Shown here piece after piece: positions 1 to 64,000 of a stretch of DNA of 64,000 nucleotides. Each line of letters opens with the position of its first letter. The stretch's first letter is position 1. Under the pieces are notes generated by a model, which saw nothing but the letters and a program-made list of their open reading frames with translations, searched no databases and was not told where the DNA came from. The DNA is from Haliclona indistincta (taxonomy: Eukaryota; Porifera; Demospongiae; Haplosclerida; Chalinidae). The position numbers and the translations under genes were made by a program. Location: contig OZ024787.1 of NCBI GenBank assembly GCA_964017065.1, positions 11,326,989 through 11,390,988 on the forward strand. The letters are read 5' to 3'.

Positions 1-393
1 AAGACTAGCAACACGCGTAAAAGCTCGCTTTATCGTGTACAACTGTTTACATGTGGACCCGATCCAGATTCAATCCACCTCCGGATGTGGATTTAGCAAT
101 CCGGATAGCCTTGCGTTCACACGCAGTTCGATCTGGATTAGAAACATCGTATTAACGGGGCTTATGAAAGCCTCTGTTCTCATAGAAGTCCAAGATGGCC
201 GTCAAGGTGAGCAAGCCATAACTCGAGAACGAAGGATCTTTAGCAAAATCCACAAGTCACATGGCAAGCCATTGTCGTGCTTATCATGCTCATAACCTTA
301 CCAGCACATAGAAATGATCGCTGATCTCTGCAGCTCGATGGTCAGAATGAATGAACAAGTGCGTGAGTAACCCGCGCATGTGCCGAGGGTTAA
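1..393 (-). mobile_element. Terminal fragment of a TTAA-flanked repeat
   Basis: Read on the minus strand this matches the left end of the element that starts at 52803: the same order of motifs is present (CCGAGGG end, a GAGCTGCAGAG-like stretch, the 'caagccattgtc' stretch). The end CCGAGGG is followed directly by TTAA at 390-393. The other end lies outside the window. No transposase is visible. Confidence 0.6.
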
Positions 394-1190
394 TAACACT
401 CCACTACGAACCTATAGGGACCTAGGTGTTGCAAAAACCATTTGAATCTGCCGCTAATAGAGCACTTATTTTAGATGCGCAATGAAGCCATTAACGTAAA
501 AAGATGATACTGTGCCGAGCCACCATTGCTGACTAGTTCTGTTGCTGCTATAGTTTTCTGAAATGTGAAATCACTTTAGGATCCAATTTTGCAGTCTCAA
601 TCAAGCAAGCAAGAAACCATGCAATTGACCAGTGAGCTGACAATCAACCAGTTCAAGGGGTTAACCGAGATGTTATTATGCTAGCTAGCTACATGAAAAT
701 GCTTATGCACCTTGTAGTACACTATTATGAGTCATATAATTATGGGCTCCGACCTGACTTTTTGTTAACATGACTGCGCCTCATAAATGTAGCACCAGGA
801 GTATAATAGGGGAAGGAGCATCCAACTTGGTTCTAACGAAACTAAAGCCCACCGCATGTGCAGGAAAATTTAGTTCCTTCTATTGTAAGGAAGGGCCTCA
901 TAAGATGGCGGTCGTGGTTCTGCCCGAATGCTGGCTTGTTTTAGTTAGAGATTAGGACGAAGCATAGATGAATGTAAACAGCGAGCCACAATACACAAAG
1001 AAATGCTCCAAGTCCTAAGTAGCAACAGCGCATGGTGGTAGACTTTATTACTACGTGGGATATGAGAGTAGTTATACTCTCCTTCCTCTTATACACTCCT
1101 GGTACAACTTATTAGAGAAGTCAATGCATGCTCAGACTTCCAATACGCACAAAAGATACCAGCTCTAGGATAGTGTGAATATTTTTTTAC

Positions 1191-3723
1191 CTGGTGTTCC
1201 AATGTATTCTGGTAGTGTTGGTAAGTCAAGTAATGGTAACTGATACTGTTCAATTGTTCTAGGATCATGCCATTGAGTGGCATGAGTGTCTACATGAGGA
1301 GAGCATTAGAGATCCATTTGCGCATTACTTACTTACTGTGATCAACATAGAACACATGTCCACTGGGCGTTATATTTGCCTCCCAACCATCCTTTTACAG
1401 AAGGGACAGTCAGAGTAATAAACAAGGAGCTACTAATCACTCACTGGTAATGGAACTAGTACTTCCTCAGTTGTAGTCTGAACAGCTATTTCACTGACAC
1501 TCTCCTGTCTGATGGTCTCTATCAATTCTTTCGCACCAATGCCCCTTCCGCTTTTTTCTGCTAGCATGGCTGACAGAGATTTTTCTCTCATCAATAACAC
1601 TAGCAATAATTACATGAAGATTAATTTTTTTATAAAAATAATTCTCACATTCATTAGCTGTCTTAAGCTCCTCTTCATAGCACTGCAGTCTAGTGAGCAA
1701 GTCTGCCTTGTCAGTGTTGTCACTGGTCAGTTTATCACATTTTCTCTCTATGGTATAATTAGATCAATTTATAGTGTGACCGTGGATAGGAAAAGGGGCA
1801 ATTGTTGCATTTTAAAACATTGTGCTATTTTTGCTGTACACAATGACACCTTGCATGAAGCAATATGCGTCCCACTTACGAGGCTATAGTTGTAAACGTG
1901 CATGCGTTCAAGAAGAGAAAGATGAATTTTGGGTTGCCGAATGTGCCAGGTATACTATAATATGAATTTCGTGCACACGAATGCTAGGTAACACCATAGT
2001 AAGGAACGAGTGCCAGTTCAAAGCTTTCTTGGGGTTTATAAGCTCTGTAATATAATTTTATTTGCCTTGCGTCTAAGCCAAGCTTTGTTGCACTAACAAC
2101 AAGTTTTGCTTGGTATGCAGGTGCCTAGACAATCTCCATTGGTATAGTAACCGTTGACACAATCAATACAGCATTGCCATTTCGCATGATCAATGGAAAC
2201 ACAAGTGGCTGAAACTAAAAATTTTACAGAGGAAGACCGAGTGCGAACAAGCATATCTCTAGTTTTCAAAACAAGGCATGTTTTCACTAGTGCATTAATC
2301 TCAGATACCACATACAATCAATTTTTGTGCACGTACGGGTCAAATACAACCACAAGTATAAGTCATACAAGTACCTTGTTTTGATCTCAATGCACTATTT
2401 ACTTCTTCAGCCAGTGTCTGCATCTGCTCAACTTGTGACATAGCACTGACGAGTGGTACTAGTAAGTGAGGCTCTTCCTCCAGTCCAAGAGTCTTCAGGA
2501 ATGAGCTGCCAGTGACATTACTGGAGGACAACTGAGCTATCTTCTCATCTGATATCAGAGCAGAGTAGCTGAGTTGAGTCAGGAGAGAATGACATGTGTG
2601 CTCATCAGAGACTGCTTCAACCAGACCATGGTAGAAATCAGTGTATATCTTCTTCAGTGTTGGAATATCCTTGAAGAAAAATAATATAAACAAAAACTTC
2701 ATCTCAAATTTCTATACATGTACTATAGTTACATAGATTTGTACCATAGCAGCCTTGAAGATCAAAGGCACCGTCAGAAAAATATGGCATTATTATTCCC
2801 TGCAATGAGGTATACTCGGGTATAGGGAAAATCCCTAACAGTAAAGCCACTAATAACTTCATAAGGGAGTGGTTTGCCCGTACCTAAGGCAGGGCAGGCC
2901 TAAGTATATAATTTTGCTTTTATACGCAGTTGTCTCACAGATGCTAATGGGACCTCATAAACGGCCTACACCCTAACATTATATATGGTATACACACCTG
3001 GTAGGCATGAAAAACACTACTACATACTTACCTCCTCTAGAGTGCTAGGGAAGATAACCCTTCCACCTACTGTCACCTCCTCCACTCCAGCATTTTTGAA
3101 TACTGCTGCATTCTGTTGAATCAGCTTTTCCAATTCACTTGAGTGAGCCTCAGGGAAGACCCATGAGATGATCACAGATCCTGGTTCGGCATGCATACGA
3201 ACTAAATACTTGTGACATTCTTGGAATCCTTCTAAGGCAAGGTCTTCAATATCTTTCAGAGTTAGAGGGCTATTCATTTTTCGAGGGATCTTGATGGTGA
3301 CACGTACTCTACCCTTTTGTAAGATAGGCTCCACCTTCTCAACCACAGCTTGTTGGAACCGAGTAACTGTTGTTGCTGTTAGAAACTCCCTCTCAATCTC
3401 TTCATATTTTTCAATAATCTTGTTAAGTGCTTCCTTCTCGTATTCAAAGATATCCAGTAGACTCTTGAGTCTAAAGAGATTGAATGGGTCGATGTGATGG
3501 CCTTGACACAACTGATTTATGAGCTCATCAATGCTTCCACATTCATTGAATTCTTGACTGCCACACACTCGATTGAGGTAAAATTTTGCTTCACTAAGAC
3601 CACCAGTGTAATTGGCAAGTGCACGCCCAAATTTTCTCAGCATGTGGCCAAAGGAACTCTCTAATTCTCGTAATCGACAAAGAACAACAGAATCAGCATG
3701 AACCTCTGCTTCAAACTCCTTAT
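1191..3723 (-). CDS. Gene A, 3' exons: unassigned module, CARD-like domain, coiled coil and WW domain
   Basis: Six exons with matching phases can be read: 3723-3032, 2669-2375, 1747-1649, 1599-1445, 1391-1337 and 1289-1191. The first encodes the family module with the strand motif GSVIISWVFPE. The second encodes a CARD-like helical domain (motifs LKKIYTDFYHGLVEAVSDE and SSNVTGSSFLKTLGLEEE). The third and fourth give a charged coiled coil (DLLTRLQCYEEELKTANE). The last two form a WW domain, from DGWEANITPSG through VFYVDH to THATQWHDPR, with both tryptophans and the aromatic core present. WW domains bind proline-rich peptides, and Death/CARD folds mediate homotypic assembly, so an adaptor role is inferred. 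The last exon ends at a GT donor (1190-1189), so the gene should continue to lower coordinates, but no further exon was found. The 5' exons are probably those at 8586-8936. Confidence 0.7.
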
Positions 3724-4118
3724 CTATGCACAACAAAGGGATCATTAGCTAATGCATGACAGAAAATGTACAGGCAATAGCTCACTTGACTTTGCTACAC
3801 ACATGTACAACGACTGTGTAAATTTTAAAAACCCTGGGTATGTAGGCACCTAGCTGAGAGATAAGCTTGTTTTTGTGATCAAAAACCATGGGTTTTACAG
3901 CAGGTGTTTTAAGCGATTCTATAACCTTCTGAGGCTTGATGCTAAAGAGACCTTTAGCAACAACAGAAACGAAGTCTAAGGTGGTAAAGGAACGAAGTCT
4001 AAGGCCCCACTCTCTAATTTGCAATTACTGAGAGAGCCTCAGAGAGGGCCTGGCAACACTCGCAACAAAAACTGTCGCAATTATCCACAAAATCGTAGGA
4101 TCGCAAGCAGGTTATAGC

Positions 4119-6373
4119 TAGAGCTGACGATAGTGCTACTATCACTGTCATGATCGATAGTTTTGAAGATATCACGATATGAGAAGTATTGCGATAGCTA
4201 ACGTAATAACTAACTATACTATAATAACTTGTTTGAAAAGTATGCACAAAAAATAAAAAAATACTATTGAAGGTTTTCCGCTAAAAAAACCAGCATGTTA
4301 ACTGATGATGGGTCCAAGCAGGTCCTCTTCCGATTTACTATATGACCAGCTGAACTAAATACACGTTCAGACGGAACACTAGTTGCTGGTACGCATAAAT
4401 ATTTACGAGCAAGATGTACGAGAAGTGGATATCTGCTTGCATTCATCTTCCACCACTTTAACGGATCCCCACTATAATGAGGCTCTGATGAATATCTTGC
4501 AATTTCTGCCTTGATCTTCTCATGGATACCTTGAACAGTGGGAGCTGCTTGTAAGTCATCTTGAACTGAATGCATAATATCGTCTATTAGATTCATTAAT
4601 TGATGTTCACCTTTTCTTCTTTTTTCAGGTGGCTCCTCTCTTGTAGTAGTTGCTGAAGCAGGAGGCTCAGGGTGGGTAGAATCATAAACTTTTGCTAAAT
4701 CCCTTTCCATTGCTTGTACTAGATCATTCTTGTCGCTCAAAGAAAGGAAAGGTAAACTTTTCAACCGAGGGTCAAGGAAAGCTGCTTGGCTAAGTAGTAG
4801 CATAACATCGTCTGAGTATCGCTGCTGTAAGTCTGTGAGCATTTCCTGTTTCATTCTTTTTCCTAACCGTGTGTCTGTAGATGCTTGAACTAAGTGAGAA
4901 TTCAACAATTTGAAAAGAATTGGGCGTACAGTTGAGATAGTGACCCATTTCTCTCCACCGATTGCTTCAGTGATCTTCACAAGAGGCTTCATGATTTCTA
5001 CATATGTTTCCATTGTTTGAAATTCATTATCAGATGGCATGAGATCGGTTTTTTTTTAACTCTAGAAGTGTCGCACACACTGGTTGCTGTTGCTCAATAA
5101 CTCTTGCGACCATATAATAAGCTGAGTTCCACCTCGTTGAAACATCTTGAAGAAGGCTATGAGTTGGGTGCGACAGGCTTTCTTGCTTTTGTTTCAGTAA
5201 GTAAGACGATTTTGACGAGTGGTTAAAATGTGATACCAAGCGACGACATCTAGCAAGCGCTTTAGTAACTTCTGAGATAGAGCATGCCTTTTCAACAGCC
5301 AAATTAAGACAGTGGCTTATACATGGAACTCGTATGTGACCCATCATGTCTATAGCATTAGCTACATTTGAACCGTTATCTGTAGTAAATGAGGTGAGAT
5401 TATTCAGCGAAAGCCTCCACTCTGTAATGATCGACTCCAACTCATCAGCAATATTACTACCTGTGTGAGATTCTGGAAACTCCTTAACTGCCAAAAGATT
5501 GTTGCACAATGCATAGTCTTCATCTAGATAATGCACTGTTAAGCTAATGTAAGCATGCTTTGCTCTGGATGTCCACATATCAGTGGTGCAAGCATACGAG
5601 GTGACAGGAGAAAGTGCCTTTTTAACACGATCTGTTTCTGCTTGGTAAAGTCGAGGAAGGTAGTTGGTAGAGAGTGTTTTTCGATCAGGAGGAACATAAC
5701 GAGGCTCAAATTTCTTCAGCATTGTACGGAAGCCAACATCATTCACTGTATCGATTGGCTGCATGTCCTTAGCTAAAAAATAGCACACTGAGTGTGTCAA
5801 ATCATTCCATCTTGGTGATGATCTTTCAAATGGTGTCGCTTTTTCAAACAAAACATCAATTGTTGCTTGATTTGTGCCACTTGATTGATTTCTCTCCTTA
5901 GGTTTATTGAGCAGATCAAATTGTGTCTTATGGCTAAGTTCGAGGTGGTAGCGAAGGTTAGTTGTGCAACCGGAATACTTCAGCACCTTTGGACAGAGTT
6001 TGCAATGGACAGAAGTCCTCTTCTTCTTATCTGGCTCAATGAATTTACCTATTATTATTATTATAAATAAAATATAGCTGAGATATTCATTTGAGTGCTT
6101 ACCATTGATTGCAGGAAACCCAAAGTACTTCCATACTTCACTGGTAGCCCCAGAAAGAGGGAGGTAGTCAGTGTCTGAACTAGAAGCCATATTCAGTTAT
6201 TCACTATCAGCTGTCAAAACTTCTGTCACAACAGTTGCGATCGCATGTTTCAGTATTGCGCATGCGTAAACATGACCACGTGGCAATCGATTGAATTCAA
6301 TTATACAATCGTGATAGTGATAGTAAAATAATATCGCGATCATCGCATATTTCGATACTATCGCTCAGCTCTA
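4119..6373 (-). mobile_element. hAT transposon (2255 bp) in the long intron of gene A
   Basis: The ends are inverted: TAGAGCTGACGATAGT at 4119 and, on the other strand, TAGAGCTGAGCGATAGT ending at 6373. They are flanked by 8-bp target duplications GTTATAGC (4111-4118) and GTTATAAC (6374-6381), matching at 7 of 8 positions. Eight-bp duplications are the hallmark of hAT elements. The element carries a BED-finger transposase. It lies between the Death exon at 8.6-8.9 kb and the module exon at 3.0-3.7 kb of the proposed gene A, that is, inside an intron. Confidence 0.9.
4264..6190 (-). pseudogene. hAT transposase, ZBED type, with one homopolymer frameshift
   Basis: The N-terminal part (from 6190) has a BED zinc finger (C-x2-C at HCKLCPKV, then H-x4-H in RYHLELSH). 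The middle holds RNase H-fold transposase signatures (TTDMWTSRAKHAYISLTVHY, FTTDNGSNVANAIDMMGH, CISHCLNLAVEKA). The C-terminus is the hAT dimerisation region (WWKMNASRYPLLVHLARKYL, ATSVPSERVFSSAG). A 54-nt intron (6102-6049, GTAAGC...ATAATAG) is implied because removing it restores a continuous finger region; it has no stop, so it can also be read through. At 5049-5057 a run of nine T (A on the coding strand) splits the gene into two frames; one base fewer would join them. It is therefore either a recently disabled copy or an indel error in a homopolymer. Confidence 0.88.
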
Positions 6374-6971
6374 GTTATAACTTATAGCGCGCGAAATCCA
6401 TCGCGCACTTTTGCTTGACGTACAACGTAACCTTTCTTATACTTGCGTACTGCCGAGGTGCCATGTGTTAACCATTTTGTAGCCCAAGAAGCTCGAGAAT
6501 ACTGCTCCTATGGCTACTCAACAAAGTGCTCAAGGTAGTAGAGTCTCCATACAAGTCACCAGAGGCGAATGACAGCGCGTTGCTGAAAGACGGCAGTGTA
6601 ATTTTGTGCATGTGCATGCATTTTTGATGACGCCATCTTGTTGCTATGGTGTTGCTATGTGATGTCACTTCCTGAAAAATACTAGTATTGCCCATGATCG
6701 ATATACGGGATATAATCACTGAGTAAAGTGCCTTTGATCTTACGGTCACCTGGGCTACAATACTGCATAAATCTTTGTTTCACTCCGTGGTGGCTTGTCT
6801 CAGTAGTACTAGGATGCTCTTTGCAAACCAGCAAGAATGAGCAGACAAAGGCTTACGTTAGAGCGATGGTATTGGAATGGGCAGGGCATCACGTAACCAT
6901 AGATACAAAAAATTTTCTTGGGTGCCATTTTTGTCGCGAGTATAACAAGGCCATCAAACTTCTATTGCTAA

Positions 6972-7560
6972 CTAGAGTTCTAATGAACACATACCCGTGC
7001 GCTGAGCTAAGATGTACATAGTTAGTACATGACTACTCCAGCATTACTGCAACAGCCCATAGTCATTAGACGGCTCAAGATAAATTGATAATAGCATAGC
7101 TACCATACATGCACTAACAGACAACAGTTGATTGGCACATCACAGAAGGCCTCAAGAAGACCGATACCTTATGATCAAAGGCCTCAAGAAGTTTAACCAT
7201 GGGTTTGACGTACGGTACATGTGAGACTAATTAAGTGCAAGCCATGACTTCGATATGGAGGTTGCGTGACCACCCACAATGGCGTAAATTGCTCTAACAA
7301 GCTTAAGGACACGTAGCTTAATTATTTTAGAAAACCATGGATTAGCCGCTCGAGCAAGGCTTGCCAGCACAGAAAACATCTTCATAGGACTATAAATTAA
7401 GTGAAGAAGCTACAGAGAGTGTTTTCGTGGAGATTTTCGAGTGGTAATTAAGACACAAACAGGCGTGTTTTTGACAACACACATATACATACATAATATA
7501 ATGATACATTATGTAGACGGACACAAGTGCATAACCCTGGCGCATATACTGCGCACGGCC
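6972..7560. repeat. Dispersed repeat, also present at 59466-59801
   Basis: The segment starts near 'aatgaacacatacccgtgcgctg' and ends near 'acggacacaagtgcataaccctggcgc'. Both end motifs recur in the same order around the 336-bp insertion in gene D at 59466-59801. This copy is longer. No coding capacity was recognised, and the boundaries are approximate. Confidence 0.45.
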
Positions 7561-7652
7561 GGTAATAATGAGAGGGGTGTGTCCTTGGGAGGAGGCTATC
7601 TCTTAGTAGGCATGGTCAATATGGACTCCTGCTAGCAGGTACATGTAGGCAC

Positions 7653-8397
7653 CAGAGATTATTAATACTACGTAACTGGGATAAGAAACTGTCAATCAAA
7701 ATATATTGCAAGAGGTGGACCCATGTGCGTTTCGCGTTTCGTCAAACAACCACAAAGAACGCGCAGATATGGAGTTTGTATGAACTCTTGCTCGCATTAG
7801 CACTTGCTCTTGGGACGAAAGGAGCGCGTTTCTTCACTACTAGTGCCTTCTAGTCGAAGACTATCAAGGTTTTATTGGTTATAGACAACGGGCGCAAGTC
7901 ATGTTGACAAGGCAAAATCTGTGTGAGTGGCGATGTAAAAGAAAGTTTGTAAACACATCAATGACTTCGTGAGATGCCTGTTGCAGTTCCTGCCTAGTTT
8001 ATTGTAAAGTTCAAGTACTGGTGCGTGTAAATAGATACATTTTGGGCTTCTTGATGCTTTGGATTCGCACCAGCGACGGTTAAAGACATTTTTTGGTCCC
8101 ACTTTTGTGAACACAACCGTACAAAATCTGTGGGCTTGGTATTCGCTTTCACAGTATCTGTAGTTAGGTAGATGATTGGATTGTGTAAATATCATAATTC
8201 AAGCTCTGTAACTTGTCCACAACCACAGTTTTTTAACGAAGAAAGCTCGTACATCACGTTACAGGCGGACGCCTGACCAGGTCACTCAATGCCGTAATAC
8301 ATTTTCACAAGTATGACATCATCACAAGCGAAACGCGCATAGTGACACAAGATTGTCACAGTTTTTTATCCCGGTTACGTAGTATTAATAATCTCTG
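7653..8397. mobile_element. Non-autonomous inverted-repeat element (MITE), about 745 bp
   Basis: Inverted ends share CAGAGATTATTAATACTACG (7653 inward, and the reverse complement ending at 8397), continuing with GTAAC, GGGATAA and AAACTGT. The 7-bp sequence TAGGCAC flanks both sides, consistent with a target duplication. Interior ORFs are short and unrecognised. It lies in the proposed long intron upstream of the hAT element. Confidence 0.75.
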
Positions 8398-8585
8398 TAG
8401 GCACGTACGTACTATATAATACTAGCTGCTCCAAACCAGAACTAAGGACCTAACGCTATGTGCATGACACACTGAGGGTTTTGTGAAATCATTTGATTTG
8501 TGCCCAAGCGAGAACATAAATTAAACTTGCTCTGTCTAACAGACCTCAGAATAAGATGAAACATATCTTTGGTTATAATCTTTAC

Positions 8586-8936
8586 CTTCTTGATTGCCAT
8601 CTTTAATCAGCAAAAACTTTCCCTTCACTCTCGCTGCTAGTTCAAGATTATTGGTTTGCTTCAGAGCTTGTACCACTTGCTTCCATGAGGCGTCTGCATC
8701 AGCTTTTAGCCACACGCTGTACATGGAGATCTTCCAGCTTTCTACCTTGTCGTACGGTTGCTGTACTTTAATACAGTCTAGCTCGCTCACAGGAATGCCC
8801 AGCGCCACACCGAACACGTACCAGTCAGTGACATTCTTCAGTTCCTCGCTTAACAGCTTCACCGTTAGACGAGAAATATCTATAGCAAAAAATTATGATC
8901 TTTCGATCTTGTGATGATAAACTTACTGTCAGACAT
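8586..8936 (-). CDS. Gene A, 5' exons: start micro-exon and Death domain
   Basis: Exon 1 is the 10-nt coding micro-exon 8936-8927 (ATG TCT GAC A, then GTAAGT). Exon 2, 8879-8586, follows a TATAG acceptor and encodes a Death domain: LLSEELKNVTDWYVFGVALG, a mid-helix WKISMYSVWLKADADASW, and the last helix VVQALKQTNNLELAARV. Exon 2 ends in phase 1 at GAAG/GTAAAG. The module exon at 3723 begins with AT AAG in the complementary phase, the same junction as in genes C and D, so the two segments most likely form one gene across a ~4.9-kb intron that holds the hAT element. Death domains assemble with other death-fold proteins in innate immune or apoptotic signalling. Confidence 0.72.
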
Positions 8937-9060
8937 CTCTGCACTCTAGATCTGCAGTGACCAGGCCGAATGGCACTGGCGACACTACTGGATACCGTCA
9001 ACTGATTCCTGAGCAAGTCAAGTAAGCTAGCTAACTTCGAATTCATAGACTTATCAGTAG

Positions 9061-9892
9061 CTATAGCCTAGCTGCCCGGAATAGGAAAGGTATCTCCCCA
9101 TGCACGTGCCACACGAAAAGCAGATCACGTGAATGAAAGGGCGGGATCTTCCTTCCAAGAGTTAGACATTTTTCAAGTAAGCTAAAGCAATATTCTTGAT
9201 CAGAGAAACCATCAATTCAAATCAATTATATTTACAAAGAAATCAGTGATAATGTGCAATGTGTTGCTAACACAATAGTTTTTGTGATATGTGAATAACT
9301 ATAAGCAATAGAATCATGTTCCAGACAGCAGTTATTTCAGATTGTACATCAGCTATAGCAGAGGTGATCACAACTTGATCCACAAACTAGTCATCTAGTA
9401 CATTACTGGATTCTATGAGAAAATGACAGTGCTAAAGAAAAAAGACAATAATTTTACTGTAAGCTGCATCCAACAATTGACTAACCTGCGGTCTAGTCTG
9501 CTGTGTGTGTACAGTAGGAGCTGATCATAATATGATGTATTAGTTTACATCGTGCGAACTATAGGGAAAGATAGTCATGTTATCAACATTTGTGAGGTCA
9601 GGTGATCTATACTAACTAGTCATGTGATCAAACAATAACTTGGTATAATGAACAAATTGATCAATGGTACAAACCAGGAGCACATAATAAACTGAATGCA
9701 ATAGTCCCAATACAACTAGCATTTTAGTGAAAAGTAATTGAAAAACTCTTTTTGTTTGTTTGGCTAGCTTGTATTAGCAGTATTGACAGTGGGAGGAACC
9801 TTTGCATGCTGCCATCAGGAGTGCTCATGCTGCCATATAAGGGAAAGCTGTTATACAGTCTCAAGTGCTTGTCTGAAACATTATAGTAGTAT
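9061..9892. other. Intergenic AT-rich stretch, nothing recognised
   Basis: No open frame longer than about 60 codons with recognisable motifs, no strong inverted repeat and no tandem repeat was seen. Confidence 0.5.
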
Positions 9893-10422
9893 CAAGGGCG
9901 TATAGAGAAAGAGGGCATGCAACCGTCAATCACTCTGTAGGATAGCGAAATATTAATTGTTACTAAAAATAAACAACAACTACATCTGTATCTAAACGGC
10001 GACGTATATAGTCACCTAGTGACAGTAGTAGCTGCTCGCCCTTGTCTGTAACCGCTAGACGATTGCTTGTCGCTAAATGCGCGAGGGGAGGCACACTAGT
10101 CGCGCATTCTTCAAGCTGGAAATCTGAAATTCGTGAGACTGTCGCTGCCCGCTACTCTATAGCTTGCGTTTGGAAGAAAGCCAAGAGCAGCAGTGGATCG
10201 TTGTAGGAGAACACCGGCGTAAGACTGGTACCGCTGTGCCGGGACAGGCTGTATCTGCCGAGTCTCTGCATGATCTGACTGAATAAGCGTCATTAGTTAC
10301 CGCCTACTTTTTTCTATGTCAGCAATTGATGGGCGTAACTTCTAATTTTAGTAACAATTAATATTTCGCTATCCTACGGGAATGATTGACGGTTGCATGC
10401 CCTCTTTCTCTATACGCCCTTG
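9893..10422. mobile_element. Non-autonomous inverted-repeat element, 530 bp
   Basis: Long inverted ends of about 80 bp begin CAAGGGCGTATAGAGAAAG and end with the reverse complement at 10422. The two arms differ at only a few sites (for example CACTCTGTAGG against CATTCCCGTAGG). The 7-bp direct repeat GTAGTAT flanks both ends. No transposase is visible in the ~360-bp core. Confidence 0.82.
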
Positions 10423-10714
10423 GTAGTATAATGGGACTACTGGAGTTGACACTCCTTTCTTGTTATAGAAACCAAAAGGTTACATAACAATTATTATCAT
10501 CAATGTACATTCTTAACTCACCTTTGTGTTTGTGATGGTAAATTGCAGGTAGGGACACTAGGGTGTAGATAAGTTGTGGATTGTAGATGGGTCTGTGTGT
10601 ATAGCTATACTCAATTCTTGTGACCTATGGAAAGGAATTGAGTAATTACCAGATCAGTACAACTTCTTATGGGCTCCTGTTAATAGTGATGTATCAAACC
10701 AATGCGGATATAGC

Positions 10715-11699
10715 ATTAATTGTTATCAAGGTACGCCAATCAGTTGGACGTACTTTACACCCAAATCCATTAGGAAAAGAGGTGGTCTGGTTGGTAGTCT
10801 CGCAAGGGCCACTCCCCCAATGGCACAAACAAACGAACAAACAGCCCACATATAGTCTCATGGTCAACGATTGTCTCATTGTCTACAGTCACCAGCCCAA
10901 GCTGCATATCTGACACCATTGGCCTGATCCACAGACTTGTGGATACTGTAACAGATCATTACACAGATGTACATAGTCTTAGACACTAAGTGGTAGTTAT
11001 GGTTTGATTGTGGTGTGCCCGGGAGTGTTACGTTGGTTTATACCTACGATCCCTATCAGTGGAGCTAACAAAGGCTGACATGATTCATTGGGGGAGTTTG
11101 CCACTGGCAATGGCCCAGGCGAGTATCACGCTCTCACGAGCGGAGTAGAACAGACAACACAAACAGTATACAAACAAATACACTACAAGTAACAGTTATG
11201 TGAAAGGAGAGGGTGGGAGGGAAAGAGACACACAGCCAGAGTGGGGTGAACGACCATGTGCCAGCTGACCACACCCCAGACGTCTACGCATGCGCCCGTT
11301 TGCCTAGGGGGAGCGTCCCTTGCACAATTAACTACATTTAACTTCCAACCTAAATGAACAATTAATTGTTATCAAGGTACGCCAATCAGTTGGACGTACT
11401 TTACACCCAAATCCATTAGGAAAAGAGGTGGTCTGGTTGGTAGTCTCGCAAGGGCCACTCCCCCAATGGCACAAACAAACGAACAAACAGCCCACATATA
11501 GTCTCATGGTCAACGATTGTCTCATTGTCTACAGTCACCAGCCCAAGCTGCATATCAGACACCATTGGCCTGATCCACAGACTTGTGGATACTGTAACAG
11601 ATCATTACACAGATGTACATAGTCTTAGACACTAAGTGGTAGTTATGGTTTGATTGTGGTGTGCCCGGGAGTGTTACGTTGGTTTATACCTACGATCCC
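10715..11699 (-). repeat. Terminal repeat complex B1-A2-B2 of the Ngaro element
   Basis: B2 is 10715-11053 and B1 is 11361-11699. They are the same length (339 bp) and differ at about one site (ATCTGAC against ATCAGAC). A2 is 11219-11361 and matches A1 at 16307-16449. Positions 11054-11218 form a spacer with no counterpart elsewhere in the element. B1 and A2 share or abut at base 11361. Confidence 0.92.
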
Positions 11700-11858
11700 A
11701 CTGGTGTGCAACACCAACACTCCCAAACACGTGTGATAGGAATCATGTGAACATTGATATCAAACCTGAAATAACTAAAATTAGAAAAACAATAGGAAAT
11801 TAGGAGTGAAGGGTGCAGTACAAAAACAAAATTGTGAATGCAAAATTATGATGTGACA

Positions 11859-12782
11859 TTAGGTCTGATGCTGTAGGAGACGTACAGAGTTGGCTGCAAT
11901 TGTGACGACTGGTGGACGAATGTATCTTGTGAAAACTGACGATTTCCAGCGACCCAGTGACTTGATTGTGGAGTCGGGAATGTTCGCTTGAGCCGCAGCG
12001 GTGGCGGCGCCGATACGGAAGCTATGACCATTGTAGCGGGACACAATGAAGCCAGAGCAGTGCGGAGAGAGGAGACTAAGAAAGAACGAGATAGTGGGTT
12101 GCCAGATTTCAGAATGAAAAGGGGCCCAGGGGTTGGGGGTCTAATGGCTAGGTAATTCAGTAGGGATATAACAGGGCATATGATGTCGTCCGTTTTGCCC
12201 AGATGTAGGGTCACTCCGGCACCAAAAACGTCAGTTTTGCTGTGTCTGAGCGTGATATGTACTATCGATGGGTTTGACTTATCATCAATAGCAACATCAC
12301 AAAGGGACAACATTGATGGATGATATGTGGTCCATGAGTCGCAGGTAAATTCTCCCGATCTGAGGAACCCAAAGAATCCTACACAGCATGCAGCCCACAA
12401 ACATATGGAATCGTGATTATGTGATTGCCTTGACCAATAGCAGTACAGAAGCCGTAAAATATATGGAGAAATAGGTAGACGTTGAGGTCGAGTAGCAGGA
12501 GGAAGAGAGCGGTGGCAGCCACGAAGTACATAATGAAGACGAGAGCAAGAATTTAACGTAGGATCAGGTCCACCGTCAAGCAGTTGACGGTGACGTAGTG
12601 CACAAAGATATTGACGAACAGAGCTATATGTGAGTCCTTCTTGGATGAGGAATGCAACGAAACGACACAATGTTAATTCACTAAGGGGAAATGCTAATAA
12701 GTTATACATAGTGCAAAAAGCTAAGTAGCGGTTGACACCAGAGTTGTAGCTGCTAATGGTTGAGGGGGAGAGACCTGCGTTA
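11859..12782 (-). pseudogene. Ngaro tyrosine recombinase, frameshifted
   Basis: The N-terminal SAM-like part begins around STISSYNSGVNRYLAF (near 12770) and continues in a long frame to about 12050. The catalytic arginine of box I is in GFFGFLRSGEF. The C-terminal catalytic block NGHSFRIGAATAAAQ (H-x-x-R), then GRWKSSVFTRYI (W and nucleophile Y), lies in another frame that ends at 11859. A single-base shift between about 12070 and 12045 separates the two. All R-HxxR-Y residues are therefore encoded but not in one frame. The recombinase would integrate the circular cDNA. Confidence 0.88.
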
Positions 12783-14461
12783 GCGAGTGAGTGAACAGCT
12801 CGATCCAGCTGGGTGATCCCCAGAGTGGGAGAGACAGAAGAAACTGGATAACTGCATTGGGGATCGCTGTTCGGCTGGCCTGTGGGAGGAGAAAAGACAA
12901 CATATCACGGTAGTTACGTGATATAGCGTCAGCAGTAGTATTGCGTACACCAGGGATGTGGGATGAAGAGAAATGAAAATGATAATAGGAAGCGTAGAAG
13001 AAAAGACAACGTAGGAGATTAGTGACGTCGTTGGATTGTGGTGACTACTGCCTCGTTGTCTGAACAGAAGTGTATATGTTCTCCACTCCAGCTAGGTCCC
13101 CAGATCGCAGCTGCTATTACTATGGGTAACATTTCCTTCGCAGCGATTCCTATTGTACTCCAAGTTTCTGGCCATTCCAGTTGAAACCAAGTATTCTGTT
13201 TCGGGCTGAATGCCCCACAGCCAAAAGAGCCAGACGCGTCTGAGTACACAACGGAGGTTGGAGCCAATGGGGGGAAAAATGAGCGACCATTCCAGTGTTG
13301 TAACAGACACTGCCACCATGCAATATCTGCTCGTACTTCCACATTGAGGCGGACAAAGTGAGATGGGTTGGACCCACGTGACATAAGAGAGAATAGTGAA
13401 CGGAGAAAGATGCGTCCGGGCCTAATGACTGTGGCTGCATGTGACAAATGTCCTATAAGAGAATCTAACTCCTTTCTTGTACATGCTCTGCGTGGTAGCC
13501 ATTGCCGAAGCAAGGTCTGAAGTCGTTGAAGTTTCTCAGCGGGAAGACTCAGTTGGAAATGGACAGTATCTATCCCAATTCCAAGAAAGGTTAGAGACGA
13601 TGCAGGTCCCTCTGACTTGTGGTGTGCTAGGGGGGCACCAACATAGCTGAATATAGCCTCGACTTTGGATCTGGTTACAAGGTTAGTCTCTGGGGGGATG
13701 AAGACTAAAAAATCGTCGAGATAGTGTATCACAAGTGGGACATCCTCACAGTAGAGAATCCATGCCAAAAAATCTGCAAGAGCATTGAAGATCTTGGGTG
13801 AAGAACGCAAGCCGAAGGGTAGAGCTCTATCAAGGAATGTATTACCTTGCCACTGAATGCCCAGCAAAGGTTGGTCGTCTGGGTGAATTGGGACGACCCG
13901 ATATGCATTGGACATGTCCAGCTTCACCAGTCGAGTACCCCGCCCCAGCTGAGTTATGATAGCAACGGCATCGTCGACTGAAGCGTACTGTAGTGAACAG
14001 TTGAGTGGTGAAATACCGTCGTTGACACTACGGCCTCTGGGAGAGGAAAGATCAACTATTAGACGATACTTCTCACTATGAGGTTTTGGGACCAGACCAA
14101 TGGGGCTAACCTGAGCATACTTAGCCAAAGGTTGGGCTATAGGTCCTGACAGGCGACCTAGACATAGCTCTTCGTGTATCTGGTTGGTAATAACCATTGG
14201 TCTGTCATTCGAAGATGGATGGTTGCGGGACGCCGATTTCAGTGAACTAGTTCTTGAGAATCCAATGTGAAAACCGTAAGCTAAGCCATGAGCCACATAC
14301 TGAGCAAAACGGGGGTCTGGATGACGTGCGAGATAGGGGGCAAGGCGATCAACTCTCAGCGGGGATGGTCCACAGACACAGCTGTTGGGCGATAGGTTAG
14401 TCCATGATTCCAGAGCTAACAGATCCTGCATATAGCGGTAGCGACCATCACTAATACCCAT
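12721..14461 (-). pseudogene. Ngaro reverse transcriptase and RNase H
   Basis: The frame 14461-13019 holds the reverse transcriptase. Motif A is KLDMSNAYRVVPIHP and motif C is YLDDFLVF. RNase H follows with its acidic residues in VVYSDASGSFGCGA, AAKEMLP and FCSDNEAVV. At about 13020-13030 a one-base shift moves the rest to another frame, which reads HIPGVRNTTADAISRN (last RNase H aspartate) and then the tether MLSFLLPQASRTAIPNAV down to 12721. A third shift, near a run of five G at 12764-12768, separates this from the recombinase. Some Ngaro and DIRS elements use overlapping frames, so not every break need be a defect. Confidence 0.9.
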
Positions 14462-14687
14462 CAGCTGTAGGACTTGTGAGACTAGGTGGCCTATGAAGGA
14501 TGCATAAGAACGACGGTATACACATGCAGTGGGTAACTACTGAGTAACTGATATACTTTAATGGGCAAAGGCACTTAATTTAGTCTTATGACCAAAACAT
14601 GATGATAGTGGGCAAGTAACAACTCAACAAAATATGATATCGTATCGTAAGTGAATGATAATGGGATGATAATGGAGGAATGAATTG

Positions 14688-16296
14688 TCACCGCTGAGCT
14701 GGTGGGGTTATGATTCCAGATGCGGCAGGAGTCTGTGTAAGCTGTTTGTACTCAGAAGTAAGTGGAAGCTCTGGGCAGACACGGGCTTTATGATCACGGT
14801 GGCAGCCTGCGCAAATATGACGGTAAGAGCAACCTGAGACTGTGCAGCGTCCTTTGTTCCAGCTGACACAGATTCTGGCCAATGACTCAGGGCGTCTTGG
14901 AGGGCGGTTTGGGGATGGTATAGAGGGCCCGCCACCTATGTAGCTACGAACTTGCTGTTGCAGTGGAGCAAGAGCACACTGGTTCGCAGTGTGGTCACAT
15001 TCTTGGCAGATGGAGCAGAACATACCAGTAGAGTTCCGCTGTCCCAAAATCGTTGCTGCTTGCAGGCTGGGTTCTAGAGTGTTCCATGGCATAGTAGGGT
15101 TGATAGCGAGTTGACGGCGAAAAACGCGATCGTATTCCATCCAACCGGACCCGCCGTGGCGTAGTGCCTCGCGTATGAGAAGGCGAGAATATGCCAACAT
15201 ACTACGTGTAGTAGGGTCAGATGTGCGGACTGCTGCGTACGCATTAAAGCAATATATCCATGATATCAACGACGTGACCTCTCTCAGCCTGGTGCGGTTG
15301 ATAGTGGTCGGTGTGAGAGAGACAGTGCCGTGAAGCGATGTCAGTTGGTTTATGAGGCCAATGTTGTCAACTAAGAGGTCCCTCATCTCTATAAACTGTC
15401 CTGCTTGGATGCGCTGGACGAGAAGATGTGGGATGGGGTCTGAGGCTGGTGAAAGGGATAACCCTGGATGAGAGGCTGGTAAAGGAGGGACAAGTGGGTG
15501 GTGTCCATAGCCGAGGGCAGATATGGGAGTTCCTACACCAGTGGAGGTAGTCGGTAGTGAACCAGTGGCCCAGGTTGTAAATGTGGTAGAGTTAATACCA
15601 GTCGACACCGGGAGTGAAATTAGGGATGAGGCTGGAGGCATCGTACCAAATTGAGATGGAGGCCCTGGGTGGTTAATAGGCGTTATCGGAGTGAATGACG
15701 TTGTCAGAGTGATTGACGTAGATTAGTGGTAGTGTGATATGATACAGAAAACAGACACGATAAAAAGCCCTCGCGCTTGTGCTCGACTTAAAGGGGGAAG
15801 GCATTGAATATTCATGCACGAAAAAAGAAACAAAAACAAAAGTACTTGTAAGTGTATGAGTAAGTATGTATGTGACCTGACCTGAACTGGTAGGCATAAT
15901 AGCTGGAGGGGGAGGGGCCTGTGGGGGTAGTTGTTGGTGAGCTCGTATTTCTGCCCGTACAACCTCCAGCAAGCGGTCCATTGAGATTGCTTCTTCTCCA
16001 GGAGGAGTCCAGTCGTCAGCGCCAAAATCATGACCAGGCTCCTGTACGCGCGAGCCAGATGATGAGGGAGCTCCACGTCCGCGTCCACGTCCACGACCTC
16101 GTCCGCCTCCAGTCGACGGAAGTTCGGGGGAGACTAGTGTAGTCTGGCCGCTTGTTGCTTGGACAGCAGTGGCTAGACCGCGCCCTGCCTGGAGAGTAGC
16201 GGTGTGGCCACGACAGCGGCCTCGTGGAGGTGGCACGATCGGATTAGGGCGACCACGATCAGCGGCCGTCTGTTTACGCGTCTTCGGCATTAGCAT
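14688..16296 (-). CDS. Ngaro gag-like protein with an internal intron
   Basis: The start is at 16296 or 16290 (MLMPKTRKQTAADRG). Exon 1 runs to 15882 and includes a Gly-Arg-rich stretch (GRGRGRGRGRG), typical of RNA-binding gag proteins. A 217-nt intron, 15881-15665, is implied by donor CAG/GTCAGG, branch-like CTATTAAC and acceptor CACCCAG. The join is in phase, giving MPTSSG followed by PPSQFGTMPP. Exon 2 runs to 14688 and carries a zinc knuckle CSICQECDHTANQC (C-x2-C-x4-H-x4-C), then a second Cys/His cluster (CVSWNKGRCTVSGCSYRH and CAGCHRDHKARVC). Without splicing, exon 1 reads into a stop at 15673, so a shorter protein could also be made. Confidence 0.82.
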
Positions 16297-16306
16297 GCAG
16301 AGACTG

Positions 16307-16449
16307 GGGAAAGAGACACACAGCCAGAGTGGGGTGAACGACCATGTGCCAGCTGACCACACCCCAGACGTCTACGCATGCGCCCGTTTGCCTAGGGGGA
16401 GCGTCCCTTGCACAATTAACTACATTTAACTTCCAACCTAAATGAACAA
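16307..16449 (-). repeat. Ngaro repeat A1 (5' end of the element)
   Basis: This is a 143-bp direct copy of 11219-11361. It forms the 5' leader just upstream of the gag start, so it probably also contains the promoter. It ends within AATGAACAA at 16449, beyond which similarity to the other copy stops. Confidence 0.92.
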
Positions 16450-17335
16450 CTGATAGGTCCGATACACAGTATCATGATGCTGGTATCAGTGAATCACTAC
16501 ATATTAAACAAGCACTACTATATACTGGTGTGTCATTTCCACAGTTAGAGAATAATACACAATATGCACTCACTTGCCTTTAACAAGATAACAACAATAT
16601 GTTACAGTAGTGTAGTCAATGGCTTACATTTGTAAGTGCAGTTTCCACCCAAGGGAGCATGAGTTAATCTCGATAATGAAGTTTCATTGTCTGTCAAATC
16701 TTGAGTGAGGTCCAGTCTTGTGTCTCTGAGGCACATCTCTGTGTTGCAGTTACTTTACGATGATAGTATCAATAGTGAGACCTGCATGGAACCAATGAAA
16801 CAATATACAGTACATGTCACATCATGAGGTGCATTGTGTCAATTTCTGTCTCACTTTGACTTGTTGGTAAGTTTGGCTACCATCAGCAACTAGTTGACCA
16901 TCATTTATGATCATAATGAGTTAGAGGTCAGCCCTTGCTTATTTAGCCAATACAAACAGAAGCAGTGAAAACATCTGTATCCTAGCTAGTGTGAGTGTGT
17001 GCTATATGATCTTTGCCCATGAATTGTATGTGCTGTACAGACATAGAAAACCAATCAAGTCACTCATTTTAAAGTATGAATTTTTGTAGCTTACCATGAT
17101 GATGCAGTGTGTATGTTAGTTTGTGTTCAAGTGAGAAGTGTATACAGTAGAATCCTAGGAATGACTTGACTATACTATGCAAACTACGTTCTGTGAATAT
17201 TGACACAAAGTGAAGCACAATATACTTTTCAACTCACAATAATCTAATTATGTTCCTGTTGTTCTAAATTATGCTGTATATATGAGAGGGACAACACACA
17301 CTCACAATGATGAGTACTAGTCACAACTCACCATA
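16450..17335. other. Non-coding stretch downstream of gene E
   Basis: AT-rich sequence between the Ngaro 5' end and the stop codon of the last Death exon of gene E. It would contain the gene E 3' UTR. No repeat or ORF of note was seen. Confidence 0.5.
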
Positions 17336-18131
17336 TCAGTTGCTGTGGATCCTGTCAGCTATCTCATGCTCTCCCATACTCTGCAGTGCAGCTCTCAACA
17401 CACTCCATGAAGGGACTCCCCTCTGTGAGACATTGTCTTGTTGCTGCAGCCATGCTGAGAGCATGTCTATCCTGCATTCACTAAGTTTGCCTCGTCGATA
17501 GGTCTCAATATCCTTCAGTGTTGAGTAGAGAAGGCCTAGTTGTAGTCCAAGGTCCTTCCAGTCATTGAGATCATGAATCACAGCCAACACATCACACAGG
17601 TCATTCACAGCTGTATTGCATGAGTACATAATAACAGAGACACTCTCCCATCATTGTAACTCACTGAGTGTTCTATCACTATCACCAACAGCAGCTGTGG
17701 GGATCCTGTCAGCTGTCTCATTCTCTCCAATCTTCTCAAGTGCAGCTCTCAACACGCTCCACGAAGGGACTCCCGTCTGTGAGACATAGTCTTGTTCCAT
17801 CAGCCATGCTGACAGCATGTCTATCATGCATTCACTAGGTTCGCCTCGTCGACGGGACTCGATAACGGTCAGTGTATGATGCAATAGTCCCAGGGTCAGA
17901 CCAAGCCTCTTCCAGTCAATGACACTATCCACAACCTCTAACACATCCACTAGGTCACCAGTACCTGTGTGTATAACGATTACACATAATAACAGGGACA
18001 CTCTCCTCATCATTGTAACTCACCAAGTGTTCTACTGATGTCACGACTAACACCAGCAGCAGGTGTGGGTAGCTGTGTATCAGTACCTGTGTGACTCTCT
18101 TCTGCTATGAATTTCTTCTGCTTAGCGATTC
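17336..18131 (-). CDS. Gene E, 3' exons: linker and two tandem Death domains
   Basis: Exons 18131-18024, 17964-17665 and 17610-17336 are joined in phase 1 throughout. The first is a hydrophilic linker (GIAKQKKFIAEESHTG). The other two each encode a Death domain of the same subtype: DWKRLGLTLGLLHHTLTVIE with MIDMLSAWLMEQDYVS, and DWKDLGLQLGLLYSTLKDIE with RIDMLSAWLQQQDNVS. Each ends with a PSWSVLRAAL helix. The second stops at TGA (17338-17336), so it is the protein C-terminus. The two Death exons are close duplicates of each other. Phase suggests they belong with exons at 22.8-25.1 kb across a 4.7-kb intron, but they could form a separate gene. Confidence 0.65.
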
Positions 18132-18610
18132 CTGCATGTGTCCAAACGTACATGAATCATATGATATAATTATATAGAAATAAGCTACCGCAGATATACG
18201 CGATTGTCCTTATTTTCATGGACATTAAATTTCGCTGATTTTGGGAATTATCGTGCAATTTAAGGTGGCGGGTGCGCATGAATATCATTAGCGAATGAAT
18301 TTTTGCTAACCGTATTTCTTTACTTTCTGTACAGGTCAGAAGAAGAAACCTACACTACACATTTGTACTATTAGGGAGACACGGTAGTGTCTCCCTATGT
18401 AGGGTTGAACGAGAAAACAAGATGGCGGCTACATACAATGTATTAGCATTCAAACGCTGATATTTCGCCTGGTGATGAATTTTATACGTCCAAAGACACT
18501 TAAATCTGCTATCTGGCGTTGCCCCATCTTACAGTAGCAAGGAGATTGCTCGAGATTGTTACTAAAGTGACGAACCTGGAAACGGTGAAAATCAAGTTTC
18601 GTCATCTTCG

Positions 18611-18808
<198 letters not shown>

Positions 18809-19383
18809 AGCGCGCCTAGCGCCTTTATGCGAGCAGTGAAGAGACCAAAACACCCATGAACAGTCGTGAAATTATCCTGGCAGGTGCCTTTTGAACTTAG
18901 TTTTTAGCGAAACGGCGATATAAATTCCGCGACTTCTCGATCGTGATCCATTGTCAGCTAAGTGTTAGACGCCATTAATAATTATAGTGATTGCGCAATA
19001 TGCACGTGACCAAGCTGTGGTTAGCGCACATGACCAAGCACAAGCTTGAGTATCGCCACGCCGTATAGATCACGGAGAACACACATTTGTCTGGAGTCTT
19101 CGAAGAACGGTAAGCTAGCAAGCGCAGAATCACCATTCTGCCTTGCCAGATAATTATAACCGCCGTAAACAAGTGTGGGCGGGGCTCGTATGCACTGTAT
19201 TCATGCATGCGTAGGCGAGCTGATATCTACAGCATAAGAATTATTTAGCTACAAGTTTAAAATTGTTAATAATAAAGAAAAGCCATCAACAACAGGAAAA
19301 CCAAACCAATGGTGGAAACAAAGATGGCACAGTAATTGCATGATATTGAACTGCACTTCACTGAAAAAGAAAAAAAGGACACA

Positions 19384-19768
19384 AACAAGAAAATTAAAAA
19401 GATTTCTATCGAAATCAAAAGGATGTAGGGTTGTGAAATCTACCACTGGTCAACAATGTAAACTAACAAGGAACAAGCATGAAATGGTAACACGATTGAC
19501 TTGCTAACAGACCATAGATCCCTACATCAGTGGCTGTACATAAGCTGTCACAAGCTGAATTCACGTCAGGTGTCAGTCAACAGCAACTAGCCGAACTAGC
19601 TTTAGCCAACCACAGCAGCCACTGATGTAGGGATGTATGGTCTGTTAGCAAGTCAATCGTGTTACCATTTCATGCTTGTTCCTTGTTAGTTTACATTGTT
19701 GACCAGTGGTAGATTTCACAACCCTACATCCTTTTGATTTCGATAGAAATCTTTTTAATTTTCTTTTG
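19384..19768. mobile_element. Foldback (hairpin) element, arms of about 160 bp
   Basis: The left arm 19384-19543 (AAGAAAATTAAAAAGATTTC inward to CCCTACATCAGTGGCTG) is repeated inverted at about 19611-19768 with very few differences. The loop is about 65 bp. The arm ends next to the loop carry the CCCTACATCAG motif also found in the foldback elements at 19913 and 31983, so they may be related. Confidence 0.85.
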
Positions 19769-19912
19769 TATACTTACTGTATGTAAAATATGCAGTGCTA
19801 CGAATAAGAATCAATGCTTGTAGCTCATCACTAAAAAAACAGGGTAGTTTCTGACGGCTCAGTTTTACAGACAACATTCTATATAGCTATTATTCGTTAC
19901 AGAGCTTTGTTA

Positions 19913-20813
19913 TACAAGTAAAGTAAAAAAATTATAAAAAAAACTAAAAAGTGTATGGATGACGCTTGCAAAAGTAAAGGAACAAGATGGGATGATGCTT
20001 GCAAAACTAAAGGAACAAGATGGGATGATGCTTGCAAAAGTAAAGGAACAAGATGGGATGATGCTTGCAAAAGTAAAGGAACAAGATGGGATGATGCTTG
20101 CAAAAGTGAAGGAACAAGATGGAATAATGCTTGCAAATGTAAAAGTCCCAAGTATCCCTACATCAGCGACTTGCTGCGACGACGTGCAACTGACAAATGC
20201 GGAATCCTCTTTTACAACCGTCAATTACATAATCGGACTGCGTCCTCCAAAACACAGATACATGCATGTATTTACAACTGTCAACTACTTCATCGGACTG
20301 CGTCCTCTAAGCACAGATACCTCTAGTTATTTACAGCTGTCAACTACTTCATCGGACTGCGTCCTCCAAGCACAGATACCTCTAGTTATTTACAACTGTC
20401 AACTACTTCATTGGATTGCGTCCTCCAAGCACAGATACCTCTAGTTATTTACAACCATCAATTACTTCATCGGACTGCGCCCTCCAAAACACAGATACCT
20501 CTAGTTATTTACAACTGTCAACTACTTCATCAGACTGCGTCCTCCTAAACACAGATACCTCAGTCTAGTTATTTGCAACCATCAATTACTTCATCAGACT
20601 GCGTCCTCCTTCAAGCCGCTGATGTAGGGATACTTGGGACTTTTACATTTGCAAGCATTATTCCATCTTGTTCCTTCACTTTTGCAAGCATCATCCCATC
20701 TTGTTCCTTTACTTTTGCAAGCATCATCCCATCTTGTTCCTTTACTTTTGCAAGCGTCATCCCTACACTTTTTAGTTTTTTTATTAAAACTTTTTTACTT
20801 TACTTGTTCCTGT
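19913..20813. mobile_element. Foldback element with 33-bp repeats in its arms (copy 1)
   Basis: Inverted ends begin ACAAGTAAAGTAAAAAA. Each arm contains tandem 33-bp units built on GATGATGCTTGCAAAAGTAA followed by AGGAACAAGATGG: about five copies on the left and four on the right. Because 33 is divisible by three, all frames stay open. Between the arms lie about six copies of a ~59-bp repeat (CATCGGACTGCGTCCTCC). Sequence right of 20813 also matches that right of 32628 for about 100 bp, so the full element is longer. Confidence 0.85.
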
Positions 20814-22260
20814 TACTTTTTTGATCACTATCAGTTTGAACTTATTAGCTGTATTCTATGCTATAGCTTTTATATCATTTTTACAACTCTGTGAGCAGCA
20901 GGTACTAGTCTATAGTAGATCAGAAGGTGCATAGCAGAGCTAGATTCAAGGAACACGGAATGTTATTATCGGCAATCACAAGAATATAAATGAAAAGGTC
21001 TGTGAAAATAATGCATGCACAGGTAGAATTAAGAACGAGGTACATTTACACATGCAAGATTATCTGTATAGAACCACCCCTGTGCAATAATTATGGTAGT
21101 TCAAATGCATAGACTTGTAGCATAGTCTTATAGCCTGTGAGAACTAGAGATATCTATAAGCAAATAATTTGGAAGGTAGTCAAGGTAGAATAATTTTAAG
21201 CAAAAGCGAGGAGGCAACCACTGCCTCACGGTATAGTTACTCCATAGATGATACAGTACAAGTGGATATGCAACAAGCCCTTATACGCCGATTTGGGGTG
21301 AACTAGGGAATGAGTAAGTACAAGAACAAGGACAGTAGCATTCACTAGTGCAGTTCATGGAGTTCTAAAGTCGTCAGCGTGGCAGATAATCTAACACAAA
21401 ACAACTGCGAGATGAAGAAAGAATTCGCTGCTTAGCAGCGTCAAGGCAGTTGTGAACAGAGTGTAACTCCCTGATAGAAGTTTTTCCCAGTGCACAACAC
21501 TATAACCAAAGTATGATACCATACAAGATCAAAGGCGCCGACAGTGCTCTATATTCCATAGTACGCACTGCCCATTGTTCAAACAGTGCTCTATTTTCCT
21601 AAACCCATTGTTCTACAGTGCTCTATTTTCCACCGCAGTGCTCTATCTACCAGGTGCATGTTAACATGCCGATGTGCAGTGAATTTAATTAAAAAATACA
21701 TGTGATGAAACACAATCAACTTTCATTTTGATAAAATACTAAAACAATGTCGAACAGAGACTATTCAGTGTCTTTAACAGCGATCAAAGGCCGGAAGAAA
21801 GCTAGATAGGAGGGCCACGCCGTTAGCAATGTAGGTGACGTCAGGTTTATCCAGGGTGCGACAGCTTCTCAAAGACAGGATGAAACCGGAAAGTAGCTAC
21901 ATGGCAGCATAGCAAGTAGCTCGGTGTCACTGCTGATGTACGTTCGATGGATGCTTTCATCCACGAGGTTCGGTGAAGTCGTTCCTCACCGATTCATGAT
22001 TCATTCATAGCTTTAGCCCACTGGTAGTTAGATAAATAAGACACGTCTTCTTTTCTGGTGTTGAATTCTCTGCTCCTATCATATTCCCAAGTCGAAATCA
22101 CAGCGCTCTCGTCCACAGCTACCTTCCACCATGTGCACGTGTAACGATTTCCATATAATTCCGTAAATTCCCATAATGGTAGCATTTATACTGGACTGTC
22201 TTCGGCCTGCTAGCAGTATCCCATATGGTAATTGTACAAGGTCACACTCTAAACCTGTTA
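20814..22260. other. Intronic or intergenic stretch with a short imperfect tandem
   Basis: The first ~100 bp resemble the sequence right of the second foldback element (32629 onward). Around 21545-21650 the motif ACAGTGCTCTATTTTCC recurs several times. No coding sequence was recognised. Confidence 0.5.
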
Positions 22261-22261
22261 A

Positions 22262-22415
22262 TAAAGCACCGCTCTTCTCGTGCTCTACGCAATATAATAG
22301 CACTCGGGTCGTGTCTCAAGACAAATAGAGCACTCGCCTTCGGCCCGTGCTCTATTTGCCTCTCGCCACGCCCCTCGTGCTATTATATTGCGTAGAGCAC
22401 TCGGAGCGGTGCTTA
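22262..22415. repeat. Near-perfect palindromic repeat, about 150 bp
   Basis: The left arm AAGCACCGCTC...GTGCTCTACGCAATATAATAG is mirrored on the right (CTATTATATTGCGTAGAGCA...GAGCGGTGCTT). The inner arm TAGAGCACTCGCCTTCGGCC pairs with GGCCGTGCTCTATTT-like sequence. It probably is a small foldback MITE. Confidence 0.8.
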
Positions 22416-22805
22416 ACTAGTACTCAGTAGATATGTAAAAAGCCTTTGTAGCAAAAGCCAGTGCTGCAATACAAAGTAGCCGTATCAGGAAAAGGAAGCA
22501 ATAACGGCAGAAACCGAGGTCCAACTATAACAACACAAGTCTTGTACAGTACCAGCGTCTTCTCTACCAACTGATGAACACGTTTACTGTCTTATAATAG
22601 CTTCCTTATCTCTTCAGAACAGTAAAAAAAGTTAAACAGCTCAACTAAAACCCGTTTCAGTCAGTGTTACAGCGTAACACCATGGATCCCACTGTATACT
22701 ATAGGTCGTTGCATATCCACCGTGTACTGTATCATCTATGGTTACGCTACTGATGCATTTGTGAATTTAGGCATAAACTACATCACCTCATGTACCATGC
22801 ATTAC

Positions 22806-25083
22806 CTTGTGTGGGTGATTGGTGTCCTGAAGAGTAGCGTGCTGCAATATCACTAGCAACTCTGTCCTCTTTCATGCTCTTCAAAGCTGAGATCAGGTCA
22901 CTCCAAGATGCACTGGGAGAGCTGTTTAACCATGAATCAAGCACTTCAGTTTTGAGAATGCCTAATCCATGCGAATGATAGGTAGCATGAATGTTCTCCA
23001 GCTGTTTATTAGTGAGATTGAGATTACGACCAAGAGTGTGCCAATCAGTAACATCTGTTACTGCTTCAACAAGCAGTTTGAGAGGAGGAGAGCCTGCAGT
23101 ATGACGAGACAATAGACATCATTCTGTAGAATAAACTTTACAAAATGAGAGAAAATGAAAGAATAGATAAGTGCTCTTTTCAAAGAAAAGAGAGCAAAGT
23201 AATTATGACAATTGTTGTACCTGTAGCCTTAAATTGAGGTGGTTTTTCAACATATCAAGCTATGCCTACACAAATTAATATGAATTGCATTAAAATAGTT
23301 ATGTGTGTACGTCAGTACATGTACATACCTTGTTTCATTTTCTCAGCCAGTGTCTGCATTTGTTCAACTCGTGACATAGCACTGACAAGTGGTACTAGTA
23401 AGTGAGACTCTTCCTCCAGTCCAAGAGTCTTCAGGAATGAGCTGCCAGTGACCTTACTGGAGGACAACTGAGCTATCTTCTCATCTGATATCAGAGCAGA
23501 GCCAGAGCTGAGTTGAGTGAGGAGAGATTGACATGTGTGCTCATCAGAGACTGCTTCAACCAGACGATGGTAGAAATCAGTGTAGATCTTCTTCAGTGTT
23601 GCTTTTGCAACATCAAGCTGAAAGAAACAAATAAAATTTGTACGAAATCATATAGAGGTTAGTCTGTTACCTCCTCCAGAGTAATAGGGAACACTACCTT
23701 CCCATCTACTGTCACCTCCTCCACTTCAGCATCTTTGAATACTGCTGTGTTCTGAGCCAATTGCTCTAACTTGTCACTAAGAGCCTCAGGGAAGAACCAT
23801 GAGATGATCACCGATCCTGTCTTCATGTGTATACGAATGAAAGATCTCTGGGATTCATGAAAACCTCTCAGTACAAGTTCTTCCAAATCTTCAAGAGTTA
23901 GATCTTCGGCCAACTTTTTGGACACCTTGATTGTAATCTCTTTCATCTGGTCAGGTTTGATTGGCTCCACTCTACTGACAACGGCTTGTTGAAATTCAAG
24001 AATTGTGGTGTCTTTTAAAAATTGACCCATCTTTGTTTTGTAAACTTCAATTGGATGTTTAAGCATCTCATTTTCTAAGTGGCCTACAAGTGCCTCAAGA
24101 TAGTAAATGTTGAAAGAATCCATGTGGTATTCGTGTAACTGGTGTAGGAGTGACTCAAACCCATCGCATTGATTGAATTCTCTCCTAAAAAGAGTATTAA
24201 GAAAGAATTGTGCTTTTGAGAAGTAGCAGTCATGATTCTTCTTTAGAAGCTCCAAAAGATTTGATAGCATATTGGCGAAAGAGATTTCCAGATCACGTAG
24301 TCGCACTAAGACAGCAACACTGGCTTGTATCTCATCTGCTGAGTCAGTTGATCCACCTACAATCATCAGATATTAAAACTATAACAAGCCCGTAGACAGG
24401 GGGGGTTCGGTAGGTTCGGACGAACCGCCCAGGCTACCCAACGGTCCGCTTGAAGTCTTCAGAAATTTACTATACTGGCTACTTTTGACTCTACAAATCG
24501 CTGTTGCTAGAGTAGAAGACTGCAGTAAGCCAGTAATACGGCTAGCTTCCTAGTTGCATGCACGGTACGCGATCGCGAGTGACCAATCTGCTGCCCGATT
24601 CAATGGAAACGCCCATCATGAATAATTAATTAGGTAAAATTTCGGCAGCGCTTCGCGCCGCAAACAAAAACAAGCCTCCCCATTACAAATCCTGGCTACG
24701 GCCTTGTATAAGAATTCCACTTTATATATTTAAAAACACTCACCAGCAGTACTAGTGTCTGATAAATACTTCCTGCTCAATGTTGTAGCCAAAGTGAGGT
24801 AGTTGTTCTGCTTCAGAGCTTCAATCATCATCTTCCACGAAGCATGTACATTATATTGTAGTCAAAACTGGAACATCTTGATCTTTTGTTCCTCGACATC
24901 GGAGCATTCTTTCTTGATAGTATCAAGCTGGCTTATTGGAATGCCCAGAGACACACCAAACACGTACCAGTTGGTCACATCCTTCAGCTCCTTTACCAGC
25001 AGCTCAACTGACAGAGGAATATCTACAAACAGATAATATCAATCTTAAACGTACCCGCGATCGAGTAACTTACTGTCTGACAT
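22806..25083 (-). pseudogene. Gene E, 5' exons: Death domain (with stop), module, CARD-like domain, second Death domain
   Basis: Exons: 25083-25074 (MSD micro-exon), 25022-24744, 24356-23671, 23617-23329 and 23093-22806, all phase-compatible. Exon 2 is a Death domain (LKDVTNWYVFGVSLGIP) interrupted by TGA at 24864-24862, where the paralogs have the TGG of FQFWLQY. Exon 3 is the family module (GSVIISWFFPEALSDKLEQL). Exon 4 is the CARD-like domain, nearly identical in DNA to other family members. Exon 5 is another Death domain (LKLLVEAVTDVTDWHTLGRN and WLNSSPSASW), replacing the coiled-coil/WW region of genes A, C and D. If the stop is real the gene is dead, or starts further downstream. A 10.6-kb transposon sits 20 bp upstream of the ATG. 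Confidence 0.72.
24389..24703. mobile_element. Short inverted-repeat element in intron 2 of gene E
   Basis: Ends CCCGTAGACAGG (24389) and, inverted, GCCGTAGCCAGG (near 24703) are imperfect inverted repeats next to a G-rich run. There is no coding capacity. The target duplication is not clear. Confidence 0.5.
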
Positions 25084-25259
25084 TTTGTTGACGTCTTCTT
25101 GACCTCGAGGTATTATACTAGTCAGAAAACGCACAAGGACCCGACCTAAGGACCCGCGATCTTTAACCCGTCCGCCCATTGACCATCGCGATCGCGCAGC
25201 GCAGCGACTTCGCGTCTTCCCCTCTCAGTCTACTACTCAGTTCACCTTGTTACTTGATG

Positions 25260-28200
25260 TAATCTTACTGTACTACTCTGGTAGTATCTACTAACTCTAT
25301 TCTTGCACTCAGAATAGTTAGATCTATTTAAAGCATGCTGGTGATGTGTTACCAGCACTGTGATTGCAGTAGCAATCCAGGTATTTATTAGTCAGGCGTG
25401 GCCTGCCTAATCGCATACTGTATATAGTCAGGGGACACTAGTATACACGACTTGTGCCCGTCGCAGCTATAGCTGCGACCCAATCAGATTGCAGTATCAG
25501 TTATGAATCTAATTTAAAACGTAATAATTACGTATGCGATTAGGCAGGCCACGCCTGACTAGTATGCTGTTGCTAGTCAGGCGTGGCCTGCCTAGCACGT
25601 GTACGCCCACGCATGTTAATACTACGTTAACCACTTCCTAAAATAATTGTAACCGCTACATTCCAGCGCGACGACTCAGGTATACTAGTGTCCCCTGACT
25701 ATATACAGTATGCGATTAGGCAGGCCACGCCTGACTAGGTATTTATTCGATAAGGACCCACACGTGTAACTTGATGAAGGAATAAGCTAATGTCACTAGA
25801 CTGCTCTGGCAGTCTCTACTAACTCTATTCTAGCTGTGTGAAAAGTTAGATCTGTTTAAAGCATGCTGGTGATGTGTTACCAGCACTGTGATTGCAGTAG
25901 CAATCAAGGTATAGTATTCGATAAAGACCTACTCTTGTAACTTGATGTAGGAATAAGCTAATGTCACTGGGCTGCTCTGGCAGTCTCTACTAACTCTAGT
26001 CTTGCTGTGTGAAAAGTTAGATCATTTTAAAGCATGCTGGTGATGTGTTACCAGCACTGTGATTACAGCAGCAATCATAGGTATTGCATTCGATAAGGAC
26101 CCACACTTGTAACTTGATGTAGGAATAAGATAATTTCACTAGACTGCTCTGGCAGTCTCTACTAACTCTATTCTTGCTGTCTGAAAGGTTAGATCTTTTT
26201 AAAGCATGCTGGTGATGCATTACCAGCACTGTGATAACCGCAACAATCATAGGTAATGTATTCGATAAGGACCCACACTTGTAACTTGATAAGATAATTT
26301 CACTAGACTGCTCTGGCAGTCTCTACTAACTCTAGTCTTGCTGTGTGAAAGTTAGATCATTTTAAAGCATGCTGGTGATGTGTTACCAGCACTGTGATTA
26401 CAGCAGCAATCATAGGTATAGTATTCGATAAGGACCCACACTTGTAACTTGATGTAGGAATAAGCTAATGTCACTGGGCTGCTCTGGCTGTCTCTACTAA
26501 CTCTATTCTTGCTGTGTGAAAAGTTAGATCTATTTAAAGCATGCTAGTGATGTGTTACCAGCACTGTGATTGCAGTAGCAATCCAGGTATTGTATTCGAT
26601 AAGGACCCACACTTGTAACTTGATGTAGGAATAAGATAATTTCACTGGGCTGCTCTGGCTGTCTCTACTAACTCTATTCTTGCTGTCTGAAAAGTTAGAC
26701 CTATTTTAAGCATGCTGGTGAGATGTTACCAGCACTGTGATTGCAGTAGCAATCCACGTATTGTATTCGATAAGGACCCACACTTGTAACTTGATGTAGG
26801 AATAAACTAATGTCACTAGACTGCTCTGGCAGTCTCTACTAACTCTATTCTTGCTGTCTGAAAGGTTAGATCATTTTAAAGCATGCTGGTGATGTGTTAC
26901 CAGCACTGTGATTACAGCAGCAATCATAGGTATAGTATTCGATAAGGACCCACACTAGTAACTTGATGTAGGAATAAGATAATTTTCACTAGACTGCTCT
27001 GGCAGTCTCTACTATCTCTATTCTTGCTGTCTGAAAGGTTAGATCATTTTAAAGCATGCTGGTGATGTGTTACCAGCACTGTGATTGCAGTAGCAATCCA
27101 GGTATTGTATTCGATAAGGACCCACACTTGTAACTTGATGTAGGAATAAGCAAATGTCACTAGACCGCTCTGGCAGTCTCTAAAAACTCCATTCTTCCTG
27201 TCTGAAAGGTTAGATCCTTTTAAAGCATGCTGGTGATGTGTTACCAGCACTATGATAACCGCAACAATCATAGGTAATATATTCGATAAGGACCCACACT
27301 TGTATGTAACTTGATGTAGGAATAAGATAATTTCACTAGACTGCTCTGGCAGTCTCTACTAACTCGAGTCTTGCAGTGTGAAAAGTTAGATCCTTTTAAA
27401 GCATGCTGGTGATGTGTTACCAGCACTGTGATTGCAGTAGCAATCCAGGTATTTATTCGATAACGACCCACACTTGTAACTTGATGAAGGAATAAGCTAA
27501 TGTCACTAGACTGCTCTGGCAGTCTCTACTAACTCTATTCTCTCTGTGTGAAAAGTTAGATCCCTTTAAGGGCATGCTGGTGATGTGTTACCAGCACGGC
27601 GATAACCGCAGCAATAATAGGTATTGTATTCAATAAGGACGCATACTTGTATCTTTATGTAGGAATAAGCCAATGTCTCTAGACTGCTCTGTCAATCTCT
27701 ACTAACTCTATTCTTGCTGTGTGAAAAGTTAGATCTTTTTTAAGCAGGCTGGTGATTTGTTACCAGCACTGTGATTACAGCAGCAATCATAGGTATTGTA
27801 TTCGATAAGGACCCACACTTGTAACTTGATGTACAAATAAGCTAATCTCACTGGGCTGCTCTGGCAGTCTCTAATAATTCTATTCTTGCTGTATGAAAAG
27901 ATAGACCTATTTTGAGCATGCTGGTGATGTGTTACCAGCACTGTGATTACAGCAGTAATCATAGGTATTGTATTCGATAAGGACCCATGCACACTTGTAA
28001 CTTGGTGTAGGAATAAGCTAATGTCTCTAGACTGCTCTGACAATCTCTACTAACTCTATTCTTGCTGTGTGAAAAGTTAGATCCTTTTAAGTATGCTGGT
28101 GATGTGTTACCAGCACTGTGATTACAGCAGCAATCATAGGTATTGTATTCGATAAGGACCCACACTTGTAACTTGATGTAGGAATAAGATAATATCACTA

Positions 28201-28440
28201 GACTGCTCTGGCAGTCTCTACTAACTCTATTCTTGCTGTGTGAAAAGTTAGATCTTTTTAAAGCATGCTAGTGATGTGTTACCAGCACTGTGATTACAGC
28301 AGCAATTATAGGTATTGTATTCGATACGGACCAACACTTGTAACTTGAAGTAGGAATAAGCTAATGTCACTAGACTGCTCTGGCAGTCTCTACTAACTCT
28401 ATTCTTGCTGAGTGAAAATTAGCTCTGTTTAAAGCATGCT
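25260..28440 (+). repeat. Left arm array of the ~172-bp repeat
   Basis: About 16-17 tandem units, excluding the nested element at 25390-25736. A unit contains TTCGATAAGGACCCACACTT, AACTTGATGTAGGAATAAGC, AGACTGCTCTGGCAGTCT, AAAGCATGCTGGTGATGTG and TGATTGCAGTAGCAATCC. Three short hairpins occur per unit: AGACTGC/GCAGTCT, GCTGGT/ACCAGC and TGATTGC/GCAATCA. ORFs across the units are not conserved as protein. Confidence 0.93.
25390..25736. mobile_element. Nested foldback element, 347 bp
   Basis: Inverted ends start AGTCAGGCGTGGCCTGCCTA and extend about 60 bp on each side (to GGGGACACTAGTATAC). Two further inverted copies of the first 27 bp lie in the centre. An 11-bp direct repeat AGGTATTTATT flanks it (25379-25389 and 25737-25747), splitting one 172-bp satellite unit. 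Confidence 0.87.
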
Positions 28441-29420
28441 TTAAATGACTCTGGTCATCTTTTATGTTGTTGTGGTATTGAAATAGTAGCACCAGGTATC
28501 ATCGACTATGGTAGCACAAGGACCCACACTTGCTACTAACTACAGGAATACTCTAGCACTTAACTACTCCATTTGCAATAGGTACAAACACTGTTCTTTC
28601 TCTCTGCTTACTTTAAATGACTCTGGTCCTCTTTCATGTTGTGGTGGTATTGAAATAGTAACACCAGCTATCATCAACCATTGTAGCACAAGGACCCACA
28701 CATGCTACTAACTACAGGAATACTCTAGCACTTAACTATCTATTTGCAATAGGTACAAACACTGTTCTTTCTCTCTGCTTACTTTAAATGACTCTGGTCA
28801 TCTTTCATGTTGTGGTGGTATTGAAATGGTAACACCAGCTATCATCGACTATGGTAGCACAAGGACCCATACATGCTACTAACTACAGGAATACTCTAGC
28901 ACTTAACTACTCCATTTGCAATAGGTACAAACACTGTTCTTTCTGTCCAGTGACTTTAAATGACTCTGGTCATCTTTCATGTTGTGGTGGTATTGAAATA
29001 GTAACACCAGCTATCATCGACTATGGTAGCACAAGGACCCACACATGCTACTAACTACAGGAATGCTCCAGCACTTAATTACTCCTTTTGCAATAGGTAC
29101 AAACACTGTTCTTTCTCTCTGATTACTTTAAAGGACTGTGGTCATCTTTCATGTTAAGTTGTGGTGGTATTGAAGTAGTAACACCAGCTATCATCAACCA
29201 TTGTAGCACAAGGACCCACACATGCTACTAACTACAGGAATACTCCAGCACTTAACTACTCTATTTGCAATAGGCACAAACACTGTTCTTTCTGTCCAGT
29301 GACTTTAAATGACTCTGGTCATCTTCCATGTTGTGGTGGTATTGAAGTTGAAACACAAGCTATCATATCTATCAACTATTCCAGCACTTAAATTATCCAT
29401 TTACAATAGGTGCAATTGAT
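28440..29420 (+). repeat. Second tandem array (~171-bp unit) of the left arm
   Basis: About five to six units, each with GACTCTGGTCATCTTTCATG, GTAACACCAGCTATCATCGA, GTAGCACAAGGACCCACACA and CAATAGGTACAAACACTGTT. The stretch from AAGGACCCACAC to AGGAATA resembles the 172-bp unit, so the two arrays probably share ancestry. Only part of one unit is present in the right arm (30013-30125). Confidence 0.88.
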
Positions 29421-29807
29421 AGGAATGTATGATTTTCAGCAATGTTTGCCCAATTAAATAATAAAATTATGCATGCTTGTGGCACTTCCGTGCAGGCATA
29501 GACTATGATGCTGCTTAGCTTCAGTGATAGCTTGTGATAGCTTGTACTAGTGATACTAGCTTTGTTATACATTTGTAATTGTTATCGATCCTGTAACTTT
29601 ACTTTTGAAAGTATCATCATTTCTTGTTATTTTCCTTTTTCACGATTTGTTACCTGCAAACATCATCTCTACACTTTAAACCTTCTTATTATTATTTCAA
29701 TGATTTGGAGTGCATAATGAGTGTTAGTAAAAACTGCAGGGCAATAGCACTAGCCTAATTCTTACATCAACTGAAAACTGTCATAATCAATTCAGTTGTG
29801 TATTGTT

Positions 29808-30013
29808 CTAATCCTTTAGCCATGGATACTGGTTTACTATGGTTCTTCTTCTGTCTTTGTAGTCATATAGCAACTCTGCGCCCATTGTGATTGTTTTTGA
29901 TGCCATGAATATGATCCCAGGTGTCTCATCTATCAGCACAACTTCGGGCTTTACATTTGGACTCTTAGAAGAGTGATTAATCAAACGACCAACTCTCTGT
30001 GTCTCTGTCTTAA
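29808..30013 (-). pseudogene. Captured 3' exon of a SET-domain methyltransferase (KMT5A-like)
   Basis: In the loop of the giant foldback element, the minus strand reads GRLINHSSKSPNVKPEVVLI, then IIFMASKTITMGAELLYDYK, and ends PWLKD before a stop at 29810-29808. RLINHS and ELLYDY are the two hallmark SET motifs (substrate/AdoMet-binding NHS and the terminal tyrosine block). The short C-terminus ending PWLK resembles KMT5A/SETD8, the H4K20 mono-methyltransferase. Only the C-terminal ~65 residues are present; upstream the sequence runs straight into satellite at 30013. It cannot encode an enzyme alone and is inferred to be a gene fragment captured by the transposon. Confidence 0.8.
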
Positions 30014-30124
30014 GTGCTGGAGTATTCCTGTAGTTAGTAGCATGTATGGGTCCTTGTGCTACCATACTCGATGATAGCTGGTGTTACTATTTCAATACCA
30101 CCACAACATGAAAGACGACCAGAG

Positions 30125-31983
30125 TCATTTAAAGCATGCTTTAAACAGATCTAACTTTTCACACAGCAAGAATAGAGTTAGTACAGACTGTCAGAGCAGT
30201 CTAGTGACATTAGCTTTTTCCTACATCAAGTTACAAGTGTGGGTCCTTATCGAATACAATACCTGGATTGCTACTGGAATCACAGTGCTGGTAACACATC
30301 ACCAGCATGCTTTAAAAGGATCTAACTTTTCACACAGCAAGAATAGAGTTAGTAGAGACTGCCAGAGATGTCTTAGTAGTGATATTATCTTATTCCTACA
30401 TCAAGTTACAAGTGTGGGTCCTTATCGAATACAATACCTATGATTACTGCTGTAATCAAAGTGCTGATAACACATCACTAGCATGCTCAAAATAGGTCTA
30501 TCTTTTCGTACAGCAAGAATAGAATTAGTAGAGACTGCCAGAGCAGCCCAGTGAGATTAGCTTATTTCTACATCAAGTTACAAGTGTGGGTCCTTATCGA
30601 ATACAATACCTATGATTGCTGCTGTAATCACAGTGCTGGTAACAAATCACCAGCACTCTTAAAAAGGATCTAACTTTTCACACAGCAAGAATAGAGTTAG
30701 TAGAGACTGCCAGAGCAGTCTAGTGACATTATCTTATTCCTACATCAAGTTACAAGTGTGGGTCCTTATCGACTACAATACCTATGATTACTGCTGTAAT
30801 CACAGTGCTGGTAACAAATCACCAGCATGCTTAAAAAAGATCTAACTTTTCACACAGCAAGAATAGAGTTAGTAGAGACTGTCAGAGCAGTCTGGTGACA
30901 TTAGCTTATTCCTACATCAAGTTACAAGTGTGGGTCCTTATCGAATACAATAACTGGATTGCTACTGCAATCACAGTGCTGGTATCACATCACAAGCATG
31001 CTTTAAAAGGATCTAACTTTTCACATAGCGAGAATAGAGTTAGTAGAGACTGCCAGAGCAGTCTAGTGACATTATCTTATTCCTACATCAAGTTAGAAGT
31101 GTGGGTCGTTATTGAATAAAATACCTATGATTGTTGCGGTTATTACAGTGCTGGTAACACATCACCAGCATGCTTTAAATGATCTAACCTTTCAGACAGC
31201 AAGAATAGATTAAGTAGAGACTACCAGTGCAGCCCAGTAACATTAGCTTATTCCTACATCAAGTTAGAAATGTGGGTCCTTATCGAATACAATGCCTGTG
31301 ATTGCTGTTGTAATCACAGTGCTGGTAATACATCACCAGCATGCTTAAAATAGGTCTAACTTTTCAGACAGCAAGAATAGAATTAGTAGAGACTGCCAGA
31401 GCAGCCCAGCAAGATTAGCTTATTTCTACATCAAGTTACAAGTGTGGGTCCTTATCGAATACAATACCTATGATTGCTGCTGTAATCACAGTGCTGGTAA
31501 CACATCACCACTCACCAGCATGCTTTAAAAATATCTAACTTTTCACACAGCAAGAATAGAGTTAGTAGAGACAGCCAGAGCAGTCTAGTGGCATTAGCTT
31601 ATTCCTACATCAAGTTACAAGTGTGGGTCCTTATCGAATACAATACCTGGATTGCTACTGCAATCACAGTGCTGGTATCACATCACAAGCATGCTTTAAA
31701 AAGATCTAACTTTTCACACAGCGAGAATAGAGTTAGTAGAGACTGCCAGAGCAGTCTAGTGACATTAGCTTATTCCTTCATCAAGTTACAAGTGTGGGTC
31801 GTTATCGAATACAATACCTGGATTGCTGCTGCAATCACAGTGCTGGTAACACATCACCAGCATGCTTTAAAAGGATCTAACTTTTCACACTGCAAGACTC
31901 GAGTTAGTAGAGACTGCCAGAGCAGTCTAGTGAAATTATCTTAATCCTACATCAGGTTACATACACGTGCGGGTCCTTATCGA
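30125..31983 (-). repeat. Right arm array of the ~172-bp repeat, inner part
   Basis: About eleven units in the opposite orientation to 25260-28440, preceded at 30013-30125 by part of one inverted ~171-bp unit. The array is cut by the insertion at 31983. Confidence 0.92.
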
Positions 31984-33878
31984 AAACAAGTAAAGTAAAA
32001 AATTTTTAATAAAAAACTGAAAAGTGTAGGGATGACTCTTAAAAAAGGAAAGGAACAAGATGGGATGATGCTTGCAAAAGTAAAGGAACAAGATGGAATA
32101 ATGCTTGCAAATGTAAAAGTCCCAAGTATCCCTACATCAGTGGCTTGCTGCGACGACGTGCAATTGACAAATGCGGAATCCTCTTCTTATACCTTTTACA
32201 ACCGTCAATTACTTATCAGACCGTGTCCTCCAAAACACAGATACCTCTAGTTATTTACAACTGTCAACTATACTTCATCGGACTGCGTCCTCCAAACACA
32301 GCTACCTGCAGCTTATTTACAACTGTCAACTACTTCATCGGAATGCATCCTCCTAAACACAGACACCTATTATTATAGTTATTCACAACCGTCAATTACT
32401 TCATCGGACTGCGTCCTCCAAACACAGATTCACAACCGTCAATTACTCCATCGGACTGCGTCCTCCTTCAAGCCGCTGATGTAGGGATACTTGGGACTTT
32501 TACATTTGCAAGCATTATTCCATCTTGTTCCTTTACTTTTGCAAGCATCATCCCATCTTGTTCCTTTCCTTTTTTAAGAGTCATCCCTACACTTTTCAGT
32601 TTTTTATTAAAAATTTTTTACTTTACTTGTTCCTGTTACTTTTTTGATCACTGTCAGTTTGAACTTATTAGTTGTATTCTGTGTTAGATGTTATTTCATT
32701 CTTACAACTCTGTGAGCAGTATATAGATACTAGTCTAGCAGAGATGTGAACGTGCACAGCCTCTTGAGAGTAAGGAGTGTGGTTTAAATGTTAAATATTA
32801 CCAATCACAAGAATAATCATTCATTGAAAGGTTTAAAATAGTTAAAGAGGTTGAGGACGCAGACAGCATAATGTCAAGTCCAGGTATGATTTGACAACAT
32901 GATACTTGTTAGTATTGTAATGGATGAAGAAGAGACTAGCACTGACAATTCATCGACGCTGCGAGCCTAAATAGTAGGAGCACGCCTAGTAGAATCTTGT
33001 TGAAGTCATTATCACACTCACAGAGGCTTCTAGTCCTTTGCAACTTACGCTGCGTGGTGTAGGAACCGTACTGTGCGCAGAATCTTGCTGCCGGTAAGCA
33101 GGCTAGACACTCAAGTTGTTCACGTCTGTGTAAGTCAGCTTTAACCCGCCATCTGAATCGTTAACGAACAGATCAGTGTTATTTAGGGTATAGTACTGGT
33201 TTAGACACATTTTCATACCTCTGGCTTGCGCGCTGAAGCGTCCAGAGCAGAGACAAAACGCAGTAGCGAGATAGCTGCAAAACCGATGTGGGCGGAGTTA
33301 ATGATAAGAAGCGACAAGAGGGTTAATTAATGAAGTCGCTAGTCCAAAACGGTCCAAAAACCATGTTTTTCAAGGATTACTCGCTTCTGGTAGTGTTTGA
33401 TGCCTATCTAAGAAGTAAGTGCACTAACCCTGATATATACACATGCGATGGTGCAGGTTTGGTAGTGATTCGTTCACTCATGACAGCGCTATGCTTGTCA
33501 AAGAAGAAGACGAACAATTCGCGTGGGCGGCGATTTCAGTTTACCACTTTAGAAACGTCTGCCAGCTTCGCCAAAGGTATTTTCTTGCTCAGAACAATCG
33601 CCTGATCAATCCTAGATGTCTAGAATCTCGAGAAACGCTATAACAGCGAAGATCTGCAAATGCTCTCTGTCTTGATTTTCGTCGTCAAACAAGCAGTCCC
33701 GGCGACTTTCATAGACTTCCTACAAGCGCTTACACTTCAGAGTCACTCAGAGATAGTTAAAATGCAGTATAGATGTATAATAGTAGAGATATGTGCGAAA
33801 ACTCATTTCACACATGAGTAGCCGCCATCTTAATTCGTGGTCATCCCTACATATCATTGCCTATCGGCAATGATAATA
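31983..33878. mobile_element. Foldback element copy 2 inserted in the right arm
   Basis: It interrupts a 172-bp unit between CTTATCGA and TAATATATTACC (an uninterrupted unit near 27270 has this junction). The first 640 bp is a palindrome like that at 19913: ACAAGTAAAGTAAAAAAT ends, 33-bp units and a ~59-bp repeat core. The rest (32630-33870) shows no recognised gene apart from a short plus-strand ORF at 33330-33605. The right end carries CATCCCTACAT. Confidence 0.75.
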
Positions 33879-35540
33879 TATTACCTATGATTGTTTCGGT
33901 TATCATAGTGCTGGTAACACATCACCAGCTTGCTTTAAAAGGATCTAACCTTTCAGACAGGAAGAATAGAGTTTTTAGAGACTGCCAGAGCAGTCTAGTG
34001 ACATTAGCTTATTCCTACATCAAGTTACAAGTGTGGGTCCTTATCGAATACAATACGTGGATTGCTACTGCAATCACAGTGCTGGTAACATCTCACCAGC
34101 ATGCTTAAAATAGGTCTAACTTTTCAGACAGCAAGAATAGAATTAGTAGAGACTGCCAGAGCAGTCTAGTGAAATTATCTTATTCCTACATCAAGTTACA
34201 AGTGTGGGTCCTTATCGAATACAATACCTGGATTGCTACTGCAATCACAGTGCTGGTAACACATCACTATCATGCTTTAAATAGATCTAACTTTTCACAC
34301 AGCAAGAATAGAGTTAGTAGAGACAGCCAGAGCAGCCCAGTGACATTAGCTTATTCCTACATCAAGTTACAAGTGTGGGTCCTTATCGAATACTATACCT
34401 ATGATTGCTGCTGTAATCACAGTGCTGGTAACACATCACCAGCATGCTTTAAAATGATCTAACTTTCACACAGCAAGACTAGAGTTAGTAGAGACTGCCA
34501 GAGCAGTCTAGTGAAATTATCTTATCAAGTTACAAGTGTGGGTCCTTATCGAATACATTACCTATGATTGTTGCGGTTATCACAGTGCTGGTAATACATC
34601 ACCAGCATGCTTTAAAAAGATCTAACCTTTCAGACAGCAAGAATAGAGTTAGTAGAGACTGCCAGAGCAGTCTAGTGAAATTATCTTATTCCTACATCAA
34701 GTTACAAGTGTGGGTCCTTATCGAACACAATACCTATGATTGCTGCTGTAATCACAGTGCTGGTAACACATCACCAGCATGCTTTAAAAAGATCTAACCT
34801 TTCAGACAGCAAGAATAGAGTTAGTAGAGACTGCCAGAGCAGTCTAGTGAAATTATCTTATTCCTACATCAAGTTACAAGTGTGGGTCCTTATTGAATAC
34901 AATACCTATAATTGCTGCTGTAATCACAGTGCTGGTAACACATCACCAGCATGCTTTAAAATGATCTAACTTTTCACACAGCAAGACTAGAGTTAGTAAA
35001 GACTGCCAGAGCAGCCCAGTGACATTAGCTTATTCCTACATCAAGTTACAAGTGTGGGTCCTTATCGAATACAATACCTGGATTGCTACTGCAATCACAG
35101 TGCTGGTAACACATCACCAGCAAGCTTAAAATAGGTCTAACTTTTCACACAGCAAGACTAGAGTTAGTAGAGACTGCCTGAGCAGCCCAGTGAGATTAGC
35201 TATTTCTACATCAAGTTACAAGTGTGGGTCCTTATCGAATACTATACCTTGATTGCTACTGCAATCACAGTGCTGGTAACACATCACCAGCATGCTTTAA
35301 ACAGATCTAACTTTTCACACAGCTAGAATAGAGTTAGTAGAGACTGCCAGAGCAGTCTAGTGACATTAGCTTATTCCTTCATCAAGTTACAAGTGTGGGT
35401 CGTTATCGAATAAATACCTGGATTGCTACTGCAATCACAGTGCTGGTAACACATCACCAGCATGCTTTAAATAGATCTAACTATTCTGAGTGCAAGAATA
35501 GAGTTAGTAGAGACTACCAGAGTAGTACAGTAAGATTACA
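33879..35540 (-). repeat. Right arm array of the ~172-bp repeat, outer part
   Basis: About ten units, inverted relative to the left arm, ending next to the shared terminal sequence that begins near 35525. Together with 30125-31983 the right arm has about 20 units against 16-17 on the left. Confidence 0.92.
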
Positions 35541-35925
35541 TCAAGTAACAAGGTGAACTGAGTAGTAGAGGGGAAGACGCGAAGTCGCTGCGCTGCGCGA
35601 TCGCGATGGTAAATGGGCGGACGGGTTAAAGATCGCGGGTCCTTAGGTCGGGTCCTTGTGCGTTTTATGACTATTGTAATACCTCCTTCTTGACGAGTGT
35701 GCTATGACACACCCCCAAAACAAAATCGCGAGATAATAATTCGTGAGAAAAGGCGGGCTTTTTGAAAGATAAATTGCGATTGTCAGTGCCCGGGAAAATA
35801 ATAGGATCTTGACTGGTAACCAGTAGTCTAGAGCGTCTGCAAAATTATGCGATGTCAAGTTATCATAGGTCATCTCTAGCCTCGTCCCAGGCACTAAAAA
35901 TTGTCAAGAATTAAGTAATACTAAG

Positions 35926-36900
35926 GTAGGGTACGCAATGAAAAAACGATGTTACAGATACAGCGGGATTGCGTCTCAGCGTGTAAAGTGGGTTGACCCG
36001 AACATAGTACAGGTAAAGAAAGAAGCGCCAAGTCCTTTCTTTTTGCAGGAAAAACAAAAAGACTTAAAATAACGTGGGCGGTGCTAGCCAATCGCAATTA
36101 AAATGCTTTTTATTCGAACAACATTCAACGCCGAAGCTTAGTGATGTTCGTAAAGACGCTCAAGATCATACTTTCAAGAATTCCGAGGTCTTGGACGTCG
36201 CAGCGTCCTTCGTGTGTTGTTTCCAGGTCATAATTTGAAAGGGGGCAGGGCTCCCCGAAACGGCGAAAAAATACTCTTTGGGCTCGAGCGCCTTTGTACA
36301 TCGTGCTGCAGCAACTTTATTGCAGATTTATCTAAGTTAGGTGACAATATGTATCTACATAGCAAGTTTTATGACGTTTATGCATTTCTTTCCATCTGGC
36401 TCAAAAATTTTAAACATTTTTTGAGCCAGATGGAAGGAAGCATGTAAAGTTTATAACATTTGCTGTGCAGATACATTGTCACCTAACTTAGTTAAATATG
36501 CAATAGGGTTGCTGCAGCACAATGTACAAAAGCGCTCGAGCCCAAAGAGTATTTTCTCGCAGTCTCGGGAGCCCCGCCCCCTTTCAGATTATGACCTGGA
36601 AACAACACACGAAGGACGCTGCGACGTCGAAGACCTCGGAATTCTTGAAAGCATGATCCTGAGCGTCTTTACCAACATCACTAAGCTTCGGCATTGAATA
36701 TTGTTCGAATAAAAAGCATTTTAATTGCGATTGGCTAGCTCCGCCCACGTTATTTTAAGTATTTTTGTTTTTCCTGCAAAAAGGAAGGACTTGGCGCTTC
36801 TCTCTTTACCTGTTCTATGTCCGGGCCAACCCACTCTACACGCTGAGACGCAATCCCGCTGAATCTGTGACAGTCGATTTTTTCATTGCGGACCCTAACT
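35926..36900. repeat. Long palindrome, arms of about 480 bp
   Basis: The left arm 35926-36407 and right arm 36417-36900 are inverted copies with scattered differences. The arms meet at CCATCTGGCTCAAAAA / TTTTTGAGCCAGATGG with less than 10 bp between them. The outer ends read AGGGTACGCAATGAAAAAA (left) and the inverted equivalent (right). Exon-like sequence enters from the right side (see 36810-37046), suggesting the right arm is the source and the left arm the copy. Confidence 0.88.
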
Positions 36901-37046
36901 AAGGTCATCTCCACTAGTACAGTAACAATATGCTCCAGGTATATGGCACTATCTCTTCTTGTCTCCATGCATTGCTCAAACACCTTAACATACAGCTGCA
37001 TCTTATCAGTGGTCTCTGCCTCATATTCTAGAATAGTAATATCAAT
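36810..37046 (-). pseudogene. Exon-like fragment of an unrecognised protein
   Basis: A 237-nt open segment is bounded by CACAG (acceptor) and CAG/GTAAAG (donor), phase 0 at both ends. It reads IDITILEYEAETTDKMQLYV, then KVFEQCMETRRDSAIYLEHI and ends VEWVGPDIEQ. The last ~30 codons lie inside the right arm of the palindrome and are repeated, still open, in the left arm (CYRYSGIASQRVKWVDPN) with the same donor. I do not recognise the protein. No partner exon was found. Confidence 0.5.
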
Positions 37047-37859
37047 CTGTGATCATATAGCCCAATTTGAAACCATTCATTCGGTCTCTTCAATATGAGC
37101 AATGTGAGTAACCAGCTCATCCATTTCTGGACTTTGAGATATAGCTCAGGAATATAATACATGTATCAGACTGGTCTACATTGAGAAAAACAAATGGAGT
37201 ACACATAGTAATTTAAACATAATAATTATGCCCAAGAATTTCTCATTATAATACAGTGAGCACTATACAGGCTATAGTACTCTTGAATTTGAAACTAGGA
37301 ATTTACTTATTAGCTATACCGATTTAGAGTTTGACTTATTTACTTTAAACATCTCAACTGCATGATGTGTCATGAGTGATTTTAAACAAGCATAGTATGG
37401 TTTAAATAATTATTGCAAAGAAATTCAACTCTGAACAGCGAAAATGGTGCATGCCCTATCACATAATGTCTGGTGTACTTCCTACGAGTAACATGACTCC
37501 TGCATGTACACTCACTAGTCGCTGGTATATACCATATATCTGGTCTACAAACCTGTTGACATCAGTGTCAGTCAAACAACAGCAATGAAGGTTAGGAGCC
37601 ACACCCCCACGCCTGAGAGCACACACCCAAGTGAGCGCCCTATAATGTACACCTACATGTACATACAACTTCAGCAGACATAACTTTACTTCACCGAACA
37701 TGCACTGCTCGTACTCGTGGACAAAAAAACCAAAAAACATTGATATTATTATGAACAAACACACACAAGACGTGAATGCAGTGTAGATGTGTTACAGATT
37801 AATAATAATGATCATTTCTACCCTATCTCACATGCTAAATATATATGATTTCCATCAAA
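37047..37859. other. Non-coding stretch, nothing recognised
   Basis: Several short ORFs but no motif, splice-bounded exon or repeat structure stands out. Confidence 0.45.
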
Positions 37860-37937
37860 TTAAAGCTGCAGTGTGAGTTCTTCTATGTCTTTTTGAGCAC
37901 GATTGCTTGCCAAATTCTTTGAAATTCTGATTGTAAG

Positions 37938-38663
37938 CAGACATTGCACGTGTATACACGATACACGAGTATTTACACGAAAAAAATTTGAAAAGTAAAT
38001 ACATGTACATACACGATTGTTCTACAGTAGAGTACACGAAAAAAATTAATTAACCGTACATGTGATTGACACGGCAGCATGGCAAGCAACTCTGACGTTA
38101 CTATCGTGGGAGAACTAGAAGACATGTCTGAAATCGATCGAAAAGCAGCCTTACCTGCCTCGTCGGCTGCCTCAGAAACCAGGATCAACGACAAGTCGGT
38201 AACAGTACGCAATAATTTTAAAGTACGAGGTGTTTTTCTGTGCAACAGCCGCCTAAAGGATCAAAGAAGTTCATAGCCAAGTTCAAGCTTTGCCATAACT
38301 CGTACAGTTTCACAATGAACTCGAAGGGAAATTTGCTCAAGCATCTACATGTACAATTAATGCATCCCAAGAACTTGGAAAATCACAAGAATGGACAGTT
38401 AAAACAGCTTCTCGCCAGTCAGCAGACACTACACAGAGACAGAAAATTGATTAGACATAAGCTAATTTTTAGAGAAACTAATTTTTTTGGAAATAAATAC
38501 ACGATTAAAAGAATTTTTTGGGAAAAGTAGACGATTTGTAAAAACACTGAGTAGATGTAGATACATGAAAAATTTTAAGTAAATACAAGTACATACACGA
38601 AGAAAAAATGAAAATACAAGTAGATACAAGTAGATGAAAAATTGAGTAGATGTGCAATGTCTG
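37938..38663 (+). mobile_element. hAT derivative (726 bp) with BED-finger remnant
   Basis: Inverted ends CAGACATTGCAC (37938, and inverted at 38663) are flanked by a perfect 8-bp target duplication ATTGTAAG (37930-37937 and 38664-38671). It sits inside the family module pseudogene. The interior holds a plus-strand BED-like reading frame, but no catalytic or dimerisation region, so it is an internally deleted hAT. Confidence 0.9.
38079..38530 (+). pseudogene. N-terminal remnant of a BED-finger hAT protein
   Basis: The first exon starts at 38079 (MASNSDVTIVGELEDMSEID). An AG acceptor near 38247 leads into PPKGSKKFIAKFKLCHNSYS and KGNLLKHLHVQLMHP, a BED-type finger in which the first cysteine is replaced by phenylalanine (FKLC) and extra residues sit between the histidines. 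It breaks off into unrelated sequence. It probably is a degraded transposase N-terminus. Confidence 0.6.
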
Positions 38664-39154
38664 ATTGTAAGGTCTTTTTCTTCTGATGTGATTGGAATTT
38701 TTCCACTCTGCTGACGACAGCATATTGAAATTCATGAATACTAGTGTTCATGAGGAAATTCTCTTTCTCTGCTTCGTACATTTTAACACGCTCATGAGTT
38801 AGCTCATCTTCCTTGAGGTGGACTACAAGTTTGTAGGTGTTGAAAGTAGTGACATAATTGCAACAAAGTGATTGTAATATCTTATCGAAGTCCTCATAAA
38901 TTATGTGTAGAATTCTTTAGTGTCGAGTACACTATTCAGAAAGAATTGAACCTTGGAGACATTACACTGGTACAAGTTTAGCAAGAAGGTCCAGAAGATC
39001 AGATAGCATTTCAACAAAGGAGGTTTCTAGATCGCGTAGTTGCTGTACCATAGCATCATCAGCTCAAATTCCAGTTTCGGCTATGCTTTCATCTGCTAAT
39101 AAATCTAGACATGATCTAGACAATTGAAATAATATTACATCAGTACAGTAGCTA

Positions 39155-39637
39155 CAGGAGCACATAAAAAGAAGGAGCGTGCAACTGTAAACCGCGCGTT
39201 AGTGCCAACAGTGTATAATTAGATTCACAGATGTGTGCTCAGAACTTCCATATTTGGAAGTTTTTGTGCTTTATTAAATATGCGTGACGTACATTCTGTG
39301 CACGTGATACATAATAGATCTAAGTGCGGCAAGAGAGGATGGCGCGAACCCCTCGACGTCTTAGTCAGGCCAGCTCCAAGAGAAAGCTGATCATGCTGTC
39401 TCCCCGGCGGATTCGTTTACAACAAGTTAAGAACTCGCCCGTGAGGAGCGCAATGAAAGCTGGGATGACCGTATTCAAGCTGAGCAACACCAGGCGCGCT
39501 CGCTGTCGTAAACTTACCAGTAATGCGCGTTAAATAGATATGACGTACGTTCATACTCAGGTAAAGCGGAAGTACGTCATTAATTATTAAAGTGATGGCA
39601 CTGTAAGTTGCACGCTCCTTCTTTTTATGTGCTCCTG
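39155..39637. mobile_element. Inverted-repeat element, 483 bp, with a small basic ORF
   Basis: The ends CAGGAGCACATAAAAAGAAG and GGAGCGTGCAACT are repeated inverted at the right end, for a 33-bp perfect terminal repeat. The 7-bp repeat GTAGCTA flanks both sides. A plus-strand ORF (39339-39533, from MARTPRRLSQASS) encodes a 64-residue Lys/Arg-rich peptide of unknown meaning. Related ends (GGGGAAGGAGCGTTCAACT) occur at 45831-46030, 52195-52390 and about 790-830. Confidence 0.83.
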
Positions 39638-40736
39638 GTAGCTATCAGGAAAAAGAAATCTCACTACAATTTGTAGATTCACATATTGACAAGGTTTCAA
39701 TATTTACGCTACACAACTAGAAATTATAGAAAGATTACAGAAATTATTATTAATTTTATAGAAATTTTGACTCCTGGTCATGACACAAAGAATGCAAACA
39801 AGGTTTAAGACATACCAGAGAGTTTTGATTGAGAAGGTGCATGAAATATGGAAGAGGGGTCTCCAGTCAGTTTTGCTATATCAAAACTAGTAATAGTCAT
39901 TACCACACTAAACACACTGAGAGACACCAAGCACATGCACCATTGCAATGGACATGAGCTGCGGGATAGCTTCAAGTAGAGACTATCATACGTGACATAG
40001 TAACAATGGTAGTAAAATTGCACAATCAACAGTGATATTCACTTATTCTTGTACGCTGTAGTGCAGTTCAAATTTACACAACTTAATCTACAGCCAGTGT
40101 CACTACAAACCAGCTCAGCAAATATGAACAGAGTGACATGATTCAGCAAGAAAAATAACAACTTTAACAGAAACTTTCTTGGAATTAAATCCTGTAAAAA
40201 AAGATCTTCCAGCTGTGATAGAGTCAAGGGGTACTACGTAGTTGCTCATTTTAGACGTATCGCTGATAACTTAGTCAAATGGAACTAAATGGTAACTGAT
40301 TTTACATTACAAAGACAAGAGTATTTATAGTAAATAGAAGTTTCTGGAAGTAGAATGATCTAGAAGTGTCAAGTAAGGTCTATGCATTAAAAGAAAGGAA
40401 AGGAATTATCTAGAAGGTTCTTCAATAATTATTAGTCAAGTTTAAAGTTTAAATATGGAAAATCCCTGAGGCGGGCTCCTTCTACCACACCAGCTTTACT
40501 CTGGGTAAACTCTCTTCTGTACATGTACATGTACAGTTGTACTGCTTGTGCATACTTGTGGATATTGAGAGTAAAACATTTTGTAGTAACATACACCCAA
40601 AGCAATCAATGCGTATACGAAAATAAATGAAGTATCAACATTGTACAATAATAAATATGACTTGTAACTATAATTATATGAAACAATACAACGAAAAAAC
40701 TTGCTTAGTGAATGTCTAAACTGTCTGTACATGAAT
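39638..40736. other. Non-coding stretch, nothing recognised
   Basis: AT-rich sequence without recognisable exons or repeats. Confidence 0.4.
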
Positions 40737-41287
40737 ATGAACTAAAACTCTGTCATGTTGTTCAAAGCTCATCAGTGCAAGTTCCTCTGTGTCTTTTAGG
40801 ATCCGATTATTTGCCAAGCGTTTTGACACTTTGATTGTAAGATCTTTTATCTTGAATTGTACTACACTGCTGACAACAGCACGCTGAAATTCAATAACCG
40901 AAGTGTTCTTGAGGAAGCGTTCTCTCTCTGCTTCATATGAACTAATGCACCCTGTTAACTCATATAAATGATCATATCCATCATCATATATCATTTCATC
41001 ATCTGGTAGCATATCGTCTCGGAAATAAGTTGCAAGTTTAAGAAGATAGACGGTGTTGAATGTACTGACGTAGTTTCTACGCAGCTGTTGTACAAGTTCA
41101 TCGAAGTCGATGCATTGGCTGAATTCTTCAGTGTCAAGCAAAGTACTAAGAAAGAATCGAGCCTTGGGGAGATCACACCCGAACTTAACAAAACGATCCC
41201 GGACATTAGTTAGCATTTTAACAAAGGAGCTTTCCAGATCATGTAATTGTTGTATCACAGCATCTTTGGCTAGGACCTCAGTTTTAC
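40737..41287 (-). pseudogene. Truncated family module exon (gene G)
   Basis: After an acceptor (TATACAG, exon start 41287) the frame reads GKTEVLAKDAVIQQLHDLES, the helical part of the module (DLPKARFFLSTLLDTEEF, FNTVYLLKLATYFRDD) and VIEFQRAVVSSVVQF, then DLTIKVSKRLANNR. It ends VHIHVQTV and stop, just where paralogs continue into GSVIISW. There is an extra acidic/tyrosine insert (DDEMIYDDGYDHLYE). No Death exon upstream or CARD-like exon downstream was found, so it is probably a fragment. Confidence 0.72.
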
Positions 41288-41324
41288 CTGTATACATACA
41301 TATACCTTCAATTGAATGGCTCAA

Positions 41325-43330
41325 TGCAAAAAGGGGATAAGTGACAATTTTTTCAAATTTGATATTTTACTACAGACTTGTAGCCTTATCCTTCGTCTTT
41401 CCTTGTGCAAAGTGTCATAGGATTCTGTTGCTTCACTGCTCTACTGCAAAGCTATTTAATAGCATAACTGGGCGTTATTTAGAATCTGTGTATTTATAGC
41501 AATAGCTAAATATAGCAATCAAAATACTTGAACTTTAACCCCTTTTTGGTACTGAGCCATTCAATTGGTTTTGAATAATAATAATTATAAACAGGAATAC
41601 TGTATAGCAGGTAATTTTCGAGACGTTAATTTTCGCATTTTTTGCACTTTTGCTCTAGCTGCGAAAATAAAACTTGCGAATCTTGACGAAATGTGTGGCA
41701 TTTCAATTTGTATGTCAGGGGCTGTTCGCAGAAATAAAACTTGGCATTAGTGACAGCCTATAACTTAAAGATACAAGTGCTAGTATAGTGCCATGGTATA
41801 ATGAAACTAAATGAAACAGTAGTCTAAATCAGAAGCAACTTATTTTGTGGGAAAGAACTTCAGTGTAGGACTGTCTGCATGGTCACTAATACCAAGTTTG
41901 TAAATCACACAACCATTCCGTCATAGGTAATTGATCATTTGCGTGAGTTTTCAGATGATTACGGGTTGGGATTGCACATGGAGCCAGCAACAGATCGAGC
42001 TATGTTGCTGCGTATTAATTGTTACAAGCAATGATCTCAATGCTTATGATGAGTGTTTGCATACAGTCACAGAGATGTGCAATCATGTGAGCATTGCTGT
42101 CATTTTGTATTATTGATCAATTGAGAAAAGTATACCAACTTGGCCTCCTCCAGGCTCTCACTTTTTGCCCAGTCACCATTGAGTTGTTCTTGGTCCACCA
42201 CAACATTACATGTAGCTTAAATTCGAATTTTCTTTAATAATTTTATGATTTCACATTAGCTAGTGAATCTAAAGAAGTAGTTTTACTTCAAAGTGAGTTT
42301 GGGATTCATATGTTCATCAACTATTTCTTCTAAAGATTCGGCACCTCCTATTTTTGACACCTAGTCGCTGAAATGCGTACTAAACCTCCAAATTTCGGCA
42401 AGCGCTTTGTGTCTTCGTCACAGTAAGCCAACAGCCCGACGTGAAAAGTCCTGTACTGCATGGAAAAGAGCTGTTGACGCGTTCTCGTTCAAACACGTGC
42501 TCGTCGCCACACATCCAATTATTCGGCGCTTATGGAACTTCTGCCACAATTATTTCCAATTGTAGCTCAGGAAGCTCTAAGATCAAAGGCACCGCTACTG
42601 GAATATATCCCATACCACTGCGGATTTGAGGGCAATACTTATATCCCTCAGGAAGTAGTTCTACTTCCTGGGGGATATATATATCGCCCAGGAAGTCACG
42701 CTCACTTCCTGGGGAATATATATATCCTCCAGGAAGTCAGCTGACTTCAAAAAGTTACCTGCCACTTACCCCTCCGTACGAAAGGAGGAGAGGCTGGCTT
42801 CACAGAGAGTGAAGCCGAAGTTGCCTTTGAAGAGATTGCGGCGATTTTATAGCACTAAAGTTTCATGACACTTGTGGGACTCAAATAGTGCAAAAAAAAT
42901 GGCGTCTTGAACTTGTGGACAACAAAATAAACCAGCCATAATCATGTAAAGGGAACTATTTGCAGCATCTAAAAGCACGACTAAGTTTGGAGCATCAACC
43001 AAGCTCGTCGGGAGGGCCAAGCTCAAGCTTAGCAAAGAACGCGTTACTCGAGACAAACGCCGGGACCGTTCGACAGTGACGAACGACGCCGGTCACGGAA
43101 TGGCTGGACAAACTACTGAAACCTAGGTTTGTTAAGCTGCAAAGGCTACATAACTAAACTGCAGGACCCACACGTATGCCTCAGCGAGGCTTACCGTTGC
43201 TGTCAGTTCTTCGGGCGGTCAACCAATGATCACTCGCGTACTTGACAAGTTGGCTTATTCAGGTTAGTAAACGAACGAAAGTGTGCAAAAAACCAGTCTT
43301 GCTGTTGGATCTTAGAGCTTTCTGAGCTAC
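41325..43330. other. Non-coding stretch with small palindromic repeats
   Basis: At 42640-42735 the motif AGGAAGT...ACTTCCTGG alternates in both orientations with TATATATCC, giving a run of small hairpins. Around 41600-41750 the motif GCGAAAATAAAACTTGCG marks a probable MITE remnant. No gene was recognised. Confidence 0.5.
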
Positions 43331-43337
43331 AAAATAG

Positions 43338-43467
43338 TCAACCCATGGGTTCCTCGGCAGTATGGAATATACCCTCGGCGGTTAATTATACCGTCCTCGG
43401 GCTACGCCCTCGGGCATAATTAACCAGCCTCGGGTATATCCCATACCGCCTCGGAACCCATGGGTTA
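43338..43467. repeat. Imperfect palindrome of about 130 bp
   Basis: AACCCATGGGTTCCTCGGCAG at the left is mirrored by the CCGAGGAACCCATGGGTT-type end at the right, with CCTCGG-rich arms and a GGTTAATTATA/ATAATTAACC pair nearer the centre. Confidence 0.82.
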
Positions 43468-43605
43468 ACCTATACATATTATTGGGCAAGCAAATCTGAA
43501 ATTTATTTTACGCCGAATTTTTAGAACAAATACGGTATTATAATGACTTGTGATCAACAGTGGAACACTCAAAAAAGTAGAAAATGGCCTTCTTGATGAT
43601 ACAAA

Positions 43606-44100
43606 TGATACAAATGATGGAATGGTTGCTAGTGATGGAGCTGCAGTACCTGATAGAGATGATGGAATGGATGCTAGTGATGGAGTTGCAGTACCTGATA
43701 CAGATGATAGAATGGATGCTAGTGATGGAGTTACAGTACCTGATACAGATGATGGAATGGTTCCTAGTGATGGAGTTGCAGTACCTGATACAGATGATGG
43801 AATGGTTGCTAGTGATGGAGTTACAGTACCTGATACAGATGATGGAATGGTTGCTAGTGATGGAGTTACAGTACCTGATAGAGATGATGGAATGGTTGCT
43901 AGTGATGGAGTTACAGTACCTGATACAGATGATGGAATGGTTGCTAGTGATGGAGTTACAGTACCTGATACAGATGATGGAATGGTTGCTAGTGATGGAG
44001 TTGCAGTACCTGATACAGATGATGGAATGGTTGCTAGTGATGGAGTTGCAGTACCTGATACAAACGATGGAATGGTTCCTAGTGATGGAGTTGCAGTGTC
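43606..44100. repeat. 45-bp minisatellite, about 11 units
   Basis: The unit is GATGGAATGGTTGCTAGTGA then TGGAGTTGCAGTACCTGATACAGAT. Because it is 45 bp long it stays open in two plus frames (15-residue repeats DDGMVASDGVAVPDT and MEWLLVMELQYLIQM) and one minus frame (SGTATPSLATIPSSV). The minus frame extends 25 codons before and about 50 codons after the array. Unit-to-unit changes are few (GTT/ACA, GCT/CCT). Coding use is not supported by flanking exons. Confidence 0.93.
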
Positions 44101-44712
44101 TTCAGTTATTTTTGCTACATCAATAAACATAATTATGTTCACCCTTAGAGTATAGCAATAGCTACTTAAACTTTAAGGTAATTCATGGTAATTAATGGTA
44201 AATTAATTATTTAAGTTAAAATTGTTATTTTGAAAGGAAATGAGATACAGACAGGATTCAAGTGGCGTAAACCACCATCTTTGATGGTGTAAAGTTGGAG
44301 CTGACATCATTAAAATGTCAGTACCTTTGAAGATCATAGGAACCGATTAGTGAAGAATTTTAAGATAGCAAGTAATGTTCATGACGAGCTTGAATGAATA
44401 GCAAAGTGGGCAGTTAACATTACGTGCAGCTGCTATAGTTGTCAAAGGGTTCTACGCTATCCAATAATACTATATTTTCTTAGCCAGAATTTATTTTAGA
44501 AAGGCGTGTGTGCTTCGAAAACAAGGTCCAGCTAAAATTAAAAAAAAAATACCAGACTGCCAAAAATAATCAGCTGCATGATATCAAATGCCACTAGAAT
44601 GGCTGCAAAGTAACAATAACCTCATTGTCAAGATAAAGCATTTCTCAGTAATGCAGGAATTTACTGACCTAATTTGGTTGGTGGAGGAGACAATGGGGAG
44701 TCTCTAGTAGCT

Positions 44713-44814
<102 letters not shown>

Positions 44815-44886
44815 TTAATACATAGTATCAACAAGTGCAAATCTACTCACGTGTGATACAAGAAAATGCTGCTTGCACACAAATAT

Positions 44887-45553
44887 GTAGTCTCACGGGC
44901 CAGACATTCCGGGGGTGGGAACGGTTTCTGTCAGTGATGCCAACATTCCGGTGCGCCCGCATAAGTAATCAATTGCGTGGTTTTTCACGTGACTACGTGG
45001 CGCGATTGCACATGAAGCTGTTGACAGAGCTTTTGGTCAGATTGCAACAAACTTGACTCTCAGTACAGACTACAATAATACAAAATTAACAAGGACTCAT
45101 ATTTGTGGTCAACACCACACCGTCACCTCTCCCTGTACATGCTAGTATAGGGAGAGGTGTGGTGTTGATCACAAATTAATAGTCCTAGTAGTCTGTTTGT
45201 CAAAGCTGAAAGTCAAATGCCCGCTACTTGTTGTTCTTGATGCTGCTGGCAGTGTATTCTACGTGATTCACGTTCGCACAAAAGTTTTCTTCAGTGTTGC
45301 CTCGTGACTGTTCCAGGCAGTGATCATGAACATCGCGACTACGGCCAACTAGGTTGGTATTGGTCTAGGAAGTGTATTTGCATGCTAAAAAGCCTGTTAA
45401 CAAGCTACACGCTTGCTAGGTAGACTGGTGACGTCGACTAAACACGTGATTTCAAAGCGTGATGAGTTGTTTGATTACATCCCAGTGTGTCACAAAAACC
45501 TGGCGTTAGTGACCAGTCTTTCCCACCCCCGGAACGTCTGGCCCGCGAGACTA
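44887..45553. mobile_element. hAT-like non-autonomous element, 667 bp
   Basis: Inverted ends TAGTCTCACGGGCCAGACAT and TCCGGGGGTGGGAA (left) match the right end with G/A changes only. The perfect 8-bp direct repeat ACAAATAT flanks it (44879-44886 and 45554-45561). A ~78-bp palindrome (TTTGTGGTCAACACCACACC and its mirror) occupies 45099-45177. There is no transposase. Confidence 0.85.
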
Positions 45554-45830
45554 ACAAATATCTAGGGAATATCATATCGAATTTAGTGATGCACCAATGA
45601 ATCTTGTGTGACCGAGTAAATATAAAATACCTTATTAAGTGCAGCAAACTTAATAGAAGTTGACTAACAATAATAGGAAAGAGAACAGGTCAGCTACAAG
45701 AGAGTCAGATGCTTCATTAGCTGCCATGTCAGTGCGTACACACCACACATTTGTATTATGATGATAAGATATCCAGGAACAAATTTTTATTTACAGTATG
45801 GTGAAGCACCACCTTAAGCTTCATCAGGTG

Positions 45831-46030
45831 CGTATAAGGGGAAGGAGCGTTCAAATGTGGATAACGAATTCTAAAGTCTGCTGCCTGTGATGCAAAAACC
45901 TTTCTTATAAGGAAGGCGTTTGCTGGCCACATTAAACGGCGACCATGCATGTATGGGTCTGGCTGAACATTCGCTTGTTTTAGCTGGAGACGGGCAGGAC
46001 GAACTTTAGCAGTTGAACGCCCCTTCCCCT
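45831..46030. mobile_element. Short MITE (about 200 bp), duplicated at 52195-52390
   Basis: Ends GTATAAGGGGAAGGAGCGTT and, inverted, AACGCCCCTTCCCCTTTTAT. It occupies the same place relative to the WW exons in both duplicated segments (46 kb and 52 kb), so it was inserted before that duplication. Confidence 0.7.
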
Positions 46031-46320
46031 TTTATATGCTTCTGGCTTCACACACATATACAGTGTGACACTCAAACATTGTGTATATACACACTCTCTC
46101 ATAACTGCATGCTCTTATAATCGAACCTACTAGCTAAATAATTATTTGGTATGTGCATTAAATTATGGACAAACCAATGCTATCCTTTGGTACAGCACAA
46201 CAACAAAAATTGTGCCAAAAGACAGAGTCTGTGTAAAGGTACTTGATTTGTGAACACACTTTTGCAAAGCTATAGGTGTTACAATGTTTTTTTTACTCTT
46301 AATGACTTGAAATGTGTTAC

Positions 46321-46844
46321 CTGGTGATTTATCTGTTGGCAAGTCACTGAGTGATGGTAACTGATGCTGTTCAATGGTTCTGGGATCCTCCAATTGAGTG
46401 GTACGAGTGTCTGGAAGAGGAGAGAACAACAATTAGATGAGTATATTGTTGGGCATGTTCGACTGTCGAGCATAATTATTTTTGTCTAAAGAAGGATCAC
46501 GACAAAAGATTTATCAGCAGTTTCATGAAATTACTAGACCAACATTGTAGAAGATCATTTTGATAGCTTCATAAAAAAGTTTACTGAAACACTATTCTAG
46601 ACTTGAAAAGGTCAAACTCTAAAACATATTTTTGTCTGGTTTGCATGTGAGGATTCACTGCAGTTATGTAGAAACATGAACGCTGTTCAAACTACACTTA
46701 CTGTGATTAACATAGTAAACACGACCACCAGGTCCTGTACGTGACTCCCAACCAGCCTAGAGGAACAGACAGAGCAAATGTAAACCAATGGTTGTTGTAC
46801 ATTGCTTACTGGTAATGGAACCTCAGGCATCTGAACAGCTATGT
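46321..46844 (-). pseudogene. Partial family gene: WW-domain exons only
   Basis: Exons 46844-46810 (DIAVQMPEVPLP), 46756-46702 (AGWESRTGPGGRVYYVNH) and 46410-46321 (TRTTQLEDPRTIEQHQLPSL) mirror the last three exons of gene C with the same splice sites. The second WW tryptophan is leucine here (TTQLEDP), which should abolish ligand binding. A decayed copy of the preceding exon lies at 51228-51260. No Death or module exons precede it, so it is a partial tandem duplicate of the gene C 3' end. Confidence 0.78.
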
Positions 46845-46948
46845 CTGCAGAAACAGTTATTAGAAAATTCATAGTTTATTTTGATCACATGCATGTAATG
46901 AAAGCACCAAGGTGCTGATGCCTCAGTGCAGTCATAAAACTACCTTAA

Positions 46949-47539
46949 CCCTTTAATTACTAAATTATCCAGCTGAAATTTTAACCTCGTAAATGCTGAC
47001 CACTTCTCTCGTGAATATCTCGTGTGTCTTTTGAGCTACTGGTCTCAAATTTGCGTCCTTATACCCCAGTGAGTAGCCGCAATTGCTCACACTCAAGTCG
47101 GTCAATATGCCCCTCCCACTTCGAAAGTGAAGCCAATAAAGTGCAACGACCTCGTCAAATTTTGCTCAAAGTTAGTACTTTGGGGCTGGCTGCTGGAAAG
47201 TACACACAAATAGCAGTGGTTTTGGTGAGTGCAAAATGTAGCCCAGATCATAGAGAATGCACAAAAATGTGTTTGCGAGCACCCTGAAGCCATAAAATGT
47301 CCAAATTTTCTTGGCAGCCATTTTGTTTTTCCTGAAATGTCGTGAAATTTGCACTGAAGCCATAGAAATGCCGTCGCCATAACGTTTAGCGCAGGGGGCG
47401 CGCCGAAAACCGGTCAATTTTTTGCGGTTATTCGTATTCTTCAATTTGGCTTAATTTTGGGATATTTTAACACTTTTTGATAAAGTTATGGTGTCTGAAG
47501 TATGTATGTCGCCAAAAGGCGACATTAGGGGTTAAAGGG
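46949..47539 (+). mobile_element. piggyBac-type MITE, copy 1 (591 bp)
   Basis: It is bounded by TTAA on both sides (46945-46948 and 47540-47543), with inverted termini CCCTTTAA / TTAAAGGG. TTAA target duplication and a CCC start are diagnostic of the piggyBac superfamily. A hairpin TGTCGCC-AAAA-GGCGACA lies just inside the right end. The short ORFs are not related to a transposase. Confidence 0.9.
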
Positions 47540-47691
47540 TTAAAGCTACAAATTTTTAAGTGGACAAATATTTGCGGTTTGCTGTGGGTAGACATTTAAC
47601 GAGTACTTATTTTTGCGGTTTGTTCATGAAGATGAAATTTTAATATTTATTAATAATTACATGAAAACAACAAAGAAATCACTGAAAGAGT

Positions 47692-49115
47692 TTAGGTCTT
47701 AGAAAAGATTGACTGAAAGGGATCTTCAGGAGGTAGTTTAGTAGTAGAATCGAAAAGTCCAGATATTCCAGCCCTTTTCCAACCTTTTAGGATCACCTCT
47801 TTACCTCTTTGCCCAGTAAGGTGATCGTACATGCTAACTAGCCATTGGGCATGAAGTGGCTTCATAACTGACAATCTTAGATCAACTTCAATTTCTTCCA
47901 ATTTTCTACCGCTTTGAAGTTGCTCTTGCACACTACGAGAATAACAGGTCACAAATTGCTTTTTTGTAAATTCTTTGCTTCAGCATTAACCGTTAGATCG
48001 AGAGGTTGAAATATATGTGTCATGTTCGCAGGGACTGCAACAAGAAAGATATTTAATTCAGCCAAGCGAATTAAATATCATATGGGTTTACTACATATGG
48101 GTTTACATATGGGTTTACATATGGGTTTACTACTTCATTCAACAAATTCAGCGTCTCCTTTTCATTAGACCAGTGCTTAGGATTATGGCTAATACAGAAC
48201 GTCTTTGGAAAAACAAATCCTCTAGGATGGCAAGCATTAGTTTTTCCACTATAAATAACTTGCAGAGGCAGAAACTCACCATTAAGAGTGATTGTGAAGG
48301 TAAGAGTTATGTTTCTTTTGTCTGTAAGTCCTTTTATAGGGACAGATTTAGTACCTCTTGTTGCCATAGTCAATTTTCCAACAGATACATAAGAACTAGG
48401 TGTTTGATCGGAATTTAATATGAGCTCAGCTGGAATAGAATGAAGCTTTACTTTGTGCTCAATGTCGCTAAGAAAATCCCTTCGAGTTTCATCACAGATA
48501 CCTTGAGGAATTGGTGGTCTTGATGTAGTACCGGTCCTTCTAGTAAATCCCATTCGCCTATAAACAGACTGTACCCAACTTTTTGACATATTGAAATTTG
48601 CAAATTGCTGTAAAAATGTAGGATTGGCTGTGATCAGTGCCTGTGTCGTTGCTCGGACCACATTTATGTTCACCACACCTCCCTTGACTCTAGTAGCCCG
48701 AAGATATCGAATCAGTTTATCATCCAATTCAAGCAACAGTGGTGGCCTGCCTCTTTCTCTATTTCTAATAGCAGTAACTGACCCAGGATTTGTTTTTTTC
48801 CTCTCCTGAGCCATTCTGTCTAAGTATCGTTTCTTAAAATTCCTCACCGTGCTCTCACTCAGATCGGGGTACTTCTCGATAAACTTCTTCCTCGCTCTTT
48901 CGTTACCATGCTCAGTAGCATACTTCCCAATACTAGCACGATCTTCATCAGAATAATGGATGTACTGACCCTTAGTTTTTCTCTTCTTGCGCGTAGGTTC
49001 TGGATCTGCTAATTCAGACACAGCTGCAGTCACAGTGCGATGTTCTTCAGCTCCAAGTCCAGATTCTGAAGGTAGCGGAAGATAGTCAGGAACTGAACAC
49101 GATTCATCAGACTAA
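47692..49115 (-). pseudogene. pogo-like (DDE_1) transposase with an internal deletion
   Basis: The listed start is 49033 (MTAAVSELADPEPTRKKRKT), but the frame is open to about 49115. A helix-turn-helix region (IGKYATEHGNERARKKF, STVRNFKKRYLDRM) and a CENP-B-like second DNA-binding domain (SKSWVQSVYRRMGFTRRTG) precede the catalytic core. The first aspartate is in LILNSDQTPSSYV. After WSNEKETLNLLNEVV the frame enters 13-bp repeats of CATATGGGTTTAC (48075-48130). It resumes with VPANMTHIFQPLDLTVNAEA at about 48040, so the segment with the second aspartate is missing. A further frameshift near 47970 precedes VTCYSRSVQEQLQSG and the C-terminal helices. It is inactive as read. Confidence 0.85.
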
Positions 49116-49226
49116 GAAGTTTGCCGTGAGGAGTTCACTCTGTTGAAACCGAACTGAAATAGCGACATGCCTACACATGCAGCTGCTGTTAACTGACACG
49201 TGTTTAAGTTATTAAATCCATGTAAG

Positions 49227-49742
49227 ATGGCGTCACCAACAGAAATCACGTTTCGATTTTTGTGTGGTCTCAGAGGGTTTCATGTGTACAGCAAGGACTG
49301 GCAACCTAGAACTAATGAAGTACTGTCAGCTATTCACGAACGAAACAATGTATACGATCGCTACGCTATTGCTGCGCAGAAGAGGCTACCTGGAAGAGTA
49401 GGACCGTCTACGATCGGGCACTTGCCGAAGGAAATCTCGAGGATTACCAGGTTTATCATTCACTATGGAGCCACTGTAACTGTCAGAGTTATTAGTACAA
49501 ATCATCGTAGATCTCCTCTTGTACAAGGAGGACTTGAAATACCAGTGGAGGTATCCGTGACGATGAATAGCTCTGAGACGAACAGCGTCGCACTAACAAA
49601 ATACGAAGAACTAGTGAAAGGAAGTTATAAGGAACCGGTTGATGGAACCTTTGACGATATTACTGGCAAGATTCTTAAGGAATTGGACAGCGACAGCGAT
49701 AACACAAGCGACGAATGTTCTGACGACGAGTCTGAGGCGTAA
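49227..49742 (+). CDS. HIRAN-domain protein, transposon passenger
   Basis: 171 residues from the ATG at 49227 (AAGATGG context). The window shows HIRAN signatures: FRFLCGLRGFHVYSKDWQP at the start, NNVYDRYAIAAQKR in the middle, then IGHLPKEISRITRFIIHYG and LVQGGLEIPVEV. The C-terminus is acidic (DSDSDNTSDECSDDESEA). HIRAN domains bind 3' DNA ends or related structures in HLTF/Rad5 and are also found in standalone proteins. An AATAAA lies about 50 bp past the stop. It is head-to-head with the pogo transposase, 100-200 bp apart, inside the same terminal repeats. This suggests it is an accessory gene of the transposon, but a host gene trapped between the ends is not excluded. Confidence 0.8.
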   Translation: MASPTEITFRFLCGLRGFHVYSKDWQPRTNEVLSAIHERNNVYDRYAIAAQKRLPGRVGPSTIGHLPKEISRITRFIIHYGATVTVRVISTNHRRSPLVQGGLEIPVEVSVTMNSSETNSVALTKYEELVKGSYKEPVDGTFDDITGKILKELDSDSDNTSDECSDDESEA

Positions 49743-49883
49743 CCAGAGATGGGCGTGACAATTTTAATCATTATTATTCATGTGAATCAATAAAATTTAT
49801 TTCTACGATGTCATAAATTTGCGATTTTTTCTCCACTCGCAAAAATCGCAAAAATTAGTACTCGCAAACATTTGTAGCTTTAA

Positions 49884-50474
49884 CCCTTTAATTACTAAAT
49901 TATCCAGCTGAAATTTTAACCTCGTAAATGCTGACCACTTCTCTCGTGAATATCTCGTGTGTCTTTTGAGCTACTGGTCTCAAATTTGCGTCCTTTTACC
50001 CCAGTGAGTAGCCGCAATTGCCCACACTCAAGTCGGTCAATATGCCCCTCCCACTTCGAAAGTGAAGCCGATAAAGTGCAACGACCTCGTCAAATTTTGC
50101 TCAAAGTTAGTACTTTGGGGCTGGCTGCTGGAAAGTACACACAAATAGCAGTGGTTTTGGTGAGTGCAAAATGTAGCCCAGATCATAGAGAATGTCCAAA
50201 AATGTGTTTCCGAGCACCCTGAAGCCATAAAATGTCCAAATTTTCTTGGCAGCCATTTTGTTTTTCCTAAAATGTTGTGAATTTGAAACTGAAGCCATAG
50301 AAATGCCGTCGCCATAACGTTTAGCGCAGGGGGCGCGCCGAAAACCGGTCAATTTTTTGCGGTTATTTGTATTCTTCAATTTGGCTTAATTTTGGGATAT
50401 TTTAACACTTTTTGATAAAGTTATGGTGTCTGAAGTATGTATGTCGCCAAAAGGCGACATTAGGGGTTAAAGGG
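49884..50474 (+). mobile_element. piggyBac-type MITE, copy 2 (591 bp)
   Basis: Same length and orientation as copy 1, with few differences, and TTAA on both sides (49880-49883 and 50475-50478). The hairpin TGTCGCC-AAAA-GGCGACA is present. Confidence 0.9.
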
Positions 50475-50478
50475 TTAA

Positions 50479-51408
50479 GGTAAAAGCCATATAACATACA
50501 CAAAATATCCACAAACACAACTATCTACCATTCCACAAACACAGCTACAGCTTTTGATGCCTGTATACATGATTTCTGGACAGCAACAAGCGCTTTAGTT
50601 ATGCAATCAGAAGCCAATCAGTGCTGACCACAATTCAACTGGGCGTGTCTACAACAGCACACGCATACTGGACACGAGCGAGAAAACCTTCCATGGCTTG
50701 TTTACACAATTTCTCTGGACCTGTGCTGCTATCCTGAAGTGAAATTCTAACATATCAGCTTCTACGTACTCAACTGTGGATAGCTTTGACTCCAGATCGC
50801 CAGCAACAGCCATGATCAATCGTGAGTGAGCAAATTGCGCCATAATTCACAAACTAAGCTTCGTATAAGTTTCACATGATCGAAAGTGAGATAATACCGT
50901 GTTCTACTTGCATTGCTAGTTTCAGGGCTTAACTTTTAGCGCGTGCTACAAAACCGAACCAGGTGATGCAGTAACTGACGAACAGAGCCTTAAAACCAAA
51001 ATCCTTACAATTCATTTCCAAGCAAATAATTATCGACTTTAGCTTGTGTTGCACGTTTCAGCGCTTAGTTTTCAGTGAGCGACGAGAAATCCTGCCGACA
51101 GACAGACACATACACACATACATACACAAACCGACTACCGTATGCCCCGTGGCTCCGCCCACCGAGGCATAACAATAGCTAAGGCAATGGGTTTGTATAG
51201 CCAAGACAAACTATGGTACCATCTCACCTGTAGCAGCATCTAATTTTAGTTGTTGTTGCTCCGAAATTAATACACAATGTAACACTATTGCATAACGGTT
51301 CCCTCATGTCATGCTACTAAATTGCAGAGCGTGTGGAACTTGCTGCACCAATGAGTCTTGTGTGACCGAATAAATACAGAATACCTTGTCTAGTACTGCA
51401 ACTTCATA
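50479..51408. other. Non-coding stretch with one decayed family exon
   Basis: At 51228-51260 the minus strand still shows the splice-bounded exon that in gene C (54999-54952) encodes EQQLKLDAAT; its 5' half is lost. The rest holds no recognised feature. Confidence 0.55.
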
Positions 51409-51994
51409 CCGTATAGCCGGTTTTTTTTGATGGTCAAATATTTTGTACATAAAATTTTAGATTGGATCTAATTTTCGAAGCGCTTTGACCATTCGAAAAT
51501 AAAATCCGATTCTAAACAAATTATGTTACAACGTAAATTTTGTTCGCCTACATAAGTGTTGACGGCAGGAGAGCGTACTGAAGAGACGGTAGCTATTACA
51601 GCATACCATCCCATTCTGCTCTTTGTTCTGGAGAATAGATGATGTATTTTCCTCGGCGCTTCCTTTTTGCTAAGCTCTGCAGCTGCATCACCCTGGTCAC
51701 CGGCAGCCCGGTTTGCTGCCGCTATAGCTCTAGGTGGAATAGATCAAGCGACAGGCTACCTTGCAGGTTCAGCAAAACGCTTTTCTGAGGAGTAGGCAGA
51801 CGCTTGAAGTAGTTTTCAATCGACATCTCGCATCTCCTATAAGCAATCCAGGCTTCATACACGTGGCGACTGGCGTTGCTAGGGAAATTTACGGTAGCGT
51901 TATTTTTGGTATGGTTCAAATTTTCGTGGATTTAATTTTCGAATTGCAGTCGGTGATCGAAAATAAATCCAATCGAAAATAACCGGCTATACGG
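51409..51994. mobile_element. mariner-type MITE, 586 bp
   Basis: Inverted ends CCGTATAGCCGGTT (51409) and AACCGGCTATACGG (ending 51994), flanked by TA. The duplicated segment at 45.6 kb has the uninterrupted site (AATAGAAGTTGAC), which supports insertion with TA duplication after the segmental duplication. Confidence 0.88.
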
Positions 51995-52651
51995 TAGAAG
52001 TTGACTAACAATTTTGGAAAGAGAACAGGTCAGCTACAAGAGAGTCAGATGCTTTATTAGCTGCCATGTCATTGCGTACACACCACACATCGTATTATGA
52101 TGATAGATATCCAGGAATAATTTTTTTTACACTTTTACAGTACTTCCGGCTAATGGTGAGGCACCACCTTAAGCACTATAAGCTTCATCAGGAGCATAAT
52201 TATAAGGGGAAGGAGCGTTCAACTGTGGATAACAATGTCTAAAGTCTGCCGCTTGCGATGCAAAAACCTTCCCCTTATAAGGAAGGTGTTTGCTGGCCAG
52301 CAACCATGCATGCACTAAACGTTCACTTGTTTTAGCTGGAGATGGGCAGGATGAACATTAGTCGAATACGGCAATTGAACGCTCCTTATGCTTCCGGGTT
52401 CACACACATACAGTGTGACACTCAAGCACTGTGTATATACATAACTGCATGCTCTTATCCCTGGAATCGAACCTACAAGCTAAATAATTTGGTGTGTGCA
52501 TTAAACCCAATCCTATCCTTTGGTACAGCACAACAACAAAAATTGTGCCAAGAGACAGAGTCTTTGTAAAGGTACTTGATTTGTGAACACACTTTTGCAA
52601 AGCTAGGTGTTACAATGTATTTTTTACTCTTAATGACTTGAAATGTGTTAC

Positions 52652-52741
52652 CTGGTGATTTATCTGTTGGTACGTCACTGATTGATGGTAACTGATGCTG
52701 TTCAATGGTTCTGGGGTCCTCCCATTGAGTGGTACGAGTGT
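52652..52741 (-). CDS. Gene C, exon 8: second half of the WW domain
   Basis: The exon 52741-52652 joins in phase 1 to 54689 and reads NTRTTQWEDPRTIEQHQLPS then ISDVPTDKSP. It holds the second WW tryptophan and proline. It ends at a GT donor (52651-52650), so a further exon is expected but was not found. It is separated from exon 7 by a 1.66-kb inserted element. Confidence 0.8.
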
Positions 52742-52802
52742 CTGGAAGAGGAGAGAACAAACAATTAGATGAGTATTGTTGGGCATGTTAGACTGTCATT
52801 AA

Positions 52803-54458
52803 CCCTCGGCGCATGCGCGAGGGTTACGGTACTTGGTTTGTCATTCGTTCGTTCTGTCTGTCCAATGAGCTGCAGAGACCATCGCTCACTTCTGAAACTC
52901 GGTAAAGGTATGAACAGGCTTAGCATGACAATGGCTTGCAATGTGACTCGCGGATTTTGCTAAAGTGCTTTTGTTCTCGAGTTATGTATGGCTGGCTCAC
53001 CTTGACGGCCGTTTTTGACCTCTCTGACGACAAAAGCGCCCATAGTTGACTACCTATAAGTACTTGCAGATTCCATCTAAACTTCAGGACAGCTCTGGGG
53101 TGCGTAGACATCTCAAGAAAAAGCCTATCAAAGCCAAGAGCAATGGCTATCCAGGGGGGGTACGACAAACAATTTAATATGACGTATTGCTGACATACGA
53201 CACGCCCACTAACGAATGGAATGTATGCAGGATAGTTTAAACAGTTTGCCATCGCACTATAGTACATGATATTGAGCTCAGGTGTGCATTGTTCACACTC
53301 CAGATCAAGGCAAGTAATAGAGAGGTTAAGTTTTACGAACGCGTAACGTGTAACCTGTAGACTCGCGTTAGACGTCACAGGCAGGCTACTAACGGCGATT
53401 AAGTTTTGCAGGCGTAGCGGGTAATACCTGTACTCGAGCATGTAGTAGAGCACTCGGGTGTGTAGCTAAGAAGACAAGAGACGACCAGGATTCGCGTTGA
53501 GCATGGTTCAAAGGGTAAACAAAACGCTTGTAGCTCGACAAACTAACCAGCAGCTTGATGAGCCATGGTCGTTCCTGCCCTGACGACTTGTACGGGCGAA
53601 GGACAGCTCGTATCGGCGTTTCAAAAAGTCGAGCATGTAGAGCAGGAATCAAGCTACACATACATCTGTAACAAACGTGGAATTGATGAAACTTAGAGCA
53701 ACAAAATCCACAGGTAAACTGCCAACCCGTAGACAGTGGTCTACACGCACTGTACGGGTAAAATCAACGGGTAAGCCAGCCCAGCCCACTTATTGTAGCG
53801 CTCACGTGATCTTTTACACGTTACGCGTGCACGTTACACGTACAGGTAATAAAAACTTAATCTCTCTAATATTCCAGAACAATCTACTGAAAATAGTTGA
53901 AACAAGTTTCTACTGTTAAAGTGATTGGACAACATTTGTGCGTATTGCAGCCAGAGTTTGTGCGCCACAGTCGCAATTTCTTTACATTATTAACTGAATG
54001 ATGCTCAAGAATGATAGCGATGCTGTTTTGATCACGTTGGTGCTTTCTTGGGTGAATAGTTTTGCCAACCAATTCTCCATCTTCGTCTCTCTATACTGCA
54101 AAAACTAAAAGAGGTAAGGGTGGGGTAAGGTAGCTTAAACGAAAGCTCTTGGGTAGTAGTATCCATTCCGCAACACACTTACCATTGAAATTGTCCTCTA
54201 AAGACGAAGCTGACCAGGAAAGTCGCAATGTATTTTGATTTACCCAACGAGCAGTAACGTCAGCATTACGTCAGAATAAATTAGCTTGTCGTACCCCCCC
54301 TGATGGCTACCTACTCAGTGTTCATGGTCACGCCCACTTGACACACCTTTTGATTAGCAGTGCAATTTTCAATAGTGCAAAGGTCCTTCTGCAAACCATA
54401 ACTAAGGAGGTAACTCTACAATGTGCAACACGCCGAGGGTTTTGTGAAGTCTGTTCAT
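52803..54458. mobile_element. TTAA-flanked element (about 1.66 kb) in the WW intron of gene C
   Basis: The left end CCCTCGGCGCATGCGCGAGGG (itself palindromic) follows TTAA. The right end contains CACGCCGAGGG plus about 20 bp more before TTAA (54459-54462). The equivalent introns of the 46-kb copy and of gene D lack it. A second element is nested inside (53151-54302). There is no transposase; the longest ORF (53453-52920, minus) is not recognised. Confidence 0.65.
53151..54302. mobile_element. Nested inverted-repeat element, 1152 bp
   Basis: Inverted ends CAGGGGGGGTACGACAA(A/G) are flanked by ATGGCTAT (53143-53150) and ATGGCTAC (54303-54310), an 8-bp duplication with one mismatch, as in hAT elements. 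The interior has a further inverted pair around GCGTAACGTGTAACC and its mirror near 53820. No transposase domain was recognised. Confidence 0.72.
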
Positions 54459-54688
54459 TTAATTATTTTTGTCTAAAAAATGATCACGACAAAAGGTTTA
54501 TCAGCGGTTTCATGAAATTACTAGACCAACATTATAGAAGATCATTAATTTTGACTGTTTCATAAAAAAACTTTACCACTATTCAAGGCTTTAAAAAAGT
54601 CAAACTCTAAAACATTATTTGACTGGTTTGGATGTGAGGATACACTACAGTTATGTAGAAACATGAATGCTGTTCAAACTACACTTAC

Positions 54689-56509
54689 TGTGATTAATAA
54701 AGAATACACGACCATCAGGTCTTGTACGTGACTCCCAGCCAGCCTAGAGGAACAGACAGAGCAAATATATAAACCATTGCCCTGTCATTGTTGTACATTG
54801 CTTACTGGTAATGGAGCCTCAGGCATCTGAACAGCTATGTCTGCAGAAACAGTTGATAACAAATTCATAGTTTATTTAGATCCCATGCATGTAACAATAG
54901 CTAAGGCAATGGTTTGTATAGCCAAGCCAACTATGCTATCTATCATCTCACCTGTAGCAGCATCTAATTTTAGTTGTTGTTCAGCATCTTGAGCAATACC
55001 TATACAAAGAAACACTCAATCAATTTTGAGTCATGTATGTGTGTACATGTTGTACCTTGCTTTAGCTGAGAGGCCATTTCTTCAGCCAGTGTCTGCATCT
55101 GCTCAACTTGTGACATAGCACTGACAAGTGGTACTAGTAAGTGAGGCTCTTCCTCCAGTCCAAGAGTCTTCAGGAATGAGCTGCCAGTGACCTTACTGGA
55201 GGACAACAGAGCTATCTTCTCCTTCGATATCAGAGCAGAGCCAGGGCTGAGTTGAGTGAGGAGAGATTGACATGTGTGCTCATCAGAGACTGCTTCAACC
55301 AGACGATGGTAGAAATCAGTGTAAATCTTCTTTAGTGTTAGAATATCCTATAGATGAAAAACGTCTATGTAGATATTTTTATATCTCACAGCAGCCTCTT
55401 ACCTCCTCCAGAGTGCTAGGAAAGACAACTCTCCCATCTACTGTCACCTCTTCTACTCCAGCATCTCTAAAAATAGTGGCATTCTCGATGGCTAAAGTTG
55501 TAAACTTGGCACATTGATCCTCCGGGAAGAACCATGAGATGATCACTGACCCAACTTTTGCATGCATACGAACTAAAGACCAGCGACGTTTATCAAATGC
55601 CTTCAGTGCGAGTTTCTCGATATCTTTCAGATTTCGATTGTTAGCCAACCCTTTAGAAATCATGATGGTAAGCTTTACTGTTTGTCCGGCTATGAGAGGC
55701 TCAACTTTGGTTGCAACAGCATGTTGAAATTCAAGAACAGTGGTGTCCAAAAGAAACTGTTCTTTCTCTTCTTCATACTCTTTAACACGCTCTGTTAACT
55801 GATCTTCCTTGAAGTAAGCAACAAGTTGCTGGAGATAGTAGGTGTTAAATGTGTCCACATGCTCTTTACGTAGCTGTCGTAAGAGTGCATCAAAACTAGA
55901 GCATCGGCTGAACTTATCGGTGTCAAATTGGTCATCAAGAAAGAACTGCGCTTCAGAGAGGTTACACTCATACTTGGTCAGCAGACCAAGAAGATCGGTT
56001 AGCATATTGGTAAACGAGGATTCCAAATCTTGTAATCTTTCTATCACAGCAGCCGTTTCTTCAGCTTCAATCTCATCGTCATTTTCATCTGCAAGTAGAA
56101 GAGTAAAAAACGAGATGATTTTATAGCTTAATAAACAGTTAGGCCCACCTTCATTATCACCAATACTAGGATCAGTTGCTAATACATATTTTTTGCTTAG
56201 TGCGGCAGCCAGATTACAATAATCATTATCCTGTAGTGCTCGAATCACATCTTTCCATGAGGCATCTGTCTTGTACTGGAGCCAAAACTGGAACATCTTG
56301 AGCTTCCAGTTTTCAACACCTCCATTGGGGTCTTCTGTCACAATACTCTTGAGCTTTCTGCCAGGAATACCCAGTGTCACACCAAACACTTTCCAGTCAT
56401 CAGTCACTTCCTTGAGCTCCTTTATCAATAACTGCTCTGTTGGTACATCTGAGAAAATTAATAGTAATAAACTCACAACTCAAACAGGCTTCCACTTACT
56501 GTCTGACAT
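54689..56509 (-). CDS. Gene C, exons 1-7: Death domain, module, CARD-like domain, first half of WW
   Basis: Exons: 56509-56500 (MSD micro-exon), 56448-56149, 56088-55403, 55347-55056, 54999-54952, 54840-54806 and 54743-54689. Exon 2 is a Death domain (LIKELKEVTDDWKVFGVTLG, FQFWLQYKTDASWKDVIRAL). A 60-nt intron without stops precedes exon 3, an acidic linker (DENDDEIEAEETAAVIERL) and the module (LSEAQFFLDDQFDTDKFSRC, GSVIISWFFPEDQCAKF, AGVEEVTVDGRVVFPSTLEE). Exon 4 is CARD-like (SSKVTGSSFLKTLGLEEEPH). Exon 5 is a small helix (GIAQDAEQQLKLDAAT), exon 6 a proline-rich linker (DIAVQMPEAPLP), and exon 7 the WW start AGWESRTRPDGRVFFINH. All phases agree and no stop interrupts, so this is the best-preserved member. 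A cytosolic adaptor role is inferred. Confidence 0.85.
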
Positions 56510-56919
56510 GTTGCAGAATCATTGGGTCTGACCCCTTGCATACAGGCCTTGTTAATTTTTGCATGACGTAAAAGTAAAATTGAAATCACCACGCATGCGT
56601 ACAAACGTGGTCATGCAACGCACAATTATACGGAAATGTACAAGATAACCACGTTTTGTTGTTGCTTTTGACGGTGTACATTGTACACTTACTTGAACCT
56701 ATTGTCCTGCGAACGTAAGGTAAGCGGCTTTTAAAGTATTACTTTGCATTAAAAAAGTAATTTAAATCGGATACAAAGTTACAGTTGTTACGTGTAAAAA
56801 TTTATTTTAAAATCGCTAGCTTCGCTGCAGATCAGAACTTCTGCGAACGCGTGAAAATGTTGTAGGCCGTGGTAGTAATTATTATTTCGCAGTGGGCACG
56901 TGTTGCCTCATAGCGCGCA
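56510..56919. promoter_or_regulatory. Divergent promoter region between gene C and the plus-strand gene copy
   Basis: The 410 bp between the opposite start codons are repeated, with small indels, at 62820-63180 between gene D and the intact plus-strand gene. Shared blocks include CGCATGCGTACAAA, GGTCATGCAACG, ACAATTATACGGAAATGTAC and AAGATAACCACGTTTTGTTG. Conservation between the duplicates and its position suggest a bidirectional promoter. No clear TATA box was seen. Confidence 0.5.
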
Positions 56920-57260
56920 ATGTCTGAATTTTCACCATACAGCGACTGTGCTGCAGCAGCCATCATGGAGCAGTGCCGGATCAATGATGCTCCGAGTAGA
57001 GATGCATCACTAGTTTGGCGCTCTGGAGCTGAACTGGACAAACCAGAGACGAATCATGCAGCACTGAACCGACAATGCAACTGGACGACGGACGTTGGCA
57101 ATCATCTACTACAATCGACTACTGAGCATGCACTCGCAAGCAGTTGGAGTCGCCTATTAAAATCAAACCAATCGTGCTGGGAGAATTGACACTTTTTGAT
57201 ACAGTCCGTCGGTGTCTCCTCCAGGATTTATCCGTGTTCGCTTGACGTGACGAACACTAG
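56920..57260 (+). pseudogene. Broken copy of the plus-strand gene at 63224
   Basis: It starts MSEFSPYSDCAAAAIMEQCR and shares INDAPSRDASLVW and GAELDKPETNHAA with the intact copy (ISDAPARDASLVW, GAEQDKPETNHAA). It then loses frame by several indels; matching DNA continues to about 57260 (GACGTGACGAACACTAG). The frame ends at 57189 in CWEN. It is a pseudogene as read. Confidence 0.7.
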
Positions 57261-58500
57261 ATGCACGCCGCCTTCCTTCCTAATCGCATGATACAGATCA
57301 TACAAAAGTTGACCCTCCCTTTTACTTCAATTAGCTTCTCTTCACGCCCATAGCAACCAGCGAATCGCAACTGCAAGTGGTCTCTGCTAACAATAAAGAC
57401 GACTCAGACTCAAACAAATTAACTGTATCTACTATAGCAGTATCTTCCTCCTCAACAACAGCATTCAACCTAATATATGACAGTGCTCCCAGTGCAGCAA
57501 GCATCATTTCTTCTAAACAGCCTGACGATGCTCCCACCGCTGTCAGCTCTTCTTTACCTAGTTCTTCTCTGTCAATTTCAGGAGGCAGCAACAACACGGA
57601 CACAGAATCAAAATCAGAAGTATCCAATGTCATCGTACCTCCTCCCCAGTCTCATAGGCACTGCTGAGGAAGCGATTCCAGTCTACGATATGTATCAAAT
57701 TCGCAATATCGTCTCCTGTTGCTTCTTCTGATAAAGGTACTAATACCAGATCATGTCCTCATTGGTAAAGAGCAAGGCAATGAATAACTCAGTCTCAGCA
57801 GCACCAGTCTCCTCTACGAGTTCACCTCTCTCTCTGTAAAAAGTACTTCAACCAGTGTGTCCTCTTCCTTGGCTATCAGTAATCTAACTAGATCCTCGTC
57901 TTTCACTCCATTCACCTCTCCAAAACAACTTTTACCGACAGTACTAGTCGACATAGTCAGTTAATCGATTAGTCTGATCTGGACTCTACCAATTACTCAA
58001 AACAGATTCTTTCTGCACACAGTTCAATTAAGCACTACGAAATCTACTACATGAAATCAGCTTCTTCATCGGACTCTGTTTTCTCCAGGTGTGCCAAATA
58101 TGGTTCAAACTGGTCTAGTCTGGGCATCATTGCTGCTCTCCCACTCTTCATGTCTGTCACTGTGACTAAGTTCAATCACCAATCCTGCTACCTGTTCATC
58201 GTGAAAGGTTCCTTGACTCTGAACAACAACACATTCGTGATATACAGCTCCGTCAAAGAGATTTTTATTTAATTTTCATGAGAAAACAATATCATTTACT
58301 AATTTATATTTGCACTGTTTAATCTTCTCTGCCTCATTTTTTGGCATTCGATCGTTTCACATTAATTTTTATCTGCTTTTGTTATTATTATCATAATGCA
58401 CATTTTCAGTTATTTTGTATTGTACCAGTCCTGTGATCTATGTTTGTACTCAACTCTATCTGCTAGTTATGTGTTGTGTCATAGCTTTGGTCAGAATAGT
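57261..58500 (+). other. Ser/Thr-rich open stretch, possibly decayed exons of the plus-strand gene
   Basis: A plus-strand ORF at 57377-57667 encodes a Ser-rich, low-complexity peptide (VSTIAVSSSSTTAFNLIYD). Further on, short frames follow a pyrimidine-rich pattern up to about 58270. Its position downstream of the broken gene copy suggests remains of its later exons, but the intact copy leaves the window before they can be compared. Confidence 0.35.
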
Positions 58501-58504
58501 CTTA

Positions 58505-61500
58505 TTATGGTATATCTGTTGGTAAGTCACTGAGTGATGGTAACTGATGCTGTTCAATGGTTCTGGGATCCTCCCATTGAGTGCGACGAGTGTCTGGAAG
58601 AGGAGAGAACAAACAATTAGATGAGTATTGTTGGGTATGCTAGACTGTCGAGTATAATTTTTTTGTCTAAAAGAAGGATCACGACAAAAGATTTATCAGC
58701 AGTTTCATGAAATTACTACACCTAAAGATCATCGTCATAAATAACTTTAACCCTTTAAACACTAAATTATCTTGCTGAAATTTTAACCTCGTAAATGCTG
58801 ACCACTTCTTTCGTGAATATCTCGTGTGTCTTTTGTGCTACTGGTCTCAAATTTGCGTCCTTTTACGCCAGTGAGTAGCCGCAATTGCTCACACTCAAGT
58901 CGGTCGATATGCCCCTCCCACTTCGAAAGTGAAGCCGATAAAGTGCAGCGACCTCGTCAAATTTTGCTCAAAGTTAGTACTTTGGGGCTGGCTACTGAAA
59001 AGTACATGTAAATAGCAGTGGTTTTGGTCAATGTAAAATGTAGCCCAGATCATAGAGAATGCGCAAAAATGTGTATTCCGAGCACCCGAAGCCATAAAAT
59101 GTCCAAATTTTCTTGGCAGCCATTTTGTTTTTCCTAAAATGTTGTGAAATTTGCATTGAAGCCATAGAAATGCCGAAGCCAATACGTTTAGCGCAGGGGG
59201 CGCGCCGAAAACTGGTCAATTTTTTTGCGGTTATTTGTATTCTTCAATTTGGCTTAATTTTGGGATATTTTAGCACTTTTTCATTAAGTTATGCTGTCTG
59301 AAGTATGTATGACGCAAAATTGCGTCATTAGGGCTTAAAGGGTTAAGCACTATTCTAGACTTTGAAAAAAATTCAAACTCTAGAACTCCATATTAACATA
59401 AATTAGTCTGGTTTGGATAATGAGGATGCACTGCAGTTATGTAGAAACAGGACTCTGTTCAAACTCGAGTTCAATGAACACATACCCTGGGCGCTGCAGC
59501 ACGCGTTTTATTGTACGTCTTCGCTCAGTCTCACAATTGTGGCACACCCACTTTCCGGAATGTTTTAATCAGCTATGTTGCAATAGGAATACATGGTCAT
59601 AGCACGCGGCAAAAGACTTTCTCGACTTCGCAGGCGTCTTTCAAAACAACCAAGCTGTTGAGAGCTTTTCATGACAATCTCCGAGCACTATGGCAGTAAA
59701 CAGCCGCGTTTTTTTTACGACACGTATATATACGTACATACGAATAATATAGACGGACACAAACGCATAACCCTCCGGCGCTTACGCGCCCAGGGTAACA
59801 ACACTTACTGTGATTAACAAAGAATACACGACCATCTGGTAGTGTACGTGACTCCCAGCCAGCCTAGAGAAACAGACAGAGCAAAATGTAAACCAATGGT
59901 TATTGTACATCACTTACTGGTAATGGAAGCATCTGAACATCTGTGTCACTGACACTCTTCTGTTTTATGGCTTCTGTCAACTCCATTACCCCAGAGTCCG
60001 CTTTGACTGCTGCAGCCATCCTGCCCAACAGAGCTTTATCTCTCTTCATAGTCACTAAAATAAAAGTATGTTGCATATTCATCAAAAAATGAGAATAGCT
60101 CTCACAAGGCAGTACATAAACATACAGATGAAGCCAAACGCTTAACCCTCCGGCGCCTATGCGCTCCCAGGGTAACAACAGCTAAGGCAATTATGGTCAA
60201 ACCAAAACTATGCAATGATCACAGCTGTATACAAAAAAACTAAAACACTCAATCAATATTGAGCCATGCATGTGTGTACATGTTGTACCTTGATTTAGCT
60301 GAGCGGCCATTTCTTCAGACAGTGTTTGCAGCTGCTCAACTTGTGTCATAGCAAAGACAAGTGGTGCTAGTAAGCGAGGCTGTTCCTCCAGTCCAAGAGT
60401 ATTCAGGAATGAGCTGCCAGTGACCTTACTGGAGGACAACTGAGCTATCTTCTTCTCTGATAACGTACCAGAGCAAGAGATGAGTACAGTGAGGAGAGAT
60501 TGGCGTGTGTGCTCATCAGAGACTGCTTCAACCAGACGATGATAGAAATCAGTGTAGATCTTCTTCACACATGTTGCAATATCCTATAGATGAAAAACAT
60601 CTATATAGATTTTCTATATTTCACAGCAGCCTCTTACCTCCTCCAGAGGGCTAGGAAAGACAAGTCTCCATGCATCTACTGTCACCTCTTCCACTCCAGC
60701 ATCTCTAAAAATAGTGGAATTCTCGAAGGATAAAGTTATAAAGCTGGCACATTGATCCTCCGGGAATATCCATGAGATGATCACTGACCCCACCTCTGCA
60801 TGCATATGAACTAAAGACCAGCGACGTTTATCAAATGCCTCCATTGCAAGTTGCTCAATATCTTTCAGACTTCGAATGTTAGCCAGCCATTTAGAAATCT
60901 TGATGGTAAGCTTTACTGTTTGTCCGGCTATGAGAGGCTCAACTTTGCTTGCAACAGCACGTTGAAATTCAAGAACAGTGGTGTCCAAAAGAAATTGTTC
61001 TTTCTTTGCTTCGTACTCTTTAACACGCTCTGTTAACTGATCTTCCTTGAAGTAAGCAACAAGTTGCAGAAGATAGTAGGTGTTGAATGTGTCCACATGC
61101 TCTTTACGTAGCTTTCGTAAGAGTGCATCGAAACTAGAGCATCGGCTGAACTTATCGGTGTCAAATTGGTCATCAAGAAAAAATTGTGCTTCAGAGAGGT
61201 TGCACTTGCACTTGGTTAGAAGGCCAAGAAGATCGGTTAGCATATTGGTAAACGAGGATTCCAAATCTTGTAATCTTTCCATCACAGCAGCAGTTTCTTT
61301 AGCATCAATCTCATCGTAATTCTTATCTGCAAGTATAAATAATAAAATTATGCATTTAGACTAGCGTACAGATGAGGCTAACAAGCAGAGGCTAATGACT
61401 ACAATTTAGAATGTAGATTAATCAAGTGCATTGGTCCATCGCTTAGGTAAAGAAAAGGAGTTAGACCCACCTTTATCATCATCATCACTAGAATCAGTTG

Positions 61501-61831
61501 TTAACAAATACGTTTTGCTCAGTGTGGCAGCAAGATTACAATAATCATTAACCACTAGTGCTCGAATCACATCTTTCCATGAGGCATCTGGTTTGTACTG
61601 AAGCCAAAACTGGAACATCTTGAGCTTCCAGTTTTCAACACCTCCATTGGGGTCATCTGTCACAATACTCTTGAGATTTCTGCCTGGAATACCCAGTGAC
61701 ACACCAAACACTCTCCAGTCATCAGTCACTTCCTTGAGCTCCTTTATCAATAACTGCTCTGTTGGTACATCTGAGAAAATTAATAGTAATAAACTCAAAA
61801 CTCAAACAGGCTTCCACTTACTGTCTGACAT
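58505..61831 (-). CDS. Gene D: Death, module, CARD-like, coiled-coil and WW protein
   Basis: Exons: 61831-61822, 61770-61471, 61326-60638, 60583-60289, 60054-59918, 59863-59809 and 58593-58505. The Death domain is close to that of gene C (VTDDWRVFGVSLGIPGRNLK). The module is LSEAQFFLDDQFDTDKFSRC through GSVIISWIFPEDQCASF. The CARD-like exon reads LKKIYTDF-equivalent VKKIYTDFYHRLVEAVSDEH. Exon 5 differs from gene C: a helical linker VTMKRDKALLGRMAAAVKAD. The WW domain is AGWESRTLPDGRVFFVNH plus NTRRTQWEDPRT. Similarity to the paralogs breaks inside the last exon, which reads LPTDIP and stops at TAA (58507-58505). The gene can therefore end here, unlike A and C. A MITE sits at its start codon and two elements lie in the last intron. 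Confidence 0.82.
58751..59342 (+). mobile_element. piggyBac-type MITE, copy 3 (592 bp)
   Basis: TTAA on both sides (58747-58750 and 59343-59346), inverted CCCTTTAA-type ends. It is more diverged than copies 1 and 2. The subterminal hairpin is TGACGCA-AAAT-TGCGTCA, changed on both strands of the stem compared with the other copies. It lies in the last intron of gene D. Confidence 0.9.
59466..59801. mobile_element. Insertion of about 336 bp in the WW intron of gene D
   Basis: The paralogous intron near 54680 reads straight from TGTTCAAACT to ACACTTACTG. Here the same sequence is split by this segment, which shares its ends with 6972-7560. The ends contain the CCCTGGGCGC and GCGCCCAGGG motifs in opposite orientation. 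Confidence 0.65.
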
Positions 61832-61834
61832 GTT

Positions 61835-62212
61835 CAGGGCCGGCGCCATAGGGGCGGCCGGGACGGCCATGGCCGCCCCACTTTTTCAAGAAAAGTGATT
61901 AATATTCATCAATTATTAGTACCACACCTACTTACCACACTAATTGATTAGCTCGATGGTTCGTTGGTCGCTAGCGAGCGCTGCGCAGGTCGCACACATA
62001 GCGGATTCCCTGGACAGAAAACGGATTCCCTGGACTTAGTCCAGGTGGCCAGGGAGTTCGTCGTTGGGCGCGAAGGACGACAACGCACATTTGGCGACTT
62101 TAAACAATAATGAATAATAATACATTTCTTTAATTAATTCATGATTAATTCAATGAATAATTTAATAATTAATTAGGGCCTCTCCACTATGTTTTAGCTG
62201 GCACCGGCCCTG
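61835..62212. mobile_element. hAT-type MITE (378 bp) at the start codon of gene D
   Basis: Inverted ends CAGGGCCGGCGCCAT and, inverted, CAGGGCCGGTGCCAGCT. The perfect 8-bp duplication GACATGTT (61827-61834 and 62213-62220) contains, on the minus strand, the ATG of gene D. The paralogous site in gene C (56503-56513) is uninterrupted. Confidence 0.94.
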
Positions 62213-62220
62213 GACATGTT

Positions 62221-63223
62221 GCAGAATCGTCGCACAGTATAGAGGGAAGGGCGTATCTTGTAACCGTGGGCCAAGGGCGTTACCCGTATCGATCCCGGCT
62301 AATCTTTCTCACGGTTTCTTCCACGCCCTTGGCTTCCTTTAGTTGTGCGACAGGTACGAAGCTAAAACTGCTCGAGCATGCTCATCTGCCATATGTGCAG
62401 GAATCTATGCGATGTTTTTGCGATAATTTTATTACAGCAACGCAGGCTGTGCTGTCTGGCACCACATAGCTGTAATATCGCGTACGAGCAGCGCTCGGCG
62501 AAAACATCGCATAGATTCCTGCACAGATAGCAGATGAGCATGCTCGAGCAGTTTTAACTTCGTACCTTTCGCACAACTAAAGAGAGTGTTTACAATCTAT
62601 CCCTGGTGCTTTATACAAGTACATGTGTATTATAGTCTTCACATGGCGAGCTCGTAGCTCCGCGATGGCTAACACTGCATTGCTGAAATTTGCTATATTC
62701 GATGGCTATCGATAGGCAAGCAAACTGCACGCAGCAATTCTGTCTGCACAAATACCGATGACTAGGAAAATACAGCTCCCTGCAAAAGTCATGAATATCA
62801 TTAATTTGGTGCACTTTGACGTGACGTCACTACATGACGTAAAAGTAAATTTGAAACCACGCATGCGTACAAATGTGGTCATGCAACGGACAATTATACG
62901 GAAATGTACAAGATAACCACGTTTTGTTGCTTTTTACGGTGTACATTGTCACACTTACTTGAAGCTATTGTCCTGTGCACGTAAGGTGAGCTTACTTTGC
63001 ACTAGAAAAGTAATCTAAATCGCTAGCATTTGTTAGTTGTTACGTGTAAAAATTGATTTTAAAATTCGCTAGCTTCGCTGCAGACCAAAATGCGCAAGCG
63101 TGGAAAATGTTGTAGGCGTGGTAATAATTTTTAATATTATTATTATTTCGCTGTGTGCACGTGTTCCATCATAGCTCGCAATGTCTGAATTTTCACCATA
63201 GAGCTCGCAATTTAGTGACTGTC
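62221..63223. promoter_or_regulatory. Upstream region of the plus-strand gene, with an inverted repeat and a short uORF
   Basis: 62360-62570 holds an inverted pair around CTGCTCGAGCATGCTCATCT (left GTACGAAGCTAAAACTGCTC, right its mirror), a probable foldback. 62820-63180 is the block conserved upstream of the broken copy. At 63181 the start used by the broken copy (MSEFSP) meets TAG at once, leaving a six-codon upstream ORF before the ATG at 63224. Confidence 0.5.
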
Positions 63224-64000
63224 ATGGAGCTGATCAGTGATGCTCCGGCTAGAGATGCATCGCTAGTTTGGACCTCTGGAGCTGAACAGGACAAACCAGA
63301 GACGAATCATGCAGCAACCGACAACTTGACGACGAACCATCTACTACAAGTGACTAGCACTCGCAAACAGTTGGAGGAGTCGCCTATAAAAGTCAAACCA
63401 ATCGTGCTGGGAGAATTGAGCACTTTTGATACAGACAGCAATGACGGTATCTTCTCCAGGAGTAACCTGTGCTCGCCTGACGTGACGAACACTAGTTGCA
63501 CGCCGCTTTCCAGTAGTTTCCACGACCACGAGGATTGTGGTTTTGCTGATGGGTTTGACTCTGAACTTTTCGAGGAGCTGGGCGTGCTCTGCAGCGCTGA
63601 CCCGGATCAAGAATACGCCTCTGTAGCTACAGGAGACCTCGCTGTTGTTCGCTCCTCTCTACCAACAAACCCAGCGGCGGGCGGCGCCATGGGAAAACAC
63701 GTGCAAATGAAGAGAATGAAACTGCTCCTACGCAAAATAGACGCCTCCAAGTTCGCGACAAGAAACAGCACAACAGCGCCCTTTCCTGTACAGCCGGTCA
63801 ACAGCGCAGTAGAGCAGAGAAAGGAGGTCACACTTGAAGACAAGGTGCTTCTTGAACCATCACTGACTAGTGAGGAAGAGGCTAAATCAAGCGATGAGGC
63901 ATCCACGCTGCTATCAGGTAGTCAGGGAATGGTTAGAGAGATGGACCTGTCAGATAACTTTACACTGAGTTTGCAAGAAGAGACAGAAGAAGAGGAGGAC
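63224..64000 (+). CDS. Unrecognised acidic, disordered protein (5' part, open to window end)
   Basis: 259 codons without a stop from ATG at 63224 to the window edge. The N-terminus is MELISDAPARDASLVWTSG. Further on are a Ser/Asp-rich stretch (FADGFDSELFEELGVLCSAD), a basic patch (MGKHVQMKRMKLLLRKIDAS) and Glu-rich tracts (LEPSLTSEEEAKSSDEAS, LQEETEEEEE-like end). No folded domain was recognised; it looks like an intrinsically disordered regulatory region. It is divergently transcribed from gene D, and the pair is duplicated with gene C and the broken copy at 56920. The start is uncertain because the copy at 56920 begins further upstream in a frame that is stopped here. Confidence 0.62.
   Translation, partial: MELISDAPARDASLVWTSGAEQDKPETNHAATDNLTTNHLLQVTSTRKQLEESPIKVKPIVLGELSTFDTDSNDGIFSRSNLCSPDVTNTSCTPLSSSFHDHEDCGFADGFDSELFEELGVLCSADPDQEYASVATGDLAVVRSSLPTNPAAGGAMGKHVQMKRMKLLLRKIDASKFATRNSTTAPFPVQPVNSAVEQRKEVTLEDKVLLEPSLTSEEEAKSSDEASTLLSGSQGMVREMDLSDNFTLSLQEETEEEED

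Follow-up and report, generated by a model that had tools for sequence, protein, structure and literature searches.

Organization of the element in the window

The window, i.e., the whole stretch of 64,000 nucleotides of Haliclona indistincta DNA that was analyzed, contains an element whose left terminal sequence, GAGGTATT, starts at 25107 and whose right terminal sequence, AATACCTC, ends at 35685. The inverted ends reported in the preliminary description are real, with 25107-25389 and 35409-35685 presenting 96% identity. The left terminal inverted repeat (25107-25259, forward strand) comprises approximately 150 bp outside the satellite and has a type C tip, and the right one (35527-35685, reverse strand) has a type B tip. 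Inside them lie two opposed arrays of a 172-bp satellite unit: a left arm of about 16 units (25260-28439, forward strand) and an interrupted right arm of about 20 units (30134-35526, reverse strand). BLAST yielded 16 units on the left and 20 on the right, and profile search recovered 15 and 19 full units, respectively, which bears out the opposite orientation proposed for the arrays.

The arms are not plain arrays. The left one contains a nested 349-bp inverted-repeat insert (MITE-like; 25389-25737), flanked by the 9-bp duplication GGTATTTAT at 25380-25388 and 25738-25746; the right arm retains the site uninterrupted, in its mirror unit (35381-35450). The right arm contains a nested insert of approximately 1.9 kb (about 31985-33865), composed of an inverted 33-bp-repeat element (31985-32631) and about 1.2 kb of further sequence, for which two tested frames gave no Pfam match. 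A relative of the 33-bp-repeat element is present elsewhere in the window, at 19914-20807.

The arms are separated by a distinct 1.7-kb centre (28440-30133), formed by a diverged direct array of approximately 172-bp units (28439-29366) and other sequence, and homologous centres are present in the copies E15, E16, E17 and S4. The centre contains, on the reverse strand, a 67-aa fragment of a KMT5A/SET8-like SET domain (29811-30011; Pfam SET, E = 4.1e-8; PDB KMT5A, E = 4.1e-14), which also occurs in E17, there with a stop. The window copy would be a composite: its left tip is of a rarer type, its arms contain two nested inserts, and its centre may have acquired a fragment of a SET8-like gene.

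Copies in the genome and their target-site duplications

The end of the element produced 40 scored matches in the assembly (from 52 candidates). Pairing them by position, each left end with the inverted right end that comes after it, yielded 17 paired copies including that of the window (i.e., at least 16 more) and six single ends. Most copies carry tips of types A and B, with a mean identity of 95.6% among type A tips (55 pairs, approximately 130 bp) and of 97.3% among type B tips (66 pairs, approximately 130 bp). Arms reach up to 61 units of 172 bp. The long inverted tandem-repeat arms make up most of each element and target duplications lie at the borders, as expected for foldback elements. 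Self-complementary sequence extends over 3.8 kb in E02 (90%) and over 4.6 kb in E13 (89%), and such strands may fold back into hairpins. Given that the 17 paired copies share their ends and that ten of them have flanking duplications, the foldback transposon with satellite arms originally proposed holds, and the window element is very likely a member of a family of non-autonomous DNA transposons of the foldback type.

The length of the duplication is where the family departs from the preliminary description, which had reported 9 bp for the window copy. Among the twelve copies with both termini located, ten have a perfect 7-bp duplication immediately next to the termini, and none presents 8 or 9 bp. 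As a control, mismatched flank pairs (i.e., the left flank of one copy against the right flank of another) gave no match at 4-9 bp in 132 comparisons. Copies E10, E11, E13, E16 and E17, which have damaged or altered ends, were left out of this test. The two exceptions are E06, which has no duplication, and the window copy, which has five extra bases.

In the window copy, the 9-bp match itself exists: CTTCTTGAC is present at 25095 and again at 35686. Given the 7-bp rule of the family, however, the target-site duplication is CTTCTTG (25095-25101 on the left and 35686-35692 on the right, both on the forward strand), and the further two matching bases (AC) fit chance. The 9-bp match is separated from GAGGTATT by three bases (CTC), and the 7-bp match by five (ACCTC; 25102-25106, forward strand). 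These five bases equal the last five of the right terminus and are thereby also complementary, in reverse order, to the GAGGT with which the element starts. Such agreement with both termini suggests, tentatively, that the extra bases may be a footprint left when an element was previously excised from the site, or else a palindromic addition made by hairpin opening during insertion; yet this is a single case in which a chance change is possible, and similar bases are absent from all ten copies with abutting duplications.

Three other groups of candidates were set aside. A second terminus group, retrieved with pattern GAGGTATTRTAATAGTCAA (C6:8763-8847 kb, C1:13626 kb and C1:16836-16874 kb), was rejected because the sequence before the supposed terminus is also conserved in the three places fetched. 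Two loci in which a type C tip is followed by a tandem array of approximately 101 bp (L039, C7:10298666; L040, C3:13790385) were considered part of another repeat: they are 98-99% alike, flanks included, their array occurs at four places in the genome, and the 4 kb read of each has no frame above 120 aa. The single ends S5 and S6 carry just the outer 70 bp or so of the tip. Frames adjoining S5 appear, by eye, Helitron- and non-LTR-like.

Superfamily and the source of the transposase

No transposase was seen in the parts of the elements that were examined, and no autonomous partner was found with the terminus pattern, which at up to three mismatches matched 42 places (two for the reversed-pattern control). 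The conserved tips of approximately 150 bp may be recognized in trans, by a transposase that would insert the elements with a 7-bp stagger, and the best candidate for this enzyme would be a P-superfamily transposase.

Elements of the P superfamily, such as Galileo, P and 1360, produce target-site duplications of 7-8 bp and typically have termini starting with CA. The duplications of the family fit the first of these features; the termini do not present the second. The genome contains 59 matches to the P-type transposase domain (PF21787), and a P-type transposon in it, with an open frame of 602 aa, likewise makes 7-bp duplications (in two of two copies). These observations point to a Galileo-like foldback member of the P superfamily, mobilized in trans by a P-type transposase and with tandem repeats lengthening its long inverted repeats, a reading that is about as likely as not. 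Against it, the family termini are GAGG...CCTC and those of the genome's P-type element CATAG...CTATG, with no terminal sequence in common between the family and the one P-type element examined (GAGGTATT and CATAGATATT, respectively), and no P-type domain match comes closer than 69 kb to a located end or element, although partners that have diverged ends or score under the cut-off may exist. Moreover, duplications of about 7 bp are also made by other superfamilies, such as some hAT and Dada elements, and hAT domains (150 scored of 332 candidates) are more numerous in this genome than P-type ones.

The SET fragment was also considered as a clue to an autonomous element, given that a P-type transposase frame (L057) is located on the opposite strand at a distance of 4 kb from a SET-like frame with 43% identity (C4:4170030). 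This was judged a coincidence; a repeat search of the 8-kb region found no long terminal inverted repeat.

The Mutator-like assignment of the preliminary description had rested on the 9-bp match, and Mutator elements do make duplications of 8-11 bp, usually 9 bp. In its favour are the presence of CTTCTTGAC on both sides of the window copy, the 9-bp duplication of the nested left-arm insert, and the 52 matches to the MULE domain (PF10551) in the genome, one of which (C5:702695) falls inside E16, between its broken array and far tip; every other MULE match is at least 61 kb away from the located ends and elements. The match in E16, however, is one of nine with equal scores, eight of them elsewhere, which gives it the appearance of a nested insert. 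The prevalence of 7-bp duplications speaks against Mutator and agrees with the P superfamily, and the 9-bp match of the window copy does not adjoin its terminus. The element is thus probably no Mutator relative, and a foldback element of that superfamily, moved by a MULE transposase with 9-bp duplications, seems very unlikely. A superfamily can be misassigned from one 9-bp match in a single copy.

Neither of the two outcomes that the preliminary description had named as contradicting it, other copies with different borders and an assembly join, was observed: the borders are the same in the other copies, even if their duplications are of another length. That ordinary satellite arrays were inverted locally or misassembled, with no transposition, can be dismissed for the family as next to impossible: the 172-bp arrays are of satellite form and assembling long palindromic arrays is difficult, yet copies found at dispersed sites have common borders, the same tips carry 7-bp duplications at ten different sites, and all matches to the unit among those listed fall, by inspection, within element loci, except for a 3-unit fragment at C3:1024515, which indicates a dispersed transposon family.

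Evolution of the arms and relation to known foldback elements

While the tips are conserved, the arms alter by block duplication inside one arm and by occasional arm-to-arm copying. Among the 18 loci with both arms, nine present duplicated blocks of 3-12 units within an arm, at 98-100% identity, and four present mirror blocks of 3-6 units between arms, with none in the reversed-order controls. The clearest within-arm cases are a 12-unit block doubled in E13 (99.9% identity), a 9-unit block in E08 (99.9%) and a 6-unit block in E15 (100%). In the window copy, no within-arm duplicated block was found; instead, a block of 4-5 units is shared between the arms in mirror order, at 98-99% identity. 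Hence, the independent expansion of the two arms that had been suggested for the window copy is supported in other copies, whereas its own arms did not evolve wholly independently.

Several copies are merely two arrays joined at a short junction. This junction is common to E02, E03, E06, E08 and E12 (91-97% over approximately 420 bp), which indicates that one palindromic ancestor gave rise to all five. The junction of E04 is reverse-symmetric at the turn, yet presents just 80-85% identity over approximately 420 bp, which counts against the favoured explanation. No overall positional homology of units was found between copies: over 686 arm pairs, the median best 5-unit diagonal was 0.932, versus 0.931 in reversed order, the clearest exception being E02/E03 (0.981). 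Sequence inside the tips may be under little constraint, in which case arms would grow and shrink in multi-unit blocks through unequal exchange or replication slippage, and one arm could occasionally be copied from the other by gene conversion or by a switch of template across the hairpin.

The preliminary description knew of no element of exactly this build, but there are described foldback elements whose arms consist of tandem repeats, FB, TU, Galileo and Tetris being the closest. Like the present family, Galileo (Drosophila, P superfamily) makes 7-bp duplications, occurs mostly as non-autonomous copies and has long inverted repeats in which internal tandem repeats account for the growth; it differs from the present family, which has a 172-bp unit, up to 61 units per arm, GAGG tips and no transposase-bearing copy found. 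In Tetris, a Mutator-type foldback element of Drosophila virilis, satellite-length repeats of approximately 220 bp also form the inverted arms and seeded a satellite, thus linking foldback transposons to satellite DNA, but its duplications are of 9 bp rather than 7 bp, and in the present family just the one 3-unit fragment was seen outside elements among the matches listed. FB/FB-NOF (Drosophila) shares the tandem-repeat inverted arms and the foldback hairpin form, yet has short units (10-31 bp) and 9-bp duplications. The TU elements of sea urchin have inverted arms with an outer tandem-repeat domain, but with units of approximately 15 bp and 8-bp duplications.

A further reading, which we consider unlikely, is that of a mobile satellite. 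In this view, the cargo of the transposon would be a nucleosome-length satellite that block duplication and copying between arms constantly regenerate within each copy; the transposon would bring this satellite DNA to chromosome arms and be nearly the sole place where it persists there. The SET8-like fragment would then hint at a link to H4K20 methylation and silencing. The family itself, with about twenty copies with recognizable ends, constitutes a natural series for reading satellite growth inside a transposon. Its tips are common to the copies and its arms record exchanges, i.e., blocks of as many as 12 units duplicated inside an arm, copying from one arm to the other, and shared central junctions. 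The series is therefore relevant to the ways in which foldback transposons and satellite DNA give rise to one another.

Structure and distribution of the foldback family

The source genome (144 Mb, 46 contigs) was searched, with the window corresponding to G000:C5:11326989-11390988. The preliminary description had claimed inverted ends together with oppositely oriented 172-bp repeat arrays, and both are present in the window copy (E01): the ends, at 25107-25389 and 35409-35685, are 96% identical, and the arrays hold 15 and 19 full units according to a profile search, or 16 and 20 according to BLAST. They are separated by a 1.7-kb centre, which contains a second, diverged array of ~172-bp units (28439-29366) plus further sequence. 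The right arm is broken by ~1.9 kb, and the left arm by a 349-bp inverted-repeat insert (25389-25737) with the 9-bp duplication GGTATTTAT, the empty site of which is displayed by the mirror unit in the right arm. Two related smaller foldback-like elements (19914-20807 and 31985-32631), consisting of inverted 33-bp-repeat arrays around a 59-66-bp repeat, are also found in the window, one of them nested in the right arm. A Death-domain frame (22786-23118, minus strand; Pfam E = 5.7e-10) is found to the left of the insertion site, ~2 kb away. At 43606-44097, a 45-bp unit is repeated in 10.9 tandem copies with 95% matches, a unit length compatible with a coding repeat.

Searching the sponge's own genome with the first 197 bp of the window copy yielded at least 40 scored matches (52 candidates), which sort by position into 17 inward-facing pairs (E01-E17) and six single ends (S1-S6). 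With 17 such pairs in the genome, the description as a foldback with satellite arms was right. Among the singles, S1-S3 are essentially one arm each, S5 and S6 are a tip alone, and S4 has both arms, yet a single end was detected by the 197-bp search. The shortest pair measures 2.6 kb end to end (E09) and the longest 34 kb (E17), the latter including ~20 kb of other sequence. In many copies (E02, E05, E07, E12, E13 and others) the arrays join directly at a 10-20-bp junction, and the long-centre copies (E01, E15, E16, E17 and S4) form one class. As for the tips (i.e., the ~150-bp terminal repeats, of types A, B and C), one is A and the other B in eight of the nine pairs typed at both ends. The left tip of the window copy is of the rarer type C, which is also found in S1, at the right end of E17 and in the fetched loci L039 and L040. 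At L039:117-1087, the type C tip is followed by a ~101-bp tandem array, found at four places in the genome.

The arm unit has at least 304 matches in the genome (35 of 45 candidate places scored), such counts being lower bounds, and inspection covered the matches listed, about half. Among these, the sole hit outside the fetched loci, by inspection, is C3:1024650, a fragment of ~3 units; given this one outside match among those listed, the arm satellite seems to occur almost exclusively within the transposon. The diverged central unit is less tightly restricted to it, with pieces of ~170-410 bp and 70-92% identity at C4:7180028, C4:4583885, C4:7274467, C10:2749807 and C4:5738532.

The centre of the window copy also carries a SET-domain fragment (29811-30011, minus strand; Pfam SET E = 4.1e-8), whose closest PDB match is KMT5A/SET8 (E = 4.1e-14). 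E17 carries the fragment with a stop, at 83% identity, and other relatives (42-45% identity) are located at C9:7936066, C7:10267700, C3:12706566, C6:1509466 and C4:4170030. Capture of a piece of a gene is the likeliest origin, with no function implied.

Target-site duplication and superfamily

With the termini defined as GAGGTAT and ATACCTC, both were placeable in 12 of the 17 pairs; E10, E11, E13, E16 and E17, the ends of which are truncated, missing or altered, were left out of the duplication count. An exact abutting 7-bp duplication, not extending to 8 bp, is present in ten of the twelve (E02, E03, E04, E05, E07, E08, E09, E12, E14 and E15), and the rule is broken by the window copy and E06. 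Comparing the left flank of one copy with the right flank of another gave a match at 4-9 bp in 0 of 132 cases. Hence, the 9-bp duplication first proposed does not hold as a rule, and the accompanying Mutator assignment is probably wrong. The 9-bp match in the window consists of 7 bp plus AC, two bases that most simply agree by chance: the left side reads 7 bp, then ACCTC, then GAGGTATT. ACCTC-GAGGT at this end is a perfect palindrome, and ACCTC may be a footprint or a hairpin-type addition, two readings that one case does not tell apart.

Domain searches were run genome-wide and positions were compared with the located ends and elements. By-eye inspection of ten loci, covering the frames outside their satellite sequence, showed no transposase inside the copies, and only the SET fragment was found by comparing six frames of the window element with Pfam. 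The P-type transposase domain has 59 matches, the nearest 69 kb from any located end or element. One P-type transposon (L059, L060, L061 and L062) has a 602-aa open frame, two bounded copies and termini CATAG...CTATG, and a further, third copy, L042, matches at 99% across 3.4 kb. Since 7-bp duplications are present in both bounded copies compared (GTATATG and CTGGAGC), 7 bp is the length left by the P element in this genome. The foldback family is a candidate member of the P superfamily, agreeing in duplication length but differing from the P-type element in its tips. The MULE domain has 52 matches, one of which (C5:702695) is within the E16 span, on the stretch that separates the broken array from the far tip; given eight other matches of equal score, it is read as a putative nested insert, and the next-nearest match is 61 kb from any end. 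The hAT domain has at least 150 scored matches (332 candidates), the nearest, by eye among the matches listed, being the in-window one, ~21 kb away. This is a hAT dimerisation domain at 4270-4503, minus strand (C5:11331258-11331491; E = 9e-22), in a 263-aa frame.

Turnover of the arms

Random pairs of 172-bp units from all loci present a mean agreement of 90.4%. The window copy has a mirror-order match of 98.8% between units 2-5 of the left arm and units 5-8 of the right, and another measurement gave a block of five units at 98.3%. Mirror blocks likewise occur in E08, E13 and E14 (3-6 units, 99.4-99.7%), and in the remaining 13 of 17 elements the best mirror run is close to the reversed-order control (maximum gain 0.014, E10). 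Blocks are duplicated within an arm in 9 of 18 loci: 12 units in E13 (99.9%), nine in E08 (99.9%), eight in E16 (99.6%), six in E15 (100%), and 3-4 in E02, E04, E12, E17 and S4.

Unit order is not conserved across copies (0.932 versus 0.931 for reversed order, over 686 arm pairs), unlike the tips and some central junctions. The central junction of E02, E03, E06, E08 and E12 agrees at 91-97% over ~420 bp, and that of E05 and E07 at 96%; the turn of E04 is the same in reverse, with a junction agreement of just 80-85%. The simplest reading is that rebuilding of the arms outpaces the spread of copies. The structure in the window is real and unusual, and its novelty is one of degree, i.e., of unit length, arm length, copy number and the record of arm turnover.
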